A model generated the notes under the pieces. The model searched no databases and was not told the DNA's origin. It worked only from the letters and a program-made list of their open reading frames with translations. From positions 1 to 53,410 of the forward strand of contig JAAYBH010000212.1 in assembly GCA_012718935.1 (NCBI GenBank): a stretch of 53,410 nucleotides of DNA, written 5' to 3'. Made by a program: the position numbers and the translations under genes. How positions within the stretch are numbered: the stretch's first letter is position 1; each line of letters starts with the position of its first letter. Shown piece by piece: positions 1-53,410 of the stretch. The stretch comes from Clostridiales bacterium. GTDB lineage: Bacteria; Bacillota; Clostridia; Oscillospirales; Oscillospiraceae.

Positions 1-646
1 AGTCCGGAAGCCAGGAGTGCATCGACGCGTCCGCCTGCTCCTTCTGCAGGGACGATATGAGCGTCCGGGCGTCTGTTTTAAGTGTATTGACTCTGGCAGT
101 CATCACTGCTTCGGCGTTATTCGCTTTCAGCAGTGCTTCGGCGCCCTCCTCACCAAGCCGTTCGATGAAGGCGTCCACAAGCCAGGCGGGGTGGCTGTAC
201 TGTACGGACAGCCGCTCGCGTGGCGTTGCGCCTGTCACAGCCGGCAGCTGTTCGGGCAGCTTCACGGCCATTTTTCTCAATATTGCGTTGACAAACCCTG
301 CAGCCCGGGGATTGGAGTATTTCTTTGCCAGCTCAACGCCCTCATTAACGGCTGCGTTTACAGGTATTTTCGACATGAAAACAAGCTGATAAACACAAAG
401 TCGCAAAATATCGAGAACCTGGGGTTCCATTTTTGCTGTTTTCACCGATGAGAAGGCGGAAATATAGTAATCGCAGAGCGCCAGATTTTGCCCGACTCCG
501 TAAAAAAGGCGTGCACTCAGAGCAGCGTCGCGCTCGTCTAGGTTTTCTTTGATGAGGACACTGTTTAACGCGGCGTCCGACCAGGCCCCGTTTCTGCGGA
601 CCCGAATCAGCGCTTTTAATGCTGCCTCCCTTGCGTTTACCGGCAT
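1..646 (-). CDS. rsmB: 16S rRNA (cytosine-C5)-methyltransferase RsmB, N-terminal NusB-like part (truncated by window edge)
   Basis: Minus-strand translation from ATG at 646 reads MPVNAREAALKALIRVRRNGAWSDAALNSVL... DERDAALSARLFYGV... VNAAVNEGVELAKKYSNPRAAGFVNAILR, NusB/RsmB-like; open to position 1, so absent from the ORF track; immediately follows fmt as in many Firmicutes. Confidence 0.85.
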   Translation of the reverse strand, partial: MPVNAREAALKALIRVRRNGAWSDAALNSVLIKENLDERDAALSARLFYGVGQNLALCDYYISAFSSVKTAKMEPQVLDILRLCVYQLVFMSKIPVNAAVNEGVELAKKYSNPRAAGFVNAILRKMAVKLPEQLPAVTGATPRERLSVQYSHPAWLVDAFIERLGEEGAEALLKANNAEAVMTARVNTLKTDARTLISSLQKEQADASMHSWLPD

Positions 647-1551
647 ATGGGATGACCTCTTAAATAATCTGCGGCAGGCATCCGGCGTCCGCCCGGCGCC
701 TGCAGGTCTTTGATGATGACGGTTCCGTCAGCGCAGGCGACCTCAATGCCCTCCCGGCCCGCTTGGGCAATGCTGCCCGGCGGCAGTCCGGTGTGGCGCC
801 CAGTACCGGATCCCTTAAAAACCTTGAATATCGAGCCGTCGAGCACCGTTGTGGCGACAGGCCATGGATTCAAGCCCCGGATATGGCAGAGGATTTCCCG
901 AACGCTTTTTGTCCAGTTAATGGGGCTCATTTCCTTGGTGAGCGGCGGCGCGTATGTTGCTTCCGCGTCGTTCTGCCTGGTGCGCGGCGCGTTTCCGGAA
1001 GCGATCGCCCGGATTGTTTTGCTCAAAAGCGAAGCGCCGAGTTCCGCCAGCCTTCCATACAGCTCTCCGGCCGTCTCCTCCTCTCCAATCTCCGTTGTCT
1101 TTGTGAATATAATATCGCCGGCATCCATTTCGGGCGCCATATACATGGAGGTGACACCGGTTACTGTCTCTCCGTTCAAAACAGCGTGCTGAACCGGCGC
1201 CGAGCCTCTGTATTTAGGGAGTACAGACCCGTGTATATTGATACAGCCGTACCTGGGCAGCAACAGAATCTCGGGGGGAAGGAGCTTTCCATAGGCGACA
1301 ACGGCGATGAGGTCCGGGTTCAGCTCTCGAAGCAGATCAGCCGCGGCGCCGTCTTTTAAGCTCTGCGGCTGATGGATCAATGTCTGATGCTTTGACGCCA
1401 GCTCCTTGACCGGACTTGTCCCCAGCTTCATTCCCCTGTTCTGCTGCTTGTCCGGCTGCGTCAGAACGGCGCATATATCATGCCCGTCCGAATACAGCCG
1501 TTCCAGGGACAAGGCTGCAAATGCGGGCGTACCCATAAAAACGATTCTCAT
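637..1551 (-). CDS. fmt: methionyl-tRNA formyltransferase
   Basis: MRIVFMGTPAFAALSLERL..., SVLPKYRGSAPVQHAVLNGE motif. Confidence 0.96.
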   Translation of the reverse strand: MRIVFMGTPAFAALSLERLYSDGHDICAVLTQPDKQQNRGMKLGTSPVKELASKHQTLIHQPQSLKDGAAADLLRELNPDLIAVVAYGKLLPPEILLLPRYGCINIHGSVLPKYRGSAPVQHAVLNGETVTGVTSMYMAPEMDAGDIIFTKTTEIGEEETAGELYGRLAELGASLLSKTIRAIASGNAPRTRQNDAEATYAPPLTKEMSPINWTKSVREILCHIRGLNPWPVATTVLDGSIFKVFKGSGTGRHTGLPPGSIAQAGREGIEVACADGTVIIKDLQAPGGRRMPAADYLRGHPICR

Positions 1552-2084
1552 GATCCGGATCCTTCGTCCATGTTTTCCTCGTGCTGCTGCCGCATTTCCT
1601 CAAGTTGCTCCGGTGACAGGATTTCAGACGCCAGCGACCGGAACAGAACGCCATCCAAATGATCAAGCTCATGACAAAAGGCCCTGGCGGTCAGCATAGA
1701 ACCCCAAACCTCAAAATAATTTCCGAATCTGTCCTGGGCTTTCACCTTAACCAGGTCGGGACGGTTCACAATGCCGTACACACCCGGGATGCTCAGACAG
1801 CCTTCCGGGCCGATCTGTTCTCCCGAAGCGGCAATAATTTCAGGGTTGATGAGTTCTATGAGCTGCTCCTCCGGCGTCGCGTCCTCCCTATCAGTATCCA
1901 TCACAAGTACGACGCGGCGAAGGACGCCCACCTGCGGTGCAGCCAGGCCGACTCCGTCGGCGTGCAGAAGCGTCTCGCGCATATCATCGATCAGCTCATG
2001 AAGCCTCGCGTTAAAATCGGTGACTGGCCTGCTCTGCTTGTTAAGTGTCGGATCACCCTCTTGCAGTATGTTTCTAAGCGCCAT
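1548..2084 (-). CDS. def: peptide deformylase
   Basis: GVGLAAPQVG, EGCLSIPG and FCHELDHLDG motifs; start taken at MALRNILQ. Confidence 0.96.
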   Translation of the reverse strand: MALRNILQEGDPTLNKQSRPVTDFNARLHELIDDMRETLLHADGVGLAAPQVGVLRRVVLVMDTDREDATPEEQLIELINPEIIAASGEQIGPEGCLSIPGVYGIVNRPDLVKVKAQDRFGNYFEVWGSMLTARAFCHELDHLDGVLFRSLASEILSPEQLEEMRQQHEENMDEGSGS

Positions 2085-2141
2085 ATTTATCCTCTCCACC
2101 GGCGCGTATCATGCCGGTTCAATATATTAACACAGTGTAGA

Positions 2142-4403
2142 TTAAGACTCATACGGATCAACATCGGCAAAGACGTGAATGCCTCTGAATTCCCTGTTTT
2201 TCGCAGCCTCCCGGACGACATGGGCGATCGTATCCCGGATACGCCGGTTTATTTTGCAGCTGATGGACAGCCTGTACCGATACCTGTTGTTTATTTTAGC
2301 TACAGCAGCTGGAGCCGGGCCGAGAATCTTGATTTCATCAAGATCGCGGAAATAGCCCTGCAGTGCTTGCCGCAGTTTGACGCAGCTCTGCAGTACGAGA
2401 GTTTCATCCTGCCCGGAAACCGTCAGCGCCACCAGATCAAATATCGGCGGACTTCCCGTGAGCCGCCGAAGGGCGATCTCCCTTATGTAAAAACTATCGT
2501 AATCCTGACCGGCTGCGAGCCTGATCACCTCATTTGACGGTGTCAGCGTCTGTATGACCGCCCTGCCCTGCTTGCTGCCGCGGCCTGAACGCCCCACGAC
2601 CTGCGTTATAAGTGAGAAGGTACGTTCATGAGCCCTGTAGTCGTTAATGTACAGCATTTGGTCGGCCGACAGCACGCCCACAAGCGTCACGTTCTCAAAG
2701 TCAAGACCCTTGGCTACCATTTGCGTTCCCAGGAGAATCGGTATTTTTTTCTCCCGAAAGCGCGTCAGATGCTCTTCGTGCGTGTTTGACATGGAGACGG
2801 TGTCGGCGTCCATCCGGATGATTCCTGTGCCGGGAAGCAGCTCTCCGAGCTCCGACTCAACCTTTTGCGTCCCCGCACCGATGAATTTGAGTTTTCCGCC
2901 GCAATCCGGGCAGCTGTCTCTTTCAACCTCCGAATACCCGCAGTAATGGCACATAAGGCGCCTGTTGACGGAATGGTATGTGACAGAAACGCTGCAGCGC
3001 GGACAGGTAAAGGTGTAGCCGCATTCTCCGCACGCAATCAGCGTGCTGGCCCCTCTGCGGTTGATAAATAAAATACTCTGTTCGCCGCGCTCGAGGTTCG
3101 CCCGTATCTCACCGAGTAAAATCGAGCTTATTGTACCTCCGTTCCCGTTTTTTAATTCCTTTTTCATATCGGCGATGATAACGGGCGGAAGCTCCATTTC
3201 ATTGTATCTGTTTTCAAGGCGGTAAAGGCTGTATCTTCCTTCCCCGGCGCTGTACATGCTTTCAACGGAGGGCGTCGCCGAACCCAACACAAGAAGAGCG
3301 CCGGAGCTTACGCATCTGAATTTTGCGACATCCCTTGCATGATAGCGCGGGCTGTTTTCGGATTTATAGGTGTGTTCCTGCTCTTCGTCAATAATCAGCA
3401 GCCCAAGATTTGACACGGGCGCAAAAACGGCTGAGCGCGTCCCGACAACAACGTGAACGTTTCCCGCCCTGATGCGTTTCCACTCGTCGTAACGCTCGCC
3501 AATTCCCAGCGCAGAATGCAGAACGGCGATGTTATCGCCGAAATATGAAGCGAAGGTGCTGATGAGCTGCGGTGTCAGTGCGATTTCCGGTACAAGGACG
3601 AGGGCGTCTCTGCCCTTAACCAGCACTTTTTCAATCAGCTTGATATAGATTGATGTTTTTCCGCTGCCTGTGACGCCATAAAGTAAGGCCGCTCCGGCGC
3701 TTCCGCTGTCGAGCCGCTCGCTTAAATCATTAAATACGTCTTGTTGCTCAGCATTGAGAAGGATCGGGCCGTCCGCCTGTATGGTTTTGATGGATGGGCG
3801 GCGGAATACTTCCGTTTCCTTGAGAACAATAACGCCGAGGTCCGCCAGAGCCTTCACGCTTGAGCGCGACGCGCCGGTAAAATAGCAGAGCTCCTTTACA
3901 GACGCACTGCCGATTTGAGAAAGAAGTTCCAGAATATTGGACTGCTGAGGCGCTCTCTGCTTTTTCTGTGCGGCAAACAGGCTCGCTTCCTCGGCCGGTA
4001 TATCCAGAATGGCTGTCGTCACGGTTTTATCGCCGAGACGTTTAACCCCGTCCTTAAACCACATACCCGCGGGCAGCATGGCTTTAGCCGCGCTGTAAAC
4101 CGTGCAGAAGAACCTGTCGCTCATCCATAGGGCAAGCTTCAGCTGCTCCTGGCTGAGTACAGGCTTCTCATCCAACGACGTATTGATAAATTTCAGATCC
4201 TTTTTTTTACTTTCGCCGGATATAGGCAGCTTTTCAAAACTTGTGGATAAAACAAGCCCCTCGCTTCTTCTGTTGCCCCGGCCGAACGGGATGCTGACGC
4301 GCATTCCGGGAGTGAGCTTGTCCGCAAGCACTTCCGGGACCTTATATGTATATGGCTTATCGATGTGATAGGTTGCTGCCGCCACAGCCAGCCGGGCGAC
4401 CAT
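2142..4403 (-). CDS. priA: primosomal protein N' (replication restart helicase PriA)
   Basis: Walker A GVTGSGKT, DEEQEHTYKSENSPRYHARD, zinc Cys pairs (CGECGYTFTCPRC, CHYCGYSE, CPDCGG); start MVARLAVAAATYH chosen, ATG at 4469 is an alternative. Confidence 0.95.
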   Translation of the reverse strand: MVARLAVAAATYHIDKPYTYKVPEVLADKLTPGMRVSIPFGRGNRRSEGLVLSTSFEKLPISGESKKKDLKFINTSLDEKPVLSQEQLKLALWMSDRFFCTVYSAAKAMLPAGMWFKDGVKRLGDKTVTTAILDIPAEEASLFAAQKKQRAPQQSNILELLSQIGSASVKELCYFTGASRSSVKALADLGVIVLKETEVFRRPSIKTIQADGPILLNAEQQDVFNDLSERLDSGSAGAALLYGVTGSGKTSIYIKLIEKVLVKGRDALVLVPEIALTPQLISTFASYFGDNIAVLHSALGIGERYDEWKRIRAGNVHVVVGTRSAVFAPVSNLGLLIIDEEQEHTYKSENSPRYHARDVAKFRCVSSGALLVLGSATPSVESMYSAGEGRYSLYRLENRYNEMELPPVIIADMKKELKNGNGGTISSILLGEIRANLERGEQSILFINRRGASTLIACGECGYTFTCPRCSVSVTYHSVNRRLMCHYCGYSEVERDSCPDCGGKLKFIGAGTQKVESELGELLPGTGIIRMDADTVSMSNTHEEHLTRFREKKIPILLGTQMVAKGLDFENVTLVGVLSADQMLYINDYRAHERTFSLITQVVGRSGRGSKQGRAVIQTLTPSNEVIRLAAGQDYDSFYIREIALRRLTGSPPIFDLVALTVSGQDETLVLQSCVKLRQALQGYFRDLDEIKILGPAPAAVAKINNRYRYRLSISCKINRRIRDTIAHVVREAAKNREFRGIHVFADVDPYES

Positions 4404-4458
4404 TATCTGTTCTGACAGGGACAAAGCACCCTCTTTATTTGGATATGTGGCATTCAAG

Positions 4459-4480
4459 GGACGACCCATGGCCGTCCTTT
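4459..4480. repeat. short inverted repeat GGACGaCCcATGGCCGTCC-TTT, near-identical to the one at 39448
   Basis: Hairpin arms GGACGxCC/GGCCGTCC; context AAGGGACGACCCATGGCCGTCCTTTATTT vs AAGGGATGGCCAACGGCCGTCCTTTTTTT at 39445. Confidence 0.5.
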
Positions 4481-4498
4481 ATTTGTATCGGGTTGACA

Positions 4499-4699
4499 TC
4501 AGCAGACTTTTTCATAATTGACGCGGATACTGCCCAAAGCGACTTCCTCAATGGCGATCGATACCGGTTTCTTTTCAAGCGGCTCACCGCTTTCCTCGCT
4601 CTTTACGGAGATCTCCCTTGCTCTCTGAGCGATAATATTAACGAGCAAATACCGGCTGTTCACCTGGTTTAAAAGCTCTGATAATGATGGATATAACAT
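4499..4699 (-). CDS. rpoZ: DNA-directed RNA polymerase omega subunit
   Basis: MLYPSLSELLNQVNSRYLLVNIIAQRAREIS... PVSIAIEEVALGSIRV; located between gmk and priA. Confidence 0.9.
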   Translation of the reverse strand: MLYPSLSELLNQVNSRYLLVNIIAQRAREISVKSEESGEPLEKKPVSIAIEEVALGSIRVNYEKVC

Positions 4700-4745
4700 G
4701 AAATGACACTCCTCTTTGCTTGTTCTCGTATTATGCGGCATGATA

Positions 4746-5309
4746 TTATTCATGTTCCATAATCTTAATAATTTCCTCTGCCGCCCTGTTGACCTTGTCA
4801 TTGACAACGACATAATCGTACGTATCTTTTTCCGCAAGCTCCATTTTCGCCCTCTCCAGTCTCTTGAGGATCTTATCCTCAGTGTCTGTGTTGCGCATTC
4901 TGAGTCTTATTTCGAGCTCATCAAGGCTGGGCGGTATGATAAAAACTGTAATTGCTTCCGGCATAGCTTTCTTTACCTGTCTGCACCCTACCACATCAAT
5001 ATCGAGAATAATGTCGTTTCCGCGGCAGAGCTGATCAAGAACAGGCTTTCGGGGCGTCCCGTAATAATTTCCGACATATTCGGCGTACTCGAGGAAATCC
5101 TGCTTCCGGATATGTTCCTCAAATTCCTCATGAGACATGAACAGATAGGAAGAACCGTTTGTCTCCCCGATTCTCGGCGGACGTGTCGTCGCGGAAACGG
5201 AAAAGTACAGGTCCTTACGAGTCTCCATGATTCTTTTGATGACGGTGCTTTTTCCTGTTCCGGACGGCGCCGATATGATATATAGTTTTCCGCAACCTTT
5301 ATCCTTCAT
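4746..5309 (-). CDS. gmk: guanylate kinase
   Basis: [40 protein letters not shown]; longer ORF start at 5522 overlaps remA and is rejected. Confidence 0.95.
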
Positions 5310-5574
5310 TGTCGGGAGCCTCCGTTGTCTCCTGTTCATTTTTGACGGAGAGCCTCCCGGCCACTGTTTCCGGCTGAATCGCCGACAGGATGATATACCC
5401 GCAATCCGTAATGATAACAGCACGCGTCCGACGTCCGTAGGTTGCGTCAATGAGTTGCCCCTTATCCCGCGCGTCTGATATGATCCTCTTGATCGGCGCC
5501 GATTCAGGGCTGACAACTGCAATCAGCCGGCTGGCGGATACCATATTCCCGAACCCTATATTGATCAGTTTCAC
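5299..5574 (-). CDS. remA: RemA-family (DUF370) extracellular matrix regulator
   Basis: [32 protein letters not shown].. [15 protein letters not shown]; conserved position upstream of gmk. Confidence 0.9.
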
Positions 5575-5609
5575 GTAAACCTCCCCGGCATGTAACCTTT
5601 TTCTTCTAG

Positions 5610-6488
5610 TTATTCGATATTTTGTGCCTGCTCTCTCATCTTCTCGATTTCAGCTTTCAAGTCCACAACAATGCGCGCCATTTCAGTGTCATTTCCCTTG
5701 GAGCCGATTGTATTTGCTTCTCTGTTGAGCTCCTGAATCAAAAAATCCAGCTTTCTGCCGACAGGCTCGCGGCTTGCGAGCATAATCCGCAGCTGTTCAA
5801 TGTGACTTTTCAGCCTGACAGTCTCCTCGTTTATAGCGACACGGTCTGCGAAGATCGCCGCCTCCATCAGAATGCGGGTTGCGTCCAGTTCCTTGTTCTG
5901 CAGCACTTCTGCCATTTTCGCCTCAAGCTTCGCGCGGTATTCGGCGACGCTTTTCGGTGAGCATTCCTCAGCTTTTCTTGTGAGCTTTTCGATTTCATTC
6001 AAGCGGAGGTTCATATCCTTAGCCAGATTCTCACCCTCGCGGGAGCGCAGCGCATCAAAATCGCGCAGCGCATCCTCCAGAACAGCCACGATATCATTTG
6101 CCAAAGCATCGGTATCTGTCTCACTCTTTTCAAGCTGGAGTATGTCAGGAAACCGGGCGAATTCGATCGCACTGATATTGCCGGACAAGCCGTATTCATC
6201 GGAAAGTGTCCGCAGAACCGTCATGTAGGCATCCGCGACGGGTTTATTGATTTTCACCGTCACATTGTCTGCCTTTGATGAATCGATGTTGATAAAGACA
6301 TCGACCTTTCCCCGCGATATGCTTCGCGTAACAGCGGCCTTCAAGGCATCCTCAATCGCCGAATAAACGCGCGGCATCCGGATGTTGCAATCAAGATATC
6401 TGTTGTTGACGCTTTTGAGCTCAACTGTGATATCAATTGCTCCGGAAACCCCTTTTGCGCTGCCGTAACCTGTCATACTCTTAACCAT
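5610..6488 (-). CDS. YicC/YloC family endoribonuclease
   Basis: [13 protein letters not shown].. [14 protein letters not shown].. [16 protein letters not shown].. [17 protein letters not shown]. Confidence 0.95.
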
Positions 6489-6501
6489 AAGACACCTGCT
6501 G

Positions 6502-7020
6502 TTATATATTCTTCCTGGTGTTTTTCGATATCCTGTAAATGTAAAAACCGATCAGTCGTGTCAGGCCGATATCAAAAGCGAGAAACGCCAGTGTTGCGAT
6601 CAGATAAACAAGGAGAACAGGTATCTCGAGGACTTTTGCGTCAAAAATAAGACTTCTGAAAAGAAACCAGATCAGGGTGAAGGCCGCCTCAAAAACAACG
6701 AGCTTCAAAGCCCAATTCGGCAGCTTCGATCGGAATTTCTCAGCCAAGCTCTTTATAACGGGATAATAGCCGAAAAACAGGACATACAAGAGAACAGCCG
6801 TCTTATCCGGCAGCAGAAGTGCGCTGATGACCGAACTGCCGATAAAAACGAATATCGCTGAGACGATACCGGTTTCAATGACGGCCGCAACAGCAAACAG
6901 CGATGCGGCAGCTGCGAAACCCAGCCGGACCGTCGGCAGGATGTTTGTCAGATAGAGAGAAATCACAGTAAGTGCCGTAAAAACGGCGGCAAGCGTGATG
7001 CGCCTTGTCTTTTTGCTCAT
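6502..7020 (-). CDS. small integral membrane protein (ECF-S-like/DUF, uncertain)
   Basis: MSKKTRRITLAAVFTALTVISLYLTNILPT; ~5 hydrophobic segments; overlaps the upstream gene end. Confidence 0.7.
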   Translation of the reverse strand: MSKKTRRITLAAVFTALTVISLYLTNILPTVRLGFAAAASLFAVAAVIETGIVSAIFVFIGSSVISALLLPDKTAVLLYVLFFGYYPVIKSLAEKFRSKLPNWALKLVVFEAAFTLIWFLFRSLIFDAKVLEIPVLLVYLIATLAFLAFDIGLTRLIGFYIYRISKNTRKNI

Positions 7021-7022
7021 GC

Positions 7023-7622
7023 TCAGAAGCAGTTGCAGCAGGCGTCTGCACAAACAAACGCCGTACAGATGTCGCAGGCGCTGCAGCCGCCCATGTGCTG
7101 GTTATATGTGTAGCCGTACGGGCTGTACGCTTGTCCCCCTCTGGACATATAGCTCAGCGCCTGCACGTATTCCTGATTACCGGGTTCCATACCGGCAGCC
7201 GTCTCGAAGTACCGGCGCGCCTCGTCCAGCCAGCCCTTCCTGTAGTACAGACTGCCCATCAAAAAGTGCCACTCCGCATTTCTGTTATCAGAGCTGCCAA
7301 GAAGCTGTTCTGCAAGGTCCAGATCGCCTGCATTTATGGCGGTACGGACCCTGGTGAATTCCGCGCTGCCGCCGGCAGCTCTTGTATAAGTACTCCCCGC
7401 GTTATATGAACCGCCGCCGGCATACGATCCGCTGCTCCGATTTTTCGTTATGACATCGTACGCTTCGTTGATCTCTTTCATTTTTTCCTGCGCAAGATCG
7501 GCAAGCGGATTATTATGGTAGTTGTCGGGGTGATACTTGCGTACCAGCTCCCTGTAAGCTTTTTTGATTTCCTCGTCAGATGCGTTTTGCGAAATGCCGA
7601 GAACGCTGTACGGATCGTTCAT
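7023..7622 (-). CDS. J-domain (DnaJ-like) protein with TPR-like region and Cys-rich C-terminus
   Basis: [34 protein letters not shown] (HPD motif); tail [23 protein letters not shown]. Confidence 0.9.
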
Positions 7623-8515
7623 ATAGTTTGTCCATTCCCCTTGTTCGAGTTCGAACGCCCCGAGCGCCAGGTGCCGTTCAGCACGCGCGTACCTGCATCG
7701 GGCATTCCGAGGTAAATAATGTTGCGAAGTATCGAAGACCACGGATTCGGTGGCAACAGCTCAAAGGCCGCGCTGATCAGGCTGCATGAATGCAGGAGCG
7801 TTGTTTTGAGACTTTCCTTCTCCCCATCGGACAGTTTACCTGTTTTGACACCGAATCTTCTCGCAACGGCATTGAATCGTCCTCTTTTACAGTCCTCTTC
7901 AAGATCGTCGCATGCGTCGATGATATAAATGAATCTTCCCGTATGATACAGCAGCACTGACAGCGCCCGCTGCTTTTCGCATTCATCTGCTTCAGCGGCG
8001 AGAGCGGATGTAATGGCCGCAAACTTATCGGCACAGGCGTCGAGAGATTCGCTTTCGGAGCTTTCCAGCAGGCGTAACGCATCCATGCCTATCCGGACGG
8101 CCTTTTCAAAAGAAGCATACGTTCGGGCGGCTTTTTTATACGCTCCTTTAAGAAGAATTGAAGCGATTCTGTCACGTAACGACCGGAAAAAGCCCTCATC
8201 GGCAACGGAATCCCGCAGCTTCCACCAGGCAAGGATGACGCTGTACCCGGCGCATACCCGCAGTGCGCGCGACGTCACACAAAAGGTTTTTTTCATCAAA
8301 GGACTTGCAATGCATCTGGCGCATTTGCGGTCAGGCTTCTCATTTTCGTGCCAAAACAGCATCGCCAGAAATGTGAAGTCGTAATTGAGAATATTCCTGG
8401 AAAATGGTCCGTATTCTGCTTTCAGCGTATGACACAGCGCGCAATAGCAGGCTTTGAAGTCCTCATACTCCCTGACCTTCAGTTCTTCCTTCAGCGGTCT
8501 GATATACCCAAACAT
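7619..8515 (-). CDS. DUF5685 family protein
   Basis: [58 protein letters not shown]; 4-nt overlap with J-domain gene. Confidence 0.8.
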
Positions 8516-8521
8516 TCCTGA

Positions 8522-9793
8522 TTAATCCTTTGATATCGCAACAGTTATCTTATATTCTCCGACAGCACCCACATCCACATCCCCGTCAACATAAACTTTT
8601 GCCAGAACACTGTAAGTCCCGACGGTATTGCCCAATTCGCTCAAGTCCGCAACAACTCTGTAGCTGACGGGTATCTCAGTATCTCCGTTTTCATCGGGTG
8701 TGATTTTCGCAATATCGGCGGCGGAGCCGCGTATAAGAAGCTCAAGACTTTTTGTGATAACCTCTGAGGAGTAACCGGGTGTTTCGTTAGTAACATCAAT
8801 GTTATCTGTTGTAATGTGTGTCGATTCGAGTCCTGTAATCGTGACGGTCACCGAGGCTTCACTGATTCCGGCCAGATTTTTCGTACCGTTCGGCAGTACG
8901 ATCGGAAATTCCAGCGTCATGGCGTTGAGGAATTTCGTCGTATCAATCGAGCCCAGGAGTATATGGTTGATTTCATTCAGCGTTTCTGCGTCGCCGGATA
9001 CCGAGATAATGGACGGTGTAATCTTTATGTCGGTGTTCGTGTTCTCGGCGCCGGCACCGTATGTCGGATTGACGGTCAGTGGTATTTCCTTGATCATAAA
9101 AACAGGAATCACAACATTCACCGTATCCTGGCTCAATGTCAGCTTGTCCGATATGACTTCATGTCCGCTGTTATCCATCAGCGTAAACGGCAGCTTTTCC
9201 TCCACTGTCTTTGACAAATTCTCGCGCAGTACAGGAACCCATGCGTAAGAAATCTCCGATAACACCTGCTCCGGTCCGGAAACTGTGATGACAGACGGAG
9301 TCAGTTCCATAGGCTCCGCTTGATAACCTTCCGCAACACCGCCGTCATATGAACCCTTGACGGGTATTTCCTTTGTTACGAGATTGTCGACCGCTATGGT
9401 AATGTAATCAACGCTTTTTGACCAAACAAACGACGTCCAGCTGATGTCGATCGGGATACTGACCGTATAGTCAAGGGATTTCACGCCTTTTTCCTTGATT
9501 TCAGATAAATCAACTGACGCTGTGACATTATCAATTGTCAGGCGGGTTACAATATTCCGTTTGCCGGTAAATCTGAGCGTGACGGTATCCGTATTGATCC
9601 CTGTGATCACAAGGCCCCTGTCCGTCAGGTAATCCTCGTTGAGCACCTGAACCTTGACGTTCTTGACGGTGACTGTTGTATCGGGGTTTTCGATGTATGA
9701 CACATACAGCCACACCGCGACAGAGGCCAGCAACGAGAACACCATATAAAATATCCTGCTCGAGAATACTTTTTTTATACGATCTTTAACCAT
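8522..9793 (-). CDS. cdaR: YbbR/CdaR-like diadenylate cyclase regulator
   Basis: N-terminal TM then repeated YbbR-type beta domains (KNVKVQVLNEDYLTDRGLVITGINTDTVTLRFTGKRN...); abuts cdaA. Confidence 0.88.
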   Translation of the reverse strand: MVKDRIKKVFSSRIFYMVFSLLASVAVWLYVSYIENPDTTVTVKNVKVQVLNEDYLTDRGLVITGINTDTVTLRFTGKRNIVTRLTIDNVTASVDLSEIKEKGVKSLDYTVSIPIDISWTSFVWSKSVDYITIAVDNLVTKEIPVKGSYDGGVAEGYQAEPMELTPSVITVSGPEQVLSEISYAWVPVLRENLSKTVEEKLPFTLMDNSGHEVISDKLTLSQDTVNVVIPVFMIKEIPLTVNPTYGAGAENTNTDIKITPSIISVSGDAETLNEINHILLGSIDTTKFLNAMTLEFPIVLPNGTKNLAGISEASVTVTITGLESTHITTDNIDVTNETPGYSSEVITKSLELLIRGSAADIAKITPDENGDTEIPVSYRVVADLSELGNTVGTYSVLAKVYVDGDVDVGAVGEYKITVAISKD

Positions 9794-10644
9794 CAGCTCT
9801 TCACCTTAAATCTGTTGCGGATCTTGTTCCCGAAGGAGCTTGCATTGTCATCAAGAATGAGTTCGTTCCGCAGCAGCTTTTCAAATGTATCATGCGCAAG
9901 ATGCCGTTTAAGCATCCCGTTTATGGCGACAGATATGGAGCCCGTCTCTTCCGAAACGATCACAACAACGGCGTCTGTGACCTCGCTGATGCCGATCCCG
10001 GCCCTGTGGCGCATTCCGAGATCACGGCTGATGCTGGTATTCGATGTCATCGGCAACATGCAGGACGCGGCTAATATCCGGTCATCCCTCACGATGACGG
10101 CGCCGTCGTGGAGCGGTGATTTCGGATAAAAAATACTTTTAAGCAGCACATCGGACAATATGGAATCAAGACGCATCCCTGTCTTTGTATAGTCGATCAG
10201 CGTGATCTCACGCTCAAAAACGATCAGAGCGCCCGTCTTTTTCTTTGACATCTCCATACAGGCCTCAACGGTGTTTTGTATCACCGCTTCTATGGTGCCC
10301 GGCTTGATCTTTTTCCCGAATAAATAACGGAAATTGCTGCTCCCCATATGCTCAAGAAAGCGCCGAAGCTCGGGTTGGAAAAGGATGATAAGAACAAGAA
10401 CGCCGAGCTTCATGGTCTGGACGAGCAAATACGATATCACATTCAGCTGTAAGAGGCTGGACAGCCACATGACGGCAATAACAAGGATGATACCCTTGAT
10501 GACACCGCCGGAACTCGTCTTTCTGACAACAGTTATAATTTTATAGAAAAGATACGCAACGATCAGGATGTCAAGTATATCCCAAAACTTTGCGTTCATA
10601 ATCAGACTTAATATGACTCTGAAAAACTCCCTCAAAGAATCCAT
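9793..10644 (-). CDS. cdaA: diadenylate cyclase CdaA (DisA_N domain)
   Basis: 3 TM N-terminus, LHDGAVIV (DGA) and GMRHRAGIGISE (RHR) motifs; start MDSLREFF has GAGG 9 nt upstream. Confidence 0.93.
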   Translation of the reverse strand: MDSLREFFRVILSLIMNAKFWDILDILIVAYLFYKIITVVRKTSSGGVIKGIILVIAVMWLSSLLQLNVISYLLVQTMKLGVLVLIILFQPELRRFLEHMGSSNFRYLFGKKIKPGTIEAVIQNTVEACMEMSKKKTGALIVFEREITLIDYTKTGMRLDSILSDVLLKSIFYPKSPLHDGAVIVRDDRILAASCMLPMTSNTSISRDLGMRHRAGIGISEVTDAVVVIVSEETGSISVAINGMLKRHLAHDTFEKLLRNELILDDNASSFGNKIRNRFKVKS

Positions 10645-10713
10645 CTTTAACATCCTCAGCCCGAATTTTATCTCTCGCGAACAGCTTGATGCGCATTTGC
10701 GCATTATTATGTC

Positions 10714-10742
10714 ATTATATTATATAAACTGAAAAATGGCAA
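10714..10742 (-). promoter_or_regulatory. sigma-A-type promoter for cdaA
   Basis: Minus strand TTGCCA (10742-10737) - 17 nt - TATAAT (10719-10714). Confidence 0.75.
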
Positions 10743-10789
10743 CGCTATATATATGAACAATCTGTATATTTGTGCTCGGTTCAGTATGT

Positions 10790-11935
10790 TTATAACAGCT
10801 TTCCGTAAAGCGTTTGGTCATGCGTGATACTCCTGACGGCAGAAATCAACACACTGATATCACGCTTAGAATTAAAGCATGAGACACTGACTCTGACTGT
10901 ACCGGTTGAGATGGTTCCTGCCGTTTTATGCGCCAGAGGCGCGCAATGGAGGCCGGCTCTGACGGCAATATCATGCGCCGCCAGGGCCTCTGCAACCGTT
11001 TCACCCGGGATACCGTCGACAATGAACGACAGTACGCCGCTTTGGCAGTACCCGTAATCGCTTCTGAAAACACGGACACCATCCAGCTTTATGAGTTCCC
11101 CTGCCGCAAAATCGATTAATTCCCGTTCATGCGAAAGAATGCTTTTTGACCCTTTTTTCAGCACAAATTCGAGTCCGGCCTTGAGGCCCGCTATGCCCGG
11201 CATATTATGCGTTCCGGCCTCAAGTCTATCCGGTAGATACTGCGGCATCTCCGGTGACAGAGAATGGCTTCCCGTCCCGCCCTGAATAAGCGTCTCGGGT
11301 GAGCGCGCGCAAAGGAGCAATCCCGTACCCTGCGGCCCGTAGAGTCCTTTATGGCCGGGCATACAGATGAATTCAGCGCCAAGCTTCTCGAAATCAATAT
11401 CAATAATACCGGCAGATTGCGAAGCGTCGATGATCAGCGGTATACTTCTTTTGCGGCATTCTTCGCTGATGCGTTCAACAGGCAATATATAACCAAAGAC
11501 ATTGGAGACGTGGTTGCAGACCACAAGTGCCGTATCATCGCTCAGCCGCTTATCAAAGGCCATGAGCGCCATTTCAGGCTCAAACAGCTCAGACCCGGCG
11601 ACCGATACCCTGGCGCCGATCGTATGGAGCGGACGTGTGACTGAATTGTGTTCATAACCTGAAATAACAATCTTTTCACCTCGCCGTGCCAGGCTTTTTA
11701 TAGCAATATTCAATGCATGCGTTGCATTGAATGTAAAAACAATATTTTCCGGTTCCCTGACATTGAAAAGCTTCGAAGCTGCCAAACGGCATTCATATGA
11801 TGTCTGCGCTGCGTCCATCGCCGCCTTATGACCTCCCCTGCCTGGACTGCTCAGGTGTCCGAAAGCCCAGGCAACGCTTTTAGGCACGCCCGGCGGCTTA
11901 AAAAGTGTTGTGGCAGCATTGTCAAGGTAAATCAT
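10790..11935 (-). CDS. class V aminotransferase / cysteine desulfurase family protein
   Basis: MIYLDNAATTLFKPPGV, DASQSAGIIDIDFEKLGAEFICMPGHKGLYGPQGTG (PLP Lys), RAGLHCAPLAH. Confidence 0.92.
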   Translation of the reverse strand: MIYLDNAATTLFKPPGVPKSVAWAFGHLSSPGRGGHKAAMDAAQTSYECRLAASKLFNVREPENIVFTFNATHALNIAIKSLARRGEKIVISGYEHNSVTRPLHTIGARVSVAGSELFEPEMALMAFDKRLSDDTALVVCNHVSNVFGYILPVERISEECRKRSIPLIIDASQSAGIIDIDFEKLGAEFICMPGHKGLYGPQGTGLLLCARSPETLIQGGTGSHSLSPEMPQYLPDRLEAGTHNMPGIAGLKAGLEFVLKKGSKSILSHERELIDFAAGELIKLDGVRVFRSDYGYCQSGVLSFIVDGIPGETVAEALAAHDIAVRAGLHCAPLAHKTAGTISTGTVRVSVSCFNSKRDISVLISAVRSITHDQTLYGKLL

Positions 11936-12186
11936 AGCGTGACCTCCCCATAATTGCCGTCGGCATAAAGGACGAAAATTTTAATCGGATAAAGTTCGGC
12001 GTCTCTCAAAGCGACAAGAGCGTGTGATACATGCTTGGAAGATACCTTCACGCAATAGCCGCAGCCATCGGATGCTATTAGCTGTGGTACTTTTGTGACA
12101 ATGGCCGTTATACCTGCGCGTTCAAGCGCTTTCGCCGTACGCTGCGCATACGTCAGCGAACGGCAGATTAGAAGATAATATACCAC
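11932..12186 (-). CDS. DUF3343 (putative Se/S carrier-like) protein
   Basis: GTG start: VVYYLLICRSLTYAQRTAKALERAGITAIVTKVPQLIASDGCGYCVKVSSKHVSHALVALRDAELYPIKIF; 4-nt overlap with aminotransferase. Confidence 0.8.
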   Translation of the reverse strand: MVYYLLICRSLTYAQRTAKALERAGITAIVTKVPQLIASDGCGYCVKVSSKHVSHALVALRDAELYPIKIFVLYADGNYGEVTL

Positions 12187-12290
12187 GAAACGGCTCTCCT
12201 CTCGGGCGTTATAAATCCGGCGGCTATCGCTGCCGTTCAAAACATAATATGCCGGGGCGGACTGTTCTGTTTTGAAAGCTTTCCTGGAAT

Positions 12291-12321
12291 AAAAAATCGC
12301 CTGCCGTTTCTCACGGCAGGC
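12291..12321 (-). terminator. rho-independent terminator downstream of ispF
   Basis: Minus strand GCCTGCCG-TGAGAAA-CGGCAGGC-GATTTTTT. Confidence 0.8.
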
Positions 12322-12337
12322 GGTGCAGGATGCTATA

Positions 12338-12817
12338 TTATGCTTTGGTTTTTTCCAGGAGAACGACGGCATGTGCGCGAATTCCCGTGCCGTCGCCCGT
12401 AAAGCCCATGCCTTCCTCGGTCGTTGCCTTAACGCTGATGTTTTCAACGCCAGTTTCCATGGCGTCAGCCGTTTTAGCCCGCATTTCCGAAATATAAGGC
12501 GAAAGCCTGGGGTTTTGCAGGATGATCGTCACATCGGCATTCTTAATTTTATAGCCCCTGGCGCTGATTTCCCGGATGACATGCTTGAGCAGCTTCATGC
12601 TGTCGGCATCTTTGTACTTTTCTTCACTAGCGGGAAAGAGTCCGCCGATGTCGCCGAGTGCGAGTGCGCCCAGTAGAGCGTCCATAAGCGCATGGATCGG
12701 AACGTCGGCATCCGAATGCCCTTCAGGACCGAACTCACAGGGAATTCTGACGCCGCACAAAATGCACGGCCGCCCGGTTTTCAGGCGGTGCGCGTCATAA
12801 CCGTGGCCTATCCGCAT
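12338..12817 (-). CDS. ispF: 2-C-methyl-D-erythritol 2,4-cyclodiphosphate synthase
   Basis: MRIGHGYDAHRL, GHSDADVPIHALMDALLGALALGDIGGLFP, VKATTEEGMGFTG. Confidence 0.97.
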   Translation of the reverse strand: MRIGHGYDAHRLKTGRPCILCGVRIPCEFGPEGHSDADVPIHALMDALLGALALGDIGGLFPASEEKYKDADSMKLLKHVIREISARGYKIKNADVTIILQNPRLSPYISEMRAKTADAMETGVENISVKATTEEGMGFTGDGTGIRAHAVVLLEKTKA

Positions 12818-13554
12818 TGGCTGTCCCTCCGCATTTGTGCAATCGCTTCCGCGTATATCATGTCGTGTGCGGTCGTCAGTTTCAAGTTTTCGCGCGAGCC
12901 CTCCGTCAGTTTCACACGGCAGCCGATGGCCTCGACAGCCATGCAGTCATCCGTTATGTACAGAGACTTGTCGAAGGCATTTTGAAGCGCGCCTTTGAGC
13001 AGCTCAGCGATAAAAACCTGCGGCGTCTGAACCTCATACAAATTGTCCCTCTCGATTGTCCTTTCCACGATGCCGTCTCTTGCATACTTGATAGTCGAGG
13101 TCACCGGAACTGCCGGAGCCGCCGCCGAAAACTTCAGCGCCGCTTCCACGGCGGTTGAGACGAGCTGCTGAGTCAGGAAGGGCCGCGCTCCATCATGAAC
13201 AGCAATAAGCTTGGAGTCGGGTAAGACCTGCATAACGCCGTTATAAACCGATTCAAGCCTCGTCTGTCCTCCGGCGATAACTTTTGATATTTTGGCAATT
13301 TGATATGCGCTGCAAATCCCGGCAACTTCATTCATTTCCGTTTCACGCGCCACAACGATAATCTCCCTGATTTCCCTGCACCTGCTGAGTGCGATCAGTG
13401 TATGCGCCAAAACAGGCTTGCCTCCGATTTCAACGAAGAGCTTATTGATCCCTTCCATTCTGGCCGAGGAACCCGCGGCTGCGACGACAGCAGAGCAAAC
13501 TGCCGCAGCAGAGCTTCCGCTTTTCTTAAACATTTTTTTCAGCCGTATTGCCAA
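12808..13554 (-). CDS. ispD: 2-C-methyl-D-erythritol 4-phosphate cytidylyltransferase
   Basis: AVVAAAGSSARMEGINKLFVEIGGKPVLAHTL, AVHDGARPFL, TPQVF, TDDCMAVE. Confidence 0.95.
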   Translation of the reverse strand: MAIRLKKMFKKSGSSAAAVCSAVVAAAGSSARMEGINKLFVEIGGKPVLAHTLIALSRCREIREIIVVARETEMNEVAGICSAYQIAKISKVIAGGQTRLESVYNGVMQVLPDSKLIAVHDGARPFLTQQLVSTAVEAALKFSAAAPAVPVTSTIKYARDGIVERTIERDNLYEVQTPQVFIAELLKGALQNAFDKSLYITDDCMAVEAIGCRVKLTEGSRENLKLTTAHDMIYAEAIAQMRRDSQCG

Positions 13555-13593
13555 TGACCGTCCCCTCCCTCTTCAAGATTTCTGCGATATACG

Positions 13594-13618
13594 AAAAAAG
13601 CGGAGGGAAAACCTCCGC
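13594..13618 (-). terminator. rho-independent terminator downstream of carD
   Basis: Minus strand GCGGAGG-TTTTC-CCTCCGC-TTTTTT. Confidence 0.8.
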
Positions 13619-13651
13619 CAGCAGTCAAATCCCCGCGCCTGCGGTGATCCG

Positions 13652-14128
13652 CTAGGCGAGTACTGAATTGATTCGCGTTTCGACTTCCTCGTAACTGACC
13701 TGTTGAGACAACACAATTTCAGAGATGAGTATCTGTTTTGCCGAATGGAGCATCTTGCGCTCCCCTGTTGACAGCCCTTTTTCAACGTCACGTGTCATAA
13801 GACCCTTGACGACGCGCGCAACTTCAGTTAAATCTCCGCTTTTCAGCCTCTGCATGTTTTCGCGGTATCTTCTGTTCCAATTTGAAGTCATATCAGCCTC
13901 TATATCATTAATTGAGTTCAGGAGTGTTTCTGCAGCCTCGGAATCGACAATTGGACGCACACCGATGGCCTCGCTGCTTTCTGTTGGTATCATAACAACC
14001 ATACCGCCAGAGGGCATCTTCAGGACATAATACATCCGCGTACAACCGTTTATCTTTTTTTCCTCGATACTGTCTATGATTCCCGCCCCATGCATGGGGT
14101 GGGCAATCATGTCTCCCACATGGAACAT
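13652..14128 (-). CDS. CarD family transcriptional regulator
   Basis: MFHVGDMIAHPMHGAGIIDSIEEKKINGCTRMYYVLKMPSGGMVVMIP; CarD_CdnL_TRCF-like. Confidence 0.92.
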   Translation of the reverse strand: MFHVGDMIAHPMHGAGIIDSIEEKKINGCTRMYYVLKMPSGGMVVMIPTESSEAIGVRPIVDSEAAETLLNSINDIEADMTSNWNRRYRENMQRLKSGDLTEVARVVKGLMTRDVEKGLSTGERKMLHSAKQILISEIVLSQQVSYEEVETRINSVLA

Positions 14129-14190
14129 ACTCTACTCCCTCAATGTTTTAAATCGCAAAAAACGAATTTTAAAATAAGCAACATATATAT

Positions 14191-14218
14191 AATATACCAT
14201 TTTCTCTTGATATAGCAA
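14191..14218 (-). promoter_or_regulatory. candidate sigma-A promoter for carD
   Basis: Minus strand TTGCTA (14218-14213), 16-nt spacer, TATATT (alternative TATTAT at 18 nt). Confidence 0.45.
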
Positions 14219-14331
14219 GTGTAATAGTAAACTATTTCCCGATAATAGCTGATAAACTGCCAGAAGACTGCAAAAATTCCATATTCCAAGGCAGCTGTTA
14301 AAGGATATATATATTGTTTTTCCATTTCCGA

Positions 14332-14370
14332 TAAAAATATACCGGAAGCCGTCATGAACTGCTTCCGGTA
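14332..14370 (-). terminator. terminator downstream of ispH-rpsA fusion
   Basis: Inverted repeat TACCGGAAGC/GCTTCCGGTA followed on the minus strand by TATTTTTA. Confidence 0.7.
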
Positions 14371-14393
14371 CCCATTATTTATACAAAATGTGA

Positions 14394-16463
14394 TTACTCG
14401 CCCTGTTCGGGCTCGGCCGCGGGAGGAGCATCCGTGTCATAAATCACCACGGGTGTTTTGTCGGATATGTCGGACGGCTCCGTTTCTCCCTCCATCAGCG
14501 CTCTGATGCTGAGAGAAACCTTATGCTTTTCGTTATCGATATCCGTGATCCTGACGTCAACAGCCATTCCTTCAGATAATATCTCAGAGGGCAGGCCGAT
14601 TCTATGGTCGGTAATCTGTGAGATGTGGATGAGCCCGTCAACGCCGGGGATAATTTCAGCAAACGCACCGAAGGGCATCAGCTTCACGACTTTGACTTCA
14701 ACCCTGTCGCCTACCTTATGCGACGCAATGAATTTTTCCCAGGGGTTTCCTTCCTTCGTTTTGTATCCAAGAGAGATCTTCTTTTTTTCCTTATCGAAGG
14801 ATAATACGAATACCTCTATCTGCTCACCAATTTTCAGTATTTCGGAGGGCTGATGAATTCTCGTCCAGCTGAGCTCGCTGACATGAACCATACCGTCGAT
14901 GCCGCCAATGTCGATAAACGCACCGTAAGAGGTCATTGATTTGACAACGCCCTGGTATTTTTTACCGACCTCGATCTCATTCCAGATCTGTTCCGCTTTT
15001 TCCCTGCGCTCTTCGTATGACACGGCGCGAATAGAGCCGACGACCCTGCGTCTGGACTGGTTTACCTCCGTGATGCGCAGTTTTACCTTCGTCTTGAGGA
15101 GGGATGTCATCGGTGTTTCCTTGGGGAGACCGGTTTGTGAAGCGGGGACAAAAACACGGACGCCTCTGACGGAGACGACAATGCCGCCCTTATTCTCCTC
15201 GGTGACAACGCCTTCAACCGTGGTTTTTTCAACCCGTGCCGTCTCAACATCGTCCCAGCTTTTAATGGAATCAAGCCGCTTCTTGGACAGCATGACTGTG
15301 CCTTCAACGTCATTGACACGCATAACAAAGGTTTCAATAGTATCGCCGATCTTTAATAAATCCTCGGCTTTTACTGTCGGATCGTCCGTCAACTCCGACA
15401 ACGGTATGTAGCCGGATTGCTTTGTACCGAGATCAACTGAAATCTCAGTCGGTGTGATCGCGGCAACAATGCCGGTCACTTTTTCCCCAGTATATAAAGT
15501 TTTTATTGATTTTTCGAGCAATTCTTCGAAGGATTCAACGGTTTCAGCAGTATCGGTGCCAATGGTCACTTCGCTGTCGCCTATCGCTGCGTTCTCCGTC
15601 GTTTCTTCGATATTCATTTCTTCACTCAACATCTGACAGACCTCCTTAATTATCCACGCCGGCGTAGAAGCGCCCGCAGTGATTCCGACCATATCAGATT
15701 CACTGAAACAAGAAATGTCAAGTTCGTCTGCTTCTTCCACAAAATAGACCTTTTCACAATTTGCTCGGCAAATTTCGGCGAGTTTCAGGCTATTTGCGCT
15801 GCACCTTCCGCCTATTACGATCATGGCGTCAACAATACGAGATATTTCCTCTGCCTCTTCCTGGCGTCTGCACGTGGCGTTGCATATTGTATCAAATATT
15901 TTGAGATTTGTACACTCTTTTTTTAGTATCCGGCAGCACGCGTCAAAGACGCGGCGCGTATTCGTTGTCTGAAAAACAACGGAGACAGGCTCGTCCCTGT
16001 TGCCTGCGGATTCATCCAGCCAGTCTTTGAGTTCGCCGGGTGTTTCAAAAATCTGGCATCTTAAACACCAGCTGGCAATGGCTTCAACCTCCGGATGGCT
16101 GCGCTGCCCGATGACTAGTATCATTCTGCCGGCTAGTGTCTCTGCCCGGACAATGTTATGGATCTTTTCAACATCCGGGCATGTTGCGTCAATAATGTCG
16201 ACGCCTGCCGATTTCAGCGCTTCAAGCTCTCCCTTGCCGGCCCCGTGTGACCGGATAATGACGGTTTCGCCGGGCAGGATGTCGGAAACGCGGGCAGCTT
16301 CTCTGACACCTTTTGCGGCCAGCGCGTCCGTTACGCTTTTATTATGAATAATCGGACCCAGGGTTATGCAGCGATTTTTTTCCTCAGAGGCTTTTTCGCA
16401 CAGACGTACGGCACGTCGGACACCAAAGCAAAAACCGGCAGATTTTGCGAGTATTATTTTCAT
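14394..16463 (-). CDS. ispH: bifunctional 4-hydroxy-3-methylbut-2-enyl diphosphate reductase (IspH) / S1 RNA-binding (RpsA) fusion
   Basis: IspH half MKIILAKSAGFCFGVRRAV... DATCPDVEKIH... CNATCRRQEEAEEIS; C-terminal half contains four S1 repeats (e.g. GKKYQGVVKSMTSYGAFIDIGGIDGMVHVSELSW). Confidence 0.94.
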   Translation of the reverse strand: MKIILAKSAGFCFGVRRAVRLCEKASEEKNRCITLGPIIHNKSVTDALAAKGVREAARVSDILPGETVIIRSHGAGKGELEALKSAGVDIIDATCPDVEKIHNIVRAETLAGRMILVIGQRSHPEVEAIASWCLRCQIFETPGELKDWLDESAGNRDEPVSVVFQTTNTRRVFDACCRILKKECTNLKIFDTICNATCRRQEEAEEISRIVDAMIVIGGRCSANSLKLAEICRANCEKVYFVEEADELDISCFSESDMVGITAGASTPAWIIKEVCQMLSEEMNIEETTENAAIGDSEVTIGTDTAETVESFEELLEKSIKTLYTGEKVTGIVAAITPTEISVDLGTKQSGYIPLSELTDDPTVKAEDLLKIGDTIETFVMRVNDVEGTVMLSKKRLDSIKSWDDVETARVEKTTVEGVVTEENKGGIVVSVRGVRVFVPASQTGLPKETPMTSLLKTKVKLRITEVNQSRRRVVGSIRAVSYEERREKAEQIWNEIEVGKKYQGVVKSMTSYGAFIDIGGIDGMVHVSELSWTRIHQPSEILKIGEQIEVFVLSFDKEKKKISLGYKTKEGNPWEKFIASHKVGDRVEVKVVKLMPFGAFAEIIPGVDGLIHISQITDHRIGLPSEILSEGMAVDVRITDIDNEKHKVSLSIRALMEGETEPSDISDKTPVVIYDTDAPPAAEPEQGE

Positions 16464-16492
16464 AGGAAACTCCGTTGGATACTCCGTTTTAG

Positions 16493-17095
16493 TCATTCTG
16501 CGGCTTGCTTCAGGGAGGCAATTTTCGCCATCAGCGCGTCGGCAGCTGCAGTATAGTCATTCTGTGTCATTTTCTTTTTATCGGGATTTACCAGATAAGG
16601 CTTTCCAAAGACAATCGTGTACGTATGAAACATCTTTTTGTTTCGCGGCACATACACAGGTATGATCGGCACGGACATCTGATCCGCTATCCGGACGGCG
16701 CCCCGTTTCGCCTCCGCGCCTTCCTCCGTTTTGACTCTCGTACCTTCCGGAAAAATAGCGATTTTTTCGCCTGCTTTTAAGTATGATAGGGAGTTCTTTA
16801 TAGCGCTCACGTCGTTGTGACCGCGATTTACAGGAAAGCTGCCGATGCTCCTCAGTACCGCTCCAAGAATCGGCACACGGAACAGCTCTGCTTTCCCCAT
16901 GTAATGCAGGTGATTCTCGATACCGGCGGCAAACGAGATGAGCACGGGATCGAAATTGCTGGAGTGATTGGCGCAGAATACGACCGGACCGGGCTGAATG
17001 TTTTCTCTCCCGACCTGTTTAATTTTATAAATGAAAAAAAGCATTAATCGCAGAAAGTGAAACAGTCTTCTGTAAGCGCGGTACTGACGGTTCAT
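16493..17095 (-). CDS. plsC: 1-acyl-sn-glycerol-3-phosphate acyltransferase
   Basis: FCANHSSNFDPVLI (HX4D), FPEGTRVKTEEGAEAKRGAVRIA. Confidence 0.92.
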   Translation of the reverse strand: MNRQYRAYRRLFHFLRLMLFFIYKIKQVGRENIQPGPVVFCANHSSNFDPVLISFAAGIENHLHYMGKAELFRVPILGAVLRSIGSFPVNRGHNDVSAIKNSLSYLKAGEKIAIFPEGTRVKTEEGAEAKRGAVRIADQMSVPIIPVYVPRNKKMFHTYTIVFGKPYLVNPDKKKMTQNDYTAAADALMAKIASLKQAAE

Positions 17096-17769
17096 AGGTC
17101 CAGTTTCTCCTTCGCCAGCGCGCAAATGATATGAAAGCACTCGTCAAGGCTTTTCCCGGTGGTGTCAACAAGAATCGCGTCAGGCGCTGCTCTTAAGGGC
17201 GCGGCGCTGCGCTCACTGTCGTTTTTATCCCTGTACTCAATGTCCCGCAGCACTTCATCATATGTCACAGCAACCTTTTTGTCCGTCAGCTCCTTGTGAC
17301 GCCTGCGCGCGCGTTCCTCCAGCTGCGCGGTGAGGAAAATCTTCAGACCTGCGTTTGGGAGAACGACTGTCCCGATGTCTCGGCCGTCCATGATGACATC
17401 GTATTTTTCAGCCATTTCCTTCTGCATGTTTAATAAATAAGAGCGCACCGACACCATAGCGGAGACGTCGGAAGCATAAATTGACGCTTGAGGTGTCCTG
17501 ATTTCTTCCGAGACGTCCGTACCGTTCAGGATCATCCGCTGCAAACCGTCATTATCATACATCATCTCTATTTTAATATCAGGCAATAGCCGTTTCACAC
17601 CTTCTTCATACTTCGATGTCACCTTATTACGGATCGCATAAAGGCCGACAGTGCGATACAAGGCGCCTGTATCGACATAGATGAGCCCGAATTTCTTTGC
17701 CGTCAATCTCGCCAGCGTACTTTTACCCGCACCGCTCGGACCGTCAATGGCAATGCTTCTGTTTTCCAT
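17092..17769 (-). CDS. cmk: cytidylate kinase
   Basis: MENRSIAIDGPSGAGKSTLARLTAKKFGLIYVDTGALYRTVGL; MDGRDIGTVVLPNAGLKIFLTA. Confidence 0.96.
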   Translation of the reverse strand: MENRSIAIDGPSGAGKSTLARLTAKKFGLIYVDTGALYRTVGLYAIRNKVTSKYEEGVKRLLPDIKIEMMYDNDGLQRMILNGTDVSEEIRTPQASIYASDVSAMVSVRSYLLNMQKEMAEKYDVIMDGRDIGTVVLPNAGLKIFLTAQLEERARRRHKELTDKKVAVTYDEVLRDIEYRDKNDSERSAAPLRAAPDAILVDTTGKSLDECFHIICALAKEKLDL

Positions 17770-17830
17770 GCTGATTTTCCTTTCAATTTCTGCGAGTTGA
17801 TGAATACTGTCTAGCGCACTATGCGCGCCC

Positions 17831-19069
17831 CTATGCTTGTATGTGGCTGCCGGCGGCATATGCGGTCGACCAGGCGATCTGAAGGTTGAACCCGCCCGTG
17901 TAGGCGTCGGCGTCGATGATCTCTCCCGCAAAATACAGGCCTCTGATCCGTTTTGATTCCATCGTCGTCGGATTGATCTCACGTGTATCCACCCCGCCCG
18001 ACGTGATGATTGCCTCCTCAATGGGCCGCAGACCAATGACGTCGAGACTGAAGCATTTAAAAAGCTGCAGCAGCTTACCTCTCTGCTCTCGCGTGATGGA
18101 ATTGACCTTCGTCTCCGGCGGTATGCCGGAAAGCTCAATAAGGACAGGTATCATCATTTTACTGGCAAGGTCGCCCAGCGCGTTTGAAAAATCGCGGTTA
18201 TGGTACTTCTCAAAATCCCTCAGCAGGCGCGCATCCAGCTTTTTTTCATCCAGCGCCGGCTTCAGGTTAATGAGAATTTTGTATTTCTTGTTTTGAAAAT
18301 CGCGCATATGAGCGCTGGCCGACAGGACAAGCGGCCCGGATACGCCGAAATGTGTGAAGAGCAGTTCTCCGAAATCCTCAAAAACAGGCTTTTTACTCCC
18401 GTCACTGACAGTCAGACGGACATTTTTTAAAGAAAGCCCTTGCATTCTCCTGCAGATATCCGGCGACGCAGCAAGGGGCACCAGCGACGCCTTCGGCGGA
18501 ATAATTGTGTGGCCGAGGGCGGCCGCTATTTTATACCCGTCCCCAGTGGAGCCGGTCAGCGGGTATGAAACGCCGCCTGTACATAGTACGGCGGTCCTGC
18601 ATTCGAATATCCTTTTCGAGCCGATGACGGCGTCGACATGCCCTTCCTCAATCCGAATTGATTCCGCCGCGCCCTTTACGATTTCAGCTCCGGTCCTATC
18701 AAGATATCGGCGCAGCGCTGAGACAATATCTGCGGCCTTGTCGGAAACGGGGAAAACCCTGCCGCCACGTTCAGTCTTAAGGGGTACGCCAAGCTTTTCG
18801 AAAAGGGTGATCGTATCCTGCGCCGTAAAACTGCTCAATGCGCTCATCAGAAACCGTCCGCCCGTCGGGATGTTTTCGACGGCTTCCTGTACGGAACAAT
18901 CGTTCGTCACATTGCATCTGCCTTTGCCGGTGATACGGAGCTTCAAACCTAGGCGGTCGTTTTTTTCGAGCAGCAGCACGCGGAGTCCGCGTTCGGCGGC
19001 GACGGCCGCCGACAGCATGCCGGCGGCGCCGCCGCCGATGACAACGACGTCATGTCTCGTTTTTTTCAT
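17831..19069 (-). CDS. NAD(P)/FAD-dependent oxidoreductase, HI0933/YhiN (BaiN)-like
   Basis: MKKTRHDVVVIGGGAAGMLSAAVAAERGLRVLLLEKNDRLGLKLRITGKGRCNVTND; GGVDTREINPTTMESKRIRGLYFAGEIIDADAYTGGFNLQIAWSTAYAAG. Confidence 0.93.
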   Translation of the reverse strand: MKKTRHDVVVIGGGAAGMLSAAVAAERGLRVLLLEKNDRLGLKLRITGKGRCNVTNDCSVQEAVENIPTGGRFLMSALSSFTAQDTITLFEKLGVPLKTERGGRVFPVSDKAADIVSALRRYLDRTGAEIVKGAAESIRIEEGHVDAVIGSKRIFECRTAVLCTGGVSYPLTGSTGDGYKIAAALGHTIIPPKASLVPLAASPDICRRMQGLSLKNVRLTVSDGSKKPVFEDFGELLFTHFGVSGPLVLSASAHMRDFQNKKYKILINLKPALDEKKLDARLLRDFEKYHNRDFSNALGDLASKMMIPVLIELSGIPPETKVNSITREQRGKLLQLFKCFSLDVIGLRPIEEAIITSGGVDTREINPTTMESKRIRGLYFAGEIIDADAYTGGFNLQIAWSTAYAAGSHIQA

Positions 19070-19913
19070 AAACTTCGTATTCATCCCATATACGCTCGAG
19101 TTTTTCAAAGTTTGAGTAGAGATCGCCTTTTGCCTTTGCGGAGGTGGCGACGATCAGGGCGTTGACCAGGCTCAGGGGCGCAACCAGCGTATCAAGGAAT
19201 GAAATCATATCGCTTCTGGCAAACAGGGCGATATCAGCCTGCTTTGCGATTGGCGATGTGTTGGTGTCCGTGATACCGATGACGCTGGCGCCCATGTCGC
19301 GGGCGTAATGCATGGCCTTGATCGTACGCCGCGAATATCTCGGGAAAGACAGTGCAATAAAGACATCCCCTGTCGAGACGCGAAGAATCTGCTCGAAGAC
19401 CTCACTGGCAGATGACCCGTTGATGACACGCACGTTGTCGAACAGAAGGTTATAATAAAAGCCCATAAAGTTTGCTAGCGCCGACGCCGATCTTAATCCG
19501 AAAATGTAGATATTTTTCGCATTAACGATCATTTCCACAGCTGTTTCGAAGTGGCTGCGGTTGGTTTCCTCCATCGTCAGCCGGATTTGTTCGATATCAG
19601 ACGACAGGACAAGAGACAAAATGTCCTGGCTGTCCATCAAATCCTTTGCGACCTGGATCCTCTGAACCGAGGTCAGTCGATTCCGGATCATATCCTGCAG
19701 CGCCCTGCGCATCTCCGGGTATCCGTCATATCCGAGCTCGGCGGCGAAGCGAACGACAGTCGACTCGCTGACATCAACGACCTGTCCGAGCCGGCTTGCC
19801 GTCATAAACGCCGCCTTTTCGTAATTCCCCAAAATATATCTGGCTATGCTGCGCTGCCCTTTGGAAAAGCTGGGAGATGCGGCTTCAATGACAGACAGAA
19901 TATCTTGATCCAT
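19050..19913 (-). CDS. MurR/RpiR family transcriptional regulator
   Basis: N-terminal HTH (SFSKGQRSIARYILGNYEKAAFMTASRLGQVVDVSESTVVRFAAELGYDGYPEMR) and SIS domain. Confidence 0.93.
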   Translation of the reverse strand: MDQDILSVIEAASPSFSKGQRSIARYILGNYEKAAFMTASRLGQVVDVSESTVVRFAAELGYDGYPEMRRALQDMIRNRLTSVQRIQVAKDLMDSQDILSLVLSSDIEQIRLTMEETNRSHFETAVEMIVNAKNIYIFGLRSASALANFMGFYYNLLFDNVRVINGSSASEVFEQILRVSTGDVFIALSFPRYSRRTIKAMHYARDMGASVIGITDTNTSPIAKQADIALFARSDMISFLDTLVAPLSLVNALIVATSAKAKGDLYSNFEKLERIWDEYEVYEKNET

Positions 19914-20045
19914 ACCTTTCTCCTCCCATGAGTAATCAGCAAGTGCACAAAGTGCCCAGGCGCTTTAATGGAATATCATACATATTATATGGCTTATGCG
20001 GCATAAAGCAAGCATCAAATGCAGTTTTTACTGTGTATTCCTGCA

Positions 20046-20774
20046 TTATTTTCGGTTCGTCCGCTGCTGCTCCCCCTTAAGCTGCGCCACTTCGGCCTCG
20101 CTCAAATACCGCCAGGAGCCGATTTTGAGATTGCCGAGCTTGAGACCGCCCTCGGCAACACGTTTCAGCCGCTCAACGCTTAAACCAGCCTTCGCACACA
20201 TTTTTCTGATCTGCCTGTTCCGCCCCTCATGAATTGTAATCGAAAGTAGCGCGCCGTCGGAGGTCTTATCCAGTATTCTGACCTCAGCCGGCCTGATCGT
20301 GTAGCCGTCGATGGTCATCGGCGCGCCCAGCGGCTCGATCGCACTGTCAACATCGCCTTTAACATGCGCATGATACGTTTTCTTCTTCTCATTGGACGGG
20401 TGTGTTAAGTAATGGGTCAATTCTCCGTCATTTGTCATAATCAGCAGACCTTCTGAATCCAGATCAAGCCGCCCGACGGGATAGACGCGCACAGGGCTGC
20501 CCGTCACAAGCTCGGAAACATTTGCTCTTCCCTTTTCATCATGCATTGTCGTCACGTATCCCCGGGGCTTGTTGAGCATTATGTAAACCTTTTTCTCTGC
20601 ATTCCCCAATGGCGTACCATCGATGGCAATCACATCGGCAGCAGTATCGGCGCTTTGGCCTATCATGGCGATTACGCCGTTTACCGAGACGCGGCCGGCT
20701 TTTATCATCTGTTCCGACGCACGGCGCGATGCGACGCCGTGCGTTGACAATATTTTTTGTAGTCTTTCCTGCAT
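20046..20774 (-). CDS. rRNA pseudouridine synthase (RluB/RsuA family)
   Basis: MQERLQKILSTHGVASRRASEQMIKAGRVSVNG (S4), VGRLDLDSEGLLIMTNDGEL, EGRNRQIRKMCAKAG. Confidence 0.95.
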   Translation of the reverse strand: MQERLQKILSTHGVASRRASEQMIKAGRVSVNGVIAMIGQSADTAADVIAIDGTPLGNAEKKVYIMLNKPRGYVTTMHDEKGRANVSELVTGSPVRVYPVGRLDLDSEGLLIMTNDGELTHYLTHPSNEKKKTYHAHVKGDVDSAIEPLGAPMTIDGYTIRPAEVRILDKTSDGALLSITIHEGRNRQIRKMCAKAGLSVERLKRVAEGGLKLGNLKIGSWRYLSEAEVAQLKGEQQRTNRK

Positions 20775-20817
20775 ATGAAACACCTCAAATTTTATATCAG
20801 ATGACCTCCGAATTCAT

Positions 20818-21972
20818 CTACCGTTTCCGCAGTGTAAGCGACCATTTGAGCTTTTCCGCAAACGTCAGCGGTATCATTTCATCCAGCTCGACGTGTTCGC
20901 CGAATAGAAGCGGAATTTCCTTTATTGTATTGCCGTTCTGCATTATGGCTAGCAGTCCGGCTGCTTCTTTCTCCGCAACGGGGGCATAAACGAATTTTTT
21001 GATCTCACAGGAAATCTCTGTCACATCCGAACGGTCATATACATAGCTGTAGTCTTCCGCCGGATGGATGCGTGCGTTTTCCTTTTTGCCCGATATAACG
21101 GGAATACTGCCGTAGGTTTGATCCTCTTTCTTGATTTGTAAGCACCCGTAATTCGCGAAAGCCCAATTGTAAAGCTTCGAATGATCATTCCAGTCATCCG
21201 GCGCCGACAGGGTGACGCAGATCAGCTGCATTCCATCGCGCTCAGTACAGGACGCGAGACTGCGGCCGGCGCTTTTCGTATATCCTGTCTTGATCCCGAT
21301 GGCCCCCTGACATTTCCAGAGCAGTTTGTTATGGTTTTTAAAGTACCGCCCTGCAATGCGGATTTGCTTCGTCGAAACGATGTCCCGAAATGTTTTATTG
21401 TTCATCGCTTCGGCAGATATGAGAGCAAGATCGCGGGCTGTTGAAAAATGATCCTTATGGTCAAGCCCGTGGGGGTTCGTGAAATGAGAATTCCGGCAGC
21501 CTATGCTCTCTGCGTATTGATTCATCAAATCTGAAAACGCGTCAAGACTGCCGGATACATGCAGAGCCAGCGCGGCAGCCGCGTCATTTCCAGATTCCAG
21601 CAGCAGGCCATAAAGTAAAGCGAGAACTGTCAGCTCTTCTCCGTGCCTGAGGTAAATAGATGAGCCTTCAATCGCCGGGAAGTCATTCTGAATGACAACC
21701 TTATCATTCACATCGCTGTTTTCAAGAACGACCAATGCTGTCAGAATCTTCGTTGTACTGGCGATACGCATATGTTTGTCGGCATTTTTCTCATATAGCA
21801 CTGTTTTACTGGAGGCTTCCATCAGGATATCCGCCGCCGCGGAAGTAGCCGGCGCTTGCGGTTGCGCAGCTGCTCCAGCGGGAACCTGAAATCCTGTCAG
21901 CAGGATCAGTGCGATGACTGCGGCGAAAATCCTTTTATTAAAACAATTTGTCAAAAATAAGCACCACCCCAA
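20818..21972 (-). CDS. D-alanyl-D-alanine carboxypeptidase (DacF-like, S11)
   Basis: ASTTKILTALV (SxxK), ESGNDAAAAL (SGN), IKTGYTKSAG (KTG). Confidence 0.93.
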   Translation of the reverse strand: MGWCLFLTNCFNKRIFAAVIALILLTGFQVPAGAAAQPQAPATSAAADILMEASSKTVLYEKNADKHMRIASTTKILTALVVLENSDVNDKVVIQNDFPAIEGSSIYLRHGEELTVLALLYGLLLESGNDAAAALALHVSGSLDAFSDLMNQYAESIGCRNSHFTNPHGLDHKDHFSTARDLALISAEAMNNKTFRDIVSTKQIRIAGRYFKNHNKLLWKCQGAIGIKTGYTKSAGRSLASCTERDGMQLICVTLSAPDDWNDHSKLYNWAFANYGCLQIKKEDQTYGSIPVISGKKENARIHPAEDYSYVYDRSDVTEISCEIKKFVYAPVAEKEAAGLLAIMQNGNTIKEIPLLFGEHVELDEMIPLTFAEKLKWSLTLRKR

Positions 21973-22028
21973 TTCAATTTAAGGCAGTGCTTATTATTAT
22001 CAGACGACCCGGATTTATCCGCTCTAAT

Positions 22029-22409
22029 TCAGTCCTTATTCATGAGCTCGCTGACCTTGTCAATCACCTCGGGGACCATTTCGATAATTCTGTCGACTGT
22101 TGACGAGGCGGGAGGCGCAATATTCAGGAGCTTAATGCTGGCGCCTTTGACAATAAGAAACGCGACAGGCACGATATTGACTCCTGCGCCGCTACCGCCG
22201 CCGAAAGCATTGTTCTGCCCCTGCTGTTGGTGCTTTGTCTGAAAATCAGAACCGCCGCTGGCAAAGCCGAAACTGACCTTGGAGATAGGAATGAGTGTGA
22301 TGCCGTCCGCGGTGACGATTGGTGAACCGACAATCGTATTGACATCGACCATCTCCCTGATTTTTTGCATCGTGGTCTCCATCAAATCACCAATTGGATG
22401 CTTGTCCAT
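22029..22409 (-). CDS. ytfJ: GerW/YtfJ family sporulation protein
   Basis: MDKHPIGDLMETTMQKIREMVDVNTIVGSPIVTADGITLIPISKVSFGFASGG...GGGSGAGVNIVPVAFLIV. Confidence 0.92.
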   Translation of the reverse strand: MDKHPIGDLMETTMQKIREMVDVNTIVGSPIVTADGITLIPISKVSFGFASGGSDFQTKHQQQGQNNAFGGGSGAGVNIVPVAFLIVKGASIKLLNIAPPASSTVDRIIEMVPEVIDKVSELMNKD

Positions 22410-22411
22410 TG

Positions 22412-22981
22412 TTAACCCGCCTTTCTGATTTTGGCTCTCATATTCTCGCTTTTGACCATGTTTTTGACGACGCCAAACACCACATAAACCGCCTCCCACA
22501 CGGCAAGAGATAATATGGCTTTGACATAGATATACGGCTCGGCTGCTTCAAAACTTACTGACGTTCGAAGATCCCTGTTTTTGATATTGAAGTTATTCTC
22601 AATCAAGGGCAAAATCATACCGTATCCTGCGCTGGCCGCACCGAAATACATTGCCGTCGCAGCTGGATCTGCGCCAGCCGCCATATAGTGGATGGACAGT
22701 TCCTTGATAAGCAGCTTGCGTTTAAGCCTTGATAACGCCTGCTTCAGCGAGGGAAGCTGAGCTTTCAGGCTTTCCAGCCGACCGGCCTTTATGACGGACT
22801 CGCGTGCTTTTTCTTTTTTTTCTTTCCGTTGTTTTTTTTTGTCGTCGGGCAGTATTCTTTTCCTAAAAGGTCCGACATACGCGCTGAGGATAAAACCATC
22901 CTCGTCATACTGCGCCAGGAGCCTCACGCGTAAAAAACAGATGAGAATAAGGAACGCCAGTATGGCCGCCGCTATGATCAT
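22412..22981 (-). CDS. DUF2953 domain-containing protein
   Basis: N-terminal TM, AMYFGAASAGYGMILPLIENNF; adjacent to ytfJ as commonly seen. Confidence 0.75.
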   Translation of the reverse strand: MIIAAAILAFLILICFLRVRLLAQYDEDGFILSAYVGPFRKRILPDDKKKQRKEKKEKARESVIKAGRLESLKAQLPSLKQALSRLKRKLLIKELSIHYMAAGADPAATAMYFGAASAGYGMILPLIENNFNIKNRDLRTSVSFEAAEPYIYVKAILSLAVWEAVYVVFGVVKNMVKSENMRAKIRKAG

Positions 22982-22983
22982 TT

Positions 22984-23577
22984 TCAGACCTCCACAGCAT
23001 CCTTCAATTGCTCAAAATCAACCGTCTGTATGTTGACGATAACGTCCCCGTCTTTATCCGGCTGATCTGGTTCCGGCAGCTCCGGCAGTTCCTCCAGAGA
23101 AGTCAGGCCAAAGGTCCTGAGAAAGGCGGGCGTTGTTTTATACAGCAGCGGTCGCCCCGGAACCGACAGCCTGCCGCAAGTTTCGATAAGTTTTCTTTCC
23201 TGAAGCAGCCCTACTGTATATGAGCTGTCGACGCCGCGGACCTGCTCGATATAAAGCTTGGTAACAGGCTGGAAATAAGCGACAATGGACAGCACCTCCA
23301 ATGCCTGCTGTGACAGCTGCGGCTGTTTTCTTGTCTCAAGCGCCAGGCGAATATAATCGGCGTACTCGGGAGCGGAGCAGAGCTGAACTGCCCTGTCCAG
23401 AAAAACGAGACGCATGCCCCGCCGCTCAAAAATATAGCGGTCACGAAGGCCGGCGGCTGCTTGTGTGATGCTGTCCTCATCCGTACCGAGTACAGCGGCA
23501 ATGCGGCTGATGCTGACAGGCTCACCCGATGCGAATAGTATGCCCTCTATGATGTTTTCTATGTCATGAATTTCCAT
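22984..23577 (-). CDS. scpB: segregation and condensation protein B
   Basis: IENIIEGILFASGEPVSISRIAAVLG; LSQQALEVLSIVAYFQPVTKLYIEQVRGVDS. Confidence 0.95.
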   Translation of the reverse strand: MEIHDIENIIEGILFASGEPVSISRIAAVLGTDEDSITQAAAGLRDRYIFERRGMRLVFLDRAVQLCSAPEYADYIRLALETRKQPQLSQQALEVLSIVAYFQPVTKLYIEQVRGVDSSYTVGLLQERKLIETCGRLSVPGRPLLYKTTPAFLRTFGLTSLEELPELPEPDQPDKDGDVIVNIQTVDFEQLKDAVEV

Positions 23578-23638
23578 TATTTTGCCCGCCCCGCCGCGTG
23601 ATGCCGGCTGTTTATTATGTCAAGCTGTGTTTTTTATA

Positions 23639-24436
23639 TCATTCCGCCACATCATCAAAATTCGGCAGCTCGTCAATACTCGAAGCGTCAGGACCGGAGC
23701 AGTTGAGCATCAAATCCTCGTCATAACCGACGAGATAAATGGCACCTGTTCGGCATAGTTCCAGAACGGCAATGAAAACTGCGACCATTTCGGAACGGCT
23801 CCCGGCCTCGGCGATGAGGTCGCAAATCTGCACCGTGCCGCGCGCCCTGATATGTCCTAAAATTTCAGATGCCTTTTCCGTTACGGAGTATGTGATGCGT
23901 TTCGGGTATACAACCGCTTTTGCCGCGGTCAGTCCGTTCATTTCTTCCCTGTCAATCAGCTGTGCGAATGTGGAGACGAGATCAATGACGCTGTGTTCGT
24001 ATTTGTATTCGTTATCGGGCGCAAGATACTCCGGTGGCTTGACCATCAGCCCGTAACTGCTGCGGTACATCTCCGCCAGAAGGCCTGTAACAGCCTTGAT
24101 TTGCTGAAAGCTCTCGCGGCGCTGCAGCTCTTCGAGAGAACTGATGAGCTCGCTGAGTTCGTCTGTATCGTCAGTACCGGATAATAAGGTCTTTGTTTTG
24201 ATGTAAACGAGATAAGACGCCATGGCCACGAAATCGCTGGCAATTTCGAGATTCATCACAGACATCGTATCAAGATACGCCAGATACTGCTCCAGGATCA
24301 GCGATATACTGATATCCTTTATTTCGATCTTGTTCTTGCTGAGAAGCTGCAGAATCAGAGAAAGCGGTCCGGTAAAATCCTGCATCTCTCCCTTTGCTTT
24401 GACAACGTTCGACAGCGTGAAAATAGGGTTTTCCAT
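23639..24436 (-). CDS. scpA: segregation and condensation protein A
   Basis: FTGPLSLILQLLSKNKIEIKDISISLILEQYLAYL; ASDFVAMASYLVYIKTKTLL. Confidence 0.94.
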   Translation of the reverse strand: MENPIFTLSNVVKAKGEMQDFTGPLSLILQLLSKNKIEIKDISISLILEQYLAYLDTMSVMNLEIASDFVAMASYLVYIKTKTLLSGTDDTDELSELISSLEELQRRESFQQIKAVTGLLAEMYRSSYGLMVKPPEYLAPDNEYKYEHSVIDLVSTFAQLIDREEMNGLTAAKAVVYPKRITYSVTEKASEILGHIRARGTVQICDLIAEAGSRSEMVAVFIAVLELCRTGAIYLVGYDEDLMLNCSGPDASSIDELPNFDDVAE

Positions 24437-24439
24437 GCG

Positions 24440-25120
24440 TCAGCTCCCGATTATTGACATCATTATTCCGTAGGAAAACCGTGTAATGTTCGACAGCCAA
24501 TTCATCACGGCGTCCGTTGCGATACTCAGAAAACCGGTCCGGTAATTGAGAAAAATCACAAATAGCAGGAGGATGAAACCGTATCGTTCATAGCGCATCA
24601 GCTTGTAATAAAGCTCATCTGACGCGACGGCAAACAGCACCTTCGATCCGTCCAGCGGCGGAACAGGGATCATGTTGAAAATACCCAAAACGACGGAGAA
24701 GGTCGCCGTAATATAAATAATGTCGAGTACAATATTACCCGCCGTGCTGTTCCTCAAAAACGGAAAAACCACACCCAGCAAAAAAAGGAAAATGACAGCC
24801 AGCAGAAAATTCGAAACAGGACCTGCAAAAGCCGTGATTGCCATGTCTCTCTTGGGCTTCTTAAAATTTCTCGGGTCGACCTGTACGGGTTTTGCCCAGC
24901 CGAAGCCGAAAAACACAAAAGCCAGCGCACCAAGGACATCGATGTGTTTTAACGGATTCAAGGTCAGCCTTCCCATGGTTTTTGCGGTACTGTCCCCAAG
25001 CTTGTGAGAGACGAATCCGTGCGCCAGTTCATGAAATACCATGCAGATGAGCACTGCTACAAGAGATACAATGCGTCCGTACCAAAAGCTCCAGTCAAGA
25101 TTTCTGAATATGTTTCCCAA
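24440..25120 (-). CDS. site-2 protease family (M50) protein
   Basis: VFHELAHGFVSHKLGD (HExxH), FNMIPVPPLDGSKV. Confidence 0.93.
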   Translation of the reverse strand: MGNIFRNLDWSFWYGRIVSLVAVLICMVFHELAHGFVSHKLGDSTAKTMGRLTLNPLKHIDVLGALAFVFFGFGWAKPVQVDPRNFKKPKRDMAITAFAGPVSNFLLAVIFLFLLGVVFPFLRNSTAGNIVLDIIYITATFSVVLGIFNMIPVPPLDGSKVLFAVASDELYYKLMRYERYGFILLLFVIFLNYRTGFLSIATDAVMNWLSNITRFSYGIMMSIIGS

Positions 25121-25152
25121 AAATCCGAAGCCTCCTAACTCCTCTGATTATA

Positions 25153-25743
25153 TCACCTTTTAGCAATATCTACAATCTCTTTTAGAAGCGCTTCCCTGTT
25201 CGTCCCTTTCTCTGCCGAAAAGAGGAGGACCGGTATTTCTGCCGGCAATGTGAGCGTTTCACTGATCAAATCGGTACAGGCTGCCTTTTCTGATGCGCTG
25301 AGCTTATCGCACTTATTAGCGGCAACGATCATCGGGCGGCCGGTGGCCAGAAACCATCCCGCCATCAGAACATCATCCTGGGTCGGCTTGTGGCGCGCAT
25401 CGACGATCAGAACGCCGAGGGATATCGCATCCGGCCGCGCGAAGAAAGCTTCCATCAATTTCCCCCAGCGCTGCTTTTCCGCAGCCGAAACCCTTGCATA
25501 TCCGTAACCGGGCAGATCGGTAAAATAGATTTGACCGTCTATTAAGAAATAGTTGACATGAACCGTCTTCCCCGGTGTCGCGCCGACACGGGCGAAATTT
25601 TTCCTGTTGAGAAGCCTGTTGATGACGGACGATTTTCCGACGTTGGATTTACCGGCAAAAACAACCTGCGGCAGACCGTCGGAAATAAAGTCCGAAGGCG
25701 CTGCCGCTGATTTGATAAATTTCGCATTGTGATAGTTCATCAT
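25153..25743 (-). CDS. engB: ribosome biogenesis GTP-binding protein EngB/YsxC
   Basis: FAGKSNVGKSSVINRL, GKTVHVNYFLIDGQIYFTDLPGYGYA, NKCDKLS. Confidence 0.96.
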   Translation of the reverse strand: MMNYHNAKFIKSAAAPSDFISDGLPQVVFAGKSNVGKSSVINRLLNRKNFARVGATPGKTVHVNYFLIDGQIYFTDLPGYGYARVSAAEKQRWGKLMEAFFARPDAISLGVLIVDARHKPTQDDVLMAGWFLATGRPMIVAANKCDKLSASEKAACTDLISETLTLPAEIPVLLFSAEKGTNREALLKEIVDIAKR

Positions 25744-25753
25744 TATACTTCTC

Positions 25754-28186
25754 TTATTGCCTGATGGATGCCGTCGGTTCGGTGCGCTCATTACCGTCGC
25801 CGATCATAGGAAGATGCGGCTCCTCATTTTTCTGTATGACCTTTACTGAGGAAAAATCGAGGGCGATGTCAAGTATGTTATCGATATGATCTGCCGTCAC
25901 AAAGTTCAGCGCCCGGCGGACCGTCTGGTCGATCTCTTCAAGATCGGGCTCGTTTTCAGCGGGTATGATCGCTGTCTTGACGCCGGAGCGCAGAGCGGCC
26001 ATCGTCTTTTCCTTGAGGCCGCCAATGGCGAGAATCCGGCCCCGCAGCGTAATTTCACCTGTCATAGCCAGATCCCGGCGTACCGGTGCGCCGGTAAGTG
26101 CCGAGATAACGGCAATAGCGATGGTGATGCCGGCAGACGGCCCGTCCTTCGGAACAGCCCCCTCGGGGAAATGAATGTGAATATCCCGGTTTTTATAAAA
26201 ATCGGGATCAATGCCGAGCTTCCGGGCACGGCTTCTGATATAGGAAACGGCAGCGTGCGCCGACTCCTTCATCACTTCGCCAAGGTTTCCGGTCAGCTCA
26301 AGCTTGCCGGTACCCTCCAGAACGCTCACTTCCACATCCAGCGTTTCGCCGCCCATCGACGTCCAGGCCAGACCCTTGACAAGGCCGATTTCGTCTTTTC
26401 CTGCGATGCTCTCCGGTTTGTATTTTCGGACGCCGAGAAATTCCTCCAGCATTCCTGTTTTAATGCTGACGGTTTTTGTCTCGCCGGCGACGATTTTCGA
26501 AGCTGTTTTACGGCAGGCTGCGGCGATTTCCCGTTCGAGGAGCCGGACACCCGATTCCCTTGTATAGCTCGATATCATTTCCAAAACGGCGTCGTCGCTG
26601 ATTTTGAATTGGCGCTGATTCAGCCCGTGCTTTTTGCGCTGCTTCGGTATCAGATGGGCTTTAGCTATCTCCAGCTTCTCCATATCTGTATAACTGGAGA
26701 GCTCAATAACCTCCATTCTGTCCAGGAGCGGTCTCGGGATTGTTGCCGTTGTATTGGCCGTCGTAATAAACATGACATCAGAAAGATCGAAGGGTATCTC
26801 CAGATAGTGATCTCTGAAGGTGGCATTCTGCTCCGGATCAAGCGCCTCCAAAAGCGCTGAGGACGGGTCTCCCCTGTAGTCGCTGCCCAGCTTGTCGATC
26901 TCATCCAGCAGCAGAAGCGGATTCCGTGTACCGGCCTGACTGATGGAGGCGATGATCCTGCCCGGCATGGCGCCGACATAGGTTTTCCTGTGGCCTCTGA
27001 TCTCGGCTTCGTCATGAATGCCGCCCAGCGCGAGACGCGCCAGCTTCCTGTTCAGCGCTTTTGCGATACTAATCGCCACGGAGGTTTTACCGACGCCCGG
27101 CGGACCCACGAGGCATAGGATTGTCCCGTTTGTTTTATGCGTCAGTTGTTTGACTGCGAGAAAATCAATGATTCGGTCCTTGACCTTCGTAAGGCCGAAA
27201 TGATCTTCGTCGAGGATTCTCCGGGCTGCCGCGATATCGAGGCGTTCCTTGGAAACTGTTTTCCACGGGAGCTCGACGCAGATATCGAGATAATTCCTGA
27301 TTACTGCCGCTTCAGATGATCCGTATTGCTGTTTTTCAAGCCGGGCAATTTCACGAAGCAGCTTTTTTTCGGTCTCAGCCTCAAGCCTCAGTGCGTAGAT
27401 CTTTTTTCTGTACTCGTCGAATTCCGAGGCGCCGTCTGGCGATTCGCCCAATTCCGACTGGATCACGCGCAGCTGCTCCCGCAGGACATGATCGCGCTGC
27501 TGGCGTTCCAGCCGTCCTCTGAGCCGCTCGTCTATCTGCTGCTCGATCTCAATGATCTCAATTTCCCGAAGGAGCATATCACAGATGAGTTCCAGCCTTT
27601 TTGTCGGCGAGCACGTCTCCAGTATCAGCTGCTTCTTTTCAGGCTTCATATACATGCTCTGCGTGATGTAATCGGCGATATAACCCGGCTCCGCCGACGC
27701 ATAAATGGCGACGACGGCCTCCTTCGTCACGTTCCCCGTCATGGAGGAGTATGTGTCGAACAGACCGACACTTTTGCGGATGAGCGCCTCGATCCTCGGC
27801 GTCATTTTGTCGGCCGGCTCCTCGATAATAGGCTCTACCTCAACAAAGAAGAATTTCCTGTCACTCAGAATCTTTTTCAGCGACGCTCTTTGAATGCCTT
27901 CGACAAGCACCTTGATACCGCCGCCGGGTATCCTGAGCAGCTGTTTGATGACGCAGATCGTACCGACCTTGTAGAGGTCGCCCTCGCCGGGTGATTCCTT
28001 TGAAATATCCTTCTGGGCAAGCAGGAAGATCCTGCGCTCCCCTTCGGCCGCAACATTGAGGGCCGCAACAGACATCGGGCGTTCGACATCAAAATTCAAC
28101 AGCATATTCGGGAAAACAGACAACCCGCGCAATGCGAGCATCGGTAAGCTTTCGGTTAAGTGCATGTTGTCAATATTTTCGCTCAT
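25754..28186 (-). CDS. lon: ATP-dependent protease La (Lon)
   Basis: [69 protein letters not shown]. Confidence 0.97.
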
Positions 28187-28285
28187 GGAAGAAAACCTCC
28201 TTGCAACAACGGGCAATTCACAGGTAAAGGCCACATATGTCGGCTCATTTGTCTCATTGTCAATTTTTTCGTTTGTCTATGCTTT

Positions 28286-28313
28286 AAGAGCCGCACCTGT
28301 TGTGCGGCTCTTT
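28286..28313 (-). terminator. hairpin terminator downstream of clpX
   Basis: AAGAGCCGCAC-CTGTT-GTGCGGCTCTT 7 nt beyond the clpX stop on the minus strand. Confidence 0.55.
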
Positions 28314-28319
28314 CATTGC

Positions 28320-29606
28320 TCAGGAAGCGTTTATCACGTCGGGATCAAGCTGCGGCTTCGGACGGCGTACGATTTTCGGCGGTTCGAGACCCATCGCGCA
28401 ATCCTTTGTGATTATTACCTTTTCAATCTTGTTATCCGACGGTACCTCGTACATGATGCTCATCATGATGCTCTCCATGACGCTGCGCAGACCGCGCGCG
28501 CCGATCTCCATGGCGATCGCCCTGTCGGCAATGGCGCCGAGAGCGTCGTCCTCGAATTCGAGAGTGACATTGTCGTAGCCCATCAGGACCGAGTACTGAC
28601 GAGTCAGAGAATTTTTCGGTTCTTTCAGAATTCTGATCAGATCGTTCCTGTCCAGAGACTGAAGTGACGTGATGACCGGGAGACGTCCGACGAGCTCCGG
28701 GATAAGTCCGTACTTCAAAAGGTCATGAGACTGAATATTTTTCAGTATCTCGCCGACGTTCTTGTCCTTCTTGCTCTTGATCTCCGCGCCAAAGCCGATG
28801 GTTTTCCTGTCCATGCGGTTTTCGATAATTTTCTCGATCCCGTCAAATGCGCCGCCGCAAATGAACAGGATGCTTGTCGTGTCGATGCTGATGAATTCCT
28901 GATGCGGGTGTTTTCTTCCGCCCTGCGGCGGCACATTGGCGACAGTGCCCTCAAGAATCTTCAAAAGCGCCTGCTGCACACCCTCGCCTGAGACATCTCG
29001 CGTGATTGACGTATTTTCACTCTTGCGTGCGATTTTATCGATTTCGTCAATATAAATGATACCGCGCTGGGCGCGTTCCACATCAAAATCAGCCGCCTGA
29101 AGGAGTCTGAGCAGAATATTCTCAACGTCGTCGCCCACATAACCTGCTTCTGTCAGTGTCGTGGCATCGGCAATTGCAAAGGGAACCTGCAGGAATCTTG
29201 CCAGCGTCTGCGCAAGGAATGTCTTGCCGACACCGGTCGGGCCCGCCATCAGTATGTTTGACTTCTGCAGCTCTGTATCACTGCTTTTTCCAAAGAATAT
29301 CCGCTTGTAGTGGTTATAGACAGCCACAGAGAGAGATATCTTGGCCGAATCCTGCCCGATGACATAATCGTCGAGCACTGCCCTGATCTCAGCGGGCTTG
29401 GGCAAGCGTTCAACCGTATCGCCAGTTTCTCCGGATCTGACGATTTTCATGGGAACAAATTCGTCTCCGAGTATGCTTGTGCAGAGCGCGATGCATTCGT
29501 TGCAGATATAAGACGCGCCCTGTCCGGCGATGATACGGTTAACCTGATCCTGCCGCTTTCCGCAAAAGCTGCAGCGTACGATCTTGTTATCATCATATTT
29601 TGCCAT
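28320..29606 (-). CDS. clpX: ATP-dependent Clp protease ATP-binding subunit ClpX
   Basis: Zinc-binding [17 protein letters not shown]...[30 protein letters not shown]. Confidence 0.98.
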
Positions 29607-29628
29607 GTGTCAGTCTCCTAATGCTTTA

Positions 29629-30210
29629 TTAACGCTTAAAAATTACGCTGTCTATAATCCCGAATTCCTTTGCCTCCTCGGCTGTCATGAACCTGTCGCG
29701 TTCCAGCGCATCATGGATCGCTTCCACCGATTTTCCCGTATGCTGAGCGTAAAGCTGATTCAGGCGTTCCTTTGTGCGCATGATGTTTTCGGCATGAATC
29801 TGGATATCAGTCGCCTGCCCGCGAAAACCGCTGGACGGCTGATGAACCATGATTTCGGAATTCGGCAGCGCGATCCGCTTCCCCTTCGCGCCTGCGGCGA
29901 GCAGGAAAGATCCCATGCTGGCGGCCAAGCCTATGCAGATGGTGGAGACATCCGCCTTAATGTATTGCATTGTGTCATAAATGGCAAGTCCTGCCGTAAC
30001 GGATCCGCCCGGGCTGTTGATATAAAACTGAATATCCTTGTCCGGATCCTGTGCTTCAAGGTATAAAAGCTGAGCGACAACAAGACTCGCTGTGGTGTCG
30101 TTGACTTCCTCGCTCAAAAAGACGATTCTGTCATTCAGAAGCCGCGAAAAAATATCGTAAGAACGCTCTCCGCGTGACGTCTGTTCAACAACATATGGTA
30201 CCAAACTCAT
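29629..30210 (-). CDS. clpP: ATP-dependent Clp protease proteolytic subunit ClpP
   Basis: [62 protein letters not shown]. Confidence 0.98.
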
Positions 30211-30241
30211 AGTATTCAACTCCTTTTGTTTACATAATATC

Positions 30242-30270
30242 AATATAATCAAATATTGAAATCATGTCAA
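30242..30270 (-). promoter_or_regulatory. sigma-A-type promoter for clpP-clpX
   Basis: Minus strand TTGACA (30270-30265) - 17 nt - TATATT (30247-30242). Confidence 0.75.
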
Positions 30271-30344
30271 TGATATTACCCAACAAAACGCGCTTGCATA
30301 CAAAAGTTAACAGTTTATTCATGATATGAGGATGGTCTATCGCC

Positions 30345-31811
30345 TCATGCCGGATTCTCTTCCGTCTTTGCTTTTTCTGCCGCTTTTTTTGGGGCCGCTT
30401 TTTTTACTGTTTTCTTTTCGGCTTTCACTGCTTCGTCAGCCTTAACCGGCTCGGCATCATCCGATTTCTCCTCCGCTTTTGCCTTTTTTGTCTTCTTCTC
30501 TTTAACGGCAGGCTCGGCTTCTTCTGCGGCCGGTTCCTCGGCGATCGCATGCTCACACACGAGCTTGGATGCGCCGCGCAGGTTCAGTTCGTTTTTAACG
30601 GTTTCGACCGGAATTGACTCCTTCGCGACCTTGACGTCCACGCCGTACCTTGAAGCCATATCCGTGTAGTACGCTTCGATATCTTCCTCCGCCGGCTCGA
30701 GCTTCTCCAGCTTTGCGATTTTTTCGAGAGCCAATGTGGTTTTTATCTGCCTGACGGCATTGGGACGTATGCTTGAACGAAAGCCCTCCGCGTCCGTCCC
30801 CATCATGTTGAGGTACATGTCAATCTCCATGCCGTATTGCGCCAGCTGCCGTTTTAAGCCCTCCATCTGATTGTCGGCGTAATCCTGAATCATGGCTTCC
30901 GGGACGTCGCATTCGTAACTGTCGGCCAGCTTGCCCAGCACCGCGTCCTCAAACGCCTTTTCTGACTCCTCTTTCTTTGCCGCCGTCAGCTTTCCCCTGA
31001 TACTATCACGGTATTCCTGAAGCGTGTCGAACTCGGACACATCCTTTGCAAACTCGTCGTCGAGCTCCGGCAGGATTTTTTCTTTTACTTCCTTCAGGTT
31101 AACCTTAAAAATAACGGGCTTTCCGGCGAGCTCCTTCTGGTGATAATCCTCAGGAAAAATAAGGTCCAGCTCCCGTTCCTCACCGACGGTCATGCCATTG
31201 ATTTTGGCTTCAAAGCCAGGGATAAACGAATTTGAGCCGAGAACAAGCTCATAATTCTCTCCCTTGCCACCCTCAAACGGTACTCCGTCAATGAAGCCCT
31301 CAAAATCGATGACGGCGGTATCGCCCCCTATCGCCGGACGGGTTGCCGTCTGGATGCGCGCATTTCGGAGCTGTACTGCAGCAATCTCACTGTCTATATT
31401 GCTTTCTTCCACCTGAACCGGCTGCTTTACCGCTGAAAGGCCCTTATAGCTTTCCAGCTGAATTTCCGGATACAGCTCCACCGAATACTTGATCGTCGCC
31501 GACTTATCGTCGTTAATATTCATATCAAGTATTTTGGGATAACCGACGGTTTTAAGGTTGGACTCGCTGACACCGTGGCTGCAAACCGCGGGCAGAATCG
31601 CATCGAGAGCATCGTTATAAAAAACGGACGCGCCGTACATCGCTTCAATGATTTTTCGGGGCGCCTTGCCTTTCCTGAATCCAGGTACCGCGATCTGGCT
31701 CTTGTTTTTTTTGTACGCTTCATTGAGTGCTTTGTCAAATTCTTCAGCTGACACCTCGACGGCCAGCTCGGCAGTTCCGGCGTCCTTTTTCTCGCAGGTT
31801 GTTACGTTCAA
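30345..31811 (-). CDS. tig: trigger factor with extended low-complexity Lys/Ala/Glu C-terminal tail
   Basis: ELAVEVSAEEFDKALNEAYKKNKSQIAVPGFRKGKAPRKIIE; FKBP region; AGGAGG 8 nt upstream of TTG at 31811 indicates TTG start. Confidence 0.95.
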   Translation of the reverse strand: MNVTTCEKKDAGTAELAVEVSAEEFDKALNEAYKKNKSQIAVPGFRKGKAPRKIIEAMYGASVFYNDALDAILPAVCSHGVSESNLKTVGYPKILDMNINDDKSATIKYSVELYPEIQLESYKGLSAVKQPVQVEESNIDSEIAAVQLRNARIQTATRPAIGGDTAVIDFEGFIDGVPFEGGKGENYELVLGSNSFIPGFEAKINGMTVGEERELDLIFPEDYHQKELAGKPVIFKVNLKEVKEKILPELDDEFAKDVSEFDTLQEYRDSIRGKLTAAKKEESEKAFEDAVLGKLADSYECDVPEAMIQDYADNQMEGLKRQLAQYGMEIDMYLNMMGTDAEGFRSSIRPNAVRQIKTTLALEKIAKLEKLEPAEEDIEAYYTDMASRYGVDVKVAKESIPVETVKNELNLRGASKLVCEHAIAEEPAAEEAEPAVKEKKTKKAKAEEKSDDAEPVKADEAVKAEKKTVKKAAPKKAAEKAKTEENPA

Positions 31812-31859
31812 AATTACTGTCCTCCTATGAACACGATGCATTTTAGGCATACTCTAAGT

Positions 31860-31888
31860 ATTTTATCAGAAGCATTTATGATTTGCAA
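31860..31888 (-). promoter_or_regulatory. sigma-A-type promoter for tig
   Basis: Minus strand TTGCAA (31888-31883) - 17 nt - TAAAAT (31865-31860). Confidence 0.7.
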
Positions 31889-31894
31889 GAATTT

Positions 31895-32608
31895 TCATCT
31901 GACTCTGACAGGTGAAAAATCGATATAATCAGCCGACACCATATGATACATTATACCTTCATATTCTCCTGTCACGGCAAATTTGTGTCCATGCCCGTGT
32001 ATATGGCCATACCAGCACTCCCTGACGCAGTGCTTTTTCATGATATCAATAAGGTCCCGGCAGATATAATTCCTGAATACAGGCGGATAATGCAGAAAGC
32101 AGATTTTCTCACGAACCTCCTGTGCGTCCGCAGACATGAGCGAAGTTTCAAGCCGCATGATTTCCCTCGCCATGATTTTTCTGTCATGTGCGCCGTCCGC
32201 TATTGAGAGAACGCCTTTCTCCTCCTCGTAAAACCATCCGCGGGTTCCGCAAACGGCGTAGTGATCGATAATGAAGCAATTATTATGAAGAATTTCAATG
32301 GTGCGGATATCGTGTCTGGAAAAAAAAGTCTTGATTTTAGAAGCCGTTGACCACCAGTAGTCGTGGTTGCCCTTTAGTATGATCTTTTTCCCCGGTAATG
32401 AATCAATAAACTTAAAATCCGCAAGGCTGCTCTCCAGGGACATGCTCCATGTGATATCGCCGCAAATAACGCAGGTATCCGAAGGCCCGATTACCGAAAA
32501 CCCTTCCTTGATTTTAGTCACATAGTTATCCCAGCTGCCGCCGAAAATATCCATGGGCTTATCGGTGCCGAGTGACAAATGCAGGTCTCCGATTGCATAA
32601 ATCGCCAT
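31895..32608 (-). CDS. metallophosphoesterase
   Basis: MAIYAIGDLHLS, CGDITWS, LKGNHDYWW, WYGHIHGHGH. Confidence 0.92.
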   Translation of the reverse strand: MAIYAIGDLHLSLGTDKPMDIFGGSWDNYVTKIKEGFSVIGPSDTCVICGDITWSMSLESSLADFKFIDSLPGKKIILKGNHDYWWSTASKIKTFFSRHDIRTIEILHNNCFIIDHYAVCGTRGWFYEEEKGVLSIADGAHDRKIMAREIMRLETSLMSADAQEVREKICFLHYPPVFRNYICRDLIDIMKKHCVRECWYGHIHGHGHKFAVTGEYEGIMYHMVSADYIDFSPVRVR

Positions 32609-32690
32609 CTGAAACATTTCCTTTATATTCGCCGTTCATTCGGCAGATAATAGATGAGCTATCCGACACATAATTGAAGGAGGGAACGCT

Positions 32691-32873
32691 ATGGCAGACA
32701 GCAGAAAAAGCGACGTTCTCTACGGTGTGGGCTGCGATGCTGTTCAATGCAAATATCACGGACATGACAACCGATGCTTTGCCGACAGCATCAATGTGGA
32801 ATCGTCAAGCGCGCAGCGAAGGACGGAAACTTACTGCGGGACTTTTGTGCCGCGCCCGCCACCGGATAAGTAA
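32691..32873 (+). CDS. DUF1540 small Cys-containing protein
   Basis: MADSRKSDVLYGVGCDAVQCKYHGHDNRCFADSINVESSSAQRRTETYCGTFVPR; RBS AGGAGGGA upstream. Confidence 0.85.
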   Translation: MADSRKSDVLYGVGCDAVQCKYHGHDNRCFADSINVESSSAQRRTETYCGTFVPRPPPDK

Positions 32874-32896
32874 GCAGCTTCAAATCCTTTATTGAC

Positions 32897-32928
32897 ATCG
32901 GGGATGGTTTCGTCGCACCATCCCCGAT
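32897..32928. terminator. strong stem-loop between convergent DUF1540 (+) and thrC (-)
   Basis: ATCGGGGATGG...CCATCCCCGAT, 11-bp perfect stem; no clear T-run on either side. Confidence 0.5.
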
Positions 32929-32950
32929 ACCCAGTGCCAAATCATACTGT

Positions 32951-34438
32951 TCAGAACAAAAAGCTCTCAACGGCTGAGCGCATGCCGTCATTCTTGACGC
33001 ACCCTTTGAAGCGGACTTCTTTTCCTCTCAAGGCTTTCAGCGGTGCTGGCCCAGCCGCGCCGGATACCTCTTCAAGCCGGTCAATCAGCTCAAGACCGCC
33101 GAAGCCGGATTGCTCACCAAGCGCACTCAGAACGCTCTCACAAAATTTGAAAGGGCTGGCCGTCGAAACAACGATTGTCTTCGTCGTATCGCCCGTCCTT
33201 AAGCGATAATCCGAAAGCACGTTGAATGCCACTGCCGTATGGGTGTCAATCAGATAGCGGTAGGTGTCAAAAACTTCCTTGATTGTCTCTTTTGTCTTGG
33301 TGTCCGAGCATTTTCCACAGTCAATATTCTCTCTGAGGCCTGCTTTTATTGCTTGAGATACCTCATACTTTCCTTCGTCGGCAAGCGCTTTCATATATCC
33401 GGCAATCAGTCGGTCGTCGTTTCCCGAAAGGTCAAAGAGCAGCCGTTCCAGGTTGCTGGAAATCAGTATGTCCATTGATGGTGAAATTGTCGTCACAAAC
33501 GCCCTGTTTTTATTATAGACACCTGTTTCGATAAACTCCGTCAGTACATCGTTGCTGTTGGAGGCGCAGATCAGCCTGCCGATCGGCAGGCCCATCTTTT
33601 TTGCATAGTAGCCGGCAAGGATGTTGCCGAAATTTCCGGTTGGGACGCAGAAATTGATGGGTTCACCCGGTATGATTCCGCCGGCTTTGACAATGTTGCA
33701 ATACGCGGATATATAATAAACGATCTGCGGCAGGAGCCGTCCCCAGTTGATCGAATTGGCCGAGGAGAGAAAATAACCTTTTTTGTCAAGCTCTGCCCGC
33801 AGGGTTTCGTCCGAAAAGATTGCCTTGACACCGGACTGAGCGTCATCAAAATTGCCGGTTACCGCCGAAACGCCGACATTTCCTCCCTCCTGCGTCACCA
33901 TCTGAAGCCTCTGAATATCAGAAACGCCGTCCTCGGGGTAAAAAACCATGATCTTTGTCCGTTTGACATCACGGAAGCCGTCTAAAGCCGCCTTGCCTGT
34001 GTCTCCGGATGTGGCAACAAGAATACAGACATCCTTTGCTTCCTCGGTTTTATCCAATGCGGCCGACAACAAATGCGGCAGCATCTGCAGCGCCATATCC
34101 TTGAAGGCGCATGTGGGCCCGTGCCAAAGTTCCAGAATCGCCGTCCGGTCGTCGATGAGACGCACAGGGGCGACATCAGGATGGTCAAAGCCCGGTTTCC
34201 CGTAGGCTTGTGAAGCGTATTCCGTCATTTCGATCTCGGAATAATCGTCCAAATAAAGCTTCATAACAAAGACGGCGAGCTCGGCGTATGTCATCCCCGT
34301 AAACCGGATAATGTCTTCCTCCGATATTGCAGGGAAAGCTTCGGGCACAAAAAGCCCGCCTTCACGCGACAGCCCCTGTGCGATCGCCCGGGCTGCCCTG
34401 AATTTTACCGTATTGTCCCTTGTGCTGAGATATCGCAT
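32951..34438 (-). CDS. thrC: threonine synthase
   Basis: MRYLSTRDNTVKFRAARAIAQGLSREGGLFVPE; ELWHGPTCAFKDMALQ; VATSGDTGKAAL; VPTGNFGNILAGYYAKKMG. Confidence 0.97.
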   Translation of the reverse strand: MRYLSTRDNTVKFRAARAIAQGLSREGGLFVPEAFPAISEEDIIRFTGMTYAELAVFVMKLYLDDYSEIEMTEYASQAYGKPGFDHPDVAPVRLIDDRTAILELWHGPTCAFKDMALQMLPHLLSAALDKTEEAKDVCILVATSGDTGKAALDGFRDVKRTKIMVFYPEDGVSDIQRLQMVTQEGGNVGVSAVTGNFDDAQSGVKAIFSDETLRAELDKKGYFLSSANSINWGRLLPQIVYYISAYCNIVKAGGIIPGEPINFCVPTGNFGNILAGYYAKKMGLPIGRLICASNSNDVLTEFIETGVYNKNRAFVTTISPSMDILISSNLERLLFDLSGNDDRLIAGYMKALADEGKYEVSQAIKAGLRENIDCGKCSDTKTKETIKEVFDTYRYLIDTHTAVAFNVLSDYRLRTGDTTKTIVVSTASPFKFCESVLSALGEQSGFGGLELIDRLEEVSGAAGPAPLKALRGKEVRFKGCVKNDGMRSAVESFLF

Positions 34439-34464
34439 GCGAATGATCCTTTCTCCAGCGTTGA

Positions 34465-34830
34465 CTAAAACGCATTTTCGAGATGGTTGAGCTTCGGCCT
34501 GACCGTTTCGGTGCCGTTCGGAGCATAGATTTCGATCACATCAAATCGCGGCTGAAGCTCCGTAGCATGTCTCGTCAGCCAGAGCTCGGCTGTCTTCCTC
34601 AGCCGCTCCTGTTTGTTCCGGTCAACAAACTCGCGCGCCGCGGCAAAGCTATCGTTCTTTCTGACCTTCACCTCAACGAAAACGATATACCGCGCGTCTT
34701 TGACGATCAAGTCGATTTCGCCCCATCGGGACCTGTATCCCTGAGCAACGGAGAGGTATTTCTTTCCTTTCAGATAGTCGAGCGCAAACGCTTCGCCCCA
34801 GCTTCCCTGCAGCCTCGTGTTCATGCGCAT
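34465..34830 (-). CDS. YraN family (UPF0102) endonuclease-like protein
   Basis: GSWGEAFALDYLKGKKYLSVAQGYRSRWGEIDLIVKDARYIVFVEVKVR. Confidence 0.93.
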   Translation of the reverse strand: MRMNTRLQGSWGEAFALDYLKGKKYLSVAQGYRSRWGEIDLIVKDARYIVFVEVKVRKNDSFAAAREFVDRNKQERLRKTAELWLTRHATELQPRFDVIEIYAPNGTETVRPKLNHLENAF

Positions 34831-34859
34831 CCTCCGTCTATGTAAGAAATCGTCCGCCG

Positions 34860-35456
34860 TCAGTGCAGCTTCTTTAAGAAGGTCCTCCGGTGGACTGACG
34901 ACGGTCCGTATTCCCTGATGCGTTCGTAATGTACTGTCGTGCCGTATCCCTTGTGGATGTGAAAAGCATATTCGGGATATTCCTCGGAAAGGTCCCGCAT
35001 AAAACGGTCGCGGCTGACCTTGGCGAGTATGGAAGCTGCGGCAATTTGAGCCGACTTGCCGTCGCCGCCGACAATGCAGCGGCTGAGATATTGTATTCCC
35101 TTCGCCCGGTTTCCGTCAATCAGAGCAATTTCAGGCGTCGGTTCGAGCTTTTGTATCGCCCTGTTCATTGCCAGATACGTGGCGTTTAATATGTTCAGTT
35201 CGTCAATCTCCTGTTCGCTGGCCGATGCGACCGCGTAGGAAACCGCTTTTTCGATGATAATGCCGTAAAGCCTTTCGCGCTGGATTGCCGTCAATTTTTT
35301 AGAATCGTTCAGCCCTTCGATCATGAGACAGGGCGGCAGAATTACGGCGGCGGCATATACAGGCCCGGCAAGGCACCCGCGGCCGGCCTCATCTACACCG
35401 CACAGGATGCGCCAGCCGTCGGCAGACAATACTTTTTCATATTCCCACCAGTCCAT
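34860..35456 (-). CDS. rnhB: ribonuclease HII
   Basis: CGVDEAGRGCLAGPVYAAAVILP; NDSKKLTAIQRERLY; GGDGKSAQIAAASILAKVSRDRFM. Confidence 0.97.
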   Translation of the reverse strand: MDWWEYEKVLSADGWRILCGVDEAGRGCLAGPVYAAAVILPPCLMIEGLNDSKKLTAIQRERLYGIIIEKAVSYAVASASEQEIDELNILNATYLAMNRAIQKLEPTPEIALIDGNRAKGIQYLSRCIVGGDGKSAQIAAASILAKVSRDRFMRDLSEEYPEYAFHIHKGYGTTVHYERIREYGPSSVHRRTFLKKLH

Positions 35457-35457
35457 A

Positions 35458-36330
35458 TTATTCCCCCGATCCAGGCGGGCTTTCCAGCGTCACGCGGCCA
35501 AGACGTCCCGCCCTGAATTCATCCAGCAGAACGGCGGCCATGCGCTCCGTGTCGGCTTCACCGCCCTTAACAAGAAAACCACGGTTTTTTGCCGCCTCCT
35601 CCAGAAGCTCAAAACCGGTTTTTTCTGCTTCGGGAATGATTTTATAACGCTCCTCCAGAACTCCGGGGCTAACATCCCGCAAACGGAGCGCCAGATTGGC
35701 TGCCAGCGCTTCGCGGTCCAGAATGTCGTCCTTAACGGCGCCCGTAAAGGCGAGGTTCTCCCCTACCTCCTGGCTGTCAAATCTTGGCCAGAGTATTCCC
35801 GGCGTGTCTAATAGCTCCAATCCGGCGTCAATCGTAATCCACTGTTTCCCTCTCGTAACGCCCGGCTTGTCCGAGGCTTCCGCTGCCTTCCTTTTTGCGA
35901 TTCTGTTGATAAATGAGGATTTCCCCACATTCGGTATGCCGACAATCATCACGCGTACGACATGGCCGGCTTGACCCTTCGCCTCAAAGGCCGCAAGCCT
36001 GTCCTTAAGAAGCTCCCGGACGGCCGCAGAAAAACCCGCCGTACCTTTTCCGTTTTTTGAATCTGTTTCCAGAACGGCGTAGCTCTGCGACCTGAAGTAA
36101 GCGGCCCATTTTTTTGTGACAGCCGGATCCGCCTGGTCTGTTCTGTTGAGTATCAGAAACCGCGGTTTTCCTCCCGTCAGGCTGTCGAGGTCAGGATTCC
36201 GGCTTGAGACAGGTATCCGCGCATCGACTATTTCGCAGACCGCGTCCACAAGCTTTACCTGAGCGGTGATCAAACGCCGTGCTTTTGTCATATGACCGGG
36301 AAACCATTGTATGTTCAATTCCTGGCGCAT
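35458..36330 (-). CDS. rbgA: ribosome biogenesis GTPase YlqF/RbgA
   Basis: MRQELNIQWFPGHMTKARRLITAQVKLVDAVCEIVDARIPVSSRNP; circularly permuted GTPase GIPNVGKSSFINR. Confidence 0.95.
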   Translation of the reverse strand: MRQELNIQWFPGHMTKARRLITAQVKLVDAVCEIVDARIPVSSRNPDLDSLTGGKPRFLILNRTDQADPAVTKKWAAYFRSQSYAVLETDSKNGKGTAGFSAAVRELLKDRLAAFEAKGQAGHVVRVMIVGIPNVGKSSFINRIAKRKAAEASDKPGVTRGKQWITIDAGLELLDTPGILWPRFDSQEVGENLAFTGAVKDDILDREALAANLALRLRDVSPGVLEERYKIIPEAEKTGFELLEEAAKNRGFLVKGGEADTERMAAVLLDEFRAGRLGRVTLESPPGSGE

Positions 36331-36332
36331 GA

Positions 36333-37046
36333 CTAAGAAACCTTCTTGTATACAGAGCCAAAACTGTTCCAGGCTCTTGAACCACTCTCGTTTTTGCCAG
36401 GAATCAGGACGAACAGGACTTTGCCGAGTATCTGTCTTGTGTCCACCATGTCGACGATATCGCTTCGGCTGTCGGCAGATGCGTTCCTGTTGTCGCCCAT
36501 GACAAATATGCAACCCTTCGGCACCGTTTTCGGCCCGACAAAACCAAGGCTTTCATGCGTGAGTTCTCTGATGTATGGTTCAACGATCTCACGGCCGTCA
36601 ATGAAGACCTTTCCGGCATCAAAATCAAAATCGATCGTCTGCCCCTCCGTTGCAATTACGCGCTTGACAAGCGGTTTATTGTAATCGTATTTGTCATCCC
36701 TGAATACGACAATGTCGCCGTATTTCGGCGTATAGAACAGATTTGACATAATGACCGTATCCCTGTCCCGAAGCGTATTAAGCATGGAGTTGCCGTCCAC
36801 GCCGATCACTCTGCCGATGAAAACAAAAATCAGTATACCGCAGAGGATAGCCGATACGATACACTGAAGCCAGTCATACAACTCCAGCCGCGTATGGTCC
36901 TCCCGGTTTTCCTGCACATTATTTTTCTTTTCAACTGGAATCTCCGGCATGACTGCTTGAAAATCCTCGTCCAAGTCATCTTCCGATTTTAAATCAATTC
37001 CGTATTTCTCTTTAAATAACTCATAATCAAAGTCGTTGTCGTCCAT
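36333..37046 (-). CDS. lepB: signal peptidase I (paralog 1)
   Basis: VDGNSMLNTL (Ser), PLVKRVIATEGQ (Lys), VMGDNRNASADSRS. Confidence 0.94.
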   Translation of the reverse strand: MDDNDFDYELFKEKYGIDLKSEDDLDEDFQAVMPEIPVEKKNNVQENREDHTRLELYDWLQCIVSAILCGILIFVFIGRVIGVDGNSMLNTLRDRDTVIMSNLFYTPKYGDIVVFRDDKYDYNKPLVKRVIATEGQTIDFDFDAGKVFIDGREIVEPYIRELTHESLGFVGPKTVPKGCIFVMGDNRNASADSRSDIVDMVDTRQILGKVLFVLIPGKNESGSRAWNSFGSVYKKVS

Positions 37047-37149
37047 CAGTATACCCCTTTAATCTGCTCAATAAGCCTTGATATGATTATACACATTTTG
37101 CTAACAAAAAAAAGGGGCTTTGTCTTTTTATTTGCCGGACCCTCCTCCT

Positions 37150-37830
37150 TTATACGGGGCCGATCCTGCTCCAGTCCCTTTTGGCGTCATGACCCTTCCC
37201 TGGTAACAGTATCAGATATACTTTGCCGAGAATGTCACGAACGTCGATCATACCGACACGGCTATCACGGCTGTCAGAGGAATTGTTGCGGTTGTCGCCC
37301 AATACAAAAACATGACCCTCCGGAACCGTCACCGGACCCTCAAAACCCATTTGAAGAGTCGTTGGCGTAGTAATGTAATCCTCTTTCAGTTCCGCTCCGT
37401 CAACTGAAACGACGCCTTTTTCAAAGTCGATATTCACAGACTGTCCGGCAGTAGCAATAACGCGTTTGACGATCGGCGTATCAAAAGCGTCTGATGTGAT
37501 AAAAACAATATCCTGATATTTTGGCGTAAAGAACAGATTTGACAGGATGACAGTATCGCCGTCCTCCAGAGTCTGCAACATAGACGTTCCCTTAATGGCG
37601 TCCACCTTGCCGACAAACACGAAAATCAAGATACCGGCGACGACGGCAGATACGATACATTGGAGCCAGTCATACAGGCTCATGCCCGGATCGACGGCTG
37701 CTTTTCGCTTATGATGCTCTGTGGGTTTCCCTGTGTCCGGCTCGCTGTCGGAGTAATTTATTGTATAATCCGCTATGAAATCGATATCAAAAGCCTCTTT
37801 TTGATCGTCCTGATACCCTTCATCCATCAT
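37150..37830 (-). CDS. lepB: signal peptidase I (paralog 2)
   Basis: IKGTSMLQTLEDGDTVI, PIVKRVIATAGQ, VLGDNRNNSSDSRDSRVG. Confidence 0.94.
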   Translation of the reverse strand: MMDEGYQDDQKEAFDIDFIADYTINYSDSEPDTGKPTEHHKRKAAVDPGMSLYDWLQCIVSAVVAGILIFVFVGKVDAIKGTSMLQTLEDGDTVILSNLFFTPKYQDIVFITSDAFDTPIVKRVIATAGQSVNIDFEKGVVSVDGAELKEDYITTPTTLQMGFEGPVTVPEGHVFVLGDNRNNSSDSRDSRVGMIDVRDILGKVYLILLPGKGHDAKRDWSRIGPV

Positions 37831-37905
37831 AACAACCCCATTAAGATTCTTTGATCAAGCAAAATGACGATACTCGTTAATAATTATATCGGCATTATTC
37901 GCAGC

Positions 37906-37932
37906 AAAAAAAGGGGCTGGAGCCCCTTTTTT
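37906..37932 (-). terminator. rho-independent terminator/attenuator directly after rplS
   Basis: Minus strand AAAAAAGGGGCT-CC-AGCCCCTTTTTTT, starting at the rplS stop codon. Confidence 0.8.
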
Positions 37933-38272
37933 AAATCTTTTCCTTAACTTTTGCTTTCTTTCCGACTCTGTCTCGGAGATAGTAGAGCTTTGCTCTTCTA
38001 ACCTTGCCTTTACGGACTGTTTCGACGGAAACGATTGTCGGAGAGTGTACCGGAAAAACCTTTTCACAGCCGACATTATATGAAATGCGGCGGACTGTGA
38101 TCGTTTCGTTGATACCGCCATGCTTTTTGGCGATGATCGTCCCTTCGAAAGCCTGGTTTCTTTCACGGTTTCCTTCCTTGACGCGGACTGTGACCCTGAC
38201 GGTATCGCCCACGTTCATAACCGGCAGCTCGGGCTTCATATATTTCTCGCTGAGCATTTGAACAAGATCCAT
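37931..38272 (-). CDS. rplS: 50S ribosomal protein L19
   Basis: [82 protein letters not shown]. Confidence 0.98.
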
Positions 38273-38412
38273 AATTTTATCCTCCCTTCACATAAGACGT
38301 TCATGCCTTAAACTGTAATCAACGGTTTTTTGGGCAGCGGACCGTCCAGATGATAAACACGGTGTGTGACGCTTTGCGCCTAAAAAAGTATACGGCGCGT
38401 AAACGCTTAAAC

Positions 38413-38441
38413 ATATTAACACGATGCTTCTGTATTTGCAA
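38413..38441 (-). promoter_or_regulatory. sigma-A-type promoter for rplS
   Basis: Minus strand TTGCAA (38441-38436) - 17 nt - TAATAT (38418-38413); implies ~130-nt 5' UTR. Confidence 0.7.
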
Positions 38442-38567
38442 GCTTAATTTCATAAACAGAGGCTAGAACTTATATTATTTAATTTTTATGAACAATACAA
38501 AATAAACCAGAAAACATGTTATACTATAGACATCCAATACATGCGGTTTTTAAAGGGGGGTTGAGCG

Positions 38568-39425
38568 GTGAGAGCATTGATGCGGGCGATCGATAAATTC
38601 AGCCTGACGCACCGCCGCTTCGGCATACGGAGACTGATGCTGTATATCGTCATAGGGTATGCAGCCTATTATGTCATCGCCCAAATGGATTTGTCAGGCA
38701 TGTTTCTCTACTGGACGTATTTTGATCCCTCTTTGATTCTGAAAGGACAGGTATGGCGGCTTGTATCCTGGATATTCTATCCTTCAAGCGGACCAATTTT
38801 CTTTTTGGTATTGATGCTTTACTTCACCTATTTTATCGGCACATCTCTGGAACAGGAGTGGGGCACGCCAAAATTCACGATTTATTACCTTCTGTCTGTG
38901 CTGTTTAACATAATCTACGGTTTTGCCGTCTGGTTCATCAGCGGTACGAGAGTATTTCTCGTCTCCGACTACATGAATCTGTCGCTGCTGCTCGCATTTG
39001 CGACCCTCTTTCCGAATCAGACTTTTATGATCTTTTTTGTCATTCCCCTGAAAGTCAAATGGCTTGCCCTCATAGACGCCGTGTTTTTTATGTATGCTAT
39101 TGTTGCAGATTTGATCGCCGGCTGGTATTTCAACGCGTTCCTTCCGGTTGTCGCCGTCTTGAATTTCCTTATCTTCTGCTATGACGACCTGATGCATTAC
39201 CTGCGCCCTTACCGGACTGCCAGCACAAAGCAGGCCATAAACTTCAGGAAAGCGGCAAGAAGGAAAAGGCACGAGGAAGCCGCGCATCCCTACAGACACA
39301 AATGCGCCGTCTGCGGGAAAACGGACGCGGGGTTCCCAAGCCTTGAATTCCGTTATTGTTCTCGATGCAGCGGTTATCACTGCTTCTGCATCGACCATAT
39401 CAACAACCACGTGCATTTTCAATAA
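38568..39425 (+). CDS. rhomboid-fold membrane protein lacking catalytic motifs, with C-terminal Cys/His zinc-binding-like tail
   Basis: Multiple TMs, YFIGTSLEQEWGTPKFTIYYLLSVLFN; TM4 reads VSDYMNLSLLLAFATLFPN in place of GxSG; tail HKCAVCGKTDAGFPSLEFRYCSRCSGYHCFCIDHINNHVHFQ. Confidence 0.75.
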   Translation: MRALMRAIDKFSLTHRRFGIRRLMLYIVIGYAAYYVIAQMDLSGMFLYWTYFDPSLILKGQVWRLVSWIFYPSSGPIFFLVLMLYFTYFIGTSLEQEWGTPKFTIYYLLSVLFNIIYGFAVWFISGTRVFLVSDYMNLSLLLAFATLFPNQTFMIFFVIPLKVKWLALIDAVFFMYAIVADLIAGWYFNAFLPVVAVLNFLIFCYDDLMHYLRPYRTASTKQAINFRKAARRKRHEEAAHPYRHKCAVCGKTDAGFPSLEFRYCSRCSGYHCFCIDHINNHVHFQ

Positions 39426-39447
39426 GCTTTATGAATAACTCATGAAG

Positions 39448-39473
39448 GGATGGCCAACGGCCGTCCTTTTTTT
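39448..39473 (+). terminator. rho-independent terminator
   Basis: GGATGGCC-AAC-GGCCGTCC-TTTTTTT; resembles hairpin at 4459. Confidence 0.85.
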
Positions 39474-39476
39474 AGA

Positions 39477-40187
39477 TCAGATCTCCAACAGATCCTTGAT
39501 ACACTCCCCCGCCAGAATCATACCGGCGGCCGGCGGGACAAAGGAGATGCTCCCAGGAACCGAGCGCCGGGTGGTTGTTTCCTCAAGCCCGAATACCGGC
39601 TTTACCGGCTCCTCTTTTGAACAGACGACCTTCAGCTTTAAAATACCCTGTTTCTTCAGCTCCCGGCGCATGATCCGGGCCAGGGGATCACCGGAGGTCC
39701 TGTAGATATCGGTGACGCAGAGCTGCGTCGGGTCGAGCTTATTACCCGTACCCATTGAGCTGATGAGGGGTATTCCGGCTTTGCGGCACAGATCGGCCAG
39801 TATCAGCTTTGCCGACACCGTGTCGATGGCGTCCAGAACATAATCGTAGCTGGAAAAATCAAAGTTTTCAGCAGTGTCCGCCGACAGAAACACATCATAA
39901 GCTGTGACCTCGGCATCCGGGTTGATGTCGTTTATGCGCTGCTTCATAACGTTGACTTTCTTTTGCCCCATCGTTGAATGGAGCGCAATGAGCTGACGGT
40001 TTAGATTCGTGAGACTGACGACATCATTGTCCACAAGCGCAATCCTGCCGATGCCAGCGCGGGCTAGCGCTTCGGCGGCAAAGGAGCCGACGCCTCCGAC
40101 GCCGAATAGGATGACCCGGGATTGATTCAGCCTCCTGATCGCCTCATCGCCCAAAAGCATCCGCGTTCTCGAAAATTGATCCGGCAT
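39477..40187 (-). CDS. tcdA: tRNA threonylcarbamoyladenosine dehydratase (TcdA/ThiF family)
   Basis: QFSRTRMLLGDEAIRRLNQSRVILFGVGGVGSFAAEALARAGIGRIALVDNDVVSLTNLNRQL. Confidence 0.92.
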   Translation of the reverse strand: MPDQFSRTRMLLGDEAIRRLNQSRVILFGVGGVGSFAAEALARAGIGRIALVDNDVVSLTNLNRQLIALHSTMGQKKVNVMKQRINDINPDAEVTAYDVFLSADTAENFDFSSYDYVLDAIDTVSAKLILADLCRKAGIPLISSMGTGNKLDPTQLCVTDIYRTSGDPLARIMRRELKKQGILKLKVVCSKEEPVKPVFGLEETTTRRSVPGSISFVPPAAGMILAGECIKDLLEI

Positions 40188-40222
40188 ATCATTACCATCC
40201 TGATCGTAATCTTTAAGGGTTC

Positions 40223-41569
40223 TTATCCTTTGACGGCCGCCTGGAGCACTGCGTTGGCGACGGCGCCCGCGGTTTTACTGCCGGCGCCGCCGTTTTCAAC
40301 GACGACGACGAAAGCCAGCGGGGCATCCTTGTTTGTGATATAACCGACAAACCAGGCATGGGGCTGCAAGCCGCCTCCGACCTCCGCCGTACCCGACTTG
40401 GCGTAAAGTTCCAGGCCCGCGTAATTTTTTTCACCATACGACTTATATACATTATAATTCATCATTGTCGCGATTTTGTCTGCCGTCTGCCTGCTCAGCA
40501 TCCGGTGTGAGCCGGGCGGCATAAGACCGGCAAGCCCTCTTTCGTGGATGAGGCTCATATCGACGGCGTCGCCGCCGTTTGCAATCGCACCGATAAACCG
40601 CAGCATATTTGCCGGGCAGACAGTGTCGTTGTACTGTCCTATTCCGGACCAGGCCAGATCGGCTGTCTCATCTTCGGCCTTTTCAAAATTACCTGCCGCT
40701 GTCATAATCCCTTCAATGTCGGCGCTTTTCGTCAGTCCGAGGTTTTCTGCGTATCGGCCGAGCGTGTCGGCGCCGAGCTCCAATGCCAGCTGTGCGAACG
40801 TGCTGTTGCAGGACACAGCCAAAGCGTCCTCTATGGATAGCTCTCCGTGTTTTTTAGTGCAGTTGACAATATCTCCGCCGATTTTCAGACTGCCGGCACA
40901 CTCGAAAGCGCGGTCATACAGGTCCGGCATATTCTCAATTGCCGCCGCCAGTGTGATAAGCTTGAATGTGGAACCCGGCGTATAGGCGCTGGAAAGGAAT
41001 CTGTTGAGATAGACTCCCTCGTATTGATCACCGGCCTTCTCGAAATCCGGCACGTCTGTCGGGTCAAAGGTTGGTGACGAAACCATGCAAATAATCTCGC
41101 CTGTCTTGTAATTCATAACGCCAACGGTTCCTTTCCTTCCGCCGAGCGCCTTGTATGCCGCAGTGTTCAGACCGGCATCGATGGACAGGTAGAGGTCCCT
41201 CCCCTCGCCTCGGCGCGTATACGCGCCGGACACAATATTATATCCCATCAGGCGCGACGCAAAAGCCTTAAGCGCGCCCGTACCGATATTGCCCCCCAGG
41301 TCCCCTACCGCATGGAGTGTCGCTTTTCGAACCTCGGCGCTGTCGGCGTACAGTCTTTTTCCGCCGTCTGCCTCAGTCAGAACGCCGCCGTTTCTGTCCA
41401 ACACCGTGCCGACTGTCAATTCGCCGTCTGTATAGACTGTCCTGTTTGACGGAAAAGACACCCAAAGCTTTCCGTTTGCAGTATATTTATAGATGTAAAA
41501 AGACAGCCCGACCAGTACCAGGGCGCACAAAAGCAGAAGTGCGCGTGCCCTGTTGCTGACTCTTTTCAT
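40223..41569 (-). CDS. penicillin-binding protein, transpeptidase (PbpA/FtsI-like)
   Basis: AYTPGSTFKLITLAA (SxxK), VSCNSTFAQLA (SxN), YAKSGTAEVGG (KSG). Confidence 0.94.
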   Translation of the reverse strand: MKRVSNRARALLLLCALVLVGLSFYIYKYTANGKLWVSFPSNRTVYTDGELTVGTVLDRNGGVLTEADGGKRLYADSAEVRKATLHAVGDLGGNIGTGALKAFASRLMGYNIVSGAYTRRGEGRDLYLSIDAGLNTAAYKALGGRKGTVGVMNYKTGEIICMVSSPTFDPTDVPDFEKAGDQYEGVYLNRFLSSAYTPGSTFKLITLAAAIENMPDLYDRAFECAGSLKIGGDIVNCTKKHGELSIEDALAVSCNSTFAQLALELGADTLGRYAENLGLTKSADIEGIMTAAGNFEKAEDETADLAWSGIGQYNDTVCPANMLRFIGAIANGGDAVDMSLIHERGLAGLMPPGSHRMLSRQTADKIATMMNYNVYKSYGEKNYAGLELYAKSGTAEVGGGLQPHAWFVGYITNKDAPLAFVVVVENGGAGSKTAGAVANAVLQAAVKG

Positions 41570-41602
41570 CTTCCTTCACTTCCGTTTCTTAATGTGCTGC
41601 GA

Positions 41603-43474
41603 TCATTGATCCTCAACGTCATCCCCTATGAAGTCCTCATCAAATTCGAAATCAATCAACGAGGGAGCATCCGCACCTGGCTCTCCTCCGTTTTCAATTT
41701 CCCCTTTTTCTTCATGTTCATAAAATATCCTTTTTTCTTTTTTTCCGATATGCTTCGGCGTTCGAACGACAAAGCTTGCGTTCCTGCGCATATCAATCGC
41801 TTTGATAAAAGCCAGCAGTCCCCAGCACGCAACCAGGCTCGAGCCTCCTTTTGAGACAAAGGGAAACGTGACGCCTGTGAAAGGCAGAATGTCAACCGAG
41901 CCGAGCACATTCAGAATCATCTGGAAGATCAGAACAGTAACGGATGCACATGCGCCGATCACGTAAAACGAGCTGCGCACGGCACGTGAGGCGTTGATTG
42001 CATGAAATGAGAGGATAAGCAAAGCAAAAACAGCGACAGACGCAACGATCAGGCCAAGTTCCTCGCATAAAATTCCGAAGACCATATCCGTATCGGCGGC
42101 GAATATGTTCTTTAGCCATCCGTTTCCCGCACCCACGCCGAAAAGGCCGCCGCTGGCTGCCGCGGCCATCGTTCGCGTCTGCTGATAGCCGGAAGTGTTG
42201 GCATATTCCCATGCGTGTCCCCACGTGGCAAACCGGGCCGCCACATGCGGTTTGAGCGTTACGGCCATGAAACCGGCGAATCCTGCGCCGGCAACACTTA
42301 AGATCACTGTCGCCAAATCACCCGAACGTATGAAGGAAATGGCAAGGTATGCGATGAAAAAGACAAGCGCCGTACCAAAATCACCCATCAGGGCCAGCGC
42401 CATCACACAAACACCGGAGAAAGCGACAAATAAAACAAGGTTACGCCTGGCAAAAAGCCTGTCCAGCGTCGCTGCTCCGGCAAAAACAAATGAAATTTTG
42501 ACAAACTCCGACGGTTGAAAGGTGATGCCGCTAATCGTCAGCCAGTTTCTGGCGCCGAATACCGTGCCGCTCAGAAGCAGGTTGGCCCCGAGCAGAAGCA
42601 GGCCTGTGACGGCGATCGGCCATCGCAGCCTGACCGCTCTTTTCAAGTCTCTTAAAAACCAACCCATCAGAAAAAAGAATAATACCCCCGCCGTCAGTAA
42701 AGCGATTTGTTTATACAAGTCGGCCGGCGCGGAGGATGCTGCAACGCCCATCCCGATGGTGCTTAAAAAAAGTGCGATTGTCTCGACCTCAAACGCCACC
42801 CTGCGCAGGAGTCTCGTCAGCAGATAGCCAAACCATGTCAGGACGATCAAACCGGCAAAACAGACGGGGACTGCCAGGGGCAGGGCTTCATCATATGATA
42901 TACAGAGCTGCAAACAGAGGGTTATCTGAAAAAGAGTCAGAAAAAAAAGAGTTGTGAACGGCTTGACATACTTTCCGGGCTGTATCCTTTCTTCAGACTC
43001 CATGGCCTGTTCATATTTACTGATGGCGATGAATACGAGCTCGACTCCGCCCAATGTGATGATGTCGCCTGTTTTGATTTGCGCTCTTTCGGTGATCCTT
43101 TCCCCGTTGAGCATGACGCCGCCCTTTGAGTCCAGGTCATGGAGCCGCCATCGTCCTTTGACATCACGGATGACCGTTGCATGGCTGCGTGACAGTGTCG
43201 GGTACTCCATGTAGACATCGGAGGCTTTTGACCGGCCGATAATGTTCTCCCAATGATTCAATCGGATTTTAGAGCCGTTGGGCAGGCTGAGGTATCCCCA
43301 CGCTTCAAAGTCGTTTTCCTCAATCAGAAGCGACTTCACAGAACGGTAGACGATAAGGACTGCAAGAATTGGAAGGATAAACCGGATGATAAACGTAAAA
43401 TAAGAGAAAAACTCCGCTGGATTTTCCGAAATTAAAAGACGGAGCTTTTCAAGCAGCTCGCTGAGCCATTCGAT
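41603..43474 (-). CDS. TM-FHA-FtsW/RodA/SpoVE (SEDS) fusion protein, probable non-canonical ATC start
   Basis: FHA domain IIGRSKASDVYMEYPTLSRSHATVIRD; SEDS domain ADTDMVFGILCEELG, FPFVSKGGSSL; reading frame open 45 codons upstream of the track's GTG at 43339, back to ATC at 43474 preceded by AAAGGAG. Confidence 0.88.
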   Translation of the reverse strand: MEWLSELLEKLRLLISENPAEFFSYFTFIIRFILPILAVLIVYRSVKSLLIEENDFEAWGYLSLPNGSKIRLNHWENIIGRSKASDVYMEYPTLSRSHATVIRDVKGRWRLHDLDSKGGVMLNGERITERAQIKTGDIITLGGVELVFIAISKYEQAMESEERIQPGKYVKPFTTLFFLTLFQITLCLQLCISYDEALPLAVPVCFAGLIVLTWFGYLLTRLLRRVAFEVETIALFLSTIGMGVAASSAPADLYKQIALLTAGVLFFFLMGWFLRDLKRAVRLRWPIAVTGLLLLGANLLLSGTVFGARNWLTISGITFQPSEFVKISFVFAGAATLDRLFARRNLVLFVAFSGVCVMALALMGDFGTALVFFIAYLAISFIRSGDLATVILSVAGAGFAGFMAVTLKPHVAARFATWGHAWEYANTSGYQQTRTMAAAASGGLFGVGAGNGWLKNIFAADTDMVFGILCEELGLIVASVAVFALLILSFHAINASRAVRSSFYVIGACASVTVLIFQMILNVLGSVDILPFTGVTFPFVSKGGSSLVACWGLLAFIKAIDMRRNASFVVRTPKHIGKKEKRIFYEHEEKGEIENGGEPGADAPSLIDFEFDEDFIGDDVEDQ

Positions 43475-43508
43475 TGTACGTCACTCCTTTCCCGCCGAAT
43501 AAAAGAAA

Positions 43509-43588
43509 CGGGCGGACATGAAATAATCAGCCATACCGGCACAGCCTTTCCAGGCGCCGCCCTGTCGTGATTCATTTCCTGCCCACCC
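43509..43588 (-). other. long imperfect stem-loop in the EF-G-like/FHA-FtsW intergenic region
   Basis: Minus strand GGGTGGGCAGGAAATGAAT ... ATTATTTCATGTCCGCCC, ~17 bp paired counting G-U, followed by GTTTCTTTTATTC. Confidence 0.55.
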
Positions 43589-43609
43589 GCTGCATGTTTG
43601 GTATAATTC

Positions 43610-45670
43610 TTATTCCGCTTCGTTCAAGGCCTTCGCCTCTTCGATGATCTTTGCCTGAACGACGGCAGGAGCTTCCTCATAACGCTCAAAGCGAATTGTA
43701 AAGGAGCCTCTGCCCTGTGTCATTGAGCGAAGGTCGATGGCATAGCTCGACATCTCGCCCATCGGCACTTCCGCTTCGATAACCTGCATGCCGTCCGCAT
43801 CCAGACTCATCCCCATCGGGCTGCCGCGGCGCTTCGACAAATCTGACATGATGTCACCGGTATATGTGTCCGGAATGGATACGGTCAAATAGCCTATCGG
43901 CTCCAGGATAACAGGATTGGCCTGCGGGATGCCGTCTTTATATGCCAGCTGCGCAGCTGTTTTGAATGCCATTTCCGACGAATCGACGGGGTGATACGAA
44001 CCGTCCACAAGCGTCGCCTTCAGAAAAACCATAGGGTAACCGGCCAGAACACCCTTCTGGATACTGTCGCGAAGACCCTTTTCAACGGCGGGGAAAAAGT
44101 TTTTCGGAACGCTGCCGCCGAAAACATTCTCAGCAAAAATGAGATCCTCTTCTTCACCGGGCTCAAAATCGATAACGACGTCGCCAAACTGGCCATGACC
44201 GCCGGACTGCTTTTTGTGGCGACCCCTGACCTGTACTTTTTTGCGGATCTTTTCGCGGTACGCAACGCGGGCCGGTGACAGTACGACCTCGACGCCGAAC
44301 TTGTCCTTCAATTTGGAACAGAGCACATCCAGCTGAATGTCTCCCGCACCTGACAGGACCATCTGCTTCGTCTCGGCGTTATTGAAGACGCTGAAGGTTT
44401 GATCCTCCTCACCGAGCCTTGCCAAACCGGAGGCGATCTTTTCCTCCTGACCCTTTGTCTTGGGCGCAATCGCCATGGAATAGCACGGTGGCGCAAATTC
44501 AATCCCCTGTGCGGTAACGGGCTTTTTGGGATCAGCCAGCGTGTCGGCCGTCTTTGTGTCGGATAGCTTGGAAACAGCGCCGATATCGCCGCAGATAACT
44601 TCCTTTATCTCAACGCTCTTTTTCCCCTGCATCTTAAAAATATGGCCGATCTTTTCCTGTGACCCGGTTCTCGAATTGATAAGAGACATATCTGCTGCAA
44701 CCTTGCCGGACAGGACTTTGAAATAGCTGAACTTGCCATACTGGTCGGAGACCGTCTTATACACAATGGCTACCGTCGATCCGTTCGGATCGGCTGCGAT
44801 GACAGTGTCCTCTGAGCTGATTTCCTTTCGGCCGTCAAGGGGCGACGGGAACAGGTTGATAACGGCGTCCAGAAGCGGCAGCGTTCCGAGTCCGGTGAGC
44901 GCGCAGCCACAGAAAACGGGATACAGCGTCCGATCCTTCACACCGACCTTTAAGCCTGTAATGACTTCATCAACAGTAAACTGTTCTCCGGAGAAATACT
45001 TCTCCATGAGCTCCTCGCTCGTTTCAGCGACGCTTTCATTGACTGCCGTATAAAGTGTTTCAAGCTCGGATTTCATACTGTCGGGAATCGGAATCTCTTT
45101 TGTTTTTCCGCCCTCAACCGTAAAAGCTTTCCTGTTGATCAGATCAATCAGGCCTTCAACCTTTCCTGCGGCATTTTTAATCGGCGCAATCATCGGACAG
45201 ACAGATGTGCCGTATTTATCGCGAAGCGCGCTGTAAACGGCCTCGTAGTTGCCGTTTTCCTCATCAATTTTCGAAACGTAGATAGCACGCGGGAGCTTCT
45301 GCTTCTCGAGATATTTCCAGGCCTTTTCAAGGCCGACGGTAATACCGTCCTTCGCGCCGCAGACAATGATCCCGGCATCGGCGACACGGAGTGCCTCAGC
45401 AACCTCACCCGCGAAATCAAAAAAACCCGGCGTGTCAAGAATATTAATCTTGCAGTCTCTGTATTCAGAATACATCGTCGCCAGTGATATCGAAATCTGG
45501 CGTTTGATCTCCTCTGCCTCAGAATCTCCGACGGTATTACCGTCAACAATCCTGCCGAGCCTGTCCGTCTGGCCTGTTAAAAACAGCATGCTCTCGGCAA
45601 GACTTGTTTTTCCATTGCTCCCATGTCCCAGAAGAGCAATATTCCGGATTTTATCAGTGGCATAGGTCAT
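43610..45670 (-). CDS. elongation factor G-like GTPase (atypical)
   Basis: P-loop GHGSNGKTSLAESML, switch II DTPGFFDF, SKID; EF-G domains II-V (RMTQGRGSFTIRFERYEEAP). Confidence 0.93.
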   Translation of the reverse strand: MTYATDKIRNIALLGHGSNGKTSLAESMLFLTGQTDRLGRIVDGNTVGDSEAEEIKRQISISLATMYSEYRDCKINILDTPGFFDFAGEVAEALRVADAGIIVCGAKDGITVGLEKAWKYLEKQKLPRAIYVSKIDEENGNYEAVYSALRDKYGTSVCPMIAPIKNAAGKVEGLIDLINRKAFTVEGGKTKEIPIPDSMKSELETLYTAVNESVAETSEELMEKYFSGEQFTVDEVITGLKVGVKDRTLYPVFCGCALTGLGTLPLLDAVINLFPSPLDGRKEISSEDTVIAADPNGSTVAIVYKTVSDQYGKFSYFKVLSGKVAADMSLINSRTGSQEKIGHIFKMQGKKSVEIKEVICGDIGAVSKLSDTKTADTLADPKKPVTAQGIEFAPPCYSMAIAPKTKGQEEKIASGLARLGEEDQTFSVFNNAETKQMVLSGAGDIQLDVLCSKLKDKFGVEVVLSPARVAYREKIRKKVQVRGRHKKQSGGHGQFGDVVIDFEPGEEEDLIFAENVFGGSVPKNFFPAVEKGLRDSIQKGVLAGYPMVFLKATLVDGSYHPVDSSEMAFKTAAQLAYKDGIPQANPVILEPIGYLTVSIPDTYTGDIMSDLSKRRGSPMGMSLDADGMQVIEAEVPMGEMSSYAIDLRSMTQGRGSFTIRFERYEEAPAVVQAKIIEEAKALNEAE

Positions 45671-45707
45671 ATATGTTTTTACACTCCTTAATAGTCTTAT
45701 GACGGAA

Positions 45708-45736
45708 ATTATACACTAATGGAAACTAAAATACAA
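45708..45736 (-). promoter_or_regulatory. candidate promoter for EF-G-like gene
   Basis: Minus strand TATAAT at 45713-45708; weak TTGTAT 17 nt upstream. Confidence 0.4.
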
Positions 45737-45791
45737 TCAATTTTGTACACTTTGTCAGCCGTCCGGCTTGCCGCGCTTTGCTTGCCGCATC

Positions 45792-48110
45792 TTACTGCCT
45801 GTATCTGGCAAAACCGCAAATAATCAATGTCACAACAAGCATCGAAAGCATATAGAGAAGAAGATTGCCGGCGCGCGCGGCAGAAAATGACCCAGCCCAG
45901 CTGATTATAAACATAATAAGCATACCGGCGCAGGCCGACAGGATGGAGAAGACAGTCGCAACGAGTGCTGTTGTCCGCAGGCGTCTTCCGCCTGTGATTG
46001 ACTCAACATACGGGCCCATGCCTTCACGAATGAGAATAGCCGAAACACGCTTGGCCTCCTGCTTGGCGTTATCGGAAAGCTCATATGTATTCTGAATCGG
46101 GATATTCTCCACATCCTTGACGGGAACTTTGAATTTCTGTTCCAGCATCACAGGTGTAATGTTGAAATCCCTGACGGCAAAAAACAGCTTGACACGATAA
46201 CGCAGTACGGATATCAACGCATTTTGCACCGACTTTATCGGCACATAATTGATGGCAAAAACAGCAATCAGCCTTTTGTTGACGGCAGTAAATATGGCGT
46301 TTTTCATATTAAGGCTGGTCGGTATTCTGATCCCCATCAGATTCATGAATGCCGCCGAGCCTGTGATGACGCGCTCCCCCTTGATAATGCCGCCGATCCC
46401 GCCTTCATAGCATGCGAATTCTTCAACTCGAATCAAGTTCAGCGCCTGCTTGCCGAGCTGCTCTGAAAACAGCTTGGCAAGGCCAGAATTTGATGCGATG
46501 ATCAAGCTTCCCGTGTACCGAAGGGCTTTTTCAGGCTGTACCTCCTCAAATATTTTAATGCCTGCTATTGAGACGGTACCCGGAGGAAAGATATCCTCAT
46601 CGGTGATGCTCACGCCGTCCGTATGATACAGGTCATCCGCACCACCCCAGCCAGCGATTGCGGCGCCCGACTGCCGCGCCCTTCTGGACACGGCGCTGAA
46701 GGGTACGGAGTAGGCAAATACTGCCGTGAACGGCGCTGCCGCCGACATGATGGCCGCGAAATAATGCCAAAAGTAATGTGCGCGGCCATGGCCGACAGAC
46801 GCGTAAAAGGCAAGGACCGCCGAGATGACGATCAGAACGGGTGTCGCATACTTATAAGTAATTTCACTGATATCGGCCTGAACCAGATTATTATAAAAGC
46901 CCTCTGTGCGGCCGGTAACTTTTTTTATGATCGTACTGTCCAGCGCGCCGCACATTTCGGCAATAACGCCGGACGGCATCGTTGTGGCCTGCGCAGTTTT
47001 CATAGTTTCCGTCAGCGCTCTGTAATAAACCTTTTCCGCCCAAAGCGTAAAGGTCAGAGAAAAAGCCGATATGACGCAGTACGGCATTCCAACCGCCGTG
47101 TCTTGATTGTAAATGCTGAATGCTGCCGCCGTGATCGTCGCAAGGCAGGAAAAGAGGTTGAGCGTCTCAATGTTGGGCCCGCGTCTGATTATACTCGTAA
47201 AGCCGTCCGATAGCTTGTCAATGCTCAGCATCATAACGACAAACAAGAAAATCAGCAGAATACCGGCAGACAATATCTTATTCTGTCCCATCCCAAAGGG
47301 CAGCTGGGCGCCGGATTCAAAAACAAGCGTCAGAACCGCCATAACAACGGTCAGGATGAGGCTTGCGAAGCTTCTGACTGAATAAGAGTTGCAGCGCTCG
47401 GCGAATCTTTTCGTCGCTTCGCGGTAATCCGGTTCTTCGTAAAATTCCTCTTCTGCAACGGGTACGGATGACTCTGTGATCACCTCATCGTTGTAAATCG
47501 CTTCGTCGTCAGTTTTCGCATTTCTGCTGAATATGCCGAATATCTTTCGAAGTGATTTATTACTGTCCTCTTCAAGCCGGGTTTGTTTTTCGATGGCTGC
47601 GCTTACTTCCCTACCGATATCGTTAAGGTATCCATTGCTTTCGGTATCGGCCTTTTCACGGTATCTTTGAAACCTGATGACCTCCTGGTCCATCCCCACG
47701 GACACTTCGGCTTCTCTTATGGCGGTTTTGTCTTCTTCTGCGCGAAACAATTTGTCTTGTTCGTCTGATATCTCATCCTCACCGGGCAGAACGGCTGTTT
47801 TTCCGCTCGCGCCGTTATTTTTGGGCATCGCGCCGGACGACGCCTGTGTCCCGGCTGTCTGACCTCCTGCAACCTCCATGACGATCCTGTCTGTTTTTTC
47901 CTGCAGGACGGAAGGCGGTGTTCTCTTATCACCGGCAATATATGCTGTTCCCTTATACTCTGCCAGAATAGATTCAAGAGAGTAGCCGTCCGGTATTGAG
48001 ACGCCGTCGCCTTCATTTTCGCTGAGCAAACGGGTTTTCATTCCTTCTTCAGATGGCGGCGCGCTGACAAATAAATCGCTTGTTTCCGTATATTGCTGAT
48101 CGCGTGCCAA
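45792..48110 (-). CDS. P-type-ATPase-like multi-TM protein with apparently degenerate catalytic site
   Basis: Long acidic/low-complexity N-terminus, ~8 TM; APFTAVFAYSVPFSAVSRRARQSGAAIAGWGGADDLYHTDGVSIT aligns by eye with P1B CPC...GxxIKGG...DKTGT; TTG start at 48110 preceded by AGGGGG (GTG at 48119 is the track start). Confidence 0.7.
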   Translation of the reverse strand: MARDQQYTETSDLFVSAPPSEEGMKTRLLSENEGDGVSIPDGYSLESILAEYKGTAYIAGDKRTPPSVLQEKTDRIVMEVAGGQTAGTQASSGAMPKNNGASGKTAVLPGEDEISDEQDKLFRAEEDKTAIREAEVSVGMDQEVIRFQRYREKADTESNGYLNDIGREVSAAIEKQTRLEEDSNKSLRKIFGIFSRNAKTDDEAIYNDEVITESSVPVAEEEFYEEPDYREATKRFAERCNSYSVRSFASLILTVVMAVLTLVFESGAQLPFGMGQNKILSAGILLIFLFVVMMLSIDKLSDGFTSIIRRGPNIETLNLFSCLATITAAAFSIYNQDTAVGMPYCVISAFSLTFTLWAEKVYYRALTETMKTAQATTMPSGVIAEMCGALDSTIIKKVTGRTEGFYNNLVQADISEITYKYATPVLIVISAVLAFYASVGHGRAHYFWHYFAAIMSAAAPFTAVFAYSVPFSAVSRRARQSGAAIAGWGGADDLYHTDGVSITDEDIFPPGTVSIAGIKIFEEVQPEKALRYTGSLIIASNSGLAKLFSEQLGKQALNLIRVEEFACYEGGIGGIIKGERVITGSAAFMNLMGIRIPTSLNMKNAIFTAVNKRLIAVFAINYVPIKSVQNALISVLRYRVKLFFAVRDFNITPVMLEQKFKVPVKDVENIPIQNTYELSDNAKQEAKRVSAILIREGMGPYVESITGGRRLRTTALVATVFSILSACAGMLIMFIISWAGSFSAARAGNLLLYMLSMLVVTLIICGFARYRQ

Positions 48111-48132
48111 AGACGTCACCCCCTACATATAT

Positions 48133-48972
48133 CTATTTTCCGGACATGCTTCTCTGTCTCAGCGCTTCATACATAATAACAGAAGCTGAAACAGAAGCGT
48201 TAAGCGATGATATTTTGCCGACCATTGGAATACGAACTCTGAAATCACAGTTTTCGAGTATAAGCCGGCTGAGCCCCGCGCCTTCCGAACCGATGACCAA
48301 GGCGGCAGGTCCGGTCAGGTCTGTCTGCCAGATGTGGCTCTCGCCGTCGGCATCGGCTCCGTAAACCCACACGCCGGCTTTCTTCAGTTCGCCAAGGGCT
48401 GCTGTTAAATTTGATACTCTTGCAACGGCAAGGTATTCCACGGCTCCCGCCGATGTTTTTGAGACCACCGCCGTCATTCCGGCGCTTCTTCTCTTTGGGA
48501 TGATAATCCCATGCGCCCCCGTACACTCTGCCGTTCTGATGATCGCACCAAGATTATGCGGATCTGATATCTCATCACAAACGATGATGAGGGGCTGTTC
48601 GTTCCTGTCTTTTGCTGTCTGAAGGATATCCTCAATGCTCACATACGCTTTTACGGAGGCCAGCGCAATAACACCCTGGTGATTCTTCGTGACGCTCATC
48701 GCGTCAAGCTTTCTCCTGTCTGCCTCCACGACGACGGTCCCCGCCTGACGGGCTTTTGACGCAATATGTCCGAGAGATGCGTCCGTCTCACCCTTGGCGA
48801 TATAAATTTTATCAATCGGCCTTCCGGCTCGAAGCGCTTCAATAACAGCGTTCCTGCCTTCGACAATGCCTTCCGACCTGTCTGCGTCAGCCTCCGAGGA
48901 TTCCTCCCGGCTGCGGTATGGATCCATATGGCGCGGAACCGGCTTCCTTTTTCTGAATGTGCCGTCGTCCAT
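48133..48972 (-). CDS. rlmB: 23S rRNA (guanosine(2251)-2'-O)-methyltransferase RlmB
   Basis: IVEGRNAVIEALRAGRPIDKIYIAKG; DEISDPHNLGAIIRTAECTGAHGIIIPKRRS; IGSEGAGLSRLILENCDFRVRIPMVGKISSLNASVSASVIMYE. Confidence 0.95.
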   Translation of the reverse strand: MDDGTFRKRKPVPRHMDPYRSREESSEADADRSEGIVEGRNAVIEALRAGRPIDKIYIAKGETDASLGHIASKARQAGTVVVEADRRKLDAMSVTKNHQGVIALASVKAYVSIEDILQTAKDRNEQPLIIVCDEISDPHNLGAIIRTAECTGAHGIIIPKRRSAGMTAVVSKTSAGAVEYLAVARVSNLTAALGELKKAGVWVYGADADGESHIWQTDLTGPAALVIGSEGAGLSRLILENCDFRVRIPMVGKISSLNASVSASVIMYEALRQRSMSGK

Positions 48973-48990
48973 TTATGTTTACCCCGTTTA

Positions 48991-50151
48991 TTATAACAGT
49001 TCCTTTATCTTATCGACCATATCGAGCCGTTCCCACGGAAGGTCGAGATCGTTACGGCCAAAATGACCGTAAGCCGCCACCTGGCGGTAGATGGGATTTC
49101 GAAGTCCAAGGTAGGATATGATTCTGCTGGGCTTGAAATCAAAAAGACGACCGATAACATCTTCAATTTTCTCGTCGGAAATCACTCCCGTTCTCCGGGT
49201 ATCCACCAGGATCGAGACGGGCTGCGCAACTCCGATGGCATATGCGATTTCTATCTGGCATGCCTTTGCCAGCCCTGCCGCGACAATATTCTTTGCCGCA
49301 TACCTGGCCATGTATGCGGCGCTGCGGTCGACCTTCGTCGGATCCTTGCCTGAAAAAGCGCCGCCGCCGTGGCTTGCATACCCTCCGTAGGTGTCCACAA
49401 TAATCTTGCGCCCGGTCAGACCGGAATCTCCTACGGGTCCGCCGGTCACAAACCTGCCGGTGGGATTGACGAAGACCTTCGTATTTTTTGTAATCAGATT
49501 CGAAGGGATCACGCGCTTGACAACACATTCCAGAATGCTCTCGCGCAGGTTTTCCGTGCTTATATCGGGATTGTGCTGGGCTGAGACAACGACGGCCGGG
49601 CAGCTGATGATTTTTCCGCTGCCGTCATACTCCACCGTAACCTGGGTTTTCCCGTCAGGCCTTAAAAAACCGAGCTCACCGCTTTTCCTGACCTCTGTAA
49701 GCTTGCGCGCCAGAGCGTGCGCCATTGAAATCGGAGCGGGCATATATTCCTCGGTTTCATCGCAGGCAAAACCGAACATCATGCCCTGATCACCCGCCCC
49801 CTCCTCGCTGGAGTCGTCATAAGCGTTATTGACGCCCATAGCGATATCGGGGCTTTGCTCCTTGATTGATGTCAAAATCGCACAGCCGTTATAATCAAAC
49901 CCGAGCTCCGGGTTAACATATCCGATCTGCCTGATTGTCTCCCTGGCGATACCGGGGATATCGACGTAGGTGTTCGTTGTTATTTCGCCCATGATCACTG
50001 CCATACCCGTCGATACAACCGTTTCGCAGGCAACGCGCGCATGGCTGTCTCCGGCCAGTATGCCGTCCAGGACGGCGTCTGAAATCTGATCGCAAATTTT
50101 GTCGGGATGGCCTTCGGTCACCGATTCTGAAGTAAATATTCTGTTCGACAT
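48991..50151 (-). CDS. metK: S-adenosylmethionine synthase
   Basis: [67 protein letters not shown]. Confidence 0.98.
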
Positions 50152-50402
50152 TAATAACAACCTCCTTGGGCTTTCTGTATATACCAAACAACTATAACAC
50201 ATATTAATGATAACTTAAAGAACAAATTCTTCAGATATTCATGCATAAATGACATGCCGGGGAGCCACGCTACCGTGCGATTATTAAGTATAAACCCAAA
50301 GGAATATTTTTCATGCACTGGTATAATTCCCATTTTATAGTAAATCATAATATCGAATCCAAATATTGGACATGGATATTTGATTTGATGGAGGTTTTCT
50401 TA

Positions 50403-51404
50403 ATGAAAATGAGAAACAGCAAATCGCTCCGTACCGCGCTGTCCCTGGTACTGCTGCTCATGGCTCTCGGCTTTTTGTGGGCAGGCGTACCGGCTCTCGC
50501 AGCGGACGATATGACTGAAATCACCGTGCAGAACATGAATCCCATCGCCAAGGACCTGGAGTATGCGACTTTCAGAAACATATCGATACACGGACAGTTT
50601 TCGGCAATAGACCCGGATGGGGACGCCGTCACCTTCGAAGTATCCGGCGTACCGAAGAAGGGCACCGTAAAGGCTGAAAAGGACGGCAGCTTCATCTACA
50701 CTCCCGGAGACAACAAAAAAGGCCGTGACACCTTCTCTTATCACGCGATCGACGCAAACGGCAATATTTCAAACAAGGCGACAGTTACTATATCAATCAA
50801 CAAGCAGTCCACAAAAATCACGTATGCCGATATGGCGGACAGCAGTGCCCATTATGCCGCTCTTGTCTTGGCCGAAAAGGGCATCCTAATCGGTGAGAAA
50901 CTGGGGAACGACTTTTTCTTCCACCCGGACAGCCTTGTGACAAGGGGTGAATTTCTGGCCCTTTGCCTGGGGCTCAGCGATGCCGAAATGCTCAAAGGCA
51001 TCACAAGGACCGGCTTTGCTGACGATGGCAGTATTCCGGCATGGGCGAAACCGTATGTCTCCACTGGACTCATGACAGGCATCATCACCGGTTATAGAAA
51101 TGATAGCGGTCAGCTTGTTTTCTCGCCTCAGAAACCGATTACTTTCAGCGAGGCTGCCGTCCTCATGAATAACATGCTTGAAATCACCGATGTTGCCGCT
51201 GTCGCAGCGATGGAACAGACGACCTGCCCTGTCTGGTCATATCAGGCGGAAGCAAATCTTGAAGCGTGCAATATCATGCCGTCTATGGGCGCCTATTGCG
51301 GAATGAACGTCACCCGAGCCGAAGCTGCCGAAATGCTCGTTGCGGCTATGGACGTCATGAAGCACCGGGACGGCGGCAGTCTGCTCCTCAAATGGGCTAA
51401 CTGA
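50403..51404 (+). CDS. secreted protein with Ig/cadherin-like domain and S-layer homology (SLH) repeats
   Basis: Signal peptide MKMRNSKSLRTALSLVLLLMALGFLWAGVPALAADD; DPDGDAVTFEVSGVPKKGTVKAEKDGSFIYTPGDNKKGRDTFSYHAIDANGN; SLH-like ITYADMADSSAHYAALVLAEKGILIG...VTRGEFLAL; GGAGG RBS. Confidence 0.85.
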   Translation: MKMRNSKSLRTALSLVLLLMALGFLWAGVPALAADDMTEITVQNMNPIAKDLEYATFRNISIHGQFSAIDPDGDAVTFEVSGVPKKGTVKAEKDGSFIYTPGDNKKGRDTFSYHAIDANGNISNKATVTISINKQSTKITYADMADSSAHYAALVLAEKGILIGEKLGNDFFFHPDSLVTRGEFLALCLGLSDAEMLKGITRTGFADDGSIPAWAKPYVSTGLMTGIITGYRNDSGQLVFSPQKPITFSEAAVLMNNMLEITDVAAVAAMEQTTCPVWSYQAEANLEACNIMPSMGAYCGMNVTRAEAAEMLVAAMDVMKHRDGGSLLLKWAN

Positions 51405-51427
51405 CAGCGTCCGGTCTATATCAGTCA

Positions 51428-51462
51428 GCGGGGTGCGCATGCCTGTTGCGCGCCCCGCTTTT
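51428..51462 (+). terminator. rho-independent terminator
   Basis: GCGGGGtGCGC...GCGCgCCCCGC-TTTT. Confidence 0.75.
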
Positions 51463-51529
51463 GCTCTTTACACAGCAGCTTTAAAACTGTAAAATATTCC
51501 GCAGATACAGATAACGGAGGAGAACTGAA

Positions 51530-52117
51530 ATGCTATTTGATCTTTCCCGCCGCGAAGCCATGAATTTGTTGAAGAAATACAACAGGGAGCCGTTCCACAT
51601 CATGCACGCGCTAACCCTTGAAGGTGTTATGAGCTGGTATGCCGAACCCCTCGGTTATTCGGATGAAAAGGACTACTGGTCTCTTATCGGCCTACTGCAC
51701 GATATCGACTTTGAGCTGTACCCCGAACAGCACTGCCAAAAAGCGCCGGAGCTTCTGCGGGAAGCCGGCGTCTCCGAGGCTGCAATCCGCTCAATCTGCA
51801 GCCATGGCTACGGCATCTGCAGTGATGTTCAGCCGGAGCATGAGATGGAAAAGGTTCTTTTTGCCGCTGACGAGCTGACCGGCCTCATCTTCGCCGCCGT
51901 CAAGATGCGCCCTTCCCAGAGTGCCTCCGACCTGGAGGTTTCGAGCCTTAAGAAAAAATTCAAGGACAAGAAATTCGCCGCCGGCTGCTCCAGAGACATC
52001 ATCGAGCAAGGCGCCGGAATGCTCGGCTGGGACCTGGACAAGCTCTTCGATCTGACCATCCAGGCCATGCGCGCCTGCGAGGACGATGTGAAGCGGGAGA
52101 TGGAGCAGTACTCCTGA
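51530..52117 (+). CDS. HD-domain hydrolase-like protein
   Basis: MHALTLEGVMSWYAEPLGYSDEKDYWSLIGLLHDIDFELYPEQHCQKAPELL (HD motif); RBS GGAGGAG. Confidence 0.85.
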   Translation: MLFDLSRREAMNLLKKYNREPFHIMHALTLEGVMSWYAEPLGYSDEKDYWSLIGLLHDIDFELYPEQHCQKAPELLREAGVSEAAIRSICSHGYGICSDVQPEHEMEKVLFAADELTGLIFAAVKMRPSQSASDLEVSSLKKKFKDKKFAAGCSRDIIEQGAGMLGWDLDKLFDLTIQAMRACEDDVKREMEQYS

Positions 52118-52147
52118 GGCTCGAAAGAATGATCGGGAGAGATTTAT

Positions 52148-53281
52148 ATGGACCTTTCTCAATCCGTTGATTTTCTGCTTGGGAATGCCGGTGATGTAAT
52201 CAGATACCGGCTTCGTAAGGAAATTCTGCATGATCTGTCTGAGACTGAGGAAGCAAATTATCTCGACCGAATCATGCGCCTTCCCTATTATCGGCTGCTG
52301 GAAAAGTATCAGAGGCCGAATGGGTTTATCGGGGTCGGGCTACATTCTTATGATAAGTTCCAGGAGACGCCGTTTCAAGACGCGGAGAACGCCGCGCGGC
52401 TCATATCGTATTACGCCATACCGCGGACAGTCCCACTCGTCCGCAGATTCGCCGAGGCCTTACAAGATGAGCGCGTATTGGAAGAAGAGTTTTCTTTTTT
52501 GAATTCCGTATTAAAACAGTTTAAGAACCGGCACATCGGTACGGAGAGCGGTTCAAGCCTGCAGCTTCTGATCGACGCCTGTCTGGCGCTGATGGGCTTC
52601 GGGGACGACGGCTGCATTGAGAGAACGAAGAAAATCAGCTTTGACGCTATCGAAAGCGTCCTGTCGCTGAAAAGCTTCCTGGATATCACGCAATACAACC
52701 CCAATGTCCATAGAAAATACAACTACCCGTACATACTGCCCGAGACGCTGTACCCGTGCGGTTATCATCTGCAGGTGCTGTCCCATACCTATTCCTGGAG
52801 AAACACCGAAAGATTAAAGACGCTTGCCGACGCGTTGAATCACCTGAGCGCGATCACACCTGAGCCTGTGCACATCCACGTAAGAGCCGACAACAGATAT
52901 CATACGCCGTTATGGGAGCTCAGCCGGCCGATCAAGCCGTATGTAACAAATTTTACGGATTATGTCTGTTACCGGAGAGTGCTGACGGATATCGTGAAGC
53001 TCGGTATCGGCAAACAGGTCGAGGTTACGAAATTATCCGCCGAGCGCCTGCTCGACGACTTGAGGACAGACGGTATTCTGAGGCTGGCTTTTAAAGGCAC
53101 CGCTGAAAAGAGAAAATTCAAAGCCTGTCTTGAATACCCGGGACCGTACAACGATGTCAAACTGGAGCCCGATTACGATAGCGACATGAAAATCTGGTGC
53201 GACCTGACCTTTTGGGCGGTGGAGTTTTTATATTTGTATGATGTCAGTCTGATGCAATCGTCATCTATGATTCACGAATGA
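52148..53281 (+). CDS. hypothetical protein, no family recognised
   Basis: 377-aa ORF, MDLSQSVDFLLGNAGDVIRYRLRKEILHDLSETEEANYLDRIMRLPYYRLLEKYQRPNGFIGVGLHSYDKF; predicted soluble, helical. Confidence 0.75.
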   Translation: MDLSQSVDFLLGNAGDVIRYRLRKEILHDLSETEEANYLDRIMRLPYYRLLEKYQRPNGFIGVGLHSYDKFQETPFQDAENAARLISYYAIPRTVPLVRRFAEALQDERVLEEEFSFLNSVLKQFKNRHIGTESGSSLQLLIDACLALMGFGDDGCIERTKKISFDAIESVLSLKSFLDITQYNPNVHRKYNYPYILPETLYPCGYHLQVLSHTYSWRNTERLKTLADALNHLSAITPEPVHIHVRADNRYHTPLWELSRPIKPYVTNFTDYVCYRRVLTDIVKLGIGKQVEVTKLSAERLLDDLRTDGILRLAFKGTAEKRKFKACLEYPGPYNDVKLEPDYDSDMKIWCDLTFWAVEFLYLYDVSLMQSSSMIHE

Positions 53282-53332
53282 TGGATAAAATAGGCTGGAT
53301 AGCCGGCCTATATCCAAAGCACGGAGGTTTAC

Positions 53333-53410
53333 ATGAAAAAAGCAGGATTATTTGCCGCACTGGCCATCTTTATTCTGTCAGGCTGCGGAGCGGCTGTACA
53401 GTCACCGGGA
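53333..53410 (+). CDS. lipoprotein, N-terminal fragment (truncated by window edge)
   Basis: GGAGG then ATG: MKKAGLFAALAIFILSGCGAAVQSPG; lipobox LSGC. Confidence 0.75.
   Translation, partial: MKKAGLFAALAIFILSGCGAAVQSPG

Follow-up and report, generated by a model that had tools for sequence, protein, structure and literature searches.

The P-type ATPase superfamily is marked by an invariant aspartate in the DKTGT motif, which is autophosphorylated (PMC10654040). In the N domain of its P1B members, a glutamate contacts the adenine and a histidine contacts the phosphate (PMC5089723). The nearest precedent for the protein described here comes from Plasmodium, whose guanylyl cyclase beta contains a degenerate P4-ATPase domain (PMC6592433), and P-type ATPases are not mentioned in a review of pseudoenzymes (PMC10211241). 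No described bacterial pseudo-P-type ATPase was found in the literature searched, which comprised papers outside subscription access. The 53,410-nucleotide stretch of DNA analysed here (the window) carries a gene whose product is identified, by descent and by predicted fold, as a homologue of the P1B (CopA-type) ATPases. We consider it very probable that this protein is a pseudo-P1B-ATPase and that it is catalytically dead.

The gene and its predicted P1B fold

The whole gene, stop codon included, occupies positions 45792..48119 on the minus strand if translation begins at the GTG at 48119 (775 aa), or 45792-48110 if it begins at the TTG at 48110 (772 aa). The TTG is probably the likelier start because a ribosome-binding site (AGGGGGTGA) lies 5 nt upstream of it and the Met of the homologs lines up with the TTG residue in the alignment. 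This agrees with the start given in the first-pass annotation, which had described a multi-TM protein of ~770 aa; the ORF is real, and AlphaFold2 (AF2) predicts eight membrane helices for its product. The two neighbours named at that time were also found. The gene for RlmB, a SpoU family rRNA 2'-O-methyltransferase (48133..48972, minus strand; Pfam), lies 13-22 nt upstream, and a 686-aa EF-G-like GTPase that contains every EF-G domain (43610..45670, minus strand; Pfam) lies downstream.

Elsewhere in the window, one ORF at 41603-43339 (minus strand) fuses FHA to an FtsW/RodA/SpoVE-type protein (Pfam FHA 1.4e-16, FTSW 4.1e-50), and this arrangement is likewise present near the Sporobacter locus and in genome G242. 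Two adjacent and similar ORFs at 36333-37046 and 37150-37830 (minus strand), with charged N-termini followed by LYDWLQCIVSA, both match the same place in L057 and look by eye like paralogous signal peptidases.

Searches of Pfam, NCBIfam and the PDB with the single sequence were weak and a family profile was therefore required. The single sequence matched no Pfam family; its NCBIfam match to CopA (residues 513-600) had E 5e-4 and its PDB match to CopB (3skx) E 0.017. The profile matched Legionella CopA (LpCopA) at E 3.6e-31. This match falls into three colinear segments that cover the initial membrane helices, the stretch from M3 to the P domain, and M5-M6, the last of which is non-significant taken alone; the profile also matched ATP7B at E 1.6e-9. 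The likeness to CopA is above chance since the single sequence matches NCBIfam CopA and the profile matches LpCopA colinearly. The family is not represented above cut-off in Pfam or NCBIfam and no fold had been assigned to it, which answers the earlier concern that it might already be characterised with another fold. As it falls below these cut-offs, its members are presumably labelled 'hypothetical' in annotations.

The AF2 model of the full protein, built on a 37-row alignment, has a pLDDT of 81.5 and a pTM of 0.72, and the leading Foldseek matches in the PDB are P1B pumps, the best being 4bbj at E 1.3e-17. Over the full length the TM-scores are modest at 0.3-0.5, which is to be expected given that 230 residues are disordered and the domains are mobile. 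A separate model of the P and N domains (pLDDT 84.6) matched CopA 3a1d at E 2.7e-9. Superposition of its N domain on those of HMA6/HMA8 gave 2.6-3.1 A (TMt ~0.75), so the P-type scaffold which the first-pass annotation took to be retained is recovered as a predicted fold in the region that it named. Common descent with the P-type superfamily is supported by both the LpCopA profile match and the Foldseek match to 4bbj. The eight predicted membrane helices, with MA and MB among them, and the N-domain fold are those of the P1B class.

Loss of the catalytic and metal-site motifs

All the protein features given below are encoded on the minus strand. Four membrane helices (MA, MB, M1 and M2; residues 232-376, 46992..47426) were placed by AF2 and by the first HMMER domain against LpCopA. 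In the AF2 model they span residues 232-269, 281-311, 317-338 and 348-376, and MB is kinked with a conserved G306. They are followed by an A-domain remnant (residues 377-416, 46872..46991), a beta hairpin of ~40 residues in the model and alignment. TGES is missing from it as had been noted earlier; the aligned TGES columns are not conserved in the family, and the string occurs somewhere in the protein in 2 of 102 family ORFs. M3 and M4 (residues 417-484, 46668..46871; AF2 and HMMER) hold the position of the CPC metal site, which the alignment shows to be A462-P463-F464 (46728..46736). The Cys pair is lost as proposed, and the SAAAPF.. stretch that had been likened to the TM and phosphorylation region is located at TM4. 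Among the 90 non-redundant, aligned members that make up our motif table, the first Cys is kept in 5 and the M4 proline in 58, and the MB glycine is also kept. In M5 and M6 (residues 698-775, 45795..46028) the Tyr-Asn metal ligands of M5 are lost and the Met-Ser ligands of M6 are not conserved.

The first half of the P domain (residues 485-523, 46551..46667; placed by alignment) is the most conserved segment of the family and corresponds to the old active site, now rebuilt to read (T)DxD(L/I)FPPG and accompanied by RDFN further along. DKTGTLTEG has become T506-DEDIFPPG514 (46578..46604). The first-pass annotation had set DKTGT against HTDGV, but T506-DEDI, seven residues downstream of HTDGV, aligns with the motif without gaps in both HMMER and MAFFT. 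Across the 90 members the site reads T/D/S/R followed by D, any residue, D/E and L/I, and KTGT is lost in every one. Position 506 is T in 30 members and D in 18. The claim that the phospho-acceptor Asp is replaced therefore stands for the window's protein and needs qualifying for the family as a whole, whereas loss of KTGT and deletion of GDGxND do hold in all 90. The 18 members with Asp, none of which has KTGT, fall mostly in one clade, with seven changes on the tree. This Asp may be a retained ancestral residue or a reversal, and the sequences of these clades leave room for some residual chemistry.

The N domain (residues 524-606, 46302..46550) contains the GGIGGIIKG..VITGSAAFM segment for which an N-domain resemblance had been suggested. 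Its HP motif is lost, the His being replaced by S/G/C/T and others, and the adenine-contacting Glu has mostly given way to hydrophobics; the pocket glycines G574 and G587 are kept in 88-89 of 90 members. The strand-helix segment bearing GDGxND is deleted from the second half of the P domain (residues 607-697, 46029..46301) and is an alignment gap in 90/90, in agreement with the earlier remark that the string is absent from the window's protein. The former TGDN region now reads R650-D651-F652-N653 (46161..46172), with D651 present in 83/90, and the FFAVRDFN stretch that had been compared with the P domain is indeed located there. Neither DKTGT nor GDGxND occurs as a string in any of the 102 family ORFs. 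Among the weaker matches from the same searches, the 13 whose motifs were read, all from genomes of the order, are canonical and carry DKTGT in 13/13. Over the 90 aligned sequences, then, the motifs for phosphorylation, Mg2+ binding, ATP-phosphate contact, dephosphorylation and the metal site are lost or deleted.

Distribution and descent within the order

The order, Oscillospirales, includes many gut bacteria. A protein search recovered relatives from 356 of the 394 genomes of the order that were sampled, almost always in open frames. One relative, from Sporobacter termitidis (58% identity), puts the window near Oscillospiraceae, and the name of the order follows from this placement. The family was found in none of ~570 sampled genomes from other orders of the class and phylum. 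With a 28-row profile, all 12 genomes of the order in the class sample matched at E 5.4e-93 or better, and the best of the 279 genomes outside the order reached E 2.8e-32 over columns 382-653 only. In the phylum sample nothing outside the order matched at E 1e-33 or lower.

In 79 of 80 loci rlmB is the immediate upstream gene and is on the same strand; the EF-G-like gene is a less constant neighbour, adjoining in 33 of 84. The linkage to rlmB gives no clear functional hint and may be merely an old operon. Absence of the family probably reflects, for the most part, assembly gaps in which the locus was not assembled, because 9 of the 11 matchless genomes examined also have no detectable rlmB, while rlmB is near a contig edge in one of the other two and a contig ends inside a peptide-carrying ORF in the other. 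Assemblies G275, G104, G090 and G063 are rated 97-100% complete and have neither rlmB nor the family gene, whether through an unassembled locus or through true joint loss.

A single branch (SH-aLRT 100, length 1.75) splits the family from the canonical pumps on the tree, where long branches limit finer claims. Rows inside the family branch group largely by taxonomic family, a pattern that favours a single conversion with vertical inheritance thereafter.

Constraint, possible roles and described systems

The invariant or near-invariant residues are D509, P512, G587, Y625, G574 and D651. Core dN/dS between close pairs is 0.025-0.22; the dN/dS check proposed in the first-pass annotation thus gives purifying selection, and the gene is not decaying. 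Together with the predicted fold and the motif loss, this supports its view of a pseudoenzyme on a P-type scaffold. That the gene is instead a decaying copper-pump pseudogene would fit the loss of all catalytic motifs, but it is refuted, with next to no probability left to it, by the matches in 356/394 genomes of the order in nearly always open frames, the core dN/dS, the rlmB synteny in 79/80 loci and the new invariant residues that are specific to the family.

The N-terminal tail (residues 4-231, 47427..48110) is disordered, with pLDDT mostly <50, and it stands in place of the HMA metal-binding domains that are usual in CopA. Its acidic character, as described earlier, is seen in the count of 49 D/E against 26 K/R in 232 aa. 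The tail contains the peptide LESILAEY (residues 48-55, 47955..47978), and the pattern LExILAE(F/Y) is recognisable in 59 of the 82 members with an N-terminus, being missing or unrecognisable in several divergent ones. Its strict form is found in 14 of 20 relatives, with one or two occurrences per genome, and in the window's genome it is confined to this gene. The idea of a common adaptor motif is unsupported, as there are two unrelated matches in 396 ORFs and about one per genome in the relatives; an earlier peptide pattern was found in three places outside the window in its own genome, none of them related-looking. Six divergent members (L082, L083, L085, L086, L074 and L076) have N-tails of ~500-750 residues, and no Pfam domains were found in those tested.

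The reading we prefer overall, and regard as rather probable, is that of a membrane-anchored receptor or scaffold derived from a dead copper pump. Catalysis would have been lost from a CopA-type pump in a single event that preceded the diversification of the order, and the protein would then have been kept for a non-pumping job in which it neither hydrolyses ATP nor pumps. The eight membrane helices would hold a cytoplasmic P/N platform whose pose might be fixed or slowly switching since the protein no longer has the A domain to drive the cycle. The rebuilt site is a putative new site for an ion, a small ligand or a peptide, and the long acidic tail may be a tether, its LExILAE(F/Y) peptide bringing a partner from the cytosol to the membrane. 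We give this receptor or scaffold mechanism about an even chance.

Other functions can be set against these features. The protein might be a ligand sensor in which a nucleotide or ion binds to the N domain or the rebuilt P pocket, with the membrane part relaying the signal to a partner or gating a passive route. The kept pocket glycines and the conserved acidic DxD and RDFN are in its favour, but the adenine-contacting Glu and phosphate-contacting His (PMC5089723) are replaced and the GDGxND metal ligands are deleted, and we consider it unlikely. The eight-helix membrane domain, the M4 proline (58/90) and the MB glycine would suit a protein that uses the former transport path as a passive channel for metals or ions, or for storing metal; this is highly improbable given that the CPC cysteines, M5 Tyr-Asn and M6 Met-Ser are not conserved and that there is no HMA domain. 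Slightly less probable still is an active enzyme, P-type or HAD phosphatase, with its nucleophile shifted to D507 or D509 in an HAD-like DxD. Most members do have DxD/DxE after the first P-domain strand, D651 is conserved, and pseudoenzymes with migrated catalytic residues exist (PMC10211241), yet the alignment is gapless on both sides and puts T506 at the nucleophile position, leaving the DxD-like string one residue off the register. The motif III Lys is not conserved, every member has a deletion of the motif IV carboxylates, and the HAD phosphatase was rejected on this motif loss.

The whole order keeps a descendant of a pump without the pump chemistry, in one conserved neighbourhood and under selection, which suggests that the pump fold has been reused for an undescribed non-pumping job and makes the protein a clean test of what this fold can do other than pump. 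The fuller claim, on which our judgement is evenly balanced, is that a P-type fold, in a single conversion at the root of the order, became a core-genome, never-pumping receptor or scaffold whose new ligand site occupies the former phosphorylation pocket, which would make this the first pseudo-P-type-ATPase family to be described in bacteria.

With the CopA-type Cu+ P1B-1-ATPases (LpCopA 3rfu/4bbj, ATP7B and AfCopA) the family shares the eight-helix topology, the kinked MB, the proline-broken M4, the P and N domain folds and a colinear sequence match. It differs in having no phospho-acceptor motif, GDGxND, TGES, HP or CPC, in its reduced A domain and in the disordered tail that takes the place of the HMA domain. 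A P-type fold with decayed signature motifs is also found in Plasmodium guanylyl cyclase beta, but that protein is a eukaryotic P4 type fused to a cyclase whereas the present family is free-standing, bacterial, of P1B type and order-wide. With pseudoenzymes that act as scaffolds or allosteric regulators (PMC10211241), it has in common the loss of motifs, the conserved fold and the movement of constraint to a new site.
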